Shown piece after piece: positions 1-64,000 of a stretch of 64,000 nucleotides of DNA. The first letter of the stretch is position 1. Each line of letters opens with the position of its first letter. The DNA lies in contig NZ_CP049919.1 of assembly GCF_015624425.1 (NCBI RefSeq), forward strand, positions 2,790,001-2,854,000. The letters are read 5' to 3'. The stretch is from Roseateles sp. DAIF2 (GTDB taxonomy: Bacteria > Pseudomonadota > Gammaproteobacteria > Burkholderiales > Burkholderiaceae_C). Below the pieces are notes generated by a model. The model worked only from the letters and a program-made list of their open reading frames with translations. It did no database searches and had not been told where the DNA came from. A program made the translations under genes and the position numbers.

Positions 1-23
1 GGCGAGGGCGCGGTGGAGGTCAT
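1..23 (-). CDS. Possible start of a gene running off the left edge
   Basis: An ATG on the minus strand at 23 opens a frame (M-T-S-T-A-P-S-P) that leaves the window after eight codons. It lies 22 bases downstream of the acyl carrier protein stop, in the same direction. In exosortase-A-associated clusters this position is often held by the alpha/beta hydrolase called hydrolase 1. Eight codons cannot identify a family, so this is positional inference only. Confidence 0.3.
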
Positions 24-45
24 GCCAGCTGTCGCCACGCCGGCC

Positions 46-297
46 TCAGCCGGCCAGCTTGCCCGCGACGAAGGCGGTCAGGGAGCCGACGCTGGCGAAG
101 GTGGCGCCTTCGATCTCGTCGTCGTCGACGCTGATGCCCAGCTGCTCCTCCAGCGCGGTGAGCAGCGAGACCACGGCCATCGAGTCCAGCTCGGGGATCG
201 CGCCCAGCAGCAAGGTGTCGGGGCCGAAGGAGGCGCTGCGGCCGTCCAGGCTCAACACGTCGTCGAGGATGCGCAGAACTTGCTTTTGGGTATCCAT
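46..297 (-). CDS. Acyl carrier protein, exosortase-A cluster type
   Basis: An 83-residue acidic protein of normal carrier-protein length. The phosphopantetheine attachment motif is PELDSM, with Ser39 as the predicted prosthetic-group site. It would carry acyl groups as thioesters in the cytoplasm. Family knowledge: carrier proteins of this kind sit next to AMP-dependent ligases in exosortase-A (PEP-CTERM) exopolysaccharide loci, and here the ligase gene starts 255 bases away on the other strand, so the two probably share a divergent promoter region. The acyl substrate cannot be read from the sequence. The primary fatty-acid-synthesis carrier is unlikely, because no fab genes are nearby. Confidence 0.88.
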   Translation of the reverse strand: MDTQKQVLRILDDVLSLDGRSASFGPDTLLLGAIPELDSMAVVSLLTALEEQLGISVDDDEIEGATFASVGSLTAFVAGKLAG

Positions 298-552
298 GGA
301 ATCAGGGGTCTCGGCCGGGCGCGCAAAGGCGCTTGAAATCAGCGGCGCATCTTAACTGTCCGCCCTGTGGCGCCGGGCTGGGGCGCCCCCTTATCCTGAG
401 GGGCGCGGCGTTGAATTTGTCACCCGCTTTCACGTACGCTCGGCGGCGCCCGTCATGGGTGGCGATGCCAGGGGGCGTGAGATACTTTTCCGCCCCGTGC
501 GGCATCGGCCGACACCCCCTAGTTCGTCACCCTCCACCGAGCTTTCAGCCGT
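298..552. other. Divergent intergenic region, no clear motif
   Basis: These 255 bases separate the minus-strand carrier protein gene from the plus-strand ligase operon and must hold the promoters of both. I looked for sigma-70 and sigma-54 elements and for inverted repeats and saw none I would defend. A reading frame runs through the region in phase with the PLP decarboxylase, but it has no coding character of its own. Confidence 0.5.
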
Positions 553-2145
553 ATGACCGCAACCCGTCCGGATCCCGTCGACGAAGCCAGCCTGCTGCAC
601 GAACTGCCCCTGCGCCAGGCGCGGCTGCGCCCCGAGGCACCGGCCCTGGGCGACGGTCGTGGCGGCCAGCTCAGCTATGGCGAGCTGGCCGCGCAGATCC
701 AGGCCTTCGCCGGCGGCCTGCTGCAGCTGGGCCTGCAGCGCGGCGAGCGGGTCGCGATCTATCTGGAAAAGCGCTTCGAGACCGTGGTGGCCAGCTTCGG
801 CGCGCCGGCGGCCGGCGGCGTGTTCGTGCCACTGAACCCGCTGCTCAAGCCCGAGCAGGTCGGCTTCATCCTGCGCGACTGCGATGTGCGCGTGCTGATC
901 ACCTCGCCGGAGCGGCTGGCGCTGCTGCAGGAGGTGCTGCCCGAATGCCCGGCGCTGCGCCAGGTGATCGCGACCGACGGCCAGGATTGGCGTCAGCTGC
1001 TGAACAGCGAGCCGCGCCCGGGCCACCGCGTGATCGACACCGATCTCTGCGCCATCCTCTACACCTCAGGCAGCACCGGCCGGCCCAAGGGCGTGGTGCT
1101 GTCGCACCGGAACATGGTGGCCGGCGCGAAGAGCGTGGCCTCCTATCTGCGCAATCGGGCGGACGACATCCTGCTGGCCGCACTGCCGCTGTCCTTCGAC
1201 GCCGGCTTCAGCCAACTGACCACCGCCTTCCACGCCGGCGCCAAGGTGGTGCTGCTGAACTACCTGCTGCCGCGCGACGTGCTGAAGGCGATGGAGCGCG
1301 AGGGCGTGACCGGTCTGACCGCGGTGCCGCCGCTCTACATCCAGCTGGCCCAGCTGGAATGGCCGGCCGCCATCAACGAGCGCCTGCGCTACTTCGCCAA
1401 CACCGGCGGCCGCATGCCGCGCGAGACCCTGGACCTGCTGCGCCGGCGTGTGCCGGCGGCGCAGCCCTTCCTGATGTACGGCCTGACCGAGGCCTTCCGC
1501 TCCACCTATCTGCCGCCGGAGGAAGTGGACAGCCGGCCCGATTCGATCGGCCGTGCGATCCCGAATGCCGAGATCCTGGTGCTGCGCGAGGACGGCACGG
1601 AATGCGCGCCCGACGAGCCGGGCGAGCTGGTGCACCGCGGCCCGCTGGTCGGCCAGGGCTACTGGAACGACCCGGAGAAGACCGCCGAGCGCTACCGGCT
1701 GCTGCCCGCCGGCGTCGGCGGGCGCCAGGCCGGGCTGCAGCTGCCCGAGTACGCGGTGTTCTCCGGCGACACGGTGCGCCGCGACGCCGAGGGCTTTCTG
1801 TACTTCATCGGCCGGCGCGACGAGATGATCAAGACCTCGGGCTACCGCGTCAGCCCGACCGAGGTCGAGGAGATCCTCTACGCCACCCAGCTGGTCGGCG
1901 AATGCGTGGCCTTCGGCGTCGAGCATGCCAGCCTGGGCCAGGCGATCCAGATCATCGCGACCGCGCCCGCCGGCGCCGCGCAACTGGACCTGGCGGCGCT
2001 GCAGGCCGAGTGCAAGAAGCGCATGCCGGCCTATATGGTGCCCGCCGGCTTCGAGCAGCAGCCGGGCCCGTTGCCGCGCAACCCGAACGGCAAGATCGAC
2101 CGCAAACTCCTGTCCACCGCCTGGGTGGAGAAAAACCATCTATGA
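553..2145 (+). CDS. AMP-dependent acyl-CoA/ACP ligase, exosortase-A-associated
   Basis: A 530-residue member of the acyl-adenylate-forming family. The AMP/P-loop motif LYTSGSTGRPKG lies near residue 170 and the adenine-side motif YGLTEA near 310. The SGDTVRRDAEGFLYFIGRRD segment carries the ribose-binding Asp, and the C-terminal lysine motif is NPNGKIDRKLL. It should activate a carboxylic acid with ATP and pass it to CoA or, more likely here, to the divergently encoded carrier protein. Its stop overlaps the next start in an ATGA, so the two are translationally coupled. Known family: the exosortase-A-system acyl-CoA ligases. Substrate unknown. Confidence 0.9.
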   Translation: MTATRPDPVDEASLLHELPLRQARLRPEAPALGDGRGGQLSYGELAAQIQAFAGGLLQLGLQRGERVAIYLEKRFETVVASFGAPAAGGVFVPLNPLLKPEQVGFILRDCDVRVLITSPERLALLQEVLPECPALRQVIATDGQDWRQLLNSEPRPGHRVIDTDLCAILYTSGSTGRPKGVVLSHRNMVAGAKSVASYLRNRADDILLAALPLSFDAGFSQLTTAFHAGAKVVLLNYLLPRDVLKAMEREGVTGLTAVPPLYIQLAQLEWPAAINERLRYFANTGGRMPRETLDLLRRRVPAAQPFLMYGLTEAFRSTYLPPEEVDSRPDSIGRAIPNAEILVLREDGTECAPDEPGELVHRGPLVGQGYWNDPEKTAERYRLLPAGVGGRQAGLQLPEYAVFSGDTVRRDAEGFLYFIGRRDEMIKTSGYRVSPTEVEEILYATQLVGECVAFGVEHASLGQAIQIIATAPAGAAQLDLAALQAECKKRMPAYMVPAGFEQQPGPLPRNPNGKIDRKLLSTAWVEKNHL

Positions 2146-3401
2146 GCGAGAGCGCCCCCGCCAGCAACAAGCCCGTGCATGCGCCGATGGCGCAGTTCCC
2201 GGTTCAACAGGGCGAGTTGATCGTCGGCGGCCAGCGTCTGTCGGTGCTGGCCGAGCGGGTCGGCCAGACCCCGTTCTATGCCTATGACCGCGGCCTGCTG
2301 AAGGCCCGGGTGGCGCAGCTGCGCGCCGCGCTGCCGGCAGCGGTGAAGCTGCATTACGCGATGAAGGCCAACCCGATGCCGGCCCTGGTCGGCCTGATGG
2401 CCGGCCTGGTCGATGGCATCGACGTGGCCTCGGCGGGCGAGCTGAAGGTGGCGCTGGACGCCGGCGCGGACCCGGCCGAGATCAGCTTCGCCGGCCCGGC
2501 CAAGCGCGCCGTCGAGCTGCGCCAGTCGGTGGCCGCGGGCGTGCTGGTCAATGTCGAATCGGAGCGCGAGCTGCCGCTGCTGGCCGAGGCCTCGCAGGCC
2601 CTGGGCCTGCCGGCGCGGGTGGCGCTGCGCGTCAATCCGGACTTCGAGCTGAAGGGCTCGGGCATGAAGATGGGCGGCGGCCCGAAGCAGTTCGGCATCG
2701 ATGCCGAGGTGCTGCCCGAGGTGATGGCGCGGATCGGCCGCATGGCCGGCGACGGCCTGGCCTTCGAGGGCTTCCATCTGTTCGCCGGTTCGCAGAACCT
2801 GAAGGCCGAATCGATCTGCGAGGCGCAGCAGAAGTCCTATGAGCTGGCGCTGCGCCTGGCCGCGGATGCGCCGGCCCCGGTGCGTTTCCTGAACCTGGGC
2901 GGCGGCTTCGGCATCCCCTATTTCCCGGGCGAGACGCCGCTGGAGCTGGCGCCAATCGGCGCCAATCTGCAGGCCCTGGTCGAGCGCGCCGCGCGCGAGC
3001 TGCCCCAGGCCAGCCTGGTGATCGAGCTGGGCCGCTACCTGGTCGGCGAGGCCGGCGTCTATGTGGCCCGGGTGCTGGACCGCAAGATCTCGCGCGGCCA
3101 GGTCTATCTGGTCACCGACGGCGGCCTGCACCACCACCTGTCGGCCTCCGGCAATTTTGGCCAGGTGATCCGCAAGAACTATCCGGCGATGCTGAGCCAG
3201 ACGCGCGGCGAGACCGCGCGCGAGGCCGCCTCGGTCGTGGGGCCGCTGTGCACGCCGCTGGACCTGCTGGCCGACCGGATGGAGCTGACGGCGGCCCAGC
3301 CGGGCGATCTGGCGGTGATCTACCAGTCCGGCGCCTATGGCGCCAGCGCCAGCCCCCAGGCCTTCCTGGGGCATGGGGGCTGCCCGGAAATCCTGGTCTG
3401 A
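2142..3401 (+). CDS. PLP-dependent decarboxylase, exosortase-A-associated
   Basis: A 419-residue fold-type III (alanine-racemase-like barrel) decarboxylase of the ornithine/diaminopimelate family. Lys75 in HYAMKANPMP is the predicted Schiff-base lysine. The glycine loop GGGFGIPY binds the cofactor phosphate, and VGPLCTPLD holds the dimer-interface cysteine. The start is fixed by the ATGA overlap with the ligase gene; a much longer frame upstream lacks coding signal. Family members sit in exosortase-A polysaccharide loci and resemble LysA. Together with the ligase and carrier protein it may make and load an amine or amino-acid-derived group for polymer decoration, which is inference. Confidence 0.9.
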   Translation: MSESAPASNKPVHAPMAQFPVQQGELIVGGQRLSVLAERVGQTPFYAYDRGLLKARVAQLRAALPAAVKLHYAMKANPMPALVGLMAGLVDGIDVASAGELKVALDAGADPAEISFAGPAKRAVELRQSVAAGVLVNVESERELPLLAEASQALGLPARVALRVNPDFELKGSGMKMGGGPKQFGIDAEVLPEVMARIGRMAGDGLAFEGFHLFAGSQNLKAESICEAQQKSYELALRLAADAPAPVRFLNLGGGFGIPYFPGETPLELAPIGANLQALVERAARELPQASLVIELGRYLVGEAGVYVARVLDRKISRGQVYLVTDGGLHHHLSASGNFGQVIRKNYPAMLSQTRGETAREAASVVGPLCTPLDLLADRMELTAAQPGDLAVIYQSGAYGASASPQAFLGHGGCPEILV

Positions 3402-3446
3402 GCGACATGCGCGGCCGCCCGGCCGCAGAACAAGAGGACAACAGCC

Positions 3447-4019
3447 TTGGGTCGACCGTTCGCGCTGGAACTGTATGGGGGGCGTCGCGCCTTTCTGCAA
3501 CTGTTGAGGGAGCAGCTGCGCCACCATGCCGGCGCGCTGGCGGCCTATCGGCGCATCGATGCCGCGGCGGTGCGGCGCCTGGTCTTCATCTGCAAGGGCA
3601 ATATCTGCCGCAGCGCCTATGCGGCCGAGCTGGCGCGCCGGCAGGGGCTGGTGGTCGACTCGGCCGGGCTGGAGGGGGATCCGGGCACGCCGGCCGATCC
3701 GAAGGCGCGCGCCTGCGCGACGCGCTTCGGGCTGAGTCTGGATGCGCATCGCGCCCAGGCGCTGGACGACTTCGAGTGGCGCGAGGGCGATCTGCTGGTG
3801 GCTTTTGAGCCGGCGCATGCGCAGCGGCTGGCAAGCTGGGCGGCGGCGCGCCAGGGCGTGCAGGTGACCCTGCTGGGCTGCTGGATGCGGCCGTGGCCTT
3901 GGCCCTATCTGCACGACCCCTATGGCCTGTCCCCCGCCTACTTCGATGCCTGTTTCACACGCATCGCGGCCGGCCTGGCCGGGCTGCGCCGGCAACTGGG
4001 GGAGGGCCCGCATGGCTGA
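3447..4019 (+). CDS. Low-molecular-weight protein-tyrosine-phosphatase-like protein
   Basis: A 190-residue protein with the phosphate loop CKGNICRS (Cys49 to Arg55, the CX5R signature) followed by a C-terminal HDPYG carrying the usual general-acid Asp. The first 45 residues extend beyond the common family length of about 150. I take the TTG at 3447 as the start: it has AGAGGA eight bases upstream and no better in-frame ATG precedes the catalytic loop. Family members such as Wzb act on bacterial tyrosine kinases that control polysaccharide polymerisation. No kinase gene is in view, so the target is unknown. It overlaps the next gene by eight bases. Confidence 0.82.
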   Translation: MGRPFALELYGGRRAFLQLLREQLRHHAGALAAYRRIDAAAVRRLVFICKGNICRSAYAAELARRQGLVVDSAGLEGDPGTPADPKARACATRFGLSLDAHRAQALDDFEWREGDLLVAFEPAHAQRLASWAAARQGVQVTLLGCWMRPWPWPYLHDPYGLSPAYFDACFTRIAAGLAGLRRQLGEGPHG

Positions 4020-5217
4020 TGATTCCCTGGCATCCTGGCGCGCCGGCCGCACGGTGCTGGTCACCGATGCCCAGGCCATCGGCTCGGTGGCGGTGATCCG
4101 CTCGCTGGGCCGCGCCGGCTATCGCGTGCTGGCGAGTTCGCCGCAGCCGACGGCGCTGGGCTTCTACTCCCGTTTCTGCGCCGGTCGGCGCGAGCAGCCG
4201 CGCGAGACGGCGGCGCTGGACGCCTGGCTCGGCGAGCTGATCGAGACCGAGGGAGTGGCGCTGATCATCCCGTCCGAGGGCTTCCTGCTGGCGCTGCGCC
4301 CCTTGTTTGCGAAGTACCGGCATCTGCTGCCGGTGCCGGACAACGAGCGCCTGGTGTTCGCCGGCCTGAGCAAATGCGATCTGTTCCGGCTCTGCGTCGA
4401 GAAGGGCCTGAGCGACGCGCTGCCACCGCATCTGCTGCTGGACGATGCCTCGGCCGCGCCGGGCGAGGCCGAGCTGGCGGCCCTTGGCCTGCCGCTGTTC
4501 ATCAAGGTCGACGCGGTGTACGCCCGGGCGGGTGAGGGCGGAGGCGCGGTGCAGCGCTGCGATTCGGTCGCGGCGGCGCTGGAGCGCTTGCCGCGCTTGC
4601 GCCAGGCCTATCGCCAGGTGCTGATCCAGGGCTATGTACCGGGCGTGGGCATTGGTGCCTTCCTGGCGCGCTGGAGCGGCCGGGATCTGACCGAGTTCAT
4701 GCATCGGCGCCTGCACGAGGTGCCACACACCGGGGGCGCCTCCTCCTACCGCCGCGCCTGGCGCGACGAGCGCATCCTGGCCGACGCGCGTTCGCGCATG
4801 GCCTGCCTGTCCTGGCAGGGGGTGGGCATGTTCGAGTACCGCTGGAACCCGGCCGATGGGCGCTTCTATCTGCTGGAGTTCAACTCGCGTTTCTGGGGCT
4901 CGCTGCATCTGGCGCTGTTCGCCGGCGCCGACTTCCCGCGCCTGCTGGCCGATGCCTTCTTCGGGCGGCCGGCGGCGGTGCCCACGGGCTACGATGCTGG
5001 CACGCATGCGCGCCAGACCTTCCCGGGCGAGCTGTCCTACCTGCTGTCCTGCCTGCGTGACCCGGCCTTGCCCTGGCGGCGGCGCCTCTGGCCGCTACTG
5101 GAGTTCGTGCTGCTGGGGCTGAATCCGCGGATACGCTCCGACCTGCTGTTTCCCGGCGACCGCGGGCTGTATCCGCGGGCGATGGTCCGGGCCCTGCTGA
5201 ACCTGCTGCGCCGATGA
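4012..5217 (+). CDS. ATP-grasp family protein, carboxylate-amine ligase type
   Basis: A 401-residue protein with an N-terminal Rossmann-like pre-ATP-grasp domain (VLVTDAQAIGSVAVIRSLG), a central LFIKVDAV lysine strand for ATP binding, and LLEFNSRFWGS, whose Glu and Asn are the metal ligands of the ATP-grasp fold. Such enzymes join a carboxylate to an amine through an acyl phosphate. The start overlaps the phosphatase gene by eight bases and the stop overlaps the deacetylase frame, so this is tightly coupled operon architecture. It is probably a tailoring enzyme for the polysaccharide or for the product of the neighbouring PLP enzyme. The substrate cannot be inferred. Confidence 0.8.
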   Translation: MADDSLASWRAGRTVLVTDAQAIGSVAVIRSLGRAGYRVLASSPQPTALGFYSRFCAGRREQPRETAALDAWLGELIETEGVALIIPSEGFLLALRPLFAKYRHLLPVPDNERLVFAGLSKCDLFRLCVEKGLSDALPPHLLLDDASAAPGEAELAALGLPLFIKVDAVYARAGEGGGAVQRCDSVAAALERLPRLRQAYRQVLIQGYVPGVGIGAFLARWSGRDLTEFMHRRLHEVPHTGGASSYRRAWRDERILADARSRMACLSWQGVGMFEYRWNPADGRFYLLEFNSRFWGSLHLALFAGADFPRLLADAFFGRPAAVPTGYDAGTHARQTFPGELSYLLSCLRDPALPWRRRLWPLLEFVLLGLNPRIRSDLLFPGDRGLYPRAMVRALLNLLRR

Positions 5218-5246
5218 CGGTGGGTGGGGCGAGACGAGAAGACATC

Positions 5247-6296
5247 ATGCGTCGAGTGAAGATCCTCCTGCTGTACCTGTGCCGCGCGCTGGGTCTGTTC
5301 GCGCTGGCGCGCTGGTGGACGCGCGACTGCCTAAAGATCCTCTGCTATCACGGCTTCGCCTTGCGCGACGAGCAGCATTTCCGTCCCAAGCTCTTCATCA
5401 GTGCCGGGCTGTTCGAGCAACGCCTGGCGACCCTGGCGCGGCTGGGTTATCGGGTGCTGCCGCTGGGCCAGGCGGTGGACGACCTGTATGCGGGACGCAC
5501 CCGCAAGGATACGGTGGCCATCACCGTCGATGACGGCTTTCGCAGCTTTCATGCGCTGGCCGTGCCGCTGCTGCGCCGCCACGGCTTTCCCTCGACCGTC
5601 TATGTGACCAGCTACTACGTGGCGCAGGCCAACCCGGTGTTCCGGCTGCTGCTGCAGTACATGTTCTGGAAGGCCGTACCGCGCCGCATCGAGGTCGCGG
5701 GGCTGGATGGCGTGGCGATCGAGGGTCCGGTGGATCTGGCCGATGCCGAGGCCGCCGACCGGCTGCTGTGGGCCTGCATCGATCATGGCGAACAGCGCTG
5801 CGACGAAGCGCAGCGGCGTGTCCTGTGCGAGCGGCTCGGCGCGCTGCTGCAGGTGGACTTCGCGGATCTGGCGCGGGCCCATGTGATGGAGCTGATGCGG
5901 CCCGAGCAACTGGCCGATCTGGCCGCGGCCGGTGTGACGGTGGAACTGCACACCCACCGCCATCGCTTTCCCGCTGACGAGACCATCGCGCGGGGCGAGA
6001 TCGCCGACAACCGCCAGGCTCTGCAGGGCTGGCTGCCCGGCGCATCTTTCGCGCATTTCTGCTATCCCAGCGGCGAATGGGACGCGCGCCAATGGGCCTG
6101 GCTGGACGCGATGCAGGTGCGCAGCTCCACGACCTGCGAGCCCGGGCTGAACGACCGCAACACGCCGCGCCATGCATTGCGCCGCTTCCTGGACGGCGAG
6201 GACGTGCACCAGATCGAGTTCGAGGCGGCTGCCAGCGGCTTCGTCGACCTGGCACGCCGGTGGCTGGGACATGACCGGCAGCCGCAGCCGGTCTGA
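5247..6296 (+). CDS. Polysaccharide deacetylase family protein
   Basis: About 349 residues in the NodB-type carbohydrate esterase 4 fold. Motifs in order are ITVDDGF (catalytic base and metal Asp), HTHRH (metal histidines) and FCYPSG. The N-terminus has a hydrophobic stretch (ILLLYLCRALGLFALA) that may anchor it in the membrane. Two starts are possible: ATG 5214, which overlaps the upstream stop as ATGA, and ATG 5247, chosen because homologous sequence begins near it; neither has a strong ribosome site. It probably removes N-acetyl or O-acetyl groups from the polysaccharide made by the cluster. It ends two bases from the convergent nucleotidase gene. Confidence 0.85.
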   Translation: MRRVKILLLYLCRALGLFALARWWTRDCLKILCYHGFALRDEQHFRPKLFISAGLFEQRLATLARLGYRVLPLGQAVDDLYAGRTRKDTVAITVDDGFRSFHALAVPLLRRHGFPSTVYVTSYYVAQANPVFRLLLQYMFWKAVPRRIEVAGLDGVAIEGPVDLADAEAADRLLWACIDHGEQRCDEAQRRVLCERLGALLQVDFADLARAHVMELMRPEQLADLAAAGVTVELHTHRHRFPADETIARGEIADNRQALQGWLPGASFAHFCYPSGEWDARQWAWLDAMQVRSSTTCEPGLNDRNTPRHALRRFLDGEDVHQIEFEAAASGFVDLARRWLGHDRQPQPV

Positions 6297-6298
6297 CC

Positions 6299-8221
<1,923 letters not shown>

Positions 8222-8258
8222 GGCGCGGGATGCTAGCAGCCCGCTCCGGCATATCACC

Positions 8259-8900
8259 TCAAGGTAAGAACAGCTCGAACACCGCGCCCCCCTCCTCATG
8301 GTCGCGCAGCACGCTGCGGCCCTGGCGGCCATGGTTCAGGTGGGCGCGGGCCACCTCGTCGCAGACCAGGCGGCCCAGGCCGGTCGAGGTGCTGGCGGGG
8401 GTGTCCTGCAGGCCCGGGCCGTCGTCGCGCACCGAGAAGCACAGCAGGCCGTCCGTGACGCGCAGGCCCAGCGTGATGCGGCTGCGCGCGAAGCGCAGGG
8501 CGTTGTAGAGCGCGGAGTCGAGCGCCAGGCGGGCCAGCGGGCGGTCGTAGAACCAGAAGGGCGGGTTGTCGTCGAACTGCTGCACCACCTCCAGCCGGCC
8601 GTGCAGCAGCATCTGCGCATCGGCGGCCAGTTCCATCAGCAGCGCATCGGGCATCTCCTCGGCCGGGCTGGCGCGCAGGCCGCCCTGTTCGATCGCGCGG
8701 TGCACGGTCAGGAACTCCATCAGGCGGCGCGTCAGCATCAGGGCCTGCTCGTTGGCCTGGCGCGCATGGGCATGGGCAGCCTCGGGCAGCGGCAGGCGGC
8801 CCAGCTTGGCCAGCTCGTCGGTCAGGATGGCCAGGCGGTTCTTCAGGTCATGCACGACCAGGGCGCTGAGACGGGGATCGAGGCCGGAGGAGGGGGGCAT
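8259..8900 (-). CDS. Small cytosolic sensor histidine kinase
   Basis: A 213-residue protein without membrane segments. The H-box is VVHDLKNRLAI (His17), the N-box SALYNALRFA lies in the middle, and the G1 box is RDDGPGL followed by TGLGR. It is therefore only a dimerisation/phosphotransfer domain plus an ATPase domain, with no input domain. I choose ATG 8900, 13 bases after the stop of the receiver-TPR gene; a longer frame to 8969 would overlap that gene by 56 bases and adds only low-complexity residues. It is very likely the partner of that receiver protein, which would provide the input through its repeats or other proteins. Confidence 0.82.
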   Translation of the reverse strand: MPPSSGLDPRLSALVVHDLKNRLAILTDELAKLGRLPLPEAAHAHARQANEQALMLTRRLMEFLTVHRAIEQGGLRASPAEEMPDALLMELAADAQMLLHGRLEVVQQFDDNPPFWFYDRPLARLALDSALYNALRFARSRITLGLRVTDGLLCFSVRDDGPGLQDTPASTSTGLGRLVCDEVARAHLNHGRQGRSVLRDHEEGGAVFELFLP

Positions 8901-8913
8901 GCTGTGCGTGGGG

Positions 8914-10560
8914 TCAGGACTGGCCCGCGCGCTCGCGGAAGAACTTGCGCGCCGCCGCGACGCGGTCATGGTTGGGGTGGCTCTGCTCGAGCCGGGTCAG
9001 CAGCTCGCGCGCGCGCTCGCGGTGCTGCTCGCGCAAGCCCTGCCCGGCCTCGCCCTGCTGGCGGCCCATCGCGATCAGGTGCAGAGTGCAGAGCTCGATC
9101 AGCACATTGAAGTTCTGCGGCGACAGCTGCAGCGCCTGCTCGCCAATCTCCAGCGCCGCGGCCAGGTCGCCGCTGCGCTTGGCGCGCTGCAGCTCGGCCA
9201 GTGCGGCGCTCATCTCCTCGTTGGCGCGTTCGATCAGGGCGCGGCATTCGGCCTCGGCCGCGGTGCCGGCGGCGGCGCGCAGCGCGCTGGCCAGCAGCAG
9301 CGGACGGTCGCTGTTGTTGCGCGCCACCTCGCCGATCAGCTGCTGGCCCAGCTCGTTGCGGCCGGTGGCCAGCGCGCTCTTGGCCAGCAGCAGCTTGTGC
9401 TGCTCGTCGAGCTGGGCGCCGGCGCGTGCCAGGTCTTGCGCGACCTCGTCCATCAGCGCGGCGGCCGCGGCCTCGTTGCCCAGGCGCTGCTGGGCCTGGG
9501 CGCCGACCGCCTTGGCCAGCAGCAGGGCATCGCTCTGGCCGGCGAAGCGCTTGACGACATCGGCCGTCAGCGCGGCGGCGCGGTTCGCGTCGCCGCTGTC
9601 CAGCAGGGCCTGGGCCAGCAGCACGCTCTCCTGGTGCGTGGGCGAGACCGCATGGCGGTTCTTCGCCACCGCCTGCTCCAGCGACTTGAGCGCCAGCTCG
9701 GTCTCGCCAGCGGCCAGCGCCATGCTGCCCAGGCGGATCTTGCGCTTGGCGTTCGGCACCAGATCGGCCACGGTGCGCGCGGTGTCCAGCGCGGTCTGCT
9801 GGTCGCCCAGGTCCTCGGCGATCTCCAGCAGGGTGTCGTAGGCGCTGGCGAAGCTGGGCTGGCTCTTGGTCAGCTGCTCCAGCGCGCTGCGCGCGGCGTC
9901 CAGCTTGCCCTGGGCGCGCAGGGCCTGGGCATGGCCCAGGCGCGCCCAGGCGAGCTCGGAGTTCAGGTCCAGCGCGCGGCCGTAGCAAGCCTGGGCCTCG
10001 TCGAAGCGGGCCAGCCGCATCAGCGCCTGGGCCTTGTGCTTCAGGCCCTCGACGCTGAGCGCGTCGCCGCGCTTGATATAGGTCTCGGCCTCGACCAGCA
10101 CCTTCTCCCATTGCTGCGCGTCGCTGGCCAGCAGCAGCGGCGCCAGCGCCTGCTTGCGCGCCGACAGACCCTCGATATAGCGCGACAGCAGCTGGTCGGT
10201 GAAGGGCTTGACGATGTAGCCGTCGGGCATGAAATCGCCGGCGGCCAGGATGTCGGCGCGCAGCGCATTGGCGGTGATGTAGATCCAGGGTGCGACCGGG
10301 CTGAGCAGCCGGCCGCCGCGCGCCGCCTCCAGCAGCTGCTGGCCGTCGGGGCCTTCGCCGAGGTTGTAGTCGCTCAGCACCAGGTCCACCTTGTCGGCGC
10401 GCAGGGCCTTCAGCGCCTCGGCCGCGTTGGCCGCCATCAGCACATGGCGAAAGCCCAGGCGGAACAGCGATTCGCGGATGATCTGCCGCACCTGCTGCTG
10501 GTCGTCGATCACCAGCACCTTGAAGGCGCTGGTGGGCTTGCCGGCACTCGTGGTGTTCAT
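8914..10560 (-). CDS. Response regulator receiver fused to TPR repeats
   Basis: A 548-residue protein. Residues 13-130 form a CheY-like receiver with the acidic pair in VIDDQQQ, the phospho-acceptor Asp in VLSDYNLGEG and the conserved Lys in IVKPF. The remainder is helical tetratricopeptide sequence (for example AEALYINRGDALS-like and DLNSELAWARLGHAQALRA-like units) ending in a repeat-rich tail. No DNA-binding or enzymatic output domain is visible, so output should be protein-protein contact. It is cotranscribed with the small histidine kinase at 8259-8900. Known relatives are receiver-TPR proteins of proteobacteria; their cellular role is not established well enough to name. Confidence 0.85.
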   Translation of the reverse strand: MNTTSAGKPTSAFKVLVIDDQQQVRQIIRESLFRLGFRHVLMAANAAEALKALRADKVDLVLSDYNLGEGPDGQQLLEAARGGRLLSPVAPWIYITANALRADILAAGDFMPDGYIVKPFTDQLLSRYIEGLSARKQALAPLLLASDAQQWEKVLVEAETYIKRGDALSVEGLKHKAQALMRLARFDEAQACYGRALDLNSELAWARLGHAQALRAQGKLDAARSALEQLTKSQPSFASAYDTLLEIAEDLGDQQTALDTARTVADLVPNAKRKIRLGSMALAAGETELALKSLEQAVAKNRHAVSPTHQESVLLAQALLDSGDANRAAALTADVVKRFAGQSDALLLAKAVGAQAQQRLGNEAAAAALMDEVAQDLARAGAQLDEQHKLLLAKSALATGRNELGQQLIGEVARNNSDRPLLLASALRAAAGTAAEAECRALIERANEEMSAALAELQRAKRSGDLAAALEIGEQALQLSPQNFNVLIELCTLHLIAMGRQQGEAGQGLREQHRERARELLTRLEQSHPNHDRVAAARKFFRERAGQS

Positions 10561-10752
10561 CGTGGCTCGGGCTGCGGGCGCCAGGGCCCGGTGGCTGTGT
10601 TGTCGTCATGCAGCTTAGGGCCTGGCGGCAAATCGGACAACCGGGCGCGCCGGCGGCGGCGTTTTGGCCTCTTTTCGGCGCTTTCGCCCCGGGGCGGAGC
10701 GGCTACCGTGCAGCCCGCGCCGGCCCCGATGGCCCGCGCCCAAGCCAATCAC
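10561..10752. other. Divergent intergenic region
   Basis: These bases separate the minus-strand receiver-TPR operon and the plus-strand lipoxygenase gene and must hold both promoters. I see G/C-rich sequence with a run resembling GGCCTCTTTTCGGCGC but no promoter hexamers or palindromes that I would defend. Confidence 0.4.
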
Positions 10753-10759
10753 AAGGGAG
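10753..10759 (+). promoter_or_regulatory. Ribosome binding site deciding the lipoxygenase start
   Basis: AAGGGAG lies two, five and eight bases upstream of three consecutive ATG codons at 10762, 10765 and 10768. Normal spacing favours 10765 or 10768 over 10762. Confidence 0.7.
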
Positions 10760-10764
10760 CGATG

Positions 10765-12918
10765 ATGATGACCAACCTTTCCACCAGCAGCACCGGCGGC
10801 GCCGGGATCCCCAGCCTGCCGCAGCGGCAGGACCCCGAGGCCCGCGCGGCGCGGCGTTTCCAGCTCTCGCTGGCGCGCACCGAGTACAACTACATGCAGA
10901 GCTATCTGGAGGGCGTGCCGCTGTCGGCCGACCTGCCCCAGGCCGAGAAGTTCAGCCCGGCCTACGAGGCCCAGGTGCTGCAGGTCTTTATGGTGCTGAG
11001 CGCCAATTTCCAGCGCGCGGTGCTGCGCCTGCTGGAGCGCGAGCTCAACGCCGACCTGCCGACCGAGGCGCTGCGCCGCGTCGAGCGGGCCTACGAGCAG
11101 CTGAGGAAGGACTTCAGCCTGCTGCATCCGGAGCGCGACCTGGAGGAGCTGAAGGCCTTCTACCAGGCGCTGGCCGCGCTGCCGGCCGCCTTCGAGGACC
11201 TGCTGCACCTGCCGCAGGACCTGCTGAAGATGGCCAGCGGCCTGGACGCGGTGTTCAAGGAGTTCGTCGCCAACGGGCCGACCGCCTTCCTGAAGTCCAC
11301 CCTGTTCGACATGCTCAGCGCCGACCATGGGCGCGACTACCTGATGCCGCAGTCGCTGCAGGACTACCGCGACCTGATGCAAGACCTGCCCCTGCCGCTG
11401 ATGCTGGACATCGCGCATCAGGACTGGATGCCGGCCCAGCCGGCGCTGCCCTGCGAGCAGGACTGGTTCTTCGGCTGGCTGCAGATCGCCGGCTTCAACA
11501 CCACCCTGCTGCGCGCCGTGGTGCCCGAGCCGGCGCCGGGCAGCCAGCAGCTGGCGCTGGCCGAGCTGCGGCGCAAGCTGCCGGTCAGCGACGCGCTGCT
11601 GGCCGCCGAGCTGGGCCCGGGCGCGCCCAGCGTGGCCGAGGCCGCGGCGCGCGGCCGCCTGTTCGCGGTCGACTATGCGCTGCTGGACGGCGCCTGGGCC
11701 GACGCCCTGCATGGCCAGCAGCGCTACCTGGCCGCGCCGATCGCGCTGTTCTACTGGAACCCGCAGGCCCCAGCCGGCTACCCGCCCTGCGCCGAGGGCG
11801 TGCTGCAGCCGCTGGCGATCCAGCTGGCCCAGCAGCATGACGCCGAGACGGCGCCGATCTTCACGCCCAGGGACAGCGCCGGCGCCAACGACCCCGAGGG
11901 CTTCAAGTGGCGCATCGCCAAGCATTTCGTCAATGTGGTGGCGGCGATCCAGCATGAGTCGATCGCGCACCTGGGCAACTGCCATCTGGTGATCGAGCCT
12001 ATCGTCGTCGCCGCGCACCGCCAGCTGGCCGATGTGCATCCGCTGCTGAAGCTGCTGGAGCCGCATTTCCGCTTCACGATCAACATCAACGACTCGGCGA
12101 TCCACAGCCTGATCGTGCCGGGCGGCGTGGTGGCGACCAATGTCGGGCCGGCGATCGAATGCACCCTGGGTCTGGTGGCCAAGGCGCGTGGCGAATGGCG
12201 CTGGGACGACAACCATCCGGAGCGCCTGTTCGCGCTGCGCGGCGTCGACCGGCTGCCGCTGTTCCCCTTCCGCGACGACACCCTGCTGCTGTGGCGTGCG
12301 GTGCGCCAATTCGTCGACGGCTATCTGCGCCTGTACTACCGCGGCGACGCGGACGTGCGCGAGGACGAGGAGCTGCAGGCCTTCGTTGCCGAGCTGGTGG
12401 ACCCGCGCTACGCCGGCTTCCAGGGCCTGGGCGGGTTGGTGCCCAGCGGCAATGCACAGCGCCCCTGGCGGCTGGAGAGCCTGGACTACCTGGTCGAGAT
12501 GGTGGCGCAGATCATCTACATCGCCGGGCCGCAGCATGCCTCGGTCAACTATGCGCAGTACCCGCTGATGTCCTATATGCCCAGCGTCGCCGGCACGCTG
12601 TACCAGGCGCCGCCGACCCGTTCGACCCGCATCGCCAGCGAGCAGGACTGTCTGCCCTGGTATCCGCCGCTGGATGTGGCGCTCTACACCCTGTCCTTCG
12701 AGTACCTGCTCAGCGGCGTGCAGTTCGACCGCCTGGGCCAGTACGAGCACAACCCGCGCACGCCGTACTTCGTCGACCCGCGGGTGGCGCCGCTGGTGGC
12801 CGATTTCCAGTCGGCGCTGGCGCTGGCCGAGATCGAGATCCGCAAGCGCAACAAGGGCCGGCCGATGCCCTATCCCTTCCAGCTGCCTTCGCAGGTGCCG
12901 AACAGCGTCAGCATCTAG
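10765..12918 (+). CDS. Bacterial lipoxygenase
   Basis: A 717-residue non-haem iron lipoxygenase. All five expected iron ligands are visible: His397 and His402 in HESIAHLGNCH, His591 and Asn595 in QHASVN, and the C-terminal Ile717 (sequence ends NSVSI). The family adds molecular oxygen to polyunsaturated fatty acids to give hydroperoxides. There is no N-terminal PLAT/C2 domain as in plant enzymes, and no signal peptide is evident, unlike secreted LoxA of Pseudomonas. The first 280 residues contain helical insertions typical of bacterial members. The gene stands alone, convergent with the kinase-GGDEF gene six bases away. Function is well supported by the ligand set; regiospecificity and natural substrate are unknown. 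Confidence 0.92.
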   Translation: MMTNLSTSSTGGAGIPSLPQRQDPEARAARRFQLSLARTEYNYMQSYLEGVPLSADLPQAEKFSPAYEAQVLQVFMVLSANFQRAVLRLLERELNADLPTEALRRVERAYEQLRKDFSLLHPERDLEELKAFYQALAALPAAFEDLLHLPQDLLKMASGLDAVFKEFVANGPTAFLKSTLFDMLSADHGRDYLMPQSLQDYRDLMQDLPLPLMLDIAHQDWMPAQPALPCEQDWFFGWLQIAGFNTTLLRAVVPEPAPGSQQLALAELRRKLPVSDALLAAELGPGAPSVAEAAARGRLFAVDYALLDGAWADALHGQQRYLAAPIALFYWNPQAPAGYPPCAEGVLQPLAIQLAQQHDAETAPIFTPRDSAGANDPEGFKWRIAKHFVNVVAAIQHESIAHLGNCHLVIEPIVVAAHRQLADVHPLLKLLEPHFRFTININDSAIHSLIVPGGVVATNVGPAIECTLGLVAKARGEWRWDDNHPERLFALRGVDRLPLFPFRDDTLLLWRAVRQFVDGYLRLYYRGDADVREDEELQAFVAELVDPRYAGFQGLGGLVPSGNAQRPWRLESLDYLVEMVAQIIYIAGPQHASVNYAQYPLMSYMPSVAGTLYQAPPTRSTRIASEQDCLPWYPPLDVALYTLSFEYLLSGVQFDRLGQYEHNPRTPYFVDPRVAPLVADFQSALALAEIEIRKRNKGRPMPYPFQLPSQVPNSVSI

Positions 12919-12924
12919 GCGAGA

Positions 12925-15900
12925 TCAGGCAGTCAGTTCGGCGCCGACCCAGCGGCGCCGGCCCTCGCGCTTGGCACGATAGAGGGCCCGGTCGGCGGCG
13001 GCCACCAACTGCTCCGGCGGGGCCTCGCCGCTGGCGACGATGCTGGCGCAGCCCAGGCTGAGGCTGACATGCGGCCCCACCGTTGACTGCGCATGGGCAA
13101 AAGCCAGCGCCTCGACGGCCTCCAGGCAGGCCTGGGCCAGGCGCTGCGCCGCCTCGACATCGGTGTCGGGCAGCAGCAGCGCGAACTCCTCGCCGCCGTA
13201 GCGTGCCAGCAGGTCGGTGGAGCGACAGGCGACGCGCTGCAGCTGCTGGGCCACCGCCCTGATGCAGCGGTCGCCCTCCAGATGGCCGTAGTGGTCGTTG
13301 AACTGCTTGAAGAAGTCGATATCCATCATCAGCAGCGCCAGCGGGCTGCCCTGGCGCTGGCTGCGCCGCCATTCCAGCTGCAGCCGCTCGTCGAAGGCGC
13401 GCCGGTTGGCCACGCCGGTGAGCCCGTCGCGCATGCTCATCTGGCGCAGCTCCTCGGTGCGCAGCGCTACCTTGTTCTCCAGGTTCTCATAGAGCCGCGC
13501 ATTGACCAGCGAGATCGCGGCCTGGCTGCTCAGCAGTTCCAGGGTCTGCTGGTGCCGGGTCGTGAAGGCGTTCTCGAGCCGGGTGTTCTCCATATAGACC
13601 AGGGCCACCAGCTTGCCCTGGCTCAGCACCGGCAGGCAGATCACCGAGCGCGGCGCCTGCTGGCGCAGGTATTCGCTGTGGGAGAAGCGCTCGTCCTGCT
13701 CGGGCCGGTTCAGCACCAGGGTGCGGCGGGTCAGCCGCGCGTACTCGATCAGCCCGCTGGGCAGCAGGGCCTGACCCTGGTCACCCAGCTCGGCCAGCGG
13801 CATGCACAGGCGCTGCGAGGCCAGGCGGCCGCGCTCGTCCAGCCCGCCGATCGCCTCCACCACCAGCGATTCGTCCTCGTCCAGCACGATCGCGCCGCGC
13901 TCGGCGCCGGCATGCTGCAGCAGCACGCCCAGCATCTGCGGCAGCAGGCTGTCCAGATGGATCTCCTGCGCCAGCAGCTGATTCGCCTTCAGCAGCGCAT
14001 GCAGGTCGACGCTGAAGCCGCTCTCCAGCGGATCGCGGTAGCTGCCGCCGCTGCTGCTGCCGGAGCCGGCGCGGCGCGCCACGCCGAAGGGCAGCTGCGG
14101 CCATTGGTCCTCCAGCTGGCGGCATTTCACCAGCGCGCCCCAGCGCTGGTAGTGGTAATGGGCCTCGCGCAGGAAGTGGCCGGCCAGCTGCGGCTGTTGC
14201 AGCGCGGACCAGAAGCGCGCATAGGCCTCGTTGGCCAGGCCCTCGATCGCGCCGAAGCCGGCCGCGCCGGCCGATTCGATCGCCTTGACGTAAAGGCCCA
14301 TCGCGGCGCGCTCCTCGCCCTGCGCGCGCGCCAGCTCGGCCGCGATCAGGTCGCGCTTGTGGGCGAAGTTGGCGTTGCAGCCCTCGGCCCAGGTCTCGAA
14401 TCGTTCCAGCAGCGCCAGGGCCTGGACCCGACCCTCGTCCGCATCCTCGGCAAAGCCCTCGCGCAGCGCGCCCAGCGCCGCGTAGAAATGGCCTTCGACC
14501 ATCGCGGGGCTGTCGGGCAGGCAGGCGGCCACCAGCGGCAGGCGCGCGGCATTCAGTCGCCAGGCCGGTGCATCGCCCATCAGATAGGCATGGCGCAGCT
14601 GGGCCACGCAGAACAGCGCCAGCGGGATCGAGGGCGCGACATCGGGGCGCTGGAACAGCTCGCTGCTGCGGCAGTCCTCGCTGTCGAAGCTCAGCGGCGT
14701 CAGGGTCTTGCCGCGCAGCGCCCGCAGCGGCTGCAGCACGCCATGGCGCAGCATCGCCTCGGTCGCGCCCTGGTGGGTCTTCTGTAGGAACTTCAGGCTC
14801 TGCTCGCAGCGCGTCTCCAGCTCGCCCAGCTCCTGGCCCAGCAGGAAGCGGTTGAGCTGGCCCAGCAGGGCGGCGTAGCCGGCGTCCAGCGGGTTCAGGC
14901 CGCTCTGGCCCATCTCGACGCCGCGGTCCAGCTTGGCCAGGGTCTCGCCCAGCGGGTCGCACCAATGCTGGTAGAAGGCCGAGAAATACTGGTAGATCGT
15001 GAGCCGCACATGGGCGTTGTCGCGCTGCTCGGCCAGGCGCATCGCCAGCCGGCCCAGCGCATAGCTCTGCGGATAGGGCTTGCGCATCGCCGCGCTGGCG
15101 CTCATGTAGGCGGCATAGGCGATGCAGCTGAGATCGTCCTGGCCATGGCGCAGGGTGGTGCGCAACATGCGGCAGGCATCGAGCGCGAAGGCGCCGAAGC
15201 GGCCGCTCTGATAGCTGGCATGCGACATCGCGTAGTACAGCTGCATCTCAAGCCGGTGCGTCGGCGAGAGCATCTCGGGGGCATGCAGCACCGCGTCGCG
15301 GCCCAGGTCCTCGAGCAGCCGTTCGGTCGCCTCGAACTCGGCCGGGAACAGCGCAGCGGCCTCGGCATCGTCCGGGAAGGGCTGGCCCATGCTGCCCAGC
15401 GCCTGCTGCAGCACCGCATAGCCGTCGGCGAAACGACCCTGGATATGGTACTGGTCGACCTGCACCAGCTGCATCGAGATCCGGCCCAGCGGGTCCGGGC
15501 AGGCGGTCTGCACCTCGGGATACAGGCGCTCCGCGGCCTCGAAATTGCCGGCCAGGTATTCGGCCTCGGCCAGCGCCCGGAACAGCGTCAGCGTGCGTTC
15601 GGGATGGTCCTGCCAGTCGCGCGCGCCGCGCAGCGCCATCGCCTGGCGCAGCAGCGCGCAGGCCGCGCCATGGGCCGAGGCGGCCTTGGCGCGCTGGCCG
15701 GCGCGCAGGTTCAGCTCCAGCAGGCGTTCGCGTTCGGCCGCGTCGTCGATCAGCCGGGCGGCCTGGTTCAGGCAGTCCAGGATCACGAACAGCCGGCTCT
15801 CCAGCTCGGCCGGACCGCTGGCGGCCAGGAGGCGGCGGCCGCAATGCAGGCGCAGCGCGGGCAGGGCGGCGGCCGGGGTCAGGTCATGCGCGGCCTGCTG

Positions 15901-17955
15901 CACCCGGTCGTGCAGGAAGCGGTAGCGTGCGCCCTCCAGCAGCTGCGGGCTCTGCTCGAACTTGTAGTCCTCGCCCAGCGGCAGCACCAGGCCGGACTGC
16001 AGGGCCGGGCGCAGCAGGGCGGCGGTCGCGGCGGCCGAGCGGCCGCCGAGCGCCATCAGCTCGCGCAGGTCGACCCGGTCGCCCAGCAGCGCCGCCTTGG
16101 CCAGCAGGGCCTGGGTCGCCTCGGGCAGGTCGCGCAGGCGCTGCAGCATCAGGGTCACGACGTTGTCGGTGATGTCGCGCCGGCGGATCTGCGCCAGGTC
16201 CCAATGCCAGGCGCCCTGGCGGCGCTCGTAGCGCAGGTCGCCGTGGCCGTGCAGGTCGCGCAGGAACTGGCCCAGGAAGAAGGGGTTGCCCTGGGTCTTC
16301 TCCAGGCACAGGGCGGCCAGCTCGGCCACCTCGGCGCTCGGGCGGCGCAGCGTGTCGGCCACCAACTGCGCCACGTCGGCGGCGTCCAGCGGCGCCAGCT
16401 TCAGGGTCTGCAGGGGCCGCTCCTCGCTGCGCGAGAGCTCCTGGATCAGCAGGGCCAGCGGATGGCCGGCGTCGACCTCGTTGTCGCGGTAGGCGCCGAT
16501 GATCAGCAGGCTGGACGGGCCCTCGTCGGTGCCCTGCAGCAGCTGGCGCAGCAGGCGCAGGCTGGGCTCGTCGACCCATTGCAGATCGTCCAGGAACATC
16601 AGCAGCGGATGCGCGCGCTGGGCCAGCGCGTGCATGAACTGCTTGAAGGCGATGTGCAGGCGCTGCTCGGTCTCGGCCACCGGCAGCGGCGCGGGCGGCG
16701 CCAGCGTGCCGGTCAGCAGGGTCATGTCGGGCAGCAGGGCGCCGACCACCGCGGCGTTGTCGCCCAGCGCCTGCAGCAGCACGCCGCGCCAATAGTGCCG
16801 CCGCTCCGGGCCTTCGGCGGCCAGCTGCTGCAGCAGCTGGCGCAGGGCCTGACCGAGCGCCGCATAGGGCTCGTTGCGGCTGTACTGGTCGCATTTGCCG
16901 CGCAGGAAATAGCCGCGCCGCGCTACCACCGGGCGGTGCAGCTCACCGACCAGGGCGGTCTTGCCGATGCCCGAATAGCCGCCGACCAGCAGCAGCTCGG
17001 GCCGGCCCTCGCTGGCGCGTTCAAAGGCCGCGAGCAGGCCCTGGATCGCGGCCTCGCGGCCGTAGAGCTTTTGCGCGATGCACAGGCGCTCGGGGATGTC
17101 GGCGCGTGCCAGCGCGAAGGGCTCGATGCGGCGCTGCTGGCGCCATTGCTCCAGACAATGGCTCAGGTCCTGCAGCAGGCCGTAGCTGCTCTGGTAGCGC
17201 TCGTCCGGGTACTTGGCCAGCAGCTTGTGCACCAGCGCGGACAGGGGCTGCGGCAGCTCCGGGTCGAGCTCGTGCAGCGGCGTCGGCATCAGCGCCAGCT
17301 GGGCATGCAGCAGCGCGATCGGATCGGCGAACTGGAAGGGCTTGCGGCCGGCGAACAGCTCGTAGAGCGTGATGCCCAGCGAATAGAAGTCGCTGCGGTA
17401 GTCGACCTCCAGGCCGGTGCGGCCGGTCTGCTCGGGCGAGACATAGTCCAGGGTGCCGCGCAGCGCGCCATAGGCCTCGAGCTGCTGCTGCGCCGGCGCC
17501 AGCGGGCTGGAGAGCGCGAAGTCGCACAGCTTGATGCGCAAGCCGGCCAGGTCCACCAGCACGTTCTTCGGTGCGATGTCGCCATGGATCAGGCCATGCT
17601 GGTGCACCGCGCTGAGCGCCTGGCACAGCTGCACCGCCAGGGTCAGGCGCTCCTCCAGGTTCAGCACCTGGCGCTCGATCAGCTGGGCCAGGTTGCTGGC
17701 CGCGAAATCCTCCAGCACCAGCACCGGCCGGCGCTCCGACTCCAGCAGGCCCAGGGCCTTGATCACCCAGGGCGAGTCGATGCCCTGCAGCACCGCGTAT
17801 TCATGGCGCCAGCGCGCGCCGATCGCGGGCGGCGGCTGCTCGCCATCGATGTACTTCAGCACCACGACCTGGCCCAGCGGGTTCGTGGCGCGCGTGACCA
17901 CGGTCGCGCCGTTGGCGTAGATCAGGTCCTGCAGGCGGTATCCGGCGATTTGCAT
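12925..17955 (-). CDS. Protein kinase-like/AAA ATPase/GAF/diguanylate cyclase fusion
   Basis: A protein of about 1676 residues. Residues 1-270 are a serine/threonine-kinase-like domain with Lys34 (VVLKYI), the catalytic Asp in HGDIAPKN (Asp126) and DFA where DFG is usual (Asp145). Residues 290-620 are an ATPase with Walker A GGYSGIGKTAL, followed by a long helical region to about 1300. A GAF domain spans 1330-1490 and a GGDEF domain 1505-1670, with an intact GGEEF signature at 1587-1591 and an RSTD inhibitory site upstream. The start MQIAGYRLQD matches where the kinase fold begins; GTG 18015 would add 20 residues. Related kinase-ATPase-GAF proteins usually end in a histidine kinase. Likely a sensor making c-di-GMP. 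Confidence 0.88.
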   Translation of the reverse strand: MQIAGYRLQDLIYANGATVVTRATNPLGQVVVLKYIDGEQPPPAIGARWRHEYAVLQGIDSPWVIKALGLLESERRPVLVLEDFAASNLAQLIERQVLNLEERLTLAVQLCQALSAVHQHGLIHGDIAPKNVLVDLAGLRIKLCDFALSSPLAPAQQQLEAYGALRGTLDYVSPEQTGRTGLEVDYRSDFYSLGITLYELFAGRKPFQFADPIALLHAQLALMPTPLHELDPELPQPLSALVHKLLAKYPDERYQSSYGLLQDLSHCLEQWRQQRRIEPFALARADIPERLCIAQKLYGREAAIQGLLAAFERASEGRPELLLVGGYSGIGKTALVGELHRPVVARRGYFLRGKCDQYSRNEPYAALGQALRQLLQQLAAEGPERRHYWRGVLLQALGDNAAVVGALLPDMTLLTGTLAPPAPLPVAETEQRLHIAFKQFMHALAQRAHPLLMFLDDLQWVDEPSLRLLRQLLQGTDEGPSSLLIIGAYRDNEVDAGHPLALLIQELSRSEERPLQTLKLAPLDAADVAQLVADTLRRPSAEVAELAALCLEKTQGNPFFLGQFLRDLHGHGDLRYERRQGAWHWDLAQIRRRDITDNVVTLMLQRLRDLPEATQALLAKAALLGDRVDLRELMALGGRSAAATAALLRPALQSGLVLPLGEDYKFEQSPQLLEGARYRFLHDRVQQAAHDLTPAAALPALRLHCGRRLLAASGPAELESRLFVILDCLNQAARLIDDAAERERLLELNLRAGQRAKAASAHGAACALLRQAMALRGARDWQDHPERTLTLFRALAEAEYLAGNFEAAERLYPEVQTACPDPLGRISMQLVQVDQYHIQGRFADGYAVLQQALGSMGQPFPDDAEAAALFPAEFEATERLLEDLGRDAVLHAPEMLSPTHRLEMQLYYAMSHASYQSGRFGAFALDACRMLRTTLRHGQDDLSCIAYAAYMSASAAMRKPYPQSYALGRLAMRLAEQRDNAHVRLTIYQYFSAFYQHWCDPLGETLAKLDRGVEMGQSGLNPLDAGYAALLGQLNRFLLGQELGELETRCEQSLKFLQKTHQGATEAMLRHGVLQPLRALRGKTLTPLSFDSEDCRSSELFQRPDVAPSIPLALFCVAQLRHAYLMGDAPAWRLNAARLPLVAACLPDSPAMVEGHFYAALGALREGFAEDADEGRVQALALLERFETWAEGCNANFAHKRDLIAAELARAQGEERAAMGLYVKAIESAGAAGFGAIEGLANEAYARFWSALQQPQLAGHFLREAHYHYQRWGALVKCRQLEDQWPQLPFGVARRAGSGSSSGGSYRDPLESGFSVDLHALLKANQLLAQEIHLDSLLPQMLGVLLQHAGAERGAIVLDEDESLVVEAIGGLDERGRLASQRLCMPLAELGDQGQALLPSGLIEYARLTRRTLVLNRPEQDERFSHSEYLRQQAPRSVICLPVLSQGKLVALVYMENTRLENAFTTRHQQTLELLSSQAAISLVNARLYENLENKVALRTEELRQMSMRDGLTGVANRRAFDERLQLEWRRSQRQGSPLALLMMDIDFFKQFNDHYGHLEGDRCIRAVAQQLQRVACRSTDLLARYGGEEFALLLPDTDVEAAQRLAQACLEAVEALAFAHAQSTVGPHVSLSLGCASIVASGEAPPEQLVAAADRALYRAKREGRRRWVGAELTA

Positions 17956-18197
17956 CGTGGCTGGGGCGGCGGGAGTGGGCTCCCGGAAACGGAAAGACCG
18001 ACGGGTCGTGATCACGACCCGCCGACGCAGCGCGAGTGTCGCAAATTCAAGTTACAAGTGCGACGCTTCCTGCCTGGCAGCGCGGGTATTGTTGTTTCGA
18101 TCGCAATCCTGTGGCCGGGGGCGCGATGAGTGATCGTTGAGCCGGCCGGCCGATCAGCAGGCCGGGGCGGCGAGGCATCGTGGTGGTGCCGGCGCTC
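17956..18197. other. Intergenic region upstream of the kinase-GGDEF gene
   Basis: These 242 bases lie between the end of the esterase-like gene and the start of the kinase gene, both on the minus strand. The A/T-richer part around 18040-18110 is the likely promoter of the kinase gene. I saw no clear terminator for the upstream operon, only a GCCGGCCGGC palindrome near 18139-18150 without a U tract. Confidence 0.35.
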
Positions 18198-19457
18198 TCA
18201 GCGCACCATGCGCACCGGCGAGACCTGGGGGAAGAACACCAGCCAGTCCCAATGGCGGCCCAGCATGCCGGTGTCCGGCTGGCCTTCGGGCGCCTGGGTC
18301 TGGTATTCCCAGCCGAACTGCGGCACCTGCTGTGGCGCGGTGGCTCGCAGCAGGGTCACGCCGCCGGGCTGGCGCGCCGCGATCCGGTGCTCCAGCGCGG
18401 CGGCGGGCAGGGCGGGCACGGCGGTCTCCCGGCCGCTGACATATTCGTAGTAGCGGCCGCCGGCGGTGCTGAAGTTCAGCACCTGGTAGGCCGGGCCCCA
18501 ATGGCGGTGCATCACCTCGCCGGCCTGCAGATGCGCCGGCGAGCGCTGGTAGCCGCGCGCGACATGGATGGTGTGGGCCCAGACCACCGCCTTGCGGCCG
18601 GGGAACAGGCGCTCCATCAGCCAGATCGCGTTGGCGCCCATCGCGTTGTCGCGCTGGTAGTCGCGGTTGTCGCTCCACAGGCTGCGCGCCTGCGATTCCA
18701 GGTTCAGCAAGACCTGGCACCACCAGCCCTTGCCCTCGACCTCGGCCTTGGTCTCCGGCGCGGCGCACAGGGCCGCGCGCATCGCCTCATGCTGCGCATA
18801 GAAGGCCTGCTGCTGCGCCGCGGGCGGCGCCTCGCGCGACAGGCCGATCAGCGCCGGCACGTGGGCGCTGTAGGCGCCCCAGGCCTCGCCCTGCGCCAGC
18901 TCGGCGCGGCCGGCCGCGGCCAGCGCGCGCGCCAGGCCTGGCAGCAGCTCGGTGCGGCTCAGCTCGCCGCTGTGCTGGCTGTCGATGCCGGCCAGGCGCA
19001 GCGGCCGCGCCGTGCGCTGGCGCGCGTCGATATAGCGCATCAGCGCGCGGCCCTCGGCGCTCTTGGAATACATGTAGAACACATTGCCGGGTGAGAGCTC
19101 GTCCAGCTGCGCGCCGCCGGCCATGGCCTGGGTCAGGCGGCCGATGTCGTAGAAGCCGCTCTCCAGCAGCAGCACGTCGAAGCCCTGCTTCTCGTGCAGA
19201 TAGCGCAGCAGGCGCAGCTTGTAGGCGAACTCCTCATGCGCACCATGGGTCTGCTCGCCCAGCGCCACTACGCGAGCCTTGGCCAGGGCCTTGCCCAGCG
19301 GCGCCAGGTCGGCGAAGTCGTCGCGCGCGGCGGCGGGATCGGCGCGCAGCGGCCAGCTCTGCAGCGAGGACTCGGCCAGGGCCGGCAGTTGGGCCAGCGC
19401 CAGCAGGGCGCCGGCGAGCAGGGGAGCGGCCTTGCGGCGAAGCGACGAGGTCGGCAT
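18198..19457 (-). CDS. Erythromycin esterase-like protein, exported
   Basis: A 419-residue protein with a signal peptide ending near ALAES. The family motif VVALGEQTHGAHEEF supplies the conserved Glu and His, and later RDNAMGANAIWL and VVWAHTIHVARG match the second conserved histidine block. Known members hydrolyse macrolide lactones (EreA/EreB) or, in many environmental proteins such as succinoglycan-linked ones, unknown esters. With a signal peptide and a chromosomal setting, resistance should not be assumed. The gene follows the DUF3592 gene with a three-base gap, so the two form an operon. I consider it an exported hydrolase of unknown substrate. Confidence 0.82.
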   Translation of the reverse strand: MPTSSLRRKAAPLLAGALLALAQLPALAESSLQSWPLRADPAAARDDFADLAPLGKALAKARVVALGEQTHGAHEEFAYKLRLLRYLHEKQGFDVLLLESGFYDIGRLTQAMAGGAQLDELSPGNVFYMYSKSAEGRALMRYIDARQRTARPLRLAGIDSQHSGELSRTELLPGLARALAAAGRAELAQGEAWGAYSAHVPALIGLSREAPPAAQQQAFYAQHEAMRAALCAAPETKAEVEGKGWWCQVLLNLESQARSLWSDNRDYQRDNAMGANAIWLMERLFPGRKAVVWAHTIHVARGYQRSPAHLQAGEVMHRHWGPAYQVLNFSTAGGRYYEYVSGRETAVPALPAAALEHRIAARQPGGVTLLRATAPQQVPQFGWEYQTQAPEGQPDTGMLGRHWDWLVFFPQVSPVRMVR

Positions 19458-19460
19458 GGG

Positions 19461-20843
19461 TCAGGGTCTCGTGGGTTGGGAAGGGATCAGGGCGTCCTGC
19501 AGGGCCCGGGCCACGGCCAGCGCGCCGGCGCTGCCGGGCAGGCCCGGCGTCAGGCGCTGGGTGCCGCCGGCGACATGGACATAAAGCGCATGGAAATGGC
19601 GGTCCGGCCGGCCGGGGGAGCTGCTGCTGTAGAGCAGGCGGTGGAAAAGCTGCCCGACGGTTTCGGGCGGCAGCTCGCGGCGGGTCCGCCATAGCCAGGA
19701 GCCATGTCGCAGGCGCAGGCTGCCGCTCTTGAGCGCCTGCAGCGACCAGTGGCAGCTGACGCCATGCAGGATCAGGCCGACCAGCGCGAACATGCCGGCC
19801 AGCAGGCCCAGCGGCAGCCCCGCGCCGGTGCGGTTGCGCAGCAGCCAGGCCAGCAGGGCCAGCGGCGCCAGCGCCAGCAGGGCCAGCCAGCGCCAGCCGC
19901 AGCGGGAGAACCGCAGAGTCCGTGCCTCGGGCGTGTCCTGGACGGTGACGCCGGGCGGCAGCGGCGGCGCGCGGCCCGGGCCGGCCGGCGGCACCGGCCG
20001 CTCCTGGTACAGGGCGTCATCCGTGTGGGCCGGCTCGGCGGTTGCGGCCGCCGGTTGGCGAGGCTCGGCTTCGAGCTGCGGCTGCTCCGCAGGGCGCTGC
20101 GCCGCGTGGATCAGCCACAGCGCAAGGAGCGCAAACAGCAGGGCCAGCAGGCGCGGCGGCCAGGGCTGCGGGGTAAGCCAGTAGACGGCGGCGATCGGCA
20201 GCGCGAAGCCGCCGCAGAGCAGGGCCGGCGGCCAACTGCCGACGAGGCGGTAGCGCCGATCCGGCACCGGGCGGAGCTGCCCGCCGAGCGCGCGCCAGCA
20301 GGCCTGCAGCGCGCCCAGGGCCAGAGCACTGAAGGGCAGCGCGACCATCAGCTGGACCAGCAGCATCGCGCCGCGGATCTGCGGATCCAGCAGCGCGCGC
20401 GCCGGATCGCGCGGATTGACCCGCGCCTGCAGCGAAGGGCCGACGCCGTCCCGGGCCGCCTGCAGGCGCTGATGCCAGTCCCGCTGCCAGTCGCCGATGT
20501 TGTCGCCCAGGCCGCCTTGGGCCAGGCCGATGCGCTCGCCCTCAAAGACCCGGCCGCCGAACTCGTAGCGGTAGCGGGCCTGCACGACGTGGAACTCGCT
20601 GCGCTTCTTGCCGTGATGGGTCTGCAGCGAGGTGTCCAGCACCTCGATCGGTACCGGCTGCCATTGCCGCACCTGCCAGGCGTCATGCAGGGTCTGGGCC
20701 ATCGGCCGCAGCAGGAACAGCGCGGCGCCGCCGCCGAAGAAGAGCGCGACCGCGCCGCCGACCAGCAGCACGATCAGCCGGGCGCCCAGGCCCAGCCGGC
20801 CATCGTCATCCTCCCCAGTCTGTTCTTCTTCTCTTCTTGTCAT
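19461..20843 (-). CDS. DUF3592-type membrane protein
   Basis: A 460-residue protein with hydrophobic segments near residues 15-40, 155-180, 200-250 and 315-365 and a proline-rich cytosolic or periplasmic insert around 260-310. The region VPIEVLDTSLQTH...QARYRYEFGGRVFEGERI resembles the DUF3592 beta-domain. Two starts are possible: ATG 20843, taken here because MTRREEE gives a normal charged N-terminus, or ATG 20855. Function unknown. The partner gene at 18198-19457 lies three bases downstream. Confidence 0.7.
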   Translation of the reverse strand: MTRREEEQTGEDDDGRLGLGARLIVLLVGGAVALFFGGGAALFLLRPMAQTLHDAWQVRQWQPVPIEVLDTSLQTHHGKKRSEFHVVQARYRYEFGGRVFEGERIGLAQGGLGDNIGDWQRDWHQRLQAARDGVGPSLQARVNPRDPARALLDPQIRGAMLLVQLMVALPFSALALGALQACWRALGGQLRPVPDRRYRLVGSWPPALLCGGFALPIAAVYWLTPQPWPPRLLALLFALLALWLIHAAQRPAEQPQLEAEPRQPAAATAEPAHTDDALYQERPVPPAGPGRAPPLPPGVTVQDTPEARTLRFSRCGWRWLALLALAPLALLAWLLRNRTGAGLPLGLLAGMFALVGLILHGVSCHWSLQALKSGSLRLRHGSWLWRTRRELPPETVGQLFHRLLYSSSSPGRPDRHFHALYVHVAGGTQRLTPGLPGSAGALAVARALQDALIPSQPTRP

Positions 20844-20896
20844 GCGGCGCAGCATAACAAGGCCGTCGTTACATCGGAGGAACGAGCGGACGAACG

Positions 20897-20927
20897 AAAA
20901 AAGGCCCGCCAGGGGCGGGCCTTTTTT
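20897..20927 (-). terminator. Bidirectional intrinsic terminator after acnB
   Basis: AAGGCCCGCC and GGCGGGCCTT form a ten-pair stem around an AGG loop, flanked by A6 on the left and T6 on the right. It follows the acnB stop by about 20 bases and has a U tract in both directions. Confidence 0.92.
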
Positions 20928-20943
20928 GGTGGGCGATTGCCGA

Positions 20944-23535
20944 TCAGGCGGTCACACCCTTGGCGGTTTCCGCGTACTCCTCGATCTGGTCGAAGTTCAG
21001 GTACTTGTAGACGCTGGCGGTGTCCTTGTTGATGATGCCCATCGCCTCGTGGTACTCGGCCACGGTCGGGATCTTGCCCAACTTGGACGCGATCGCGGCC
21101 AGCTCGGCCGAGCCCAGGAACACATTGGTGTTCTTGCCCAGGCGGTTCGGGAAGTTGCGGGTCGAGGTGGAGATCACCGTCGCGCCCTCGCGGACCTGGG
21201 CCTGGTTGCCCATGCACAGCGAGCAGCCGGGCATCTCGGTGCGCGCACCGGCGGTGCCGAAGGCGGCGTAATGGCCTTCCTTGATCAGCTCGCTCTGGTC
21301 CATCTTGGTGGGCGGCGCGACCCACAGCTTGACCGGGATGTCGCGCTGGCCGCCCAGCAGCTTGGCCGCGGCGCGGAAGTGGCCGATATTGGTCATGCAG
21401 CTGCCGATGAAGGCCTCGTCGATCTTGGTGCCGGCGACCTCGGACATGAACTTGGCATCGTCCGGATCGTTGGGGCAGCAGACGATCGGTTCCTTGATGT
21501 CGGCCAGGTCGATCTCGATCACATGCGCGTATTCGGCGTCCTTGTCGGCCTCCAGCAGGTCCGGCTTGGCCAGCCAGGCCTCGACCTTCTCGATGCGGCG
21601 CTGCAGGGTCTTCGCGTCGGCATAGCCGTCGGCGATCATGTTCTTCATCAGCACGATATTGCTGGTGAGGTATTCCTTGATCGGCTCGGGGTTCAGCTTG
21701 ATCGTGCAGCCGGCGGCCGAGCGCTCGGCCGAGGCGTCGGACAGCTCGAAGGCCTGTTCGACCTTCAGGTCCGGCAGGCCTTCGATCTCGAGGATGCGGC
21801 CCGAGAAGGCGTTGATCTTGCCGGCCTTAGCGACGGTCAGCAGACCGGCCTTGATCGCGTACAGCGGGATCGCATGCACCAGGTCACGCAGGGTGACGCC
21901 GGGCTGCATCTGGCCCTTGAAGCGCACCAGCACCGATTCGGGCATGTCCAGCGGCATCACGCCGGTGGCGGCACCGAAGGCGACCAGGCCGGAGCCGGCC
22001 GGGAAGGAGATGCCGATCGGGAAGCGGGTGTGCGAGTCGCCGCCGGTGCCGACGGTGTCGGGCAGCAGCAGGCGGTTCAGCCAGCTGTGGATCACGCCGT
22101 CGCCCGGGCGCAGCGAGACGCCGCCGCGGTTGCTGATGAAGGCGGGCAGCTCGCGATGGGTCTTGACGTCGACCGGCTTCGGATAGGCGGCGGTGTGGCA
22201 GAAGGACTGCATCACCAGGTCGGCGCTGAAGCCCAGGCAGGCCAGGTCCTTCAGCTCGTCGCGGGTCATCGGGCCGGTGGTGTCCTGCGAACCGACGGTG
22301 GTCATCTTGGGTTCGCAGTAGGTGCCCGGGCGCACGCCCTGGCCTTCCGGCAGACCGACCGCGCGGCCGACCATCTTCTGCGCCAGGGTGAAGCCGGCCT
22401 TGGTCTCGGCCGGGGCTTGCGGCAGGCGGAACAGGGTCGAGGCGGGCAGGCCCAGGGCCTCGCGCGCCTTGGCGGTCAGCGAGCGGCCGATGATCAGGTT
22501 GATGCGGCCGCCGGCGCGCACCTCGTCGAACAGCACGTCGCTCTTGAGCTTGAACTCGGCCACGGTCTCGCCGTTCTTGACCAGCTTGCCCTCATAGGGC
22601 AGCACGTCGATGACGTCGCCCATTTCCAGCTTGCTGACGTCGACCTCGATTGGCAGCGAGCCGGAGTCTTCCTGCGTGTTGAAGAAGATCGGGGCGATCT
22701 TGCCGCCCAGGGTGACGCCGCCGAAGCGCTTGTTCGGCACGAAGGGGATGTCCGAGCCGGTGGCCCAGATCACCGAGTTGGTGGCGGACTTGCGGCTGGA
22801 GCCGGTGCCGACCACGTCGCCGACATAGGCGACCAGGTGGCCCTTCTTCTTCAGGTCCTCGATGTACTGCATCGGGCCGCGCTTGCCGTCTTCCTCGGGC
22901 TTGAAGGCCGCGTCGGGGCGGGTGTTCTTCAGCATCGCCAGGTAGTGCAGCGGGATGTCCGGGCGGCTCCAGGCGTCGGGGGCGGGCGACAGGTCGTCGG
23001 TGTTGGTCTCGCCGGGCACCTTGAAGACGGTGACGGTGATCTTCTTCTCGACCTCGGGGCGCGAGGTGAACCACTCGGCGTCGGCCCAGCTCTGCATCAC
23101 GGCCTTGGCCTGCGCGTTACCGGCCTTGGCCTTGGCGGCGACGTCGTTGAAGTAGTCGAACATCAAGAGGGTCTTCTTCAGACCCGCGGCGGCGACCTCG
23201 GCCACTTCGGCGTCGTCCAGCAGCTCGATCAGCGGATGCACGTTGTAGCCGCCCACCATGGTGCCCAGCAGCTCGGTGGCCTTGGCCTTGGAGATCAGGC
23301 CGACCTTCAGGTCGCCATGCGCGACGGCGGCCAGGAACGAGGCCTTGACCTTGGCGGCGTCATCGACGCCCGGCGGCACGCGGTGGGTCAGCAGGTCCAG
23401 CAGGAAGGCGTCCTCGCCGGCGGGCGGGTTCTTGATCAGCTCGATCAGCTCGGCGACCTGCTTGGCATCCAAGGGCAGCGGGGGGATGCCCAGCGCGGCG
23501 CGCTCGGACTGATGTTGGCGATAGGCTTGCAGCAT
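20944..23535 (-). CDS. acnB: Aconitate hydratase B
   Basis: An 863-residue protein, the usual AcnB length, with the N-terminal HEAT-like domain ([20 protein letters not shown]) that distinguishes AcnB from AcnA. The three cysteine ligands of the 4Fe-4S cluster are in GSCMTNIG and CSLCMGNQ, with [12 protein letters not shown] a further conserved cysteine block. It converts citrate to isocitrate in the cytoplasm and, in relatives, also dehydrates 2-methyl-aconitate or binds mRNA when the cluster is lost. AGGAG lies five bases before the start. No terminator separates it from the toxin-antitoxin genes upstream, 48 bases away. Confidence 0.97.
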
Positions 23536-23583
23536 GTCGACTCCTGGTTGGCTGGCAGTAGGTGGGAATGGGGCAGGACGCTC

Positions 23584-24003
23584 TCAGGCCGCGGTACTCG
23601 GCACGATCAGCTTCAGCCCCTTGAAGTAGTCACGGAAAAAGACGTCGTCGGCGGTGATCAGCGCGCTGCATTGCAGCAGCGCATGGGCGCCGACGATGAA
23701 ATCGGGAACGGTGCGCGGGCTGGCCTGGGCGCGCTGGCCGCCGCGCATGCGGTAGCGACGCTGCATCTCGCCGGCGCGGATCGCGGCCTTCTGCTCGACC
23801 GGGCTGTAGCGCACGCCCATCTCCTCGAGCACCTGCATCGCCAGGTCGCCGCCCTGCAGCGCGGAGCAGACCTCGGAGACGACGACGTCGCAGACGACCA
23901 CCGGGCCCTGGCTCAGCGCCTCGCGCAGCGCGGCCTCGGCCATGTCGGCGCGGGCGCTGCCGGACAGCAGGTCGATCAGGACCGAGGAATCGATGGCGAT
24001 CAT
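23584..24003 (-). CDS. VapC-family toxin, PIN-domain ribonuclease
   Basis: A 139-residue PIN-domain protein. The acidic metal-binding set is visible: Asp5 in MIAIDSSVLIDLL, Glu in VVSEVCSAL, Asp in VPDFIVGAHALL and the final TADD. VapC toxins cleave tRNA or rRNA. It is paired with the antitoxin encoded seven bases upstream. I start at ATG 24003; a longer frame to 24126 overlaps the antitoxin gene and reads as low-complexity sequence. The exact RNA target cannot be told from sequence. Confidence 0.9.
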   Translation of the reverse strand: MIAIDSSVLIDLLSGSARADMAEAALREALSQGPVVVCDVVVSEVCSALQGGDLAMQVLEEMGVRYSPVEQKAAIRAGEMQRRYRMRGGQRAQASPRTVPDFIVGAHALLQCSALITADDVFFRDYFKGLKLIVPSTAA

Positions 24004-24010
24004 GGCCGGC

Positions 24011-24256
24011 TCAGCGCTCCACCGGGTCGCCGGGGGCACGGCCGCGGGCCGTGCGCATCGCGTCGTCGACCGATTCGAAGCCGTCCAGCTTGAACTTGCC
24101 GCGGGCGCGGGAGATGGCGTCGTCAACGTTCTTGCGCAGGATGATGCGCGCGCCGTCCAACTCCACCTTCAGGGTCGTGCCCTTGGTCAGGCCCAGGGCA
24201 TCACGGACGGCCTTGGGCAGCGTGATCTGCCCGCGTTCGGCAACAGTGGCTTCCAT
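24011..24256 (-). CDS. AbrB/MazE-type antitoxin of the VapC pair
   Basis: An 81-residue protein with a swapped-hairpin AbrB fold at the N-terminus (VAERGQITLPKAVRDALGL) and a C-terminal tail rich in charged residues that should wrap the toxin. It precedes the toxin gene in the same operon, the standard order, and probably represses its own promoter through the palindrome at 24283-24313. Confidence 0.9.
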   Translation of the reverse strand: MEATVAERGQITLPKAVRDALGLTKGTTLKVELDGARIILRKNVDDAISRARGKFKLDGFESVDDAMRTARGRAPGDPVER

Positions 24257-24282
24257 GGCGGCGGCGCTCCGTGGTATGGAAT

Positions 24283-24313
24283 GGAAAGTATGTATGAATT
24301 CTACATACTTTCC
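24283..24313. promoter_or_regulatory. Perfect palindromic operator of the toxin-antitoxin operon
   Basis: GGAAAGTATGTA and its exact complement TACATACTTTCC flank a seven-base spacer containing GAATTC. The arms are 12 bases with no mismatch. It is 26 bases upstream of the antitoxin start and is A/T-rich against a G/C-rich background, as expected of an AbrB-type autoregulatory site overlapping a promoter. Confidence 0.82.
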
Positions 24314-24354
24314 GCGCGGCCGGCACCATGGAATGTGCCGTCAATCGGCCTGTA

Positions 24355-24954
24355 TTAGGGCTTTGCGGTGCCCTCGGCCGGGCGGGGCTCGATGCCCAGG
24401 CCGCCTTCCAGTGGCACGCCGGAGGCGGCCGCGGCGGCACGGGCGGCGCGCGCGGCCTCGATGGCCTCGCGCTGCTTGGGGTGAACGCATTCATCGACCA
24501 GGCGCTGGCCGACCTTGGTGTCCATCAGCATCGACTTGTTGCCGATCTGGATCATCAGGGTGCGGCCGGTGACGTCTTCCATGCGCAGCGCGCCGGTGCT
24601 GGACAGCACCGGCTTCATCGTGAAGACCGACTTCTGCCAGGAGACGTCCAGATAGCCGGGCTTGGTGTTGCGCGTGATGCTGATCGACTGCTTGAACTCG
24701 CAGTCGTAGGTGCCCAGGTGGGCCATCTCGGTGGCGGCCAGCTGGGCCTCGTCGGGCTCGGGCAGCGGCGGCGGGGGCGGCGGCACGGCCTTGCCCGGGG
24801 CCTTGGCGCGCGGCTTGGTGGCCGGGGTGGCCTTGGTGGCGGCGGGCTTGTTGGCGGCGGGTTTGGTCGGGGCGGGCGCCGGGGTCTGGGCCAGCGCGGC
24901 GCTGGTGAGGACGGCGGAGCCGATCAGGAAGGTCAGGAGCGGAGCGAGTTTCAT
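24355..24954 (-). CDS. Exported protein of unknown function with Ala-Pro-Lys linker
   Basis: A 199-residue protein with a signal peptide (cleavage near ALAQT). It continues with a low-complexity linker of KPAANKPAATKATPATK type and six prolines. A folded segment of about 110 residues follows, holding two cysteines (TYDCEF and VDECVHP) that could form a disulfide. A short alanine/proline tail ends the protein. I do not recognise the family. The linker looks like a cell-wall-spanning or periplasmic spacer. It lies between the toxin-antitoxin pair and the CitE-like gene; no functional tie is visible. Confidence 0.72.
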   Translation of the reverse strand: MKLAPLLTFLIGSAVLTSAALAQTPAPAPTKPAANKPAATKATPATKPRAKAPGKAVPPPPPPLPEPDEAQLAATEMAHLGTYDCEFKQSISITRNTKPGYLDVSWQKSVFTMKPVLSSTGALRMEDVTGRTLMIQIGNKSMLMDTKVGQRLVDECVHPKQREAIEAARAARAAAAASGVPLEGGLGIEPRPAEGTAKP

Positions 24955-25093
24955 GGAGGTGCGGAGGGAGGCCCTGTCTAGTAAGTCTGTGCGGGAAAAA
25001 CGGTGCGCTGCAATGTAGCGCCGGCCGGTGTCGGCCAGGCCGGGATTGGGTGACGGATTGTCACGGTGTGGCGCGCCAGCCGCGCCCTATGCT

Positions 25094-26101
25094 TTACCCG
25101 CGGTCGGAGTTCTCGAAATAGGCCAGCTCGATTTCGACCGGCAGCGGCTGGCCGGTGCGGTAGGCGCGCTCCAGCAACTGCCAGAAATAGCGGTAGCTGG
25201 CGCGGTCGTGCAGGGTGTCGCGGTGCTGGATCGGCGCCCAGGCCGCGGCCTGGGCCGCATGGATGATGTCGATCGCCTCGTCGATCTCGGCGGCGCTGGG
25301 CGCGAAGGCATCGATGATGGGCTGGATCTGGCTCGGGTGGATGCTCCACATGCGCGTGTAGCCGAACTCGCGCGCGGCGCGCGTGGCGGCGCTTTCGATC
25401 GCATTCTTGTGCTTGAACTCGGTGACCACGCAATGCGAGGGCGTCTTGCCATGGGCATGGGCGGCGGCGGCGATCTCCAGCTTGGCGCGTACCACCAGCG
25501 GATGGGTGAACTGGCCTTGCAGGCTCATGCCGGCGCGCGGGATCGCGCCGCGGTGCGCCGAGACGAAGTCCATCAGGCCGAAGGAGATCGACTCGATGCG
25601 CGGATGGGCGGCGATCTGCCAGACCTCACGCAGCGCGCCATGGGTCTCGACCAGGGTGTGGATCGGCAGCGGCTTGCGGATGCCATGGCGGCGCAGCGTG
25701 GCATCGATGAAGGCCGTCGCGCGCTCGACCTCGGCGGCGCTCTGAGGCTTGGGTAGCATCAGATAGGCCAGCTTCTCGCCGGACTGGGCGATCAGCCCGT
25801 CGACATCGGCCTCGAAGGCCGCATGGTCCAGCGGATGCACGCGCGCGCCGACGCGGCCGAAGCGGTTGTCGGCACTATTCAGCATCTCGTTGACCAGGGC
25901 CACATGCTCGGACTCGCCGCCGATCGGCGCGCCGTCCTCGCAGTCCAGCGTGATGTCGAACACCGGGCCCATCTCGGCCTGCAGCTCCAGGCTCTTCTTC
26001 ATGCGGACCTCGACGCCGCAGTAATGGTCCACCACCGGCAGGATGGTGGCGGCATCGCCTTCTTCGAACAGGGCCAGCTTGGGGTGCAGTGCGTTGCTCA
26101 T
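25094..26101 (-). CDS. HpcH/HpaI-family CoA ester lyase (CitE-like)
   Basis: A 335-residue TIM-barrel lyase of the citrate lyase beta/malyl-CoA lyase family. Conserved pieces are LDCEDGAP, the arginine in RVHPLD, the metal-binding Glu in LVETHGAL and SFGLMDFVSAHRG. The family cleaves or forms CoA esters of hydroxy acids such as malyl-CoA or citramalyl-CoA. Its place beside mdh and the sdh operon is a conserved arrangement in Burkholderiales. It starts at ATG 26101. A two-hairpin terminator stands between it and mdh, so it probably has its own promoter or depends on read-through. The exact substrate is not settled by sequence. Confidence 0.85.
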   Translation of the reverse strand: MSNALHPKLALFEEGDAATILPVVDHYCGVEVRMKKSLELQAEMGPVFDITLDCEDGAPIGGESEHVALVNEMLNSADNRFGRVGARVHPLDHAAFEADVDGLIAQSGEKLAYLMLPKPQSAAEVERATAFIDATLRRHGIRKPLPIHTLVETHGALREVWQIAAHPRIESISFGLMDFVSAHRGAIPRAGMSLQGQFTHPLVVRAKLEIAAAAHAHGKTPSHCVVTEFKHKNAIESAATRAAREFGYTRMWSIHPSQIQPIIDAFAPSAAEIDEAIDIIHAAQAAAWAPIQHRDTLHDRASYRYFWQLLERAYRTGQPLPVEIELAYFENSDRG

Positions 26102-26111
26102 GACATCGGAG

Positions 26112-26144
26112 ACGAAAAGAAAAAGGGCCGGCAAGGCCGGCCCT
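26112..26144 (-). terminator. Intrinsic terminator between mdh and the CitE-like gene
   Basis: AGGGCCGGC and GCCGGCCCT form a nine-pair stem with an AAG loop. On the minus strand it is followed by a U-rich run (complement of GAAAAGAAAA). It lies just ahead of the CitE-like start at 26101. Confidence 0.85.
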
Positions 26145-26156
26145 CTGAGTGTGTCG

Positions 26157-26185
26157 AAACACGACTGACTTCGCCAGTCGTGTTT
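26157..26185 (-). terminator. Second hairpin downstream of mdh
   Basis: AAACACGACTG and CAGTCGTGTTT form an 11-pair stem with a seven-base loop, about 20 bases after the mdh stop. On the minus strand the U tract is short; on the plus strand it is TTTTT. With the neighbouring hairpin it makes a tandem terminator. Confidence 0.7.
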
Positions 26186-26205
26186 TTGCTCAATCGAGCG
26201 GCGAC

Positions 26206-27195
26206 TTACAGCAGGTGCTTGACGCCGTCCTGCTCGTCGGTCAGTTCCTTCAGGGTCTTGTTGATGCACTCTTGCGAGAAGGCATCGATCTCCAGGCCCT
26301 GGACGATCTTGTACTCGCCGCCTTCGCAGGTGACGGGGTAGCCGAACATGACTTCCTTCGGGATGCCGTAGGAGCCGTCGGACGGGATGCCCATCGTGAC
26401 CCACTTGCCGTTGGTGCCCAGGGCCCAGTCGCGCATATGGTCGATCGCGGCGTTGGCGGCCGAGGCGGCCGAGCTCAGGCCGCGGGCGGCGATGATGGCG
26501 GCGCCGCGCTTGCCCACGGTCGGCAGGAAGGTGTCGCGGTTCCAGGCTTCATCGTTGATCAGGGCCTTGACGCCCTGGCCGTCGATGGTGGCGAAGCGGT
26601 AGTCGGCGTACATGGTCGGCGAGTGGTTGCCCCACACGGCCAGCTTCTCGATCGAGCCGACGGCCTTGCCGGTCTTGGCGGCGATCTGCGAGGCGGCGCG
26701 ATTGTGGTCCAGGCGCAGCATGGCGGTGAAGTTCTTGGCCGGCAGGTCCGGGGCCGACTTCATCGCGATGTAGGCATTGGTGTTGGCGGGGTTGCCGACC
26801 ACCAGCACGCGCACATTGCGCGAGGCCACGGCGTTCAGGGCCTTGCCCTGCACGGTGAAGATCTGGGCGTTGGCGGCCAGCAGGTCGGCGCGTTCCATGC
26901 CGGGGCCGCGCGGGCGGGCGCCGACCAGCAGGGCGTAGTCGGTGTCCTTGAAGGCGGTCATCGGGTCGCTGTGGGCTTCGATGCCGGCCAGCAGCGGGAA
27001 GGCGCAGTCTTCCAGCTCCATGATCACGCCCTTCAGCGCGTTCTGGGCCTTCTCGTCGGGGATTTCCAGCAACTGCAGGATCACCGGCTGGTCCTTGCCC
27101 AGCATCTCGCCCGAGGCGATGCGGAACAGCAGGGCGTAGCCGATCTGACCGGCGGCGCCGGTGACGGCGACGCGAACGGGTTTCTTGTTGCTCAT
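26206..27195 (-). CDS. mdh: Malate dehydrogenase (NAD-dependent)
   Basis: A 329-residue protein of the cytosolic-type malate dehydrogenase group. NAD-binding glycine loop is [13 protein letters not shown], the substrate-binding arginines are in [21 protein letters not shown] is present, and the catalytic His is in [12 protein letters not shown]. It interconverts malate and oxaloacetate. GGAG stands eight bases before the start. It is divergent from the GntR regulator, whose palindromic site lies in the 248-base gap, and a tandem terminator follows it. Confidence 0.97.
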
Positions 27196-27375
27196 GTGGA
27201 AGCTCCGAGAGAAAAGTGAGGGATTCGGGTCGAGCCCGCCGTCGCCGGACCGTCCGGCAGCTGGGTGCGCTCGCGAGTGTAGGACAGTCTCAGGGCTTTC
27301 CCGGGGTGTCCCGCCGCGGTGCAGGGCTGTAGCGCGCGATTATGCGTTTGTTTTGCAATTTTCCGCAGTCGTCTT

Positions 27376-27393
27376 ATGTCTTATAGAAGACAT
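27376..27393. promoter_or_regulatory. Palindrome, probable GntR operator
   Basis: ATGTCTT and AAGACAT, perfect seven-base arms, flank ATAG. A direct partial copy GTCTTAT precedes it at 27371-27377. It lies between mdh and the GntR gene, 32 bases upstream of a possible CATAAT minus-ten element of mdh at 27339-27344. This matches the form of GntR-family sites; binding is inferred from position and symmetry. Confidence 0.7.
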
Positions 27394-27443
27394 TAGTCAA
27401 CTTTGATGGACGGCCGGCGCCCGGCTGTGTTGCAATCCGGGTC

Positions 27444-28205
27444 ATGCCTCCCTTGCCCCAGCCCGTCTCCGACGCCTCGCGTGCGGAGGGCTCTCCCTCG
27501 TTCAGCCCGCTGTATCGCCAGATCAAGGGCCTGATCATTACCGGCCTGCAGGCCGGCGAGTGGAAGGCGGGCGAGGCCATTCCCAGCGAGCTGGAGCTGG
27601 CGGCCCGTTTCGGCGTCAGCCAGGGCACGGTGCGCAAGGCGATCGACGAACTGGCTGCCGAGAGCGTGCTGGTGCGTCGCCAGGGCAAGGGCACCTTCGT
27701 GGCCACCCATGCCGAGCAGAAGATCCAGTATCGCTTCCTGCGCCTGGTGCCCGACGAGGGCTCGGAGTCGCTGGGCCGCCAACTGCTGGACTGCAAGCGC
27801 CAGCGCGCGCCGGCCTGGATCGCGCGCCAGCTGCAGATGCGCGCCGGCGACGCGATGGTGGAGGTGCGCCGCCTGCTGCACAGCAAAGGCCAGCCGGTGG
27901 TGCTGGATGACATCTGGCTGCCCGGCACCCTGTTCAAGGGCCTGACCGCGGAGCGCCTGGAGCAGCACCGCGGCCCGTTCTACGGCCTGTTCGAGGCCGA
28001 GTTCGGCGTGCACATGATCCGGGCCCAGGAAAAGATTCGCGCGGTGGTGGCCGATGCCGAGAGCGCCGGGCTGCTGCAGGTGCCGGTCGGCACGCCGCTG
28101 CTCAGCGTTGAGCGCCTGTCCTTCACCTATGGCGACAAGCCGGTGGAGCTGCGGCGCGGCCTCTACCACACCGCTTCACATTACTACCGCAATGAGCTGA
28201 ACTAA
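27444..28205 (+). CDS. GntR-family regulator, HutC-type with UTRA domain
   Basis: A 253-residue protein. Residues 25-90 are a GntR winged helix (GEAIPSELELAARFGVSQGT with the recognition helix around it), and residues 110-250 are a UTRA ligand-binding fold ending in FTYGDKPVELRRGLYHTASH. Sited between mdh and sdhCDAB in the TCA island, it is likely to tune these genes in answer to a small metabolite, possibly a TCA acid. The palindrome upstream is a good candidate for autoregulation and control of mdh. The ligand is unknown. It runs in the same direction as sdhC, 106 bases away. Confidence 0.92.
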   Translation: MPPLPQPVSDASRAEGSPSFSPLYRQIKGLIITGLQAGEWKAGEAIPSELELAARFGVSQGTVRKAIDELAAESVLVRRQGKGTFVATHAEQKIQYRFLRLVPDEGSESLGRQLLDCKRQRAPAWIARQLQMRAGDAMVEVRRLLHSKGQPVVLDDIWLPGTLFKGLTAERLEQHRGPFYGLFEAEFGVHMIRAQEKIRAVVADAESAGLLQVPVGTPLLSVERLSFTYGDKPVELRRGLYHTASHYYRNELN

Positions 28206-28311
28206 TCCTTGCGGCCGTCGTGCGATGTGTGCAAGTCGCACGTCGTCCATCGCTTCCCTGTTGCATTGCAATAAAATCCTTCGGTTTCACGTTGATTACA
28301 CAAGGTCGGAT

Positions 28312-28749
28312 ATGACAAACGCCACCGCTACCAAGAAACGACCGGTCTATCGGAACATCAACATCTTCACCGATGTCCGAACCTACCGCCTCCCGGCAGC
28401 CGGCTTTGTATCCATCCTGCATCGCGTCAGCGGTCTGCTGATGTTCCTGCTGTTGCCCTTCATCATCTGGATGTTCGACAACAGCCTGACCTCCGAGATT
28501 TCCTACGAGGCCTTCACCAACGCCTTCGTGGCCGGCATCGGCTTCGTGCCCGCCTGGTTCGTCAAGCTGGTGGTGCTGGCCCTGGCCTGGGCCTATTTCC
28601 ACCACTTCATCGCCGGCGTGCGCCACCTGTGGATGGATGCCACCCACAGCGTCAGCAAGCAGCAGGGCAAGTCCTCCGCCGTCTTCACGCTGGTTCTGAG
28701 CCTGCTGCTGACCGCGCTGACCGCGGCCAAGCTGTTCGGCGTCTACTGA
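28312..28749 (+). CDS. sdhC: Succinate dehydrogenase cytochrome b556 subunit
   Basis: A 145-residue inner-membrane protein with three predicted helices. The quinone-site motif is SILHRVSGLLMF (Ser and Arg of the SdhC signature) and the haem-ligand His is in AGVRHLWMD. It anchors SdhAB and helps pass electrons to ubiquinone. AAGG is six bases upstream of ATG 28312; an upstream ATG frame at 28225 is rejected. The first gene of sdhCDABE; a TAAAAT minus-ten-like element is at 28272-28277. Confidence 0.95.
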   Translation: MTNATATKKRPVYRNINIFTDVRTYRLPAAGFVSILHRVSGLLMFLLLPFIIWMFDNSLTSEISYEAFTNAFVAGIGFVPAWFVKLVVLALAWAYFHHFIAGVRHLWMDATHSVSKQQGKSSAVFTLVLSLLLTALTAAKLFGVY

Positions 28750-28775
28750 TCCCCAAAAACGAGAGGTCTACCCAA

Positions 28776-29135
28776 ATGAGTACCTTCGGCTCCAAACGCC
28801 TGGTCGTCGGCGCGCACTACGGTTTGCGCGACTGGCTGGCCCAGCGCATCACCGCTGTGCTGATGGCCCTGTTCACCGTCGTGCTGCTGGTGCAGTTCCT
28901 TATGCCCGGCCCGCTGGGCTATGACCACTGGGCGGCGATCTTCTCGTCGCAGTGGATGAAGGTGCTGACCTTCGTGGTGATCATCTCGCTGGCCTACCAC
29001 GCGTGGGTGGGCATGCGCGATATCTGGATGGACTATGTGCAGCCGGTCGGCATCCGCCTGGCGCTGCAGGTGTTCACGCTGGTGTGGTTGGTGGGTTGCG
29101 CCGGTTGGGCGATCCAGGTGCTTTGGAGGCTTTGA
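28776..29135 (+). CDS. sdhD: Succinate dehydrogenase hydrophobic membrane anchor subunit
   Basis: A 119-residue membrane protein with three helices. HYGLRDWLAQRITAVLMAL and the haem-region His in SLAYHAWVGMRDIWMDYV match SdhD. It forms the membrane anchor with SdhC and contributes to the quinone pocket. GAGAGG lies nine bases before ATG 28776. It is 26 bases after sdhC and five bases before sdhA, as expected of the operon. Confidence 0.94.
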   Translation: MSTFGSKRLVVGAHYGLRDWLAQRITAVLMALFTVVLLVQFLMPGPLGYDHWAAIFSSQWMKVLTFVVIISLAYHAWVGMRDIWMDYVQPVGIRLALQVFTLVWLVGCAGWAIQVLWRL

Positions 29136-29140
29136 AGAAT

Positions 29141-30916
29141 ATGCAGATTGGGACCACGCTTGCAAAGCGCAAATTCGACGTCGTGATCGTCGGGGCCGGC
29201 GGCTCCGGCATGCGCGCATCGCTGCAACTCTCGCTGGCCGGCCTGAACGTGGCCGTGCTGTCCAAGGTTTTTCCGACCCGCTCGCACACCGTGGCCGCCC
29301 AGGGCGGCATCGGCGCCAGCCTGGGCAACATGTCGGAAGACAACTGGCACTACCACTTCTTCGACACCGTCAAGGGTTCGGACTGGCTGGGTGACCAGGA
29401 CGCGATCGAGTTCATGTGCCGCGAGGCACCGAAGGTCGTGTACGAGCTCGAGCATTTCGGCATGCCCTTCGACCGCAATGCCGACGGCACGATCTACCAG
29501 CGCCCCTTCGGCGGCCATACCGCCAACTACGGCGAGAAGCCGGTGCAGCGCGCCTGCGCCGCGGCCGACCGCACCGGCCACGCGCTGCTGCACACGCTGT
29601 ACCAGCAGAACGTCAAGGCCCGCACCCAGTTCTTCGTCGAGTGGATGGCGCTGGACATCATCCGCGACGCCGAAGGTGACGCGGTGGGCGTGACCGCGCT
29701 GGAAATGGAAACCGGCGAGGTGCACATCCTCGAGGCCAAGACCGTGCTGCTGGCCACCGGCGGCGCGGGCCGCATCTTCGCGGCCTCGACCAATGCCTTC
29801 ATCAACACCGGTGACGGCCTGGGCATGGCGGCGCGCGCCGGCATCCCGCTGGAAGACATGGAGTTCTGGCAGTTCCACCCGACCGGCGTGGCCGGCGCGG
29901 GCGTGCTGCTGACCGAGGGCTGCCGCGGCGAGGGCGCGATCCTGCGCAACGCCAACGGCGAGCGCTTCATGGAGCGCTATGCGCCCACGCTGAAGGACCT
30001 GGCGCCGCGCGACTTCGTCTCGCGCTCGATGGACCAGGAGATCAAGGAAGGTCGCGGCTGCGGTCCCAACAAGGACTATGTGCTGCTGGACATGACCCAC
30101 CTGGGCGCCGAGACCATCGCCAAGCGCCTGCCTTCGGTGCTGGAGATCGGCCACAACTTCGCCAACGTCGACATCACCAAGGAACCGATCCCCGTGGTGC
30201 CGACCATCCATTACCAGATGGGTGGCATCCCGACCAACGTCCATGGTCAGGTCGTGATCCCGAAGAACGGCAAGCACAACGACATCATCAACGGCCTCTA
30301 CGCCGTCGGCGAATGCTCCTGCGTGAGCGTGCATGGCGCCAACCGCCTGGGCACCAACTCGCTGCTCGACCTGGTGGTGTTCGGCCGCGCGGCCGGCAAC
30401 CACATCGTCGACTTCAACCTGAAGACCAAGTCGCACAAGCCCCTGCCCAAGGACGCCGCCGACCGCACCCTGGCGCGCTTGGCGCGCCTGGAGTCGGCCA
30501 GCAACGGCGAATACGCGCAGAACGTGGCCAACGACATCCGTTCGACCATGCAAAAACATGCCGGCGTGTTCCGCACCCAGGCCAGCATGGACGAGGGCGT
30601 GACGAAGATCCTTGAGGTCGCCCAGCGCGTCGGCGGCATCGGCCTGAAGGACAAGTCCAAGGTCTTCAACACCGAGCGCGTCGAAGCGCTGGAGGTCGAG
30701 AACCTGATCGAGGCCGCCAAGGCCACGATGACCTCGGCCGCGGCCCGCCCGGAATCGCGTGGCGCCCATGCCCACAACGACTATCCGAACCGCGACGACG
30801 CCAACTGGATGAAGCACACGCTGTGGTACTCCGAAGGCAACCGCCTGGACTACAAGCCGGTGAACCTGCAGCCGCTGACCGTCGAGTCCGTGCCGCCCAA
30901 GGTCCGCACGTTCTAA
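29141..30916 (+). CDS. sdhA: Succinate dehydrogenase flavoprotein subunit
   Basis: A 591-residue protein. The FAD-binding start is [14 protein letters not shown], and the covalent flavin His49 is in [12 protein letters not shown]. Active-site and substrate motifs include [17 protein letters not shown] and [19 protein letters not shown]. It oxidises succinate to fumarate on the cytoplasmic face. TTGGAGG stands 11 bases before ATG 29141. Confidence 0.97.
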
Positions 30917-30938
30917 GCCAAGGATAGAGAGCAAGACA

Positions 30939-31640
30939 ATGAAGCGCACTTTCCAGATCTACCGCTACGATCCCGACAAGGACGCCAAGCCCTACATTCA
31001 GACCCTCGAGATCGAACTCGACGGTCATGAGCGCATGCTGCTGGACGCCCTGGTCAAGCTCAAGGCCCTGGATCCGACCCTGAGCTTCCGCCGCAGCTGC
31101 CGTGAAGGCGTCTGCGGTTCGGACGCGATGAACATCAACGGCAAGAACGGCCTGGCCTGCCTGACGAACATGCGCACGCTGTCCGGCACCATCGTGCTCA
31201 AGCCGCTGCCCGGACTGCCGGTCGTGCGCGACCTGATCGTCGACATGACGCAGTTCTTCAAGCAGTACAACTCGATCAAGCCCTACCTGGTCAACGACAA
31301 CCCGCCGCCCGAGAAGGAGCGTCTGCAGTCGCCGGTGGAGCGCGAGGAACTGGACGGCCTGTACGAATGCATCCTGTGTGCCAGCTGCTCGACCAGCTGC
31401 CCCAGCTTCTGGTGGAACCCCGACAAGTTCGTCGGGCCCGCCGGCCTGCTGCAGGCCTACCGCTTCATCGCCGACAGCCGCGACGAAGCGACGGCCGAGC
31501 GCCTGGACAACCTGGAAGATCCGTACCGCCTGTTCCGCTGCCACACCATCATGAACTGCGTCGACGTCTGCCCGAAGGGACTGAACCCGACGAAGGCCAT
31601 CGGCAAGATCAAGGAACTGATGGTGCGTCGCGCCGTCTGA
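30939..31640 (+). CDS. sdhB: Succinate dehydrogenase iron-sulfur subunit
   Basis: A 233-residue protein with all cluster ligands: [12 protein letters not shown] plus a later Cys for the 2Fe-2S centre, [12 protein letters not shown] for the 4Fe-4S centre, and [17 protein letters not shown] completing the 3Fe-4S and 4Fe-4S sites. It carries electrons from the flavin in SdhA to the membrane quinone. It begins 22 bases after sdhA. Confidence 0.97.
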
Positions 31641-31652
31641 TATGCAAGCGTG

Positions 31653-31928
31653 ATGACGGCGCTCGACAAACCCATCGATGAGAGGGCTCTTTCCAAGCTC
31701 AAGTGGCGCTGCCGCCGCGGCCTGCTGGAGAATGACCTTTTCATCGAGCGCTTCTTCCAGAGGCACGAGAGCAGCCTGACGGAGTTCCAGGCCGAGGGCC
31801 TGCGCCAGCTGATGGATCTGTCGGACAACGATCTGATGGATCTGCTGCTGCGCCGCAAGGAGCCCGAGGGTGAGCTGGATCGCGCCGATGTGCAAGAGGT
31901 CCTGGGCCTGCTCAGGACACCTTCTTAA
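31653..31928 (+). CDS. sdhE: Succinate dehydrogenase flavinylation factor (SdhE)
   Basis: A 91-residue helical protein. WRCRRGLLENDL contains the RGxxE signature that contacts SdhA during covalent FAD attachment. ATG 31653 is chosen over GTG 31650. Its position between sdhB and gltA is the usual one in Burkholderiales. It ends 32 bases before the citrate synthase start. Confidence 0.93.
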   Translation: MTALDKPIDERALSKLKWRCRRGLLENDLFIERFFQRHESSLTEFQAEGLRQLMDLSDNDLMDLLLRRKEPEGELDRADVQEVLGLLRTPS

Positions 31929-31949
31929 ACAAATCCCCAAAGAAGTCAT

Positions 31950-31954
31950 AAGGA
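31950..31954 (+). promoter_or_regulatory. Ribosome binding site deciding the gltA start
   Basis: AAGGA ends six bases before ATG 31961 but abuts ATG 31955. Spacing therefore supports 31961 (MTPSDVK) as the start. Confidence 0.7.
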
Positions 31955-31960
31955 ATGCCC

Positions 31961-33271
31961 ATGACCCCCTCTGACGTCAAAGCCACCCTGTCGTTCACGG
32001 ACGGCAGCCCCAGCATGGACCTGCCCATCTACAAGGGCACGGTGGGTCCGGATGTGATCGACATCCGCAAGCTCTACGCTCAGACGGGCAAGTTCACCTA
32101 CGACCCGGGCTTCCTGTCGACCGCCTCCTGCAACTCGACCATCACCTACATCGATGGCGACAAGGGCGAGCTGCTGTATCGCGGCTACCCGATCGAGCAA
32201 CTGGCCGTCAACTGCGACTACCTTGAGACCTGCTACCTGCTGCTGTACGGAGAGCTGCCGAACGCCTCGCAGAAGGAAGAGTTCACCGCCCGCGTGACCA
32301 ACCACACGATGGTCAACGAGCAGATGCAGTTTTTCCTGCGCGGTTTCCGTCGCGACGCGCACCCGATGGCCGTGATGACCGGCCTGGTCGGCGCGATGTC
32401 GGCCTTCTATCACGACAGCACCGACATCAATAACCCCGAGCACCGCGAGATCGCCGCGATCCGCCTGATCGCGAAGATGCCGACGCTCGTGGCGATGGCC
32501 TACAAGTACACCATCGGCCAGCCTTACATCTACCCGAAGAACGATCTCTCGTACGCCGGCAACTTCATGCGCATGATGTTCGCCACGCCCTGCGAGGACT
32601 ACAAGCCCAACGACGTGCTGGTGCGCGCGATGGACCGCATCTTCACCCTGCACGCCGATCACGAGCAGAACGCCTCGACCTCGACCGTGCGCCTGTGCGG
32701 CTCGTCGGGCACCAACCCGTTCGCGGCGATCGCAGCCGGCGTGGCCTGCCTGTGGGGCCCGGCCCATGGTGGCGCCAACGAGGCGGCGCTGAACATGCTC
32801 GGCGACATCCAGAAGCAGGGCGGCGTGGCCAAGATCGGCGAGTTCATCAAGCAGGTCAAGGACAAGAACAGCAACGTCAAGCTGATGGGCTTCGGCCACC
32901 GGGTCTACAAGAACTACGACCCGCGCGCCAAGCTGATGCGCGAGACCTGCCACGAGGTGCTGAACGAGCTGGGCCTGCACAACGACCCGATGTTCAAGCT
33001 GGCGATGGAGCTGGAGAAGATCGCGCTGGAAGACGAATACTTCGTCGCCCGCAAGCTCTACCCGAACGTCGACTTCTACTCCGGCATCGTGCAGCGCGCC
33101 ATCGGCATCCCGGTGCCGCTGTTCACCGCGATCTTCGCGCTGGCCCGCACGGTCGGCTGGATTGCCCAGCTCAACGAGATGATCGGCGACCCCGAGTACA
33201 AGATCGGCCGTCCGCGCCAGCTCTTCGTCGGCGCCACCTCGCGCGACGTCAAGCCGATCGCCCAGCGCTGA
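31961..33271 (+). CDS. gltA: Citrate synthase (type II)
   Basis: A 436-residue protein, matching the hexameric citrate synthase of Gram-negative bacteria. Catalytic blocks are [11 protein letters not shown], the histidine in [15 protein letters not shown] and [15 protein letters not shown] with the substrate-binding arginine. It condenses acetyl-CoA and oxaloacetate into citrate. Cotranscribed with the sdh genes or transcribed from its own promoter in the short gap before it. A strong terminator follows. Confidence 0.97.
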
Positions 33272-33327
33272 TCGACGCTTGAATCCGCGGTCGGGGAGGG
33301 TATCCGCTCCCGCCGGCCGCCGGACCG

Positions 33328-33366
33328 AACCCCGCCAGCCTTCTTTGGCTCGCGGGGTTTTTCTTT
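33328..33366 (+). terminator. Intrinsic terminator after gltA
   Basis: AACCCCGCCAGCC pairs with GGCTCGCGGGGTT (one mismatch in 13) around TTCTTT, followed by a T-rich tract. It ends the sdh-gltA transcript about 60 bases past the stop. Confidence 0.9.
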
Positions 33367-33414
33367 GCTTCCTTGCGCCTTGATTGGTGATGTCACGATG
33401 GCAGAGGCCTGGGC

Positions 33415-33506
33415 GCAGGAGGGAGGGCAGGCCTGCTGCTACGTGTCCCCCGGCCGCTTCGCGGCCTCCTCCTTGACCTCCGCATCAGGCCTACCCTCCC
33501 TCCTGC
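33415..33506 (-). repeat. Stem-loop element A with conserved core
   Basis: Outer arms at 33415-33435 and 33486-33506 match at 20 of 21 positions. Between them lies a 37-base core at 33443-33479 with its own hairpin (GGCCGC, TTC, GCGGCC). The core recurs, inverted, inside element B. The single arm mismatch is C/A here, which becomes a G-U pair if RNA is made from the minus strand. Either a dispersed palindromic repeat of REP kind or a structured RNA. Confidence 0.6.
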
Positions 33507-33552
33507 TTGGTGCTGCGTTGGGCTTTCTTCGCGAACCACGTGCGGTGGATTG

Positions 33553-33648
33553 GCCGGGATGCGGGTATGCGCAATTGCGCAGGTTAAGGAGGAGGGCCGC
33601 AAAGCGGCCCGGGGGACACGGAGCAATTGCGCATGCCCGCGTCCCGGC
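33553..33648 (+). repeat. Stem-loop element B with conserved core
   Basis: Outer arms at 33553-33580 and 33621-33648 match at 25 of 28 positions; two of the three mismatches are T/G, which would be U-G pairs in plus-strand RNA. The core 33581-33619 is the inverted counterpart of the core of element A, with the hairpin GGGCCGC, AAA, GCGGCCC and an AAGGAGGA run like a Shine-Dalgarno sequence. The outer stems of A and B share no sequence, so pairing is kept while bases change. Confidence 0.6.
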
Positions 33649-33755
33649 GCAGCCCGGCCCTGCAGAAGGGGGCATTAAGACGCGCACGACTTTGCTCTGC
33701 CTCGGAACGAGTGTTGGCTGAAGCTAGGGTTAATGCCGGGCGATCTGTCCCCTCT

Positions 33756-33767
33756 ATTTGCGCAAAT
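33756..33767. promoter_or_regulatory. Palindrome ATTTGCGCAAAT, possible secondary operator
   Basis: A perfect 12-base palindrome with a CG-type centre, about 65 bases upstream of the main LacI-type palindrome. The spacing of near six helical turns would allow looping. It may be chance. Confidence 0.4.
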
Positions 33768-33818
33768 GGCCGGAGCGAGGTGAAACGCGCGCTAACATTT
33801 CAGCTATGCTTTCCCAGT

Positions 33819-33834
33819 TGGCAAACGTTTGCCA
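33819..33834. promoter_or_regulatory. LacI-family operator
   Basis: TGGCAAACGTTTGCCA is a perfect 16-base palindrome with central CG, the classical form for LacI/PurR-type regulators. It lies 74 bases before the LacI gene and just downstream of a possible TATGCT minus-ten element at 33805-33810, so bound protein would block initiation. Autorepression of the salvage operon is the natural reading. Confidence 0.82.
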
Positions 33835-33907
33835 TTGCGAATTCAGGCATGTAGCGCCGCCCGGCGCGATCCGAACCGGAATGTAGGCACGAGGACCGAG
33901 TCAGTCT

Positions 33908-34912
33908 GTGAGCACGATCAAGGATGTTGCGGCCCTGGCCGGGGTGTCATTCACCACTGTTTCCCATGTCCTGAACGACACCCGCCCGGTCAGCGCCGAT
34001 GCGCGTCGCCGGGTGCTGGCCGCGGTCGAGGAGATCGGCTACCTGCCCAGCGCGGTGGCGCGCTCGCTGCGCAAGAGCGAGACCAAGATCGTCGGCGTGC
34101 TGGTGCCCAACGTGAACAACCCCTTCTTCGCCGAGCTGGTGGTCGGGGTCGAGGAATGCTGCCGGCTGGCCGGCTACTCGGTGTTCCTTTGCAACTCGGA
34201 CAACGACCCGAAGCGCCAGCAGCAGTACATGCGCACCCTGCTGGAAAAGCGCATCGACGGCCTGCTGCTGTCCTCCGCCGGCGATGCCGAGGCGCTGGCG
34301 CGCATCTTCAAGCTGGCCACCGTGCCCTTGGTGACGGTTGACCGGTTGGTGCCCGGCGCGCGCGCCGACCGCGTCAGCGTCAACAACCTGGACGGCGCTC
34401 ACAAGGCGGTCAAGCATCTGCTCGACCTGGGGCACCGCCGCATCGCCTGCGTCAGCGGCCCGAGCGAGTTCGAGGTGACCAGCGAGCGGGTCGAGGGCTG
34501 GCGCCGCGCCCAGCTGGAGCGCGGGCTGCAACCCGACGAGGGCCTGCTGGTCGAGAGCGACTTCAGCAGCGCCGGCGGCTACGAGGCGCTGCGCCAGCTG
34601 CTGCGCCGACGCCCCGACATCACCGCGGTGTTCGCCAGCAATGACCTGATGGCCCTGGGCGCGCTGCGTGCCGCGGCCGAGGCCGGCCTGAACGTGCCGC
34701 GCCAGTTCTCGGTGGTCGGCTTCGACGATGTGGAGCTGAGCGGCTATGTCTACCCGGCACTGACCACGGTCGGCTGCTCGATCAAGGAGCTCGGGCGCGA
34801 GGCCGCGCGGGTGCTGATCGACCGCATCGACAACCCCGGCGCGCCGCTGAAGGACGTGCAGCTGACGCCGCGCCTGGTGGTGCGCGAAAGCACCGCCGCA
34901 CCGGTGCGCTGA
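33908..34912 (+). CDS. LacI-family regulator, ribose/nucleoside salvage type
   Basis: A 334-residue protein. Residues 1-56 are the LacI helix-turn-helix and hinge (TIKDVAALAGVSFTTVSHVLN), and the rest is a periplasmic-binding-like sensor domain (VGVLVPNVNNPFFAEL). The start is GTG 33908. It is the first gene before ribokinase, nucleoside hydrolase and an adenosine-type deaminase. Relatives such as RbsR answer to ribose or ribose phosphate, and a nucleoside is equally possible. The palindrome upstream fits its own site. Confidence 0.9.
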   Translation: MSTIKDVAALAGVSFTTVSHVLNDTRPVSADARRRVLAAVEEIGYLPSAVARSLRKSETKIVGVLVPNVNNPFFAELVVGVEECCRLAGYSVFLCNSDNDPKRQQQYMRTLLEKRIDGLLLSSAGDAEALARIFKLATVPLVTVDRLVPGARADRVSVNNLDGAHKAVKHLLDLGHRRIACVSGPSEFEVTSERVEGWRRAQLERGLQPDEGLLVESDFSSAGGYEALRQLLRRRPDITAVFASNDLMALGALRAAAEAGLNVPRQFSVVGFDDVELSGYVYPALTTVGCSIKELGREAARVLIDRIDNPGAPLKDVQLTPRLVVRESTAAPVR

Positions 34913-34930
34913 GCCCGGCCGGGAACGCAA

Positions 34931-34960
34931 GATGACGACGATGATGACGATGACTGTGAC
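34931..34960 (+). repeat. Short GATGAC-type tandem repeat
   Basis: Imperfect GATGAC and GATGACGAC units fill the 63-base gap between the regulator and ribokinase genes. The gap also holds the GAGGGAG ribosome site for rbsK. No function is apparent; such a run could vary in copy number. Confidence 0.4.
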
Positions 34961-34975
34961 GAGGGAGTTCTTCCG

Positions 34976-35920
34976 ATGACGGACCAGCGCGCTGCCGCAG
35001 GACCCGCCGCCCAGGTGGTGGTGGTCGGTAGCATCAATATGGACATGATCTCGCTCTCCAAGCGCCTACCGGCGCCCGGCGAGACCCTGATGGGCGAGGC
35101 CTTCGCGATGACGCCGGGCGGCAAGGGCGCGAACCAGGCGGTGGCCGCCGCGCGCCTGGGCGCGCCGGTGGCCTTCCTGTCTAGGGTCGGCACCCAGGCC
35201 CATGGCCGCGAGCTGCTGGCGGCACTGGCCGCCGAGGGCATCGCGACCGAGGGCGTGGTGGTGGACGAGGCGGCGCTGCCGGGCATCGCGGTGATCATGG
35301 TCGCTAGCGAGGGCGGCGAGAACTCGATCGTCTATGTGCCGGGCAGCAATGCCGATCTGGCCCCCGCCGATGTGGACGCCGGCGCCGCGCTGCTGCAGGG
35401 CGCGCGGGTGCTGGTGGCCCAGCTGGAGGTGCCGGTGCCGGCGATCCGCCGCGCCTTCGAGCTGGCCCGCGCGGCCGGCGTCACGACCATTCTGAACGCC
35501 GCGCCGGCGCTGCCGGCCGGGGCCGAGCTGCTGCCGCTGACCGACTGGCTGGTGCTCAACGAGACCGAGGCGGCCCAGTTCGCGGGTCTGCCGGCCGGCG
35601 GCCTGGAGGAGGCCGGCCAGGCGGCGCGCGCGCTGCTGCTGCAGGGCCCGCACCAGGTCGCGGTGACCCTGGGTGCGCAGGGCGTGCTGCTGTGCGAAGC
35701 GACGGGCGCGCTGACGCATCTGCCGGCCCGGGTGGTGAAGGCGGTCGACACGGTCGGCGCCGGCGACACCTTCGTCGGCGGCCTGGCCACCGGCCTGGCC
35801 GAGGGCATGGCCGCGGCCGATGCGGTGCGCCTGGGCCAGGCGGCCGCAGCGATCGCGGTCAGCCGCAGCGGCGTGCAGTCGGCGATGCCGCGCCGCGCCG
35901 AACTGGCAGAGGAGCTGTGA
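34976..35920 (+). CDS. rbsK: Ribokinase
   Basis: A 314-residue PfkB-family sugar kinase. VVGSINMDMIS and GGKGANQAVAAARLG are the substrate-binding motifs, and VDTVGAGDTFVGGLATG holds the catalytic Asp and anion hole. It phosphorylates ribose to ribose 5-phosphate with ATP. GAGGGAG stands eight bases before the start. Two bases separate it from the next gene. Ribose would come from the nucleoside hydrolase in this operon. Confidence 0.93.
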   Translation: MTDQRAAAGPAAQVVVVGSINMDMISLSKRLPAPGETLMGEAFAMTPGGKGANQAVAAARLGAPVAFLSRVGTQAHGRELLAALAAEGIATEGVVVDEAALPGIAVIMVASEGGENSIVYVPGSNADLAPADVDAGAALLQGARVLVAQLEVPVPAIRRAFELARAAGVTTILNAAPALPAGAELLPLTDWLVLNETEAAQFAGLPAGGLEEAGQAARALLLQGPHQVAVTLGAQGVLLCEATGALTHLPARVVKAVDTVGAGDTFVGGLATGLAEGMAAADAVRLGQAAAAIAVSRSGVQSAMPRRAELAEEL

Positions 35921-35922
35921 CG

Positions 35923-36906
35923 ATGAGCAGCCACAAGCCCATTCATCAGGTCATCTTCGACACCGACCCGGGCATCGACGATGCGATGGCCCTGTTCCTG
36001 CTGGCGCGCCATCCGTCCATCGAGCTGCGCGCGCTGACCACGGTGTTCGGCAATGCCTCGGTGCAGACGACCACGCGCAACGCGCTGGCCCTGAGCGCCT
36101 TCTACGGCCTGTCTATCCCGGTCGCGGCCGGCGCGGCCGGCCCGCTGGGCGCCTCGGGCGAGAAGGAGTTTCCGGCCCATGTGCATGGCGACGACGGCCT
36201 GGGCGGCATGTTCGAGCGCCTGTCCAGCGGGGCGGCAAGACCCGACCCCCGACCCGCGCATCAGCTGATCTGCGAGATGGTCAATGCCCAGCCGGGCGAG
36301 CTGACCCTGGTGGCCGTCGGCCCGATGACCAATCTGGCGCTGGCGCTGCGCCACGATCCCTCGATCACGCAGAAGGTCAGGCAGGTGATCGTGATGGGCG
36401 GCGCCTTCGGCACCTACGGCCATGGCGGCAATGTCACGCCGGTGGCCGAGGCCAACATCATCAACGACCCCGAGGCCGCGGACCTGGTGTTCACCGCCGA
36501 CTGGCCGGTGGTGCTGGTCGGCCTGGACGTCACGCAGGAAGTGGTGATGAAGGAGGAGTTCCTGGCCGGGCTGCGCGGCAAGGGGCAGGGCGCCGGCGAC
36601 TTCCTGTGGGAGGCGACGCGCCACTACCAGGATTTCTACCATGGCCGGGACGGCATCGGCGGCATCTACTCGCACGACAGCAGCGCGATCGCCTACCTGA
36701 TCGACCCGAGCCTGTTCACCCTGCGCGCCGGCCCGGTGCGAGTCGTGACCGAGGGCATCGCGCGCGGCCAGACCATCCAGGACTTCGCCAAGCCCACCGG
36801 CGCCCAGACGCCGTGGAGCGCCTGCCCGCCGCAGCAGGTCTGCATCGCGGTCGACGAGGACGGCGTGCTGGAACTTTTTGCCCAGGCTTTTGAAACCAAG
36901 GAATGA
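35923..36906 (+). CDS. Inosine/uridine-preferring nucleoside hydrolase
   Basis: A 327-residue protein with the calcium-binding N-terminal motif DTDPGIDDAMAL (Asp13, Asp15, Asp19, Asp20) and the catalytic His in YSHDSSAIAYL. It hydrolyses the N-glycosidic bond of nucleosides to base and ribose. It fits between ribokinase and the deaminase gene, which begins five bases later. Base preference cannot be read reliably. Confidence 0.92.
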   Translation: MSSHKPIHQVIFDTDPGIDDAMALFLLARHPSIELRALTTVFGNASVQTTTRNALALSAFYGLSIPVAAGAAGPLGASGEKEFPAHVHGDDGLGGMFERLSSGAARPDPRPAHQLICEMVNAQPGELTLVAVGPMTNLALALRHDPSITQKVRQVIVMGGAFGTYGHGGNVTPVAEANIINDPEAADLVFTADWPVVLVGLDVTQEVVMKEEFLAGLRGKGQGAGDFLWEATRHYQDFYHGRDGIGGIYSHDSSAIAYLIDPSLFTLRAGPVRVVTEGIARGQTIQDFAKPTGAQTPWSACPPQQVCIAVDEDGVLELFAQAFETKE

Positions 36907-36910
36907 CAGC

Positions 36911-38230
36911 ATGAGCACGACGACCAAGATTCTGAAGGCCCAATGGGTGCTGACCATGTCCCCCGGCAGCGAGGTGCTGACGCGCCATGCGGTCGTGATC
37001 GAGGGCGAGCGCATCGCCGCGGTGCTGCCCTGGGAACAGGCCGAGGCGCAATACCCGAGCGCCGAGCGGGTCGAGCTGGGCCGGCATGTGCTGATCCCCG
37101 GCCTGATCAATGGCCACACCCATTCGGCGATGTCGCTGCTGCGCGGCGTGGCCGACGACCTGGCGCTGATGGACTGGCTGAACAACCATATCTGGCCGCT
37201 GGAGAAGAAGTGGGTCAGCGAGGACTGGACCTACCAGGGCTCGCTGCTGTCGGCGGCCGAGGCGCTGCGCGGCGGCGTGACCTATCTGAACGACATGTAC
37301 TTCTTCCCGACCGCGATGGCGCGCGCGGCGGTGGACAGCGGCATCCGTGCCGGCGTGTCGATCAATGTGATCGATTTCCCCACCGGCTATGCCTCCGGTC
37401 CGGACGACTACATCGCCAAGGGCCTGGCCGCCTTCGAGCAGTTCAAGGGCGAGCGGCTCTTGGACTGGACCAGCGCGCCGCATGCGCCCTACACGGTCTC
37501 GGACGAGACCTTCATCAAGCTGCGCGAGCTGGCCGAGAAGCATGAGCTGCAGATGCACTGCCATATCCACGAGACTCAATTCGAGGTGGATGAGAGCGTC
37601 AAGCAGTACGGCATGCGCCCGCTGGAGCGCCTGAACAAGCTGGGCCTCTTGAACGAGAAGATGATGGCCGTGCATATGGTCCATCTGAACGAGGACGAGA
37701 TTGCGATGCTGGCCAGGCAGAAGGTGCACCTGGTCCACAACCCGAACTCGAACCTGAAGCTGGCCTCCGGCGTGCAGCCGCTGACCGCGTTGGAAGCCGC
37801 GGGTGTCAACACCATCCTCGGCACCGACGGTGCGGCCTCCAACAACCGCCAGGACATGTTCGGCGAGATCCGCGCCGCGGCCCTGCTGGCCAAGGGCGTG
37901 ACCGGCAACCCGCTGACCGTCTCGGCGCGCACCGCGCTGGAGATGGCGACGATCCGCGCCGCCAAGGCGATGGGCCGCGGCGACGAGCTGGGCTCGCTGG
38001 AGGTCGGCAAGCTGGCCGACGTGGTGGCCGTGTCGCTGGACGCGCTGGAATGCCGCCCGGTCTATCACGCCGACGCGCAGCTGGTCTATGTGGCCGGCCG
38101 CGAGCATGTCTCCGACGTCTGGGTCGGCGGCAAGCAGGTGCTCAAAGGCCGCGAGCTGACGACGATCGACGTGCCGGCCCTGCTGGACCGCACCGAGGCG
38201 ATCGTCGAGCGGATGAAGACGGAAAAGTAA
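36911..38230 (+). CDS. TRZ/ATZ-family amidohydrolase, MTA/S-adenosylhomocysteine or adenosine deaminase type
   Basis: A 439-residue metal-dependent amidohydrolase. Zinc ligands are in NGHTHSAM (HxH), the later histidines in MHCHIHET, and the terminal Asp in LGTDGAASNNR. Relatives deaminate 5'-methylthioadenosine or S-adenosylhomocysteine, or atrazine-type compounds. Position in a nucleoside salvage operon favours a purine nucleoside substrate. It ends nine bases before the convergent methyltransferase gene. Confidence 0.88.
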   Translation: MSTTTKILKAQWVLTMSPGSEVLTRHAVVIEGERIAAVLPWEQAEAQYPSAERVELGRHVLIPGLINGHTHSAMSLLRGVADDLALMDWLNNHIWPLEKKWVSEDWTYQGSLLSAAEALRGGVTYLNDMYFFPTAMARAAVDSGIRAGVSINVIDFPTGYASGPDDYIAKGLAAFEQFKGERLLDWTSAPHAPYTVSDETFIKLRELAEKHELQMHCHIHETQFEVDESVKQYGMRPLERLNKLGLLNEKMMAVHMVHLNEDEIAMLARQKVHLVHNPNSNLKLASGVQPLTALEAAGVNTILGTDGAASNNRQDMFGEIRAAALLAKGVTGNPLTVSARTALEMATIRAAKAMGRGDELGSLEVGKLADVVAVSLDALECRPVYHADAQLVYVAGREHVSDVWVGGKQVLKGRELTTIDVPALLDRTEAIVERMKTEK

Positions 38231-38239
38231 GACCCGACC

Positions 38240-38872
38240 CTAGACGCGGCGCGCCGCCAGCTCCCACAGGGACTTCGGCGCGCCGTAGCGCGGGGTGCTG
38301 CGCTTGCTCAGGCTCTCGATCTCGTAGCGCCCCGAGCCCAGCGCCTCGCGCAGCTTGGCCTCGCCGAAGAACTGCTTGGGCACGCCGTCGACCAGGCTGA
38401 GCTCCCAGCTCTGCGCGGCCCCGGCCGGCGCGCCGTAGTTCAGATCGTCCTCGGCGTTGACGCAGGCCAGCAGCAGGGCGCCGGGGCGCAGCAGCCGCGC
38501 CACCTCGCCGAAGGCGGCCAGGGTGCCGGCGCGGTCGAAGTAATGCAGCGACAGGTGGGCGATCACCAGATCGAAGCTCGCGTCGGCCAGCATGGGCATC
38601 GCGCGGGCATCGGCCCGCAGGTGCTGCGCGGCCGGCGTGCGTTCGCGCGAGCGGGCCAGCGCCTGTTCGGCAATGTCGGTGGCGGTGACCGCGAAGCCCC
38701 AGTCCGCCAGGCGCGCGGTCTCGAAGCCGTCGCCGCAGCCCAGGTCCAGCGCGCTGCGCGGCCGGGGCAGGGTCTGCAGCCGCTCCCGCCAGGGCAGCAG
38801 CCAGTCGTCCTGTCGTACCAGTTCCTGCCTGGCATAGCGTTGGTTCCAGATCTGGCTCGGTGTGGGGCTCAT
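38240..38872 (-). CDS. Class I SAM-dependent methyltransferase
   Basis: A 210-residue protein with motif I ALDLGCGDGFETARLA, a following acidic residue in TATDIAEQAL, and LVIAHLSLHYFDRAG as motif IV. The substrate is unknown. It is convergent with the nucleoside operon and divergent from purL, with 141 bases between. It resembles small-molecule methyltransferases of the Methyltransf_11 group rather than an rRNA enzyme. Confidence 0.82.
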   Translation of the reverse strand: MSPTPSQIWNQRYARQELVRQDDWLLPWRERLQTLPRPRSALDLGCGDGFETARLADWGFAVTATDIAEQALARSRERTPAAQHLRADARAMPMLADASFDLVIAHLSLHYFDRAGTLAAFGEVARLLRPGALLLACVNAEDDLNYGAPAGAAQSWELSLVDGVPKQFFGEAKLREALGSGRYEIESLSKRSTPRYGAPKSLWELAARRV

Positions 38873-39013
38873 GGCGGCGAGTATCGCTTTTTGACCAGCC
38901 AGTGAAACTTGTCATGGCGAGTCCGGGCGCCGGCGCGGCTCTCGGTAGAATCCCGGGCTTCACCGACCGAAGAAGGCCGGGCCGACCCGGCCCGGCGCGC
39001 ACCGCGGGATTCC

Positions 39014-42985
<3,972 letters not shown>

Positions 42986-42991
42986 CAAGCC

Positions 42992-43026
42992 AAAAAAAGC
43001 CCGGTGAACCCTGAGGTTCACCGGGC
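42992..43026 (-). terminator. Intrinsic terminator between purL and the SOS-box gene
   Basis: GCCCGGTGAACC and GGTTCACCGGGC form a perfect 12-pair stem with loop CTGA. The A7 run at 42992-42998 gives a U tract only on the minus strand, so it ends the minus-strand gene at 43094-43396. Without a plus-strand U tract it could still weaken purL read-through. Confidence 0.85.
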
Positions 43027-43093
43027 CAATGCTCGGGCTCCCAAAAGTCGAAACAGGAGAAAAGCGAAGCCCGGCAACTGCTCGGAAAAGAAA

Positions 43094-43396
43094 TCAGTGG
43101 AACGCGTCCGTCGGCGCCGCCACGACAGCGCCGTACTTGGGCGCGAAGTCCCGGGTATCGTCCTCATCCACGGGAGCCGGATCGGCGGTGGCGGCCTCGG
43201 CGCGGAACGGGGTCGCCGCGCCCGACGCCAGCGGGCGGAAGTCCGGGTGCTTGCGGATGCGCTGCCGGGCCAGCTGGATGCTGGCGCGGAACTGCGGCGT
43301 CAAGCGGTCGAGCGCGTCCAGATAGGACCAGTGGCGCTCGGGGAACTCGCGCCACCAGTTGACGATGCTGTCGGGGTCCTGAAGATCGAGATACAT
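43094..43396 (-). CDS. Small protein with SOS-box promoter, unknown function
   Basis: A 100-residue protein starting MYLDLQDPDSIVNWWREF, with a helical first half rich in Trp, Arg and His (PERHWSYLDAL, RQRIRKHPDF) and an acidic, probably flexible second half. No family recognised. GAGG is ten bases before ATG 43396. A LexA-type box sits 29-46 bases upstream, and a minus-strand terminator follows. Conservation of the arrangement could not be tested here. Confidence 0.75.
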   Translation of the reverse strand: MYLDLQDPDSIVNWWREFPERHWSYLDALDRLTPQFRASIQLARQRIRKHPDFRPLASGAATPFRAEAATADPAPVDEDDTRDFAPKYGAVVAAPTDAFH

Positions 43397-43424
43397 GATG
43401 GCTGGGCCTCGCGATGCTCAAGAG

Positions 43425-43442
43425 ACTGTATAAATATACAGT
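43425..43442. promoter_or_regulatory. LexA (SOS) box
   Basis: ACTGTATAAATATACAGT has eight-base arms around a central AA and contains CTGT-N8-ACAG, the LexA consensus used in gamma- and betaproteobacteria. It is A/T-rich in a G/C-rich context and lies upstream of the small gene at 43094-43396; signal peptidase I begins 128 bases away on the other side. Confidence 0.82.
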
Positions 43443-43569
43443 ATTTTGAGCCTTCGTGCAGCAGGCCGGGCCGCTCATGCCGTCCGGGCCGCCATTCGCC
43501 GCCGCAACCCCCTGTCCGCTGCAGCCGCCGCCCACACTGACGCATCGCCACTTTCATGGGATCACGACG

Positions 43570-44250
43570 ATGCGCCACTGGCTCAAGGACAAGCGCGGCT
43601 TTCTGCTGTTCCTGCTGTGCTTCGGCTTTTTCCGCACCGCGATCGCGGACTGGAACCCGATCCCCTCGGCGTCGATGAAGCCGACCCTGCTGGAGGGCGA
43701 CGTCGTGTTCGTCAACCGGCTGGCCTACGACCTCAAGCTGCCGCTCAGCGACGTGATCCTGCTCGGGCGACTGGGTGAGCCGCGACGCGGCGATGTGGTG
43801 ACCTTCTCCTCGCCGGCCACCGGCGCGCGCCTGATCAAGCGCATCGTTGCGCTGCCCGGCGAGCGGGTGGAGCTGCGCGCCGGCCGGCTCTTCATCAACG
43901 GCCGTGCCGCGCGGTATCAGGCCTTGTCGCGCGGCGACGAGCAACTGGCGCCCGGCCTGGTGCTGCCGGCGCTGCGCCTGCGCGAGCAGTCGGCCGGGGC
44001 GGGCGCCGGCCATGCGGTGCAGTACCTCGAGGGCATTGCCGGCGCGCGGCGCGACTTCGGGCCGGTGACCGTGCCGGCGGGCCAGTTCTTCATGCTGGGC
44101 GACAGCCGCGACAACAGCGAGGATTCGCGCTTCATCGGCAGCGTGCCGCGCGAGAAGCTGATCGGCCGCGCCGAGCGGGTGCTGGTCTCGGCCGACATCC
44201 TGGGGCATTGGACGCTGCGGCCGGAGCGCTTCGGGTTGGCGTTGCGCTAG
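43570..44250 (+). CDS. lepB: Signal peptidase I
   Basis: A 226-residue membrane protease with one N-terminal hydrophobic segment (FLLFLLCFGFF). Box B is IPSASMKPTLLEGD with catalytic Ser35; the general base is Lys90 in RLIKRIVALPGE; box E is GDSRDNSEDSRF. It cuts signal peptides of exported proteins at the membrane surface. The protein is shorter than E. coli LepB and lacks the second segment, like several Burkholderiales paralogues. Whether it is the main signal peptidase cannot be told. It overlaps the MFS gene by four bases at the 3' end. Confidence 0.9.
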   Translation: MRHWLKDKRGFLLFLLCFGFFRTAIADWNPIPSASMKPTLLEGDVVFVNRLAYDLKLPLSDVILLGRLGEPRRGDVVTFSSPATGARLIKRIVALPGERVELRAGRLFINGRAARYQALSRGDEQLAPGLVLPALRLREQSAGAGAGHAVQYLEGIAGARRDFGPVTVPAGQFFMLGDSRDNSEDSRFIGSVPREKLIGRAERVLVSADILGHWTLRPERFGLALR

Positions 44251-45482
44251 CCGTGGATCGGCGGGAAGCGGTCCATCCGGCGCAGCTGCGGGAACAGGCG
44301 CATCCAGAGCAGGCTGATGCCGATCGTGGCCGCGCCGCCGACCAGGATCGAGGGCCGCAGGCCCAGCCAGGCCGCGGCCGCGCCGGACTCGAACTCGCCC
44401 AGCTCGTTGGAGGCGCCGATGAAGACCGCGCTGACCGCGCTGACCCGGCCGCGGATCTCGTCCGGCGTCTGTGACTGCACCAGGATATGGCGGATGTAGA
44501 CGCTGACCATGTCGCCCGCGCCCATCAGCAGCAGCGCCACCAGTGACAGCCAGAGCCAGCCGGACAGGCTGAACAGCATCGTGGCCGCGCCGAACAGGGC
44601 CACGCCGCCGAACATCCAGCGCCCCACATGGCGCTGGATCGGCCGCAGCGCCAGCAGCGCGGTGGTCAGCGCCGCGCCGATCGCTGGCGCGCTGCGCAGC
44701 AGGCCCAGGCCGGTGGCGTCGGTATGCAGCAGGTCGCGCGCCACCGCCGGCAGCATCGCGACCGAGCCACCGAACAGCACCGCGAACAGGTCCAGCGAGA
44801 TCGCGCCCAGCATGATCGGGCGCGAGAACACGAAGCGCAGCCCCTCCAGCACCGAGCGCAGCGAGGCCGGCTCCTGGCTCGCGGCCTTCTTCTCGCTGCG
44901 CGGCAGCATCAGCATCAGCGCCACGGAGGCGCCCAGCAGCAGGGTCACGCAGCCGTACACCACCTCTGCCCCGGCCAGGAAGAGCAGGCCGCCCAGCACC
45001 GGGCCGGCGATCACCGCCACATGAAAGGTCGAGGAATTGATCGCCACCGCCTGCGCGAAATGCTGGGGCGGCACCAGGTTGATCAGCACCGCCTGGCTGG
45101 CCGGCATGCTGAAGGCGCGCGCCGAGCCGAACAGCGTCAGCACCGCCAGCACCGGCCAGACGCTGGTCAGGCCGCGATGCGTCATCAGCCACAGCAGCAG
45201 CGCACACAGTAGGTTGATGCCGAAGCAGACCGTGATGATGCGGCGCCGGTCCAGCCGGTCCGCCGCCTGCCCCGCGGGCAGGATCAGGATCAGGAACGGC
45301 AGGAACTGCGCCAGCCCGACCAGGCCCAGGTCCAACACCTCGCCGGAAAAGGCATACACCTGCCAGCCGATCGCGACGCTCTGCATCTGCACCGCGAAGG
45401 CGCCCAGCAGCCGCGCGGCCAGGTAGAGGACGAAGTTGCGCTCGCGCAGGACCGCGAGGCCGGCAGGCAGGGACAGGGGCAT
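44247..45482 (-). CDS. MFS exporter, MFS_3 (EntS-like) group
   Basis: A 411-residue protein with about 12 predicted membrane segments. The loop motif GQAADRLDRRRIITVCFG lies between helices 2 and 3, as in the major facilitator superfamily, and the C-terminal half has GDMVSVYIRHILVQSQTPDEIRGR. EntS-type members export siderophores or other small molecules. No siderophore genes are near, so the substrate is open. It lies 58 bases downstream of the flavin oxidoreductase gene and may share its transcript. Confidence 0.85.
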   Translation of the reverse strand: MPLSLPAGLAVLRERNFVLYLAARLLGAFAVQMQSVAIGWQVYAFSGEVLDLGLVGLAQFLPFLILILPAGQAADRLDRRRIITVCFGINLLCALLLWLMTHRGLTSVWPVLAVLTLFGSARAFSMPASQAVLINLVPPQHFAQAVAINSSTFHVAVIAGPVLGGLLFLAGAEVVYGCVTLLLGASVALMLMLPRSEKKAASQEPASLRSVLEGLRFVFSRPIMLGAISLDLFAVLFGGSVAMLPAVARDLLHTDATGLGLLRSAPAIGAALTTALLALRPIQRHVGRWMFGGVALFGAATMLFSLSGWLWLSLVALLLMGAGDMVSVYIRHILVQSQTPDEIRGRVSAVSAVFIGASNELGEFESGAAAAWLGLRPSILVGGAATIGISLLWMRLFPQLRRMDRFPPIHG

Positions 45483-45540
45483 GGTGCCGCGATTGTCGCG
45501 GTGCCGGCGCGCGCGGCCGGGCCGGGCGTGCGCTCAGCAA

Positions 45541-46551
45541 CTAGGCGGACGCGGCGCCCCCGGCCTGCCCCGCCAGCAGCTCATAGGACCGCAGCCGCGC
45601 CCCGAAGTCATGCACCGCGCTCGCGACGATGAACTCGTCCGCGCCGGTGCGCTCCAAGGTAGCCTGCAGGCCGGCGCGCACCGTGGCCGGCGAGCCGACC
45701 ACCGATTCGGCCAGCATGCGCGCGACGCCGGCCTTCTCGGCCGGGTTCCACAGCGGCTCCATGTCCTCGACCGGGCGCGGCAGCGGGCCGCGCTGGCCGC
45801 GCTGCATGCCCAGGAAGCGCTGCTGGATCGAGGTGAACAGATGCCGGGCCTGTTCGTCGCTGTCGGCCACGATCACGTTCAGGCCGACCATCGCCCGCGG
45901 CTCGGGATGACGGGCGCTGGGGCGGTACTGGGCGCGATAGAGCTCCAGCGCCTGCATCAGCAGCTCCGGCGCGAAATGCGAGGCGAAGGCAAAGGGCAGG
46001 CCCAGATAGGCGGCCAGCTGCGCGCTGTAGAGGCTGGAGCCCAGCAGCCAGATCGGCACCTCGGTGCCCTGGCCGGGGATCGCGCGCACGACCTGACCCT
46101 CGCGGGCCGGGCCCAGATAGGCCTGCAGTTCCAGCACATCCTCGGGGAAGCGGTCCTCGGCGGCGCTGCTCAAGTGGCGGCGCAGCGCGCGCATCGTCGG
46201 TCCGTCGGTGCCGGGCGCGCGGCCCAGGCCCAGGTCGATGCGGCCGGGGAACAGGGTGGCCAGGGTGCCGAACTGCTCGGCGATCGTCAGCGGCGCATGG
46301 TTGGGCAGCATGATGCCGCCGGAGCCGACGCGGATGCGCTCGGTCGCCTGCGCGATCTGGCCGATCAGCACCGCGGTGGCCGAGCTGGCCACGCCGTCCA
46401 TATTGTGGTGCTCGGCGACCCAGAAGCGCCGGTAGCCCAGGCCTTCGGCATGGCGGGCCAGGGCCACGCTGTTGCGCAGCGCGGTCGCGGCATCGCTGCC
46501 CTCGACGATGGGGGCGAGATCGAGGATGGAGAGAGGAATCTGGGTCGACAT
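45541..46551 (-). CDS. LLM-class flavin-dependent oxidoreductase
   Basis: A 336-residue bacterial-luciferase-like protein. [11 protein letters not shown] at the start, [22 protein letters not shown] and [13 protein letters not shown] are family signatures, as is [13 protein letters not shown]. It would use reduced FMN to oxidise a small organic molecule; the substrate is not given by sequence. It stands ahead of an MFS exporter gene in the same direction, 67 bases behind the PAS histidine kinase gene. Confidence 0.88.
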
Positions 46552-46618
46552 GATGGGCCGCAGTCTAGGACCGCCCCCGCCGCCGTGTTCGGCGTCGGGT
46601 TTTTGGGTTCTGTGCTAG

Positions 46619-49264
46619 CTAGCCCGCCAGCTGCGGCGCCACATAGGGCAGGCGGAACACGAAGCGGCAGCCCTCGCCGGGGCGGCTGCTCAGCTCCACC
46701 TTGCCGCCCAGCACATCGTTGACGATGTTGTAGACGATGTTCAGTCCCAGGCCGGTGCCGCCGCGGCCCAGCTTGGTGGTGAAGAAGGGGTCGAAGGCGC
46801 GCCGCCGCACCTCCTCGCTCATGCCGCGGCCATCGTCCTCGATCACCAGCTCGAAGCCCTCGTCGGACAGTGGCCGGGCGCGGATGCGCAGCAGGCCGCC
46901 GTCGCGCCCGTCGAAGGCATGCATCAGCGCGTTCTGCAGCAGGTTGGACAAGACCTGACCCAGTGGGCCGGGGTAGCTGTCGAGCTGGCGTGGCAGCTCG
47001 GCGATCTCGGTCTCGATGCGGTAGGGCGTGCTCTTCCAGCGCGCCCGCGCCAGGCCCAGCACATCGCCGACGACATCCTGCAGCGGGAAGCTGCGGCGCT
47101 GCTCGCTGGTCTGGTCGACCGAGAGCTGCTTGAAATGCTGCACCAGTTCGCAGGCGCTGGTCAGGCCGCGCAGCAGGATGTCGCTGGCGGTGCCGACATC
47201 GTGCAGATAGGCCTCCAGGCCGGAGCGGCGGATCGAGCCGGTCTGCAGCTGGCCGGCGATCTCGCGGCTGCGGCCCTCCAGGGTCGAGGCGGTGGTCAGG
47301 CAGTTGCCCAGCGGCGTGTTCAGCTCATGGGCCACGCCGGCCACCAGCGAGCCGAGCGCGGCCATGCGTTCGGCCCGCATCAGCTCCTCCTGCGCATGCT
47401 GCAGGGTCTCCAGCGTCTCGCCCAGCTCGGCGGTGCGGGCCGCGACGCGCTGCTCCAGCTCGGCGTTCAGGTTGCGCAGCGCGCGCTCGGCGCTCAGCTG
47501 CGCGCTGATGTCGCGCGCCACGCCGAGGAAGCCGACCAGTTGGCCGTCGCGGTCATAGACGCCGCTGACGGTCAGCGAGGCCTCGAGCCGCCGGCCGTCG
47601 CGGCGCACGAAGGTCCAGATCCGCGTGTCGCTGCCCTGGCGCAGCGGGCGGGCGATGAAGGCCTCGTGCGGCGCCACCGGCACACCCAGCTCGGCCTGGG
47701 CCTCGGCCGCCCGCGCCGCGATCTCCTCCGGCAGATGCCATAGATGCGGGCTGCGGCCCAGCACCTCGGGCTCGCTGTAACCCAGCATGCGCTCGGCGCC
47801 GCGGTTGAAGACGGTGATGCGGTCCTCGGCATCGGTGGCGACGATGGCCACCTCGACCGCCGCATCCAGCACCGCCTGCAGCCGGTCGCGCGCGGCCTGC
47901 AGCTCGGCCTGCGAGGCGCGCAGCGCCGCCTCGGCGCGGCGCTGCACCGTGACATCGCGGCCGGTGCCGCGGTAGCCGCCGAAGCGCCCCTGGGCGTCGA
48001 AGATCGGCGCGCCGGAGACACTCAGATGCCGCACGCTGCCGTCCGAGGAGATCTGAGCGTACTCGAAGTCGCGGAAGGTCTCGTGGCGCTCCAGCAGGGC
48101 GCGATGCTCGTCCCAGGCGATGCCCGGCACCAGGGCCGGCGAGTCCCAGCGCCGGTGCCCCAGCACCAGGCTCGAATCGGTGTTGCTGGCCTCCTCGGCC
48201 ATGCGCGAGATATAGGTGAAGCGCAGCTCGGCGTCCTGCTCCCAGACCCAGTCGCTGGCCAGGCTGGCCAGGCTGCGAAAGCGCGCCTGCGATTCCTCCA
48301 GCTGGCTGCGCATCCGCTGGCCCTGCTCGATCTCGTGGGTCAACGCCTCGTTGTGGCGGCACAGCGCATGCCATTGCCGCATCAGCAGGGCCAGCAGCGC
48401 GGTGATCAGCGCGCCGCCGCTCCACAGCATCAAGAGCATCGGGCTCCAGGGGCTGGCCTGGCCCCAGCCGGCGCGCGGCCGCGCCAGCAGCAGCCAGTCG
48501 GCGCCGGGCAGCCGGGCGCTCAGGTGCACGCCGTCCTCGGCCGTGTTTTCATGGCCCCAGATCAGCGCGCCGGGCCGGCCCTCGGGCGTCGCCGCATGCA
48601 GGGCCAGTTCCAGCTCCTGCTCGGCGGAGAGGCCCGCGGCCTGGACAAAGCGCTCCAGGTCCGCCACCACCGAGACCACGCCCCAGTAGCGCGGCTCGCC
48701 GCCGCCGCCGTCTTCGCCGCGCAGAAACACCGGCGTGCGCTGGATCACGCCCAGGCCGCCCTGCACCAGGGGCACCGGCGCGCGCAGCAGCGGCTGGCGG
48801 CGCTGGCGAGCCTCCTGCACCTGGGCCCATTGCTCGGGGATGCGGCGGTAGTCGAGGTTGAACACCGCCTCGTTGCCGGCGCGCGGGTAGACATGGCGCG
48901 CCACATCGTCCGGCGCCGCGACCACGCTGCGCAGCTGCGGCACCAGGGTCACGGCGCGCTGGATCAGCTGCTCGAAGCGCTGCTCGCTGATGCCGCCATC
49001 GACCTGGATCAGGGTGGACAGGCCCAGGGTCGGGCTGAAGGTGGCCTGGGCGCTGGCCTCCAGCCGGTCGCGCAGCAGGGTCAGGCGTTGCTCGACATGC
49101 AGGCGCTCCTCGCCGCGCTGCTGCTGCTGTTGCACGCGCAGCATCGCCAGGCCCAGCGCCAGGCTCAGCAGCGCGCACAGCCAGACGGGCCAGTAGCCCA
49201 AGCGCGCATGGCCAAGCCGGAACGCGGTGCGCGGCAGCGGCGGGAGGGCGGTGCTTGTGCTCAT
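46619..49264 (-). CDS. Membrane sensor histidine kinase with CHASE and PAS domains
   Basis: An 881-residue protein. Transmembrane helices near 23-42 and 275-295 enclose a CHASE-like periplasmic domain. Two PAS domains span roughly 325-455 and 460-595, and the kinase core runs 610-881 with His646 in AGVAHELNTPLGN, N-box NLLQNALMHAF, G1 DDGRGM and G2 GGTGLGLNIVY. No response regulator gene is adjacent. The input signal is unknown. The genes downstream (flavin oxidoreductase, exporter) are in the same direction, but a regulatory link is not shown. Confidence 0.88.
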   Translation of the reverse strand: MSTSTALPPLPRTAFRLGHARLGYWPVWLCALLSLALGLAMLRVQQQQQRGEERLHVEQRLTLLRDRLEASAQATFSPTLGLSTLIQVDGGISEQRFEQLIQRAVTLVPQLRSVVAAPDDVARHVYPRAGNEAVFNLDYRRIPEQWAQVQEARQRRQPLLRAPVPLVQGGLGVIQRTPVFLRGEDGGGGEPRYWGVVSVVADLERFVQAAGLSAEQELELALHAATPEGRPGALIWGHENTAEDGVHLSARLPGADWLLLARPRAGWGQASPWSPMLLMLWSGGALITALLALLMRQWHALCRHNEALTHEIEQGQRMRSQLEESQARFRSLASLASDWVWEQDAELRFTYISRMAEEASNTDSSLVLGHRRWDSPALVPGIAWDEHRALLERHETFRDFEYAQISSDGSVRHLSVSGAPIFDAQGRFGGYRGTGRDVTVQRRAEAALRASQAELQAARDRLQAVLDAAVEVAIVATDAEDRITVFNRGAERMLGYSEPEVLGRSPHLWHLPEEIAARAAEAQAELGVPVAPHEAFIARPLRQGSDTRIWTFVRRDGRRLEASLTVSGVYDRDGQLVGFLGVARDISAQLSAERALRNLNAELEQRVAARTAELGETLETLQHAQEELMRAERMAALGSLVAGVAHELNTPLGNCLTTASTLEGRSREIAGQLQTGSIRRSGLEAYLHDVGTASDILLRGLTSACELVQHFKQLSVDQTSEQRRSFPLQDVVGDVLGLARARWKSTPYRIETEIAELPRQLDSYPGPLGQVLSNLLQNALMHAFDGRDGGLLRIRARPLSDEGFELVIEDDGRGMSEEVRRRAFDPFFTTKLGRGGTGLGLNIVYNIVNDVLGGKVELSSRPGEGCRFVFRLPYVAPQLAG

Positions 49265-49341
49265 GGGGCGGGCGCTCGAACCACGCTACCACAAGCACCC
49301 GCCGGCGCGGCAGCCCGGCGACCCCTATTGCGGGGAGCGCC

Positions 49342-50415
49342 TCAATCGGTTGCCGTGCCCAGCACCGCGCCGACCTGGCGGCTCTTGCCGCCGTTCCAGA
49401 CCGTCAGGTTGACGCGCTCGCCGATGCGGCGGTCCTCCAGCAGGGTGAGCATGTCGTCCAGGTCGGCGACCGCCTGGCCATCGACCGCGGTGATCACGTC
49501 GCCGGCCACGATGCGGCCGCGCCGGTCGCGCTGGAAGGGCTTGAGCCCGGCGCGGTCGGCCGGGCCGCCCTCGGCCACGCCGACCAGGGCCACGCCCTTG
49601 GGCAGGCGCAGCGCCTGGCTCAGCTGCACCGAGCCGGCCGTCACGCCCAGGGCCGGGCGGATGAAGCGGCCGTCCTTGATCAGGCGCGGCACGACGCGGT
49701 TGACCTCGTCGGCCGGGATCGCGAAGCCGATGCCGGCGCTGGCGCCGCTGGGGCTATAGATCGAGGTGTTGACGCCGATCAGCCGGCCGGCCGAATCAAG
49801 CAGCGGGCCGCCGGAGTTGCCGGGGTTGATCGCCGCATCGGTCTGGATCGCGCCGCGGATGCTGCGCCGGTTCATCGACTCGATCTCGCGGTTCAGCGCC
49901 GAGACGATGCCGGTGGTCAGGGTCTGGTCCAGGCCGAAGGGATTGCCGATCGCATAGACCTGCTGGCCGACCTGCAGGTCGCGGCTGGCGCCCATCGGGA
50001 TCGGCAGCAGCTTGTCCTTCGGCGCCTTGATGCGCAGCACCGCCAGGTCGCGGTCCTCGAAGGCGCCGACCAACTCGGCCTCGAAGGTGCTCTGGTCGGC
50101 CAGGGTGACCTTGGCGGCATTGGCGCCCTGGATCACATGGAAATTGGTGACGATATGGCCGGCCTCGTCCCAGATGAAGCCGCTGCCGGTGCCGCGCGGC
50201 ACCTCGGACACGTTCATCGAGAAGAAGTCGCGCTGGTAGGCCAGGGTGGTGATGTGCACCACCGAGGGCGAGACCTTCTTGAACACCCGGATATGGTTCT
50301 GCTCCGCCGCCTCCAGCGGGCCGCGCGGCGCGACCGGGCGCGGCTGCTGGGCCTGGGCGGCGCCGGCCATGAGAAAGAGGACGGAGGAGAGGAGGAGGGC
50401 GAAAGGGCGGCGCAT
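49342..50415 (-). CDS. HtrA/DegQ-like periplasmic serine protease, one PDZ domain
   Basis: A 357-residue protein with a signal peptide (cleavage near AAQA). The catalytic triad is His93 (VTNFHVIQG), Asp123 (EDRDLAVLRI) and Ser201 (NPGNSGGPLL). A single PDZ domain follows at about 255-350. DegS also has one PDZ but keeps a membrane anchor, while DegP/DegQ have two; this protein looks like a soluble one-PDZ member. It would degrade or sense misfolded periplasmic proteins. It shares a 29-base divergent region with the DUF1624 gene. Confidence 0.88.
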   Translation of the reverse strand: MRRPFALLLSSVLFLMAGAAQAQQPRPVAPRGPLEAAEQNHIRVFKKVSPSVVHITTLAYQRDFFSMNVSEVPRGTGSGFIWDEAGHIVTNFHVIQGANAAKVTLADQSTFEAELVGAFEDRDLAVLRIKAPKDKLLPIPMGASRDLQVGQQVYAIGNPFGLDQTLTTGIVSALNREIESMNRRSIRGAIQTDAAINPGNSGGPLLDSAGRLIGVNTSIYSPSGASAGIGFAIPADEVNRVVPRLIKDGRFIRPALGVTAGSVQLSQALRLPKGVALVGVAEGGPADRAGLKPFQRDRRGRIVAGDVITAVDGQAVADLDDMLTLLEDRRIGERVNLTVWNGGKSRQVGAVLGTATD

Positions 50416-50444
50416 GATCGGCGGGTCGGTAGACTGCGGGGCCG

Positions 50445-51167
50445 ATGATAAGACCTGACCCTGCCACCCGCCATGAACGCCTGGACGCCCTGCGCGGCGC
50501 CGCCATCGTCTGGATGGCCCTGTTCCATTTCTGCTTCGACCTGGCCTGGTTCCGCTATGCGGCCTGGGATTTCTACCGCGACCCCTTCTGGCAGCAGCAG
50601 CGCACGGCGATCGTCAGCCTGTTCCTGCTGTGCGCCGGCATGGGCCAGGCGGTGGCGCTGGCGCAGGGTCAGCCCTGGTCGCGCTTCTGGCGCCGCTGGG
50701 CCCAGGTGGCGGGCTGCGCGCTGCTGGTGAGCCTGGGCTCCTGGTGGATGTTCCCGCGCAGCTTCATCAGCTTCGGCGTGCTGCATGGCATGGCCGTGAT
50801 GCTGATCCTGCTGCGCCTGCTCGGGCCGCGCCTGCCGCTGGCCGCGCTGGTGCCGCTGGGCCTGGCCTGCCTGGTGCTGCCGCAGTTCTTGTCCCATCCC
50901 TTCTTCGACAGCCGTTGGACCAATGCGCTGGGCCTGGTGACGCTGCGCCCGGTGACCGAGGACTATGTGCCGATCCTGCCCTGGTTCGGCGTGATGCTGT
51001 GGGGCTATGCGCTGGCGCGCTGGCGGCCGGCGCTGCTGGAGGGCGCGCTGGCGGCGCCGCTGCGGCCGCTGGCGGTGCTGGGGCGCTGGTCGCTGAGCTT
51101 CTACATGCTGCACCAGCCGCTGCTGATCGGGGCGCTGATGCTGGTGCAGGCGACAATAGGGGCATGA
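50445..51167 (+). CDS. DUF1624 heparan-alpha-glucosaminide acetyltransferase-like membrane protein
   Basis: A 240-residue membrane protein with seven or eight predicted helices. It begins [25 protein letters not shown], the conserved start of the DUF1624/YeiB-type acyltransferase group, with the conserved His in the second half of that motif. Such proteins move acyl groups across the membrane onto sugars. The stop overlaps the rlmB start as ATGA, so it is translationally coupled to an rRNA methyltransferase, a pairing with no obvious functional sense. Confidence 0.82.
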
Positions 51168-51907
51168 GCGCCAACAAGATCCTCTTCGGCTTCCATGCCG
51201 TCACCGTGCGGCTGAAGACCGCGCCCGACTCGATCAGCGAGATCCATATCGACGCGAGCCGGCGCGACCAGCGCATGCGCCAGTTCGTCGAGCGGGCCAA
51301 GGCCGCCGGCGCCAAGCTGCTGGACAGCGACGACGAACGCCTGAAGGCGATCTGCGGCACGCACCGCCATCAGGGCGTGGTGGCGCGGGTCTCGGCCGTG
51401 TCCCAGGCCCGCACCCTGGACGAGGTGCTGGAGGACGTGGCCTCGGCCGAGGGCGTGCCGCTGCTCTTGGTGCTGGACGGCGTGACCGACCCGCACAATC
51501 TGGGTGCTTGCCTGCGCGTGGCCGACGGTGCCGGCGCCGATGCGGTGGTGGCGCCGAAGGACCATGCGGTTGGCCTGAACGCCACCGTGGCCAAGGTGGC
51601 CAGTGGCGCGGCCGAGACCGTGCCCTACCTGATGGTGACCAACCTGGCCCGGACCCTGAAGGAGCTGAAGGAGCAGGACATCTGGGTCATCGGCACCTCC
51701 GACCAGGCCGAGAAGTCGATCTACGAGGTCGACCTGAAGCGCCCGGTGGCCCTGGTGCTGGGCGCCGAGGGCGAGGGCATGCGCCAGCTGACCGCCAAGA
51801 CCTGCGACGAGCTGGTGAGCATCCCGATGAAGGGGGCGGTCGAGAGCCTGAACGTCTCGGTGGCCGCCGGCGTCTGCCTCTACGAAGCCTTGCGCCAGCG
51901 CGGCTGA
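51164..51907 (+). CDS. rlmB: 23S rRNA (guanosine-2'-O-)-methyltransferase RlmB
   Basis: A 247-residue SPOUT protein. An N-terminal substrate-binding domain ([13 protein letters not shown]) precedes the knotted SpoU domain, whose motifs are [27 protein letters not shown] and [18 protein letters not shown]. It methylates G2251 of the peptidyl-transferase region in E. coli numbering. Its last 28 bases overlap the convergent cyclase gene. Confidence 0.94.
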
Positions 51908-53382
51908 GTGTCGTCGCTTGTGGCGGCGGTGCCGCCACCCGGCCGGGGGCTCTCCGGCTCGACCCGGTTGCGGCCGGCGCGCTTGGCGCGGTAGAGCGCC
52001 TCGTCGGCGCGCAGCAGCAGCGGCTCCAGCGCCGCCTGCGCGCGTGGCAGGGCCACCACGCCGACGCTGACGCTGGCGGTGATCACACCGCCGCGACCGT
52101 CGTCGAGCGTCGCGGCATGAAAGGCCTGGCGCACCCGCTCCGCCACCGCCAGCGCGGCCGTCGCTTCGCAGCCCGGCAGCAGGATCGCGAACTCCTCGCC
52201 GCCGACACGACCGAACAGGTCGACCTCGCGCAGCGCCTCGCCGCCCAGGCGCGCGAAGGCGACCAGCACGCGGTCGCCGACCGCATGGCCATGGGCGTCG
52301 TTGATGCGCTTGAAATGGTCGATGTCCAGCATCAAGAGGGCCACCGGCTGGCGCGTCGCGGCCAGCTGCAGCAGCAGCTCCTGAGCCCGCTCCTGGAAGG
52401 CATGGCGGTTCAGCAGGCCGCTCAGCTGGTCATGGCTGGCCATGTGCTGAAGGCGCTTCAGCAGGCGCTGGCGCGCTGCCATCACGCAGGCCACGGTGAT
52501 CGGCGCGATCGCGATCAGCGACACGCCCAGGCGGATCGACATCAGCGTCGTCAGCGGGCTGACGCCCGCGCTCTCCACCGGCAGCAGGCCCTGGGCGATG
52601 CAGATCAGCGCCCAGGCGCCGAAGCCCAGGGTCAGCAGCGCCGTGCCGAACACGCCGTAGCTGAGCGCGCACCAGAGCAAGGCCGGCACCGGAAAGGCCA
52701 CCGCGCCCGGGCCCGCCACTGCCATCGCCAGCAGGCAGGACAGCAGCAGGGCCAGCGCCGGCAGCACCGCATGCCCCAGCGCCGGCCAGGGCGGCAGCCG
52801 GCGCCGGCGCTCCGGGCCGCGGTGCGGCTGGGCCTCGGGCAGGGTCAGCACCGCGGGCAGGAAGGCCAGGTAGTTGGCCAGCTCGCTGACGAAGCAGAAC
52901 ACCCAGCCCAGCAGCGGCGACAGGCCCAGCAGCGAGGGTCCGATCAGGAAACCCACCAGGCCGGCCATCGCCGATGCGGCCGTGGTCACCAGCAGCAGGC
53001 GCGGCACCGAGAACGGGCCCTGCAGCCGCCTGTCCTCGATCGGCAGGCGCGACAGCAGCCATTGGCCGGTCGCGATGCCCAGCAGATTGCCGCCGGTCAG
53101 CAGCAGGGCGGTGGCGAGCGTGCTGCCGGTCAGCAGGTCGGCCGCCAGATAGCCGGCCAGCGCGCCGAGCCAGGCGGCGGGCGTGTTGCGCGCCGGGAAG
53201 CGCACCAGCAGCCCCAGCAGCAGGGCATTGGCCGGCCACAGCGAGGCCAGCTGCCCCATCGGCCGGCTGTAGATGCCCAGCAGGGCCGCGGCCATCACGA
53301 GCAGACCCATCAGGGCCGCCGTCTCGGCGCCCCGGACCCAGGACCTTGAGCGCTGCTGCGCGTCTTCTTCCGCCACCGTCAT
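51880..53382 (-). CDS. Diguanylate cyclase with MASE1-like membrane sensor
   Basis: A 500-residue protein. The first 300 residues are a multi-helix membrane domain of MASE1 type ([33 protein letters not shown]). The GGDEF domain follows with an active GGEEF in [13 protein letters not shown] and REVD as an inhibitory I-site five residues earlier. It should make c-di-GMP at the inner membrane. A C-terminal tail of about 25 residues lies beyond the domain. It overlaps rlmB tail-to-tail by 28 bases and diverges from upp. Confidence 0.9.
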
Positions 53383-53545
53383 CGACTGCCCGGTTTTTTG
53401 TTACTGCTGTTTTCCGAGCACAGCATCGCGGAACGGCGTTGCCGCCGCGGCTAGGGCTTGCCCTGATCGACACCGGTTTGAGGGGCAAGGCCGGCAGCGC
53501 CGATAATCCGGGCCATTACCCCCCAATATCCGAGCCCCACCCATC

Positions 53546-54178
53546 ATGGCCGTCATCGAAGTCAAGCATCCCCTCGTCAAACACAAGATCGGCCTGATGC
53601 GCGAGGCCGACACCTCGACGAAGAAGTTTCGCGAGCTGACCGGCGAGGTGGCGCGCCTGCTGGCCTACGAGGCGACCGCCGATTTCCCGCTGGAGAAGAC
53701 CACGATCGAGGGCTGGTGCGGTCCGGTCGAGATCGACCAGATCGCCGGCCGCAAGGTCACCGTGGTGCCGATCCTGCGTGCCGGCCTGGGCATGCTGGAC
53801 GGCGTGCTGGACATGATGCCCAACGCCAAGGTCAGTGTGGTCGGCCTGGCGCGCGACCATGAGACCCTGAAGCCGGTCAACTACTTCGACAAGTTCGTCG
53901 GCCAGCTGTCCGAGCGCACCGCGCTGATCATCGACCCGATGCTGGCCACGGCCGGTTCGATGATCGCGACCGTCGACCTGCTGAAGGCGCGCGGCTGCAA
54001 GGACATCCGCGCGCTGGTGCTGGTGGCCGCGCCCGAGGGCGTCGCCGCGCTGAACCAGGCGCATCCCGAGGTGCGCTGCTGGACCGCCGCGATCGACAGC
54101 CATCTGAACGAGCATGGCTACATCATCCCGGGCCTGGGCGACGCGGGCGACAAGATCTTCGGCACCAAGGACGCCTGA
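53546..54178 (+). CDS. upp: Uracil phosphoribosyltransferase
   Basis: A 210-residue protein. The PRPP-binding motif [12 protein letters not shown] and the uracil-binding C-terminal [12 protein letters not shown] are intact. It converts uracil and PRPP to UMP in pyrimidine salvage. A TAAT minus-ten-like element lies in the region before it. It stands alone, divergent from the cyclase gene. Confidence 0.96.
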
Positions 54179-54190
54179 AGCTCCGACGCC

Positions 54191-55460
54191 TCAGTAGCTG
54201 CGCGCCTCGATCGTCTCGCGCACCCGGCGCAGCGCATCGCGCAAGGCGTCGAGGCCGACCGAGCCCAGCGCCAGCCGCAGCGCATGCGGCGCCTGGGCCG
54301 TGAGCGCATAGGGTTCGGCCGTCGACACGCTGATGCCCTGCAGGCGCAGTTTCATCGCCACCTGATCGGCGCGTACCTCTTCGGGCAGCGGCAGCCAGAC
54401 GAAGTAGGAGCTGGCGTGGCCGATGCGTGGCAGCGGGCCCAGAACATCGGCCGCGAGGCGCTGCCGCGCGTGCATCGCGGCGCTTCTCGGCCTCCAGGCG
54501 CTCGACCGTGCCGTCTTGCAGCCAGCCGCCGACCAGGGCGCTCATCACGCCGGCGGTGTTCCAGCTGGTGGCGCGGATCGCGCGCTCGAAGGGCGCCACC
54601 CAGTGCGGCGGCAGGGCGACGAAACCGACGCGCAGCCCGGTGGCCACGCTCTTCGAGAAGCCCGAGACATAGACCGTGCGCTCCGGCGCCAGCGCGGCCG
54701 GTTCGGCCAGATAGGCATAGGCGCCGTCCTCGATCAGCAGCAGCTCATGGCGGCGCGCCAGGGCGACCAGCTCGCGCCCCTGCGCCAGCGGCGTGACCCA
54801 GCCCAGCGGGTTGTGCAGGGTGGGCATGGTGTAGAGCGCGCGCACGCGCCGGCGCCGGCACAGCGCATCCAGCGCATCCAGCGCCGCCAGGTCCGGCCCC
54901 GTGCCGGCCGCGGGTAGCGGCAGCAGCTCCAGATGCAGGGTCTGGGCCAGCAGCTTGAAGCCGGGATAGCTCAGCGCGTCCGCCGCCACCACGTCGCCGG
55001 GCTTGAGCAGCGCCATCAGGGCCACCGCCGGCCCATGCTGGGCGCCGTCGACCAGCAGCACCTCGGACGCGCCAACCGCCAGGCCGCGCCGCAGCAGATG
55101 GCGCGCCACCGCCTCGCGGTCGCGCGCTCGCCCGCCATGCGGCTGGTAATGCAGCAGGGCCTCCAGGTCGCCGCTGCCGGCCAGCTGCCGCAGCACGCGC
55201 CGCAGCAGCTCCGCTTGGCCGGGGCAGCGCCGGATAGTTGAAGCTCAGGTCGATCTGCCCGGCGCCGCCCGCGGCCAGCTCGATGCCATGGCCCGGCGGC
55301 AGGGCGTTTTCGCGAACGAAGGTGCCGCGCCCGGTCTCTCCGCTGGCCAGGCCCATGCGCTCCAACTCGGCATAGACGCGGGTGGCGGTGACGAGTGCAA
55401 AGCCCTCGCGCGCCGCCAGCTCCCGGTGCGTCGGCAGGCGGGTGCCGGGCGGCATCGCGG
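54191..55460 (-). pseudogene. Decayed MocR/PdxR-type regulator (GntR-aminotransferase fusion)
   Basis: The frame is broken twice. Piece 1 (to 55228) gives the end of a GntR winged helix (PPGTRLPTHRELAAREG, RVYAELERMGLASGETGRGT). A fourth G at 55224-55227 shifts frame; removing one base restores LPGQAELLRRVL. Piece 2 carries the aminotransferase fold with the PLP lysine region in YVSGFSKSVATGLRVG. A second shift at about 54466-54478 is needed to reach piece 3 (HARQRLAADVLGPLPRIGHAS to the stop). The first 30-odd residues of the GntR domain are missing where the sequence turns into the EamA remnant. Not functional unless a sequencing error explains both shifts. Confidence 0.85.
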
Positions 55461-55606
55461 CGGTCGGGCAGTTGCAGCTGCGGCAGCCGCTGTTCGGCCT
55501 GGCGCTGGCGGCCGGCCTGCTGGGCGAGGCGGTGAGCCCGGCGATGCTGGCGGTCACCATGGGCGTGCTGCTGTGCGTCGCGGGCGCGCGGCGTTTCTCG
55601 CGCTGA
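55461..55606 (+). pseudogene. C-terminal remnant of an EamA/DMT transporter
   Basis: About 47 residues read VGQLQLRQPLFGLALAAGL and LLGEAVSPAMLAVTMGVLL, the last two helices of a drug/metabolite exporter of the EamA family. The rest of the gene and its promoter are absent; the remnant joins directly to the truncated MocR gene. Its stop is at 55604-55606. Confidence 0.72.
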
Positions 55607-55613
55607 GCCGGGC

Positions 55614-56168
55614 TCAGACCACGCCCAGCGCCCCCAGCACCCCGCCGCCCAGCACCAGCCAGACCAGGCCGATGCGGGTCTTGAGCGTGAGCAGCACGGT
55701 CACGGCCATCAGGGCCAGGGTGGCCAGGCGGTGCGCCGGATCCTTCACATAGGGCACGGCCAGCAGCCAGCCGGTCGCGACCAGCAGGCCCAGGGTCAGG
55801 GGCGCCATGCCGGCGGTGAAGGCGCGCACGCCCAGGGTGTGCTTGTGCTCGCGCGCCCAGCGGGTGGCGGCTAGCACCAGGGTGGTGGAGGGCAGCATGA
55901 TGCCCAGCATCGTGACCAGGGCGCCCAGCGGGCCGGCGGCGTTCCAGCCCAGCACCGCGACGAACAGGATGTTGGGGCCCGGCGCGGCCTGGGCCAGCGC
56001 GATCGAGCTGGTGAACTGGGTATCGTCCAGCCAGCCCTGCTGGCCGACCAGGTAGCGGTGCATCTCGGGCGCGGTGGTGATCGCGCCGCCGATGGCCAGC
56101 AGCGACAGCAGCAGGAAATGCAGGAACAGATCGCCGTACTGGGCCAAGGTCAGCGCCTCGCCCGTCAC
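55614..56168 (-). CDS. Chromate transporter, second half protein
   Basis: A 184-residue membrane protein of the short-chain CHR family, with the conserved QAAPGPNILFVAVLG. The partner encoded upstream carries the other half motif GQVLPGPNIVNLSL. Short-chain pairs act as heterodimers, exporting chromate or other oxyanions, or moving unknown substrates. Starts overlap by four bases with the upstream gene stop. Confidence 0.85.
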   Translation of the reverse strand: MTGEALTLAQYGDLFLHFLLLSLLAIGGAITTAPEMHRYLVGQQGWLDDTQFTSSIALAQAAPGPNILFVAVLGWNAAGPLGALVTMLGIMLPSTTLVLAATRWAREHKHTLGVRAFTAGMAPLTLGLLVATGWLLAVPYVKDPAHRLATLALMAVTVLLTLKTRIGLVWLVLGGGVLGALGVV

Positions 56169-56770
56169 GATCCGGCCCCCGCGCGGCGCAGATGCCAGAC
56201 GGCCAGCGCCATGCCGGCGCCGCCCAGGCCCAGCACCACCCAGATCAGCGGCAGGCGCGCCAGCGCGATCGCGCCGAAGGCGGCCAGCGCCAACAGCAGG
56301 GCCCAGGCGCGGCCGACCGGGTTGCTCTTCAGCGAGGGCAGCAGCTTCAGCCCGGTGGCCAGGATCAGCCCGGCCGCCACCGCGCCCATGCCGCGCAGCG
56401 CGCCGGCCATGCGCTCATGCTCCAGCAGCGCGCCGGACAGCGAGGCCAGGCCCAGCACGATCACGCAGGGGACGGCCAGCATGCCGGCCAGCGCCGTCAG
56501 CGCGCCGCGCAGGCCGAAGAAGCGGTCGCCGATCATCAGCGAGAGGTTGACGATATTGGGCCCCGGCAGCACCTGGCCGATCGCCAGCATCTCGAGGAAC
56601 TCCTCGCGTGTCAGCCAGCCCAGCCGCTCGACCAGCTCGCGCTGCGCCACCGCCAGCACGCCGCCGAAGCCCTGCAGCGCCAGCCGGTTGAAGGCCCAGA
56701 ACAGCACCGACAGCGAGGCCGGCCGCGCGCGCTGCCCGTCGCCCGCCAGCGGCACCCCGGCCTCGCTCAC
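56165..56770 (-). CDS. Chromate transporter, first half protein
   Basis: A 201-residue membrane protein of the short-chain CHR family with FNRLALQGFGG and AIGQVLPGPNIVNLSLM. It overlaps the other half by four bases and the D-2-hydroxyacid dehydrogenase gene upstream by four bases, so all three are one operon. Whether chromate is the true substrate cannot be told; no other metal-resistance genes are near. Confidence 0.85.
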   Translation of the reverse strand: MSEAGVPLAGDGQRARPASLSVLFWAFNRLALQGFGGVLAVAQRELVERLGWLTREEFLEMLAIGQVLPGPNIVNLSLMIGDRFFGLRGALTALAGMLAVPCVIVLGLASLSGALLEHERMAGALRGMGAVAAGLILATGLKLLPSLKSNPVGRAWALLLALAAFGAIALARLPLIWVVLGLGGAGMALAVWHLRRAGAGS

Positions 56771-57774
56771 CGCAGCACTTTCAGCGCTTCGGGGTTGACG
56801 ATATTGCTGGGTTCGCTCTTGATGAAGTTCAGCACATTGTCGAAGGCGGCGTCGAAGTAGAGCTCGTAGCTGTCCTGCTCGACATAGCCGATATGCGGCG
56901 TGCAGACCGCATTCTCCAGGCGCAGCAGCGGGTGGCCCTGCAGGATCGGCTCGCTCTCAAACACGTCGATCGCGGCCATGCCGGGGCGGCCGCGGTTCAG
57001 GGCCGAAACCAGGGCGCCGTCCGCCACCAGCTCGGCGCGCGAGGTGTTGACGAACAGCGCGGTGGGCTTCATGCGGGCCAGGTCGTCCGGCGTGACCAGG
57101 CCGCGCGTCGCGTCGTTCAGGCGCAGGTGCAGGCTCAGCACGTCGCTGTTCTCGAAGAAGGCCTCGCGGCTCTCGGCCACCTGGTAGCCATCGCTCTGCG
57201 CCGCCAGGCGCGAGCCCTCGCTGCCCCAGACCAGCACCTGCATGCCGAAGGCCCGACCGTAGCCGGCCACCAGCTTGCCGATCTTGCCGTAGCCCCACAG
57301 CCCCAAGGTCTTGCCGCGCAGCACCATGCCCAGCCCGAAGTTGGGCGGCATCGACAGGGCCTTCAGCCCCGACTGCTGCCAGGCACCATGCTTGAGGTTG
57401 CCGATGTACTGCGGCAGGCGCCGCATCGAGGCCATGATCAGGGCCCATGTCAGCTCGGCCGGCGCTATGGGTGAGCCGACGCCCTCGGCCACCGCGATGC
57501 CGAGCCGGGTGCAGGCCTCGACGTCGATATGGCTGCCGACCCGGCCCGTCTGAGCGATCAGCTTCAGCCTGGGCAGCTTCTCCAGCAGCTGGCGCGGGAA
57601 ATGGGTGCGTTCGCGAATCAGCACCAGCACCTCGGCGTCGCGCAGCCGCACGGCGAGCTGGCCCGTGCCCTTGACGGTGTTGGTGAAGACCTTGGCGTTG
57701 AGGGCGTCCAGCTTGGCGGCACAGCGCAGCTTGCGCACCGCATCCTGGTAGTCGTCGAGGATGATGATGTTCAT
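56767..57774 (-). CDS. D-2-hydroxyacid dehydrogenase family protein
   Basis: A 335-residue NAD-dependent dehydrogenase. The Rossmann motif is TLGLWGYGKIGKLVAGYG; the catalytic Arg is in VNTSRAELVADGAL, Glu in FESEPILQGHPL and His in CTPHIGYVEQDSY. Members reduce 2-keto acids or oxidise D-hydroxy acids such as phosphoglycerate. The start MNIIILDDYQD is chosen over a longer frame. It leads the operon with the two chromate-transporter genes. The substrate is unknown. Confidence 0.88.
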   Translation of the reverse strand: MNIIILDDYQDAVRKLRCAAKLDALNAKVFTNTVKGTGQLAVRLRDAEVLVLIRERTHFPRQLLEKLPRLKLIAQTGRVGSHIDVEACTRLGIAVAEGVGSPIAPAELTWALIMASMRRLPQYIGNLKHGAWQQSGLKALSMPPNFGLGMVLRGKTLGLWGYGKIGKLVAGYGRAFGMQVLVWGSEGSRLAAQSDGYQVAESREAFFENSDVLSLHLRLNDATRGLVTPDDLARMKPTALFVNTSRAELVADGALVSALNRGRPGMAAIDVFESEPILQGHPLLRLENAVCTPHIGYVEQDSYELYFDAAFDNVLNFIKSEPSNIVNPEALKVLR

Positions 57775-57890
57775 GGCGTCTGGTCGGACATTCTGCCTTG
57801 CGTTTGGGGCCGTCCGGCCCCGGGTCTGCAGCAGATCGCGCAAATCGTTACGATGCCGCCCACCCCCGTTCCTTCCAGGAGACAAACCCC

Positions 57891-58400
57891 ATGAGCCTCT
57901 CGATGCATTCCGCCAGCGCGCCGGTCTTCACCCGCATGCTGGGCAATCTGCTCACCTGGCTGGACGCCGCGCGCGCCCATGCCGAAGCGAAGAAGTTCGA
58001 TACCAGCGTCTACCTGGGCCTGCGCCTGGCGCCGGACATGCTGCCGCTGACGCGCCAGATCCAGATCGCCAGCGATGCGGCCAAGGGCTGCATGGCGCGC
58101 CTGGCCGGCCAGCCGGTGCCGAGCTGGGAGGACAAGGAGGCGAGCCTGGACGAGCTGAGCGAGCGCATCCGCCGCACGATCGACTATGTGAACTCGGTGC
58201 CGGCCGCGCTGGTCGAGGGTAGCGAGGAGCGTGCGATCGAGATCCCGCGTCGCAGTGGCGAGCCGCTGAAGTTCCGCGGCGAGGATTACCTGCGCCACTA
58301 CGCGCTGGCGAACTTCTACTTCCATGTCACCACCACGTACGCGCTGCTGCGCCACGCGGGGGTGGACCTGGGCAAGGCGGACTACCTGGGCAATCGCTGA
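57891..58400 (+). CDS. DUF1993 family protein
   Basis: A 169-residue protein of the DinB-like DUF1993 group. The start SMHSASAPVFTRMLGNLLTWLDAA, RLAPDMLPLTRQIQIASDAAK and DYLRHYALANFYFHVTTTYALLRHAG are the helical blocks; His residues in the last block suggest metal binding as in DinB folds. No enzymatic function is known. CAGGAGA stands before ATG 57891. Its stop overlaps the next minus-strand gene by 19 bases. Confidence 0.87.
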   Translation: MSLSMHSASAPVFTRMLGNLLTWLDAARAHAEAKKFDTSVYLGLRLAPDMLPLTRQIQIASDAAKGCMARLAGQPVPSWEDKEASLDELSERIRRTIDYVNSVPAALVEGSEERAIEIPRRSGEPLKFRGEDYLRHYALANFYFHVTTTYALLRHAGVDLGKADYLGNR

Positions 58401-58723
58401 GCGCCGAGCCGGTCGACGCCGGCCATCGCGAGCGCCAGTTCGCGGGCCTGGATCTCGGCCGTCTCGTCGGGCAGGGCGGCCAGCAGGCGGCCGCGCAGCA
58501 GCCAGAGCTCGATCGGCTCGCTGGCATGGCGCACCTGGCTTTGCAGGTCGGCGCCGTCCGGCCCGGGCACCGCGGCCGCGGCGCGGGTGAAACCGAGCTT
58601 CAGCTCGATGAAGGCCCGCCGTGCCGCCACGCGCTGGGCGTGGCCGCGGCGGTCCGAGCCGGCCGAGGCATAGGACCAAGGCGGCAGGAAGTCCGGGATC
58701 TCGCGCAGGGTCAGGGTTTCCAT
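58382..58723 (-). CDS. Unknown small protein
   Basis: A 113-residue protein, start METLTLREIPDFLPP, mostly helical by composition, with no recognised family. It follows the next gene at 58725-59165 immediately (one-base gap), so the two are an operon. Nothing identifies the role; the pair faces the glycosyltransferase/type I secretion locus. The 3' end overlaps DUF1993 by 19 bases. Confidence 0.62.
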   Translation of the reverse strand: METLTLREIPDFLPPWSYASAGSDRRGHAQRVAARRAFIELKLGFTRAAAAVPGPDGADLQSQVRHASEPIELWLLRGRLLAALPDETAEIQARELALAMAGVDRLGAQRLPR

Positions 58724-58724
58724 G

Positions 58725-59165
58725 TCACTGCCTCCGGTTCGGGGCTGCCATGAAGAAGGTATCGGCCGGTTCGCTGAAATGGCGGTTCAGCCGCGCCAGG
58801 CGCAGCTCGGCCTCGCGCTGGGTGTGGGCGCGCGCCACCTCGGTGTAAAGCCAGCCGCGCAGATGCCAGAAATCATCGACCCGGCGCGCGCGCCGGATGC
58901 TCTGCACCAGCTCGTCCGGGGCCGCGATGTCCGCCAGGCAGAGCCGGAACTCGCTGCGCAGCAGCGGCAGCAGGCCGGGATCCTCGGCGCGGGCGCCCCA
59001 GGGCGTGCTCTCGCCGGGCAGCCAGCGCAGCAGGCTCTGCAGCAGCGAATCCGGCATGCGTTGCTGCTGGTGCTGGCTCAACAGCGGCTGCGTCGGCGCG
59101 CTGCCGGTGGGCAGGGGCGCCGCGAACGAACGGGACCGTTTCCAACGAGACAGAATGTTCAGCAT
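58725..59165 (-). CDS. Unknown small protein
   Basis: A 146-residue protein beginning MLNILSRWKRSRSF. Helical second half with regions such as DDFWHLRGWLYTEVARAH and REAELRLARLNRHFSEPADTFF. No family recognised. Starts at ATG 59165 or at 59192. It is divergent from the GT41 gene across about 280 bases and cotranscribed with the 113-residue protein. Confidence 0.62.
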   Translation of the reverse strand: MLNILSRWKRSRSFAAPLPTGSAPTQPLLSQHQQQRMPDSLLQSLLRWLPGESTPWGARAEDPGLLPLLRSEFRLCLADIAAPDELVQSIRRARRVDDFWHLRGWLYTEVARAHTQREAELRLARLNRHFSEPADTFFMAAPNRRQ

Positions 59166-59444
59166 GGCTGGCTTCTTGTAGTGATCCGGCATTCCGCCAT
59201 CCCCCTCCGGACGGCGCGACGCGGTTTCTTTCTCTTCTCTCTGCCTTGATTTTCGGCAGCGCCCGGGCCGGGCATGGGCCGAAAAGCGGCCCGAACGGCG
59301 CTCAGATCGCAGGCCGGAGCCGGGGTGGTGCGCCGCAGGGCCGGATTTGGGGGCGGATCACCGGGCTATTTGCCGGCCTCGAGCGCGGCCGGCCCTCTAA
59401 CATCCAGGCAAACCCGTGCCGCGCCCTCGCGTGGCGGAACCGCC
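59166..59444. other. Divergent intergenic region before the glycosyltransferase
   Basis: These 279 bases hold the promoters of the unknown pair and the glycosyltransferase/secretion operon. The main features are a pyrimidine tract (TTTCTTTCTCTTCTCTC) at about 59225-59241 and a TAACAT-like element near 59398. I saw no convincing palindrome. Confidence 0.4.
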
Positions 59445-61307
59445 ATGGACATGTCATCCCCCAGCGCCCAGCAGCTTGCCGATGCGACGACCGCCACCAC
59501 CGCGCGGCGCATGGACCTGCCCGAGCTGATGGCCGCGGCCGGCCAGCTGCAGGCCCAGGGGCAGGGCGCCGCCGCCGCCGCGCTGTACGAGCAATGGATC
59601 GCGAGCGACCAGTCGCCGCTGCGCATCGTCGCCTGCTACAACTGGGGCACGGTGCTGGGCGCGATCGGCCGCCATGCCGAGGCCGAGGCCGCCTACCGCC
59701 AGGCGCTGACGCTGAAATCCGACTTCATCCAGGCGCGCCTGAACCTCGGGCATCAGCTGGAGCATCTGGGCCGCAAGGAAGAGGCGCTGGCCGAATGGCG
59801 CGGCATCGCGGTGCAGGAGCGCCCGACCGATGTGTTCGGCGGCGACCCGCTGGAGCTGCGCCTGCATGCTCTGAACAATATGGCGCGCCTGCTGGAGAGC
59901 GAGCGCCGCTATGCCGAATCCGAGGCGCTGATGCGCCAGAGCCTGGAGCTCAAGCCCGACCAGAGCGATGTGCTGCAGCACTATGTGCATATCCGCCAGA
60001 AGCAATGCGAATGGCCGGTCTACCAGCCGGTGGGCCAGGTCACGCCGAACCAGCTGCTGACCAGCACCTCGCTGCTGGCGATGCTGGGCCTTTCGGACGA
60101 TCCGGCGCTGCAGCTGCTGTCGGCCCAGCGCTTTGTGGCCGAGAAGGTGGTCAAGTACAAGGACAAGCCCTTTCATCGCCGCTTCGGCCCGGCGCGGCGC
60201 GAAGGGCGGCTGAAGATCGGCTATCTGTCCGGCGATCTGTGCATGCATGCGGTGGGCCTGCTGACGGCCGAGCTGTTCGAGCTGCACGACCGCCGCCGCG
60301 TCGAGGTGCAGGCCTTCTGCTGGAGCCGCGAGGACGGCACCGCGCAGCGCGCGCGCCTCCTGCGCGGCATGGACAAGGTGACGCGCCTGGTCGGCGTCGA
60401 CGACGAGAGCGCCGCGCGCGCGATCGCGCAGGCCGGCATCGACGTGCTGGTCGACCTGCAGGGCCTGACCAATGGCGCCCGCCCCAACATCCTGGCCTAC
60501 CGGCCGGCGCCGGTGCAGGTCAGCTACCTGGGCCTGCCGGCGACCTCGGCGATCCCGGGCGTGGACTGGATCATCGCGGACCGCTTCGTGATGCCCGAGG
60601 AATACCTGCCCTACTGCACCGAGCGCCCGATCTATCTCGAGCATTGCTACCAGGTCAGTGACCGCCAGCGCGAGGTGGCGCCGCGCCCCGAGCGTTCGCG
60701 CTACCAGCTGCCCGAGGACGCCTTCGTCTTCTGCTCCTTCAACAACAACCACAAGTTCACCGAGCCGGTATTCGACAGCTGGATGCGCATCCTCGGCCAG
60801 GTGCCGAACAGCGTGCTGTGGCTGCTGTCGGACAACGAATGGTGCCGCGCCAATATGCTGGCCCGCGCCGCCCGCCACGGCATCGCGGCCGAGCGCCTGA
60901 TCTTCGCGCCGCGCGTGGCGCCGCCGGAGTACCTGGCGCGTTTCGCGCTGGCCGACCTGGTGCTGGACACCTTCCCGTTCAATGCCGGCACGACCGCCAG
61001 CGACTGCCTCTGGATGGGCACGCCGATCCTGACCTGCTCGGGCCGCAGCCATATCTCGCGCATGGCCGGCAGCCTGCTGACCCATGCGGGCCTGCCCGAC
61101 CTGGTGACCCATTCGCTGCAGGAATATGAGCAGCGCGCGGTACAAATTGGCCAGAATCCGGCCCGCGTCGCGTCCTACAAGCGCTTTTTGAGCGAACATG
61201 GGCGTACCTCGCTGTTGTTCGACATTCCCGGCTTCGTGCGCGAGCTGGAGGACAAGCTGGAGGCCCTGGCCCTGCCGCTGCGCGAGCGCGACGCCGCCGC
61301 CCGATAG
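59445..61307 (+). CDS. TPR-containing GT41 glycosyltransferase (O-GlcNAc-transferase-like)
   Basis: A 620-residue protein. Residues 25-190 are tetratricopeptide repeats (AEAAYRQALTLKSDFIQARL, NNMARLLESERRYAESEALM). The catalytic half shows the GT41 signs: GYLSGDLCMHAVG, PVQVSYLGLPATS, FVFCSFNNNHKFTEP and DTFPFNAGTTASDCLWMGTP. Such enzymes move a sugar, typically GlcNAc or glucose, from a nucleotide sugar onto Ser/Thr or Asn of proteins in the cytoplasm. The start is ATG 59445. It lies 29 bases before the type I secretion ATPase gene, which suggests that it glycosylates the exported protein before secretion; this is inference. Confidence 0.88.
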   Translation: MDMSSPSAQQLADATTATTARRMDLPELMAAAGQLQAQGQGAAAAALYEQWIASDQSPLRIVACYNWGTVLGAIGRHAEAEAAYRQALTLKSDFIQARLNLGHQLEHLGRKEEALAEWRGIAVQERPTDVFGGDPLELRLHALNNMARLLESERRYAESEALMRQSLELKPDQSDVLQHYVHIRQKQCEWPVYQPVGQVTPNQLLTSTSLLAMLGLSDDPALQLLSAQRFVAEKVVKYKDKPFHRRFGPARREGRLKIGYLSGDLCMHAVGLLTAELFELHDRRRVEVQAFCWSREDGTAQRARLLRGMDKVTRLVGVDDESAARAIAQAGIDVLVDLQGLTNGARPNILAYRPAPVQVSYLGLPATSAIPGVDWIIADRFVMPEEYLPYCTERPIYLEHCYQVSDRQREVAPRPERSRYQLPEDAFVFCSFNNNHKFTEPVFDSWMRILGQVPNSVLWLLSDNEWCRANMLARAARHGIAAERLIFAPRVAPPEYLARFALADLVLDTFPFNAGTTASDCLWMGTPILTCSGRSHISRMAGSLLTHAGLPDLVTHSLQEYEQRAVQIGQNPARVASYKRFLSEHGRTSLLFDIPGFVRELEDKLEALALPLRERDAAAR

Positions 61308-61336
61308 GCAGGAGCCCAGCCAAGGACTGACACGCG

Positions 61337-63688
61337 GTGCGACACGACCCCTTCTTCGACGGCGCCAATGGCAAGCCGGCCGGTCCGCCCAGCCTCTATC
61401 TGGCGGCGGAAGGCGGCGGTGCGCCGCCGCCGCGTGCCGTCGACGAACCCGAGGTCGATATCGGCGACCCGCTGCTGCAGGCCCTGGTCTGGCTGACCCA
61501 GCACCATGGCCGCGCCCGCTCGGCGGAATCGCTGCGCGCCGGCCAGCCGGGCGAGGGCCCGCTGGCGCCGGACCAGGCGCTGCGCCTGATGCGCGAGGCC
61601 GGCTACAACGCCGGCCTGGTGCGCAAGAACATCGACGATCTGAGCCCGCTGCTGCTGCCGGCGGTGCTGCTGCTCAATGGCGGGGACGCCTGCGTGCTGG
61701 TGCGCCGCCTGGGCGCGGAGGAGGGCCAGGGCGGCCGGCCGCGCTACGAGGTGGTGTTCCCGGGCGCCGAGGCCAATGTCTGCGTCGCCGCGGCCGAGGA
61801 GCTGGAGGCCGAGTTCAGCGGCTTCGTGCTGCTGGCCACCCTGCAGGAAACCGCGTCGGCACAGAGCCGCGCCGATCCGCTGCTGCGCGCCGAGGGCAGC
61901 CATTGGCTGTGGGGCACGCTGAAGCGCTTCATCCCCTATTACCGCGCCGCGATGGTGGCGGCCCTGCTCAGCAATGTGCTGATGCTGGTGTCGGGCCTGG
62001 TCACGATGGTGATCTACGACAAGGTGATCCCGAACCAGAGCTTCGTGACCCTGTGGACCCTGGCGATCGGCGCCGCGCTGGCGCTGGGCTTCGACCTGTT
62101 CGCGCGCCAGCTGCGCGCGCACCTGATCGACCTGGCCGGGCGCAAGGCCGACCTGATCATCGGCTCCAAGCTGTTCCGCCAGACCCTGGGCGTGCGCATG
62201 GAGCACAAGCCGAACTCGGCCGGCTCCTATGCCCATACCCTGGCGCAGATCGAGGTGGTGCGCGACTTCTTCACCTCGGCCAGCGTCTCGGTGGTCTCGG
62301 ACCTGCCCTTCATCGTGATCTTCGTCGCGATGGCCTTCGTCGTCGGCGGCCCGCTGGGCTGGGTGCTGGTGATCGCGATCCCGCTGATCCTGGGCCTGAC
62401 CTGGGCCATCCAGGGCCGCATGCGCCGCGCGGTGCGCAGCAATATGGCCGAGATGGCCGACCTGCAGGGCACCCTGGTCGAGGCGATCGAGGGCCTGGAG
62501 GATCTGAAGACCTCGGGCGCCGAGGGCCGCTTCCTGCGCACCTATGAAACCAGCACCGCGCTGGCCGCCGAATCGGCGCTGCGCACGCGCGACATGCACA
62601 GCTGGAGCAACAACCTGTCGATGACTCTGCAGCAGGGCATCACGCTGGTGATGCTGGTCTGGGGCGTCTACCTGATCGAGGCCGGCGCGGTGACCGCCGG
62701 CTCGCTGATCGGCGCGGTGATGTTCGCCGGCCGCGCGATCGCGCCGCTGGGCAGCGTCGTCAGCCTGGCCGCCCGCTACCAGGGCGCGCGCGCGGCGCTG
62801 ATCTCGCTGGACCAGCTGATGGCCAAGCCGACCGAGCGCGTGGCCGACCGCAACTATGTGCCGCTGAACCAGATCAGCGGCGCGATGGGCCTGCAGGACG
62901 TGGGCTTTTCCTACCCGATGGCGGGCGAGGGCACGCCGCCCAAGGTGCTGAAGGGCGTGACCCTGAAGCTGCGCCCGAGCGAACGCCTGGCGGTGCTGGG
63001 CCGTATCGGCAGCGGCAAGTCCACCGTGCTGCGCCTGCTGGCCGGCCTGTACCAGCCGAGCGAGGGCCTGGTCGATGTCGACGGCATCGACCTGCGCCAG
63101 ATCGACCCGGCCGAGTTCCGCGCCCGGGTCGGCTTCGTCTCGCAGGAGCCGCGCCTGTTCCACGGCACGCTGCGCGACAACGTGTTGATGGGCCGCGCCC
63201 ATATCGACGCGGCGCGCCTGGTCGAGGTGGCGCGCCTGACCGGGCTGGACCGCGTGATCGCCGGCCATCCGCTGGGCTGGGATCTGCCGGTCGGCGAGAT
63301 GGGCAGCCTGCTCTCGGGCGGTCAGCGCCAGCTGGTGGCGCTGGCGCGCGCGCTGGTGACGCGCCCGAAGATCCTCTTGATGGACGAGCCGACCAGCTCG
63401 ATGGACGCGCAGTCCGAGGTCGCCTTCCTGCGCCAGCTGCGCGACGCGGCGGGCGACTGCACCCTGGTGGTCGTCACGCACCGCCCGGCGGTGCTGGAGC
63501 TGGTGAACCGCATCGCGGTGATGGACGCCGGCCGCCTGGTGATGGACGGCCCGCGCGACCAGGTGCTGGCCGCGCTGTCCGGCGTGCGCCCGGCGCAGCA
63601 GCCGGCCGCCGAGGCCGCCGCCGCCGAATCCTCCAATCTGCACATGCATCCGACCGCGCAGCCGGTGCAGCGCTCGGCCTCGGTCTGA
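61337..63688 (+). CDS. Type I secretion ATPase/permease, LssB/LapB-like
   Basis: A 783-residue ABC exporter. An N-terminal C39-like domain without the catalytic Cys (QALVWLTQHHGRARSAESL) suggests a non-processing adhesin exporter. The transmembrane domain spans about 200-480 and the ATPase about 500-740, with Walker A GRIGSGKST (Lys561), the LSGGQRQ signature and Asp683 in LLMDEPTSSMD. It uses GTG 61337 with AAGGA ten bases upstream. LapB/LssB homologues export giant adhesins. The HlyD-type adaptor begins next. Confidence 0.9.
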   Translation: MRHDPFFDGANGKPAGPPSLYLAAEGGGAPPPRAVDEPEVDIGDPLLQALVWLTQHHGRARSAESLRAGQPGEGPLAPDQALRLMREAGYNAGLVRKNIDDLSPLLLPAVLLLNGGDACVLVRRLGAEEGQGGRPRYEVVFPGAEANVCVAAAEELEAEFSGFVLLATLQETASAQSRADPLLRAEGSHWLWGTLKRFIPYYRAAMVAALLSNVLMLVSGLVTMVIYDKVIPNQSFVTLWTLAIGAALALGFDLFARQLRAHLIDLAGRKADLIIGSKLFRQTLGVRMEHKPNSAGSYAHTLAQIEVVRDFFTSASVSVVSDLPFIVIFVAMAFVVGGPLGWVLVIAIPLILGLTWAIQGRMRRAVRSNMAEMADLQGTLVEAIEGLEDLKTSGAEGRFLRTYETSTALAAESALRTRDMHSWSNNLSMTLQQGITLVMLVWGVYLIEAGAVTAGSLIGAVMFAGRAIAPLGSVVSLAARYQGARAALISLDQLMAKPTERVADRNYVPLNQISGAMGLQDVGFSYPMAGEGTPPKVLKGVTLKLRPSERLAVLGRIGSGKSTVLRLLAGLYQPSEGLVDVDGIDLRQIDPAEFRARVGFVSQEPRLFHGTLRDNVLMGRAHIDAARLVEVARLTGLDRVIAGHPLGWDLPVGEMGSLLSGGQRQLVALARALVTRPKILLMDEPTSSMDAQSEVAFLRQLRDAAGDCTLVVVTHRPAVLELVNRIAVMDAGRLVMDGPRDQVLAALSGVRPAQQPAAEAAAAESSNLHMHPTAQPVQRSASV

Positions 63689-63704
63689 TGCGGGTGGCTG
63701 AAGC

Positions 63705-64000
63705 ATGAGCGGCGTGGCGCGCGACGAGAACATGTTCCTCAGCGCGGTGGCGCGGGCGCAGGTCGATGAGCCGCTGCCGCGCGTCACCTGGGTGCTGTAC
63801 CTGCTGCTGGCGGCGCTGGTGGTGGCCCTGACCTGGTCCTCGCTGGCCCAGGTCGACCAGGTCACGCGCAGCGACGGCCGCATCGTGCCGGATGGGCGCG
63901 AGCAGGTGATCGCCAGCATGGAGATCGGCATCCTGCGCGAGCTGCTGGTGCGCGAGGGCCAGCAGGTGGAGCAGGGCCAGGAGCTGGCGCGGCTGGACCC
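63705..64000 (+). CDS. HlyD-family membrane-fusion adaptor, truncated by window end
   Basis: About 98 residues are in view: a cytosolic start (MSGVARDENMFLSAV), one transmembrane helix (VLYLLLAALVVALTW), then the start of the beta-barrel domain with VDQVTRSDGRIVPDGREQV. These match the periplasmic adaptor of type I secretion. It follows the exporter gene by 16 bases. The rest, and the secreted protein gene, lie beyond the window. Confidence 0.85.
   Translation, partial: MSGVARDENMFLSAVARAQVDEPLPRVTWVLYLLLAALVVALTWSSLAQVDQVTRSDGRIVPDGREQVIASMEIGILRELLVREGQQVEQGQELARLD

Follow-up and report, generated by a model that had tools for sequence, protein, structure and literature searches.

A Divergent Pair of Hairpins Between gltA and a LacI-Family Gene

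Downstream of the citrate synthase gene of Roseateles sp. DAIF2, two divergent stem-loops enclose the same core in unrelated outer stems, which raises the question of what kind of element keeps its pairing while its stem letters change; the first-pass annotation had considered a structured RNA (an sRNA or a cis element), a mobile palindrome that inserts into hairpins, or a dispersed repeat of the core. Within the window, the 64,000-nucleotide stretch of this genome analyzed here, element A is a stem-loop of approximately 92 nt at 33415..33506 with the minus strand as its sense strand, and element B is a stem-loop of approximately 96 nt at 33553..33648 with the plus strand as its sense strand; both are recognized by their inverted arms, by their folding z-scores, and by covariance-model matches of 78.2 bits for A (genome position C1:2823414-2823507:-) and 72.4 bits for B. 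The arms of A (33415-33439/33482-33506; 25 nt) and of B (33553-33578/33623-33648; 26 nt) are in each case 92% complementary. The core of A (33443..33479, minus strand) consists of AGGTCAAGGAGGAG, an apical hairpin and GGGGGACACG, and that of B (33581..33619, plus strand) of AGGTTAAGGAGGAG, an apical hairpin and GGGGGACACG; the core pattern used for genome scans matches at 33465-33479 and at 33581-33595, respectively. An inverted-repeat search recovered both elements, their arms, the match of the two cores in inverted orientation, and the intervening 46-bp spacer (33507..33552) where the first-pass annotation had placed them. Exact matches of the 15-base word AGGTYAAGGAGGAGG in the window are confined to these two cores; with up to three mismatches, the word has 10 window matches vs. 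1.74 expected.

With the AAGGAGGAGG strand folded as RNA, B reaches -72.4 kcal/mol (z -9.95) and A -68.4 kcal/mol (z -8.17), compared to -60.7 (B) and -59.9 kcal/mol (A) for the opposite strands (z -7.84 and -7.45); both elements fold better on the strand that reads AAGGAGGAGG, and none of 200 shuffles folded as well as A or B on either strand. Of the four stem mismatches, two in B and one in A are G-T on the AAGGAGGAGG strand and become G-U pairs in the RNA, which agrees with the original count of three; the fourth, in A, is A-G.

The pair and its flanks form an approximate repeat unit of the host genome (33367..33701, outer limits drawn by eye), and blastn finds window positions 33351-33681 or 33373-33681 similar to other copies in the same genome. 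The unit is located between gltA (citrate synthase; 31955..33271, plus strand; PF00285, E 4e-136) and the gene of a LacI-family regulator (33908..34912, plus strand; PF00356/PF13377), in a position where it is absent in the three relatives compared. To its immediate left, 3′ of gltA, lies a terminator-like inverted repeat (33328..33359, plus strand); a T-tract follows this repeat when read from the sequence, and the terminator scan did not call it. The sites that the scan did call are 33505-33523, in the spacer, and 33738-33750. An intrinsic terminator function of A and B themselves was rejected, since no U-tract directly follows either sense stem. Upstream of the LacI-family gene, at 33820-33833, the palindrome GGCAAACGTTTGCC is the likely operator of this gene; it is also present in the three relatives compared, one base off in G214.

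Known RNA families do not account for the pair: the Rfam check proposed at the outset gave no match at gathering score in the whole window, and for 10 related loci searched with E-value cut-offs all matches were below gathering score. Scores were far below this threshold, with several microRNA models placed on the hairpins, and known Rfam RNAs were therefore rejected.

Conserved Core and Freely Varying Stems

A scan with the core pattern produced a collection of at least 119 loci, one of which (L076) is plainly a chance match; as these copies were chosen by their core letters, the invariance of the core among them is partly built in. Copies of the core devoid of an outer inverted repeat would have spoken against a selected structure, and they are few: although the outer stems are unrelated in sequence, 15 or more of 20 outer positions pair in 148 of 152 distinct copies (mean 18.4 in these), and a paired stem is missing in four. 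Each copy is one hairpin with an outer stem of approximately 25 bp, in which the sequence is free and the pairing is kept. Toward the tip, this stem gives way to a small internal loop and then to a 3-bp helix in which an A is bulged; a second internal loop, rich in purines (NAAGGAG / GGGGG), leads to the apical hairpin. The inner pair is G-C in 133 of the 148 copies (AGGT/CACG) and A-T in 15 (AAGT/CATG), and never mixed. One class of copies has G-N-A facing G-N′-A in its small internal loop, where N and N′ mostly complement each other, a pattern suggestive of sheared G-A pairs.

The proposal that the structure is under selection is borne out by covariation. In 39 aligned copies (from 54 of equal length), 27 of 33 pairs have changes in both partners, with a covariation score of 0.715 vs. 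at most 0.177 for slid partners. A covariance model (R1) was built from these 39 copies, which had been chosen by core letters; remeasured on 80 model matches (79 distinct), covariation is 0.756 vs. at most 0.195 for slid partners, in an alignment that was fitted to the model's structure and in which many matches are recent duplicates within one genome (G187). The 42 loci behind this second measurement were found by R1 or taken by place, except for three (L256-L258) that came from the pattern scan and contribute one of the 80 matches.

In an extended form, two further hairpins with conserved joints replace the short GGGGGA-CACG link; the joints read GGGGGANNGAGCYCGGA...GCCTRGCGA, and both extra hairpins covary in an alignment of eight of the nine distinct copies. 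Eight of these copies are from the host genome (L002, L005, L008, L011, L018, L022, L027, L029) and one is from a Roseateles metagenome-assembled genome (L137); a strict extended pattern matched only one of 399 genomes, the host itself, nine times. The extended form is possibly the ancestral or complete version of the element. Separately, two loci from different genomes (L033, 239-343, and L138, near 356) have the same extra TGGACTTGGGGTTTTGCC just 5′ of the core.

Divergent Pairing, Gene Context, and Strand Constraint

The divergent order of A and B recurs across the family. Mapping was based on 94 of the 119 named loci and on 149 of their 154 matches (five partial, weak or odd ones were dropped); it yielded 50 neighbor pairs within 700 bp, 49 of them divergent, with a spacing of 40-63 bp in 38 of these 49, and another 50 copies with no neighbor closer than 700 bp in the DNA covered. 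One genome (G538) has a -,-,+ cluster. The A-B spacer resembles those of other units in the host genome and not those of other families; by eye, no sequence was seen to be shared between spacers (<150 bp) of different families. Stems similar to those of A and B do occur in Roseateles and Pelomonas loci. Members of a close pair did not reach 80% stem identity in any of 36 measurable pairs, which is weak evidence for avoidance of like stems, since random comparisons between loci reach this level in only 1.7% of cases. One pair with near-identical stems was seen, at L050, where the members are 480 bp apart; this pair and the other wide pair (L090, gap 586) were checked for an enclosed gene, and L050 has no clear gene.

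Among 68 units between predicted genes (called by a GC3 heuristic, with 18 units that overlap a predicted frame excluded), 44 have codirectional, 21 convergent, and three divergent neighbor genes; at least one of the three (L092) is a miscall, since it sits at the pccB-pccA junction discussed below. This distribution is what one would expect of an element that depends on transcription and stays clear of promoters.

The sense strand, originally deduced from the G-U pairs of A and B, is recovered across the family: stem positions 7-26 of the 148 copies contain 312 G-T vs. 25 A-C mismatches on the AAGGAGGAGG strand, and the outer 20 pairs of the 79 distinct model matches contain 118 vs. 4. Both members of a divergent pair show this bias (50 vs. 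7 and 61 vs. 2 in 23 pairs). Sorted by gene context, with 9 of 66 members omitted for want of an anchor, the counts are 44 vs. 2 for 20 members in sense to codirectional genes, 38 vs. 5 for 21 antisense members, and 35 vs. 1 for 16 members between convergent genes; the G-T excess persists whatever the gene direction, and each member is therefore constrained on its own strand. The constrained strand could act as RNA or as single-stranded DNA; both are possible.

Selection in Place at the pccB-pccA Junction

In 14 genomes, a copy of the element lies between pccB and pccA, antisense to the operon. The two gene families were confirmed on one example each; both genes were identified in 12 of the 14 loci and only pccA in L092 and L104, and L030, with another carboxylase arrangement, was excluded from this set. 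A divergent partner match is present in 11 of the 14 loci, and in the model search the antisense member outscores the sense member. Across the 14-genome alignment, 94.8% of cells pair and 16 of 33 pairs have changed on both sides, a level of paired change that none of 500 shuffles reached; the antisense member has 29 G-T vs. 3 A-C mismatches (three members without an anchor dropped). The stems at this junction resemble each other across species, while in 340R_metabat_138 (L034, L112, L132, L133), the one genome checked, by eye, the other copies have unlike stems; taken together, this looks like vertical descent with compensatory change. The structure is selected in place at pccB-pccA.

These observations separate the two parts of the earlier suggestion that a mobile palindrome inserts into hairpins. 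Mobility stands, as described in the next section; a hairpin target does not, because stem and core travel together and orthologous stems at one locus co-evolve through compensatory mutations. It is the element, and not its target, that supplies the stems, and insertion of the core into a target hairpin was accordingly rejected.

Mobility and Distribution

Copies of the element have moved, both as a repeat unit in the host genome and in-frame inside a gene. That the core is a dispersed repeat, one of the initial suggestions, is evident in the host genome, where the core pattern has 29 matches and the reversed control pattern none; the covariance model finds at least 33. The likeness of host units extends beyond their hairpins, and their ends read GGCTCTTTG...CAAAGAGCC or near forms: both ends are exact in two of 13 units (L019, L027), near forms occur in several others, and the ends of the window unit resemble a decayed version. 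Several host units adjoin terminators, and two measured units are 353 and 422 bp long; in a check for target-site duplications, some have similar A/T-tract flanks on both sides, though of low complexity, and the empty sites of relatives are too diverged for comparison. Repeated units also occur in G187, with flanks unlike those of the host units. By eye, several of the 23 units in G187 (loci L236-L255) occupy stop/start junctions; they close, before the next ATG, with GGAGCAACTGANATG-like words that resemble ribosome-binding sites, as if the unit supplied one to the next gene.

Within genes, two insertions lie in-frame in a radical-SAM/B12 gene (L090:4445-6442); both are missing from all seven homologs that could be parsed out of 12 fetched, and the match to this gene breaks at the second insert in all 12 matching genomes of the 60 searched. 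Reading frames also run through an element copy in L121:2522-4291 (Ada/AlkA) and in L103:4372-5868 (MutL). Such in-frame elements add about 30 residues, e.g., AQVKEE...GDTEQ in L121 and L103.

Across genomes the family has a patchy presence, and all genome counts are lower bounds because a limited number of candidates was scored per search. The model matched in 11 of 13 genomes searched with it, with 108 matches in G187, 19 in G171, 26 and 3 in two congeners, and 11, 8, 4, 3, 2, and 1 in six others (the single match being weak, E 0.007); G208 and G093 had none. Under a stricter filter, matches were found in 7 of 200 genomes of an order-level sample and in 12 of 398 genomes of a phylum-level draw, all 12 in the same class, with seven in the family of the host and five elsewhere in the class; none of 41 genomes of family f4 matched, an empty answer that by itself shows nothing. 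The carriers among the matches listed (at least 119 stretches) include Rhodoferax, Hydrogenophaga, Polaromonas, Pelomonas, Roseateles, Variovorax, and Methylibium, and also two Pseudoxanthomonas; the family is found mainly in betaproteobacteria. The small genome G472 (1.5 Mb, family f56), outside the usual families, has four weaker model matches that could be a distant relative. A blastn search of plasmids returned short pieces from 18 records (best E 0.09), and two scans of viral contigs gave three and zero loci, with a model match in one of the three (L258).

Comparison With Known Repeats

REP sequences are described as dispersed, mostly intergenic short palindromes in head-to-head or tail-to-tail pairs, with spacers mostly of 20-100 bp and often with unlike stems; most REP families prefer such heterodimers, which are suggested to escape SbcCD (PMC3733652). 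The same preference and escape would explain the unrelated stems around one core in the present family, which resembles REP/BIME and REPIN arrangements in being dispersed and in forming inverted dimers with short spacers and unlike stems. The GTAG- or CGTC-tagged REPs described there are 20-40 bp long with a four-base tag at the foot, whereas the present element has approximately 90 nt, a conserved part at its tip, and free stems. A REP/RAYT system was rejected: Y1_Tnp (PF01797) was not found in the copy-rich G187 (108 matches) and G171 (19 matches), which are drafts of about 30 contigs and 99-100% complete.

The Beta-proteobacterial repeat element BRE (Hot et al., 2011) is reported as approximately 90 bp long, G+C rich, and mostly intergenic with some copies within coding sequence, in betaproteobacteria that include Polaromonas and Rhodoferax; it is described as tandem, and that account proposes neither a structure nor inverted pairing (PMC3110155), in contrast to the divergent order of 49 of 50 neighbor pairs here. 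Size, G+C content, taxa and intragenic occurrence fit; compared by description only, the two may or may not be the same repeat. ERIC, BOX, RUP, and Correia/NEMIS are named alongside BRE (PMC3110155). Burkholderiales-1 is listed in the literature without an Rfam entry (PMC2864571). The own-genome copies further resemble MITEs in their common terminal inverted repeats, decayed in the window copy. The repeats of the ERIC, BOX, RUP, and Correia/NEMIS type are non-autonomous, structured, and partly transcribed intergenic elements that conserve sequence along the whole repeat, unlike the present element, where only core letters and pairing are conserved. Rickettsia palindromic elements are hairpin repeats inserted in-frame inside genes; the likeness to the intragenic copies described above is one of description and not of sequence-level comparison. 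A literature search, conducted largely by topic and not by core letters, found no published description of the core.

Possible Functions

The first reading of the locus is partly supported: A and B are, with high confidence, a divergent pair from a family of approximately 90-nt palindromic repeats that is dispersed and has been mobile. For its function, we tentatively favor, at somewhat less than even confidence, a REP/BIME-like composite that acts as a two-way cis RNA. The strand that reads AAGGAGGAGG would be active in single-stranded form, and the inversion of the two copies would mean that a transcript running either way contains one of them in sense. Once the unit has inserted 3′ of a gene or between cistrons, this sense hairpin could act on the transcript by end protection, by processing, or by binding of a host factor to the purine loop. 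Unlike stems would be advantageous, as identical 90-bp arms approximately 45 bp apart would form a palindrome ill tolerated by replication and by SbcCD-type nucleases; amplification would depend on a putative enzyme supplied in trans. The main argument against this reading is that antisense members are as constrained on their own strand as sense members, which a pure mRNA role does not predict unless the antisense RNA matters.

That both strands are constrained, whichever way the genes run, would fit a selfish single-stranded DNA element, an unlikely alternative but one of some weight, in which an HUH-like transposase would recognize the AAGGAGGAGG DNA hairpin at both unit ends and the host would gain nothing, by analogy with the action of RAYT on REP pairs. 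A G-T mismatch is milder than A-C in DNA as well, and the repeated units in the host genome and in G187 (108 matches), together with the in-frame insertions within a gene, are what such an element would produce. Against it, Y1_Tnp (PF01797) was not found in G187 and G171 and is present in G208 and G093, which gave no element matches, and inspection by eye of 10 regions, based on the first 70 residues of the neighboring proteins, revealed no recognizable transposase beside the copies. Compensatory evolution at a fixed locus is also unexpected of a dead insertion.

It is rather improbable that the family represents a functional structured RNA of a new class, one that is produced from both strands of one site and binds a protein or ligand or is catalytic; if so, it would be an inverted two-copy cassette that moves in some lineages and has been fixed by selection in others, and the extended form with its two more covarying hairpins would be the fuller version of the RNA.

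Also improbable is a pair of sRNAs of approximately 90 nt each, transcribed outward from the spacer, with a role in trans or as sponges for proteins: CsrA or another GGA-binding regulator, or else 30S subunits, could be titrated by the AAGGAGGA loop, and AAGGAGG matches the Shine-Dalgarno word. Constraint on the sense strand of both members and conserved loops on free stems, as in many structured RNAs, agree with this possibility. Against it, spacers of different families have no visible common sequence, a promoter scan found no sigma-70-like sites around the window pair, and neither sense stem is followed by a T-tract. Divergent promoters in the spacer are unsupported on the first two of these grounds.

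An ordinary own-genome MITE, with hairpins that would serve only for transposase binding and a wider family that would be a patchwork with a short motif, is very doubtful. The shared GGCTCTTTG...CAAAGAGCC ends or near forms of the host units and the similar A/T-tract flanks of some of them speak for it; against it, the same core, loops and covarying stems recur in other genera, the G187 units have other flanks, and an orthologous copy is common to 14 genomes.

Intergenic palindromic repeats are usually viewed as selfish DNA in which the sequence is conserved. What this family conserves is a fold on a definite strand of each member, restored by compensatory mutations at one fixed gene junction even as copies elsewhere move, and its simple cassette makes it possible to test whether such repeats act as RNA or as single-stranded DNA. 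With the covariance model, this family, which Rfam does not list, can be annotated across the Burkholderiales and into Pseudoxanthomonas.
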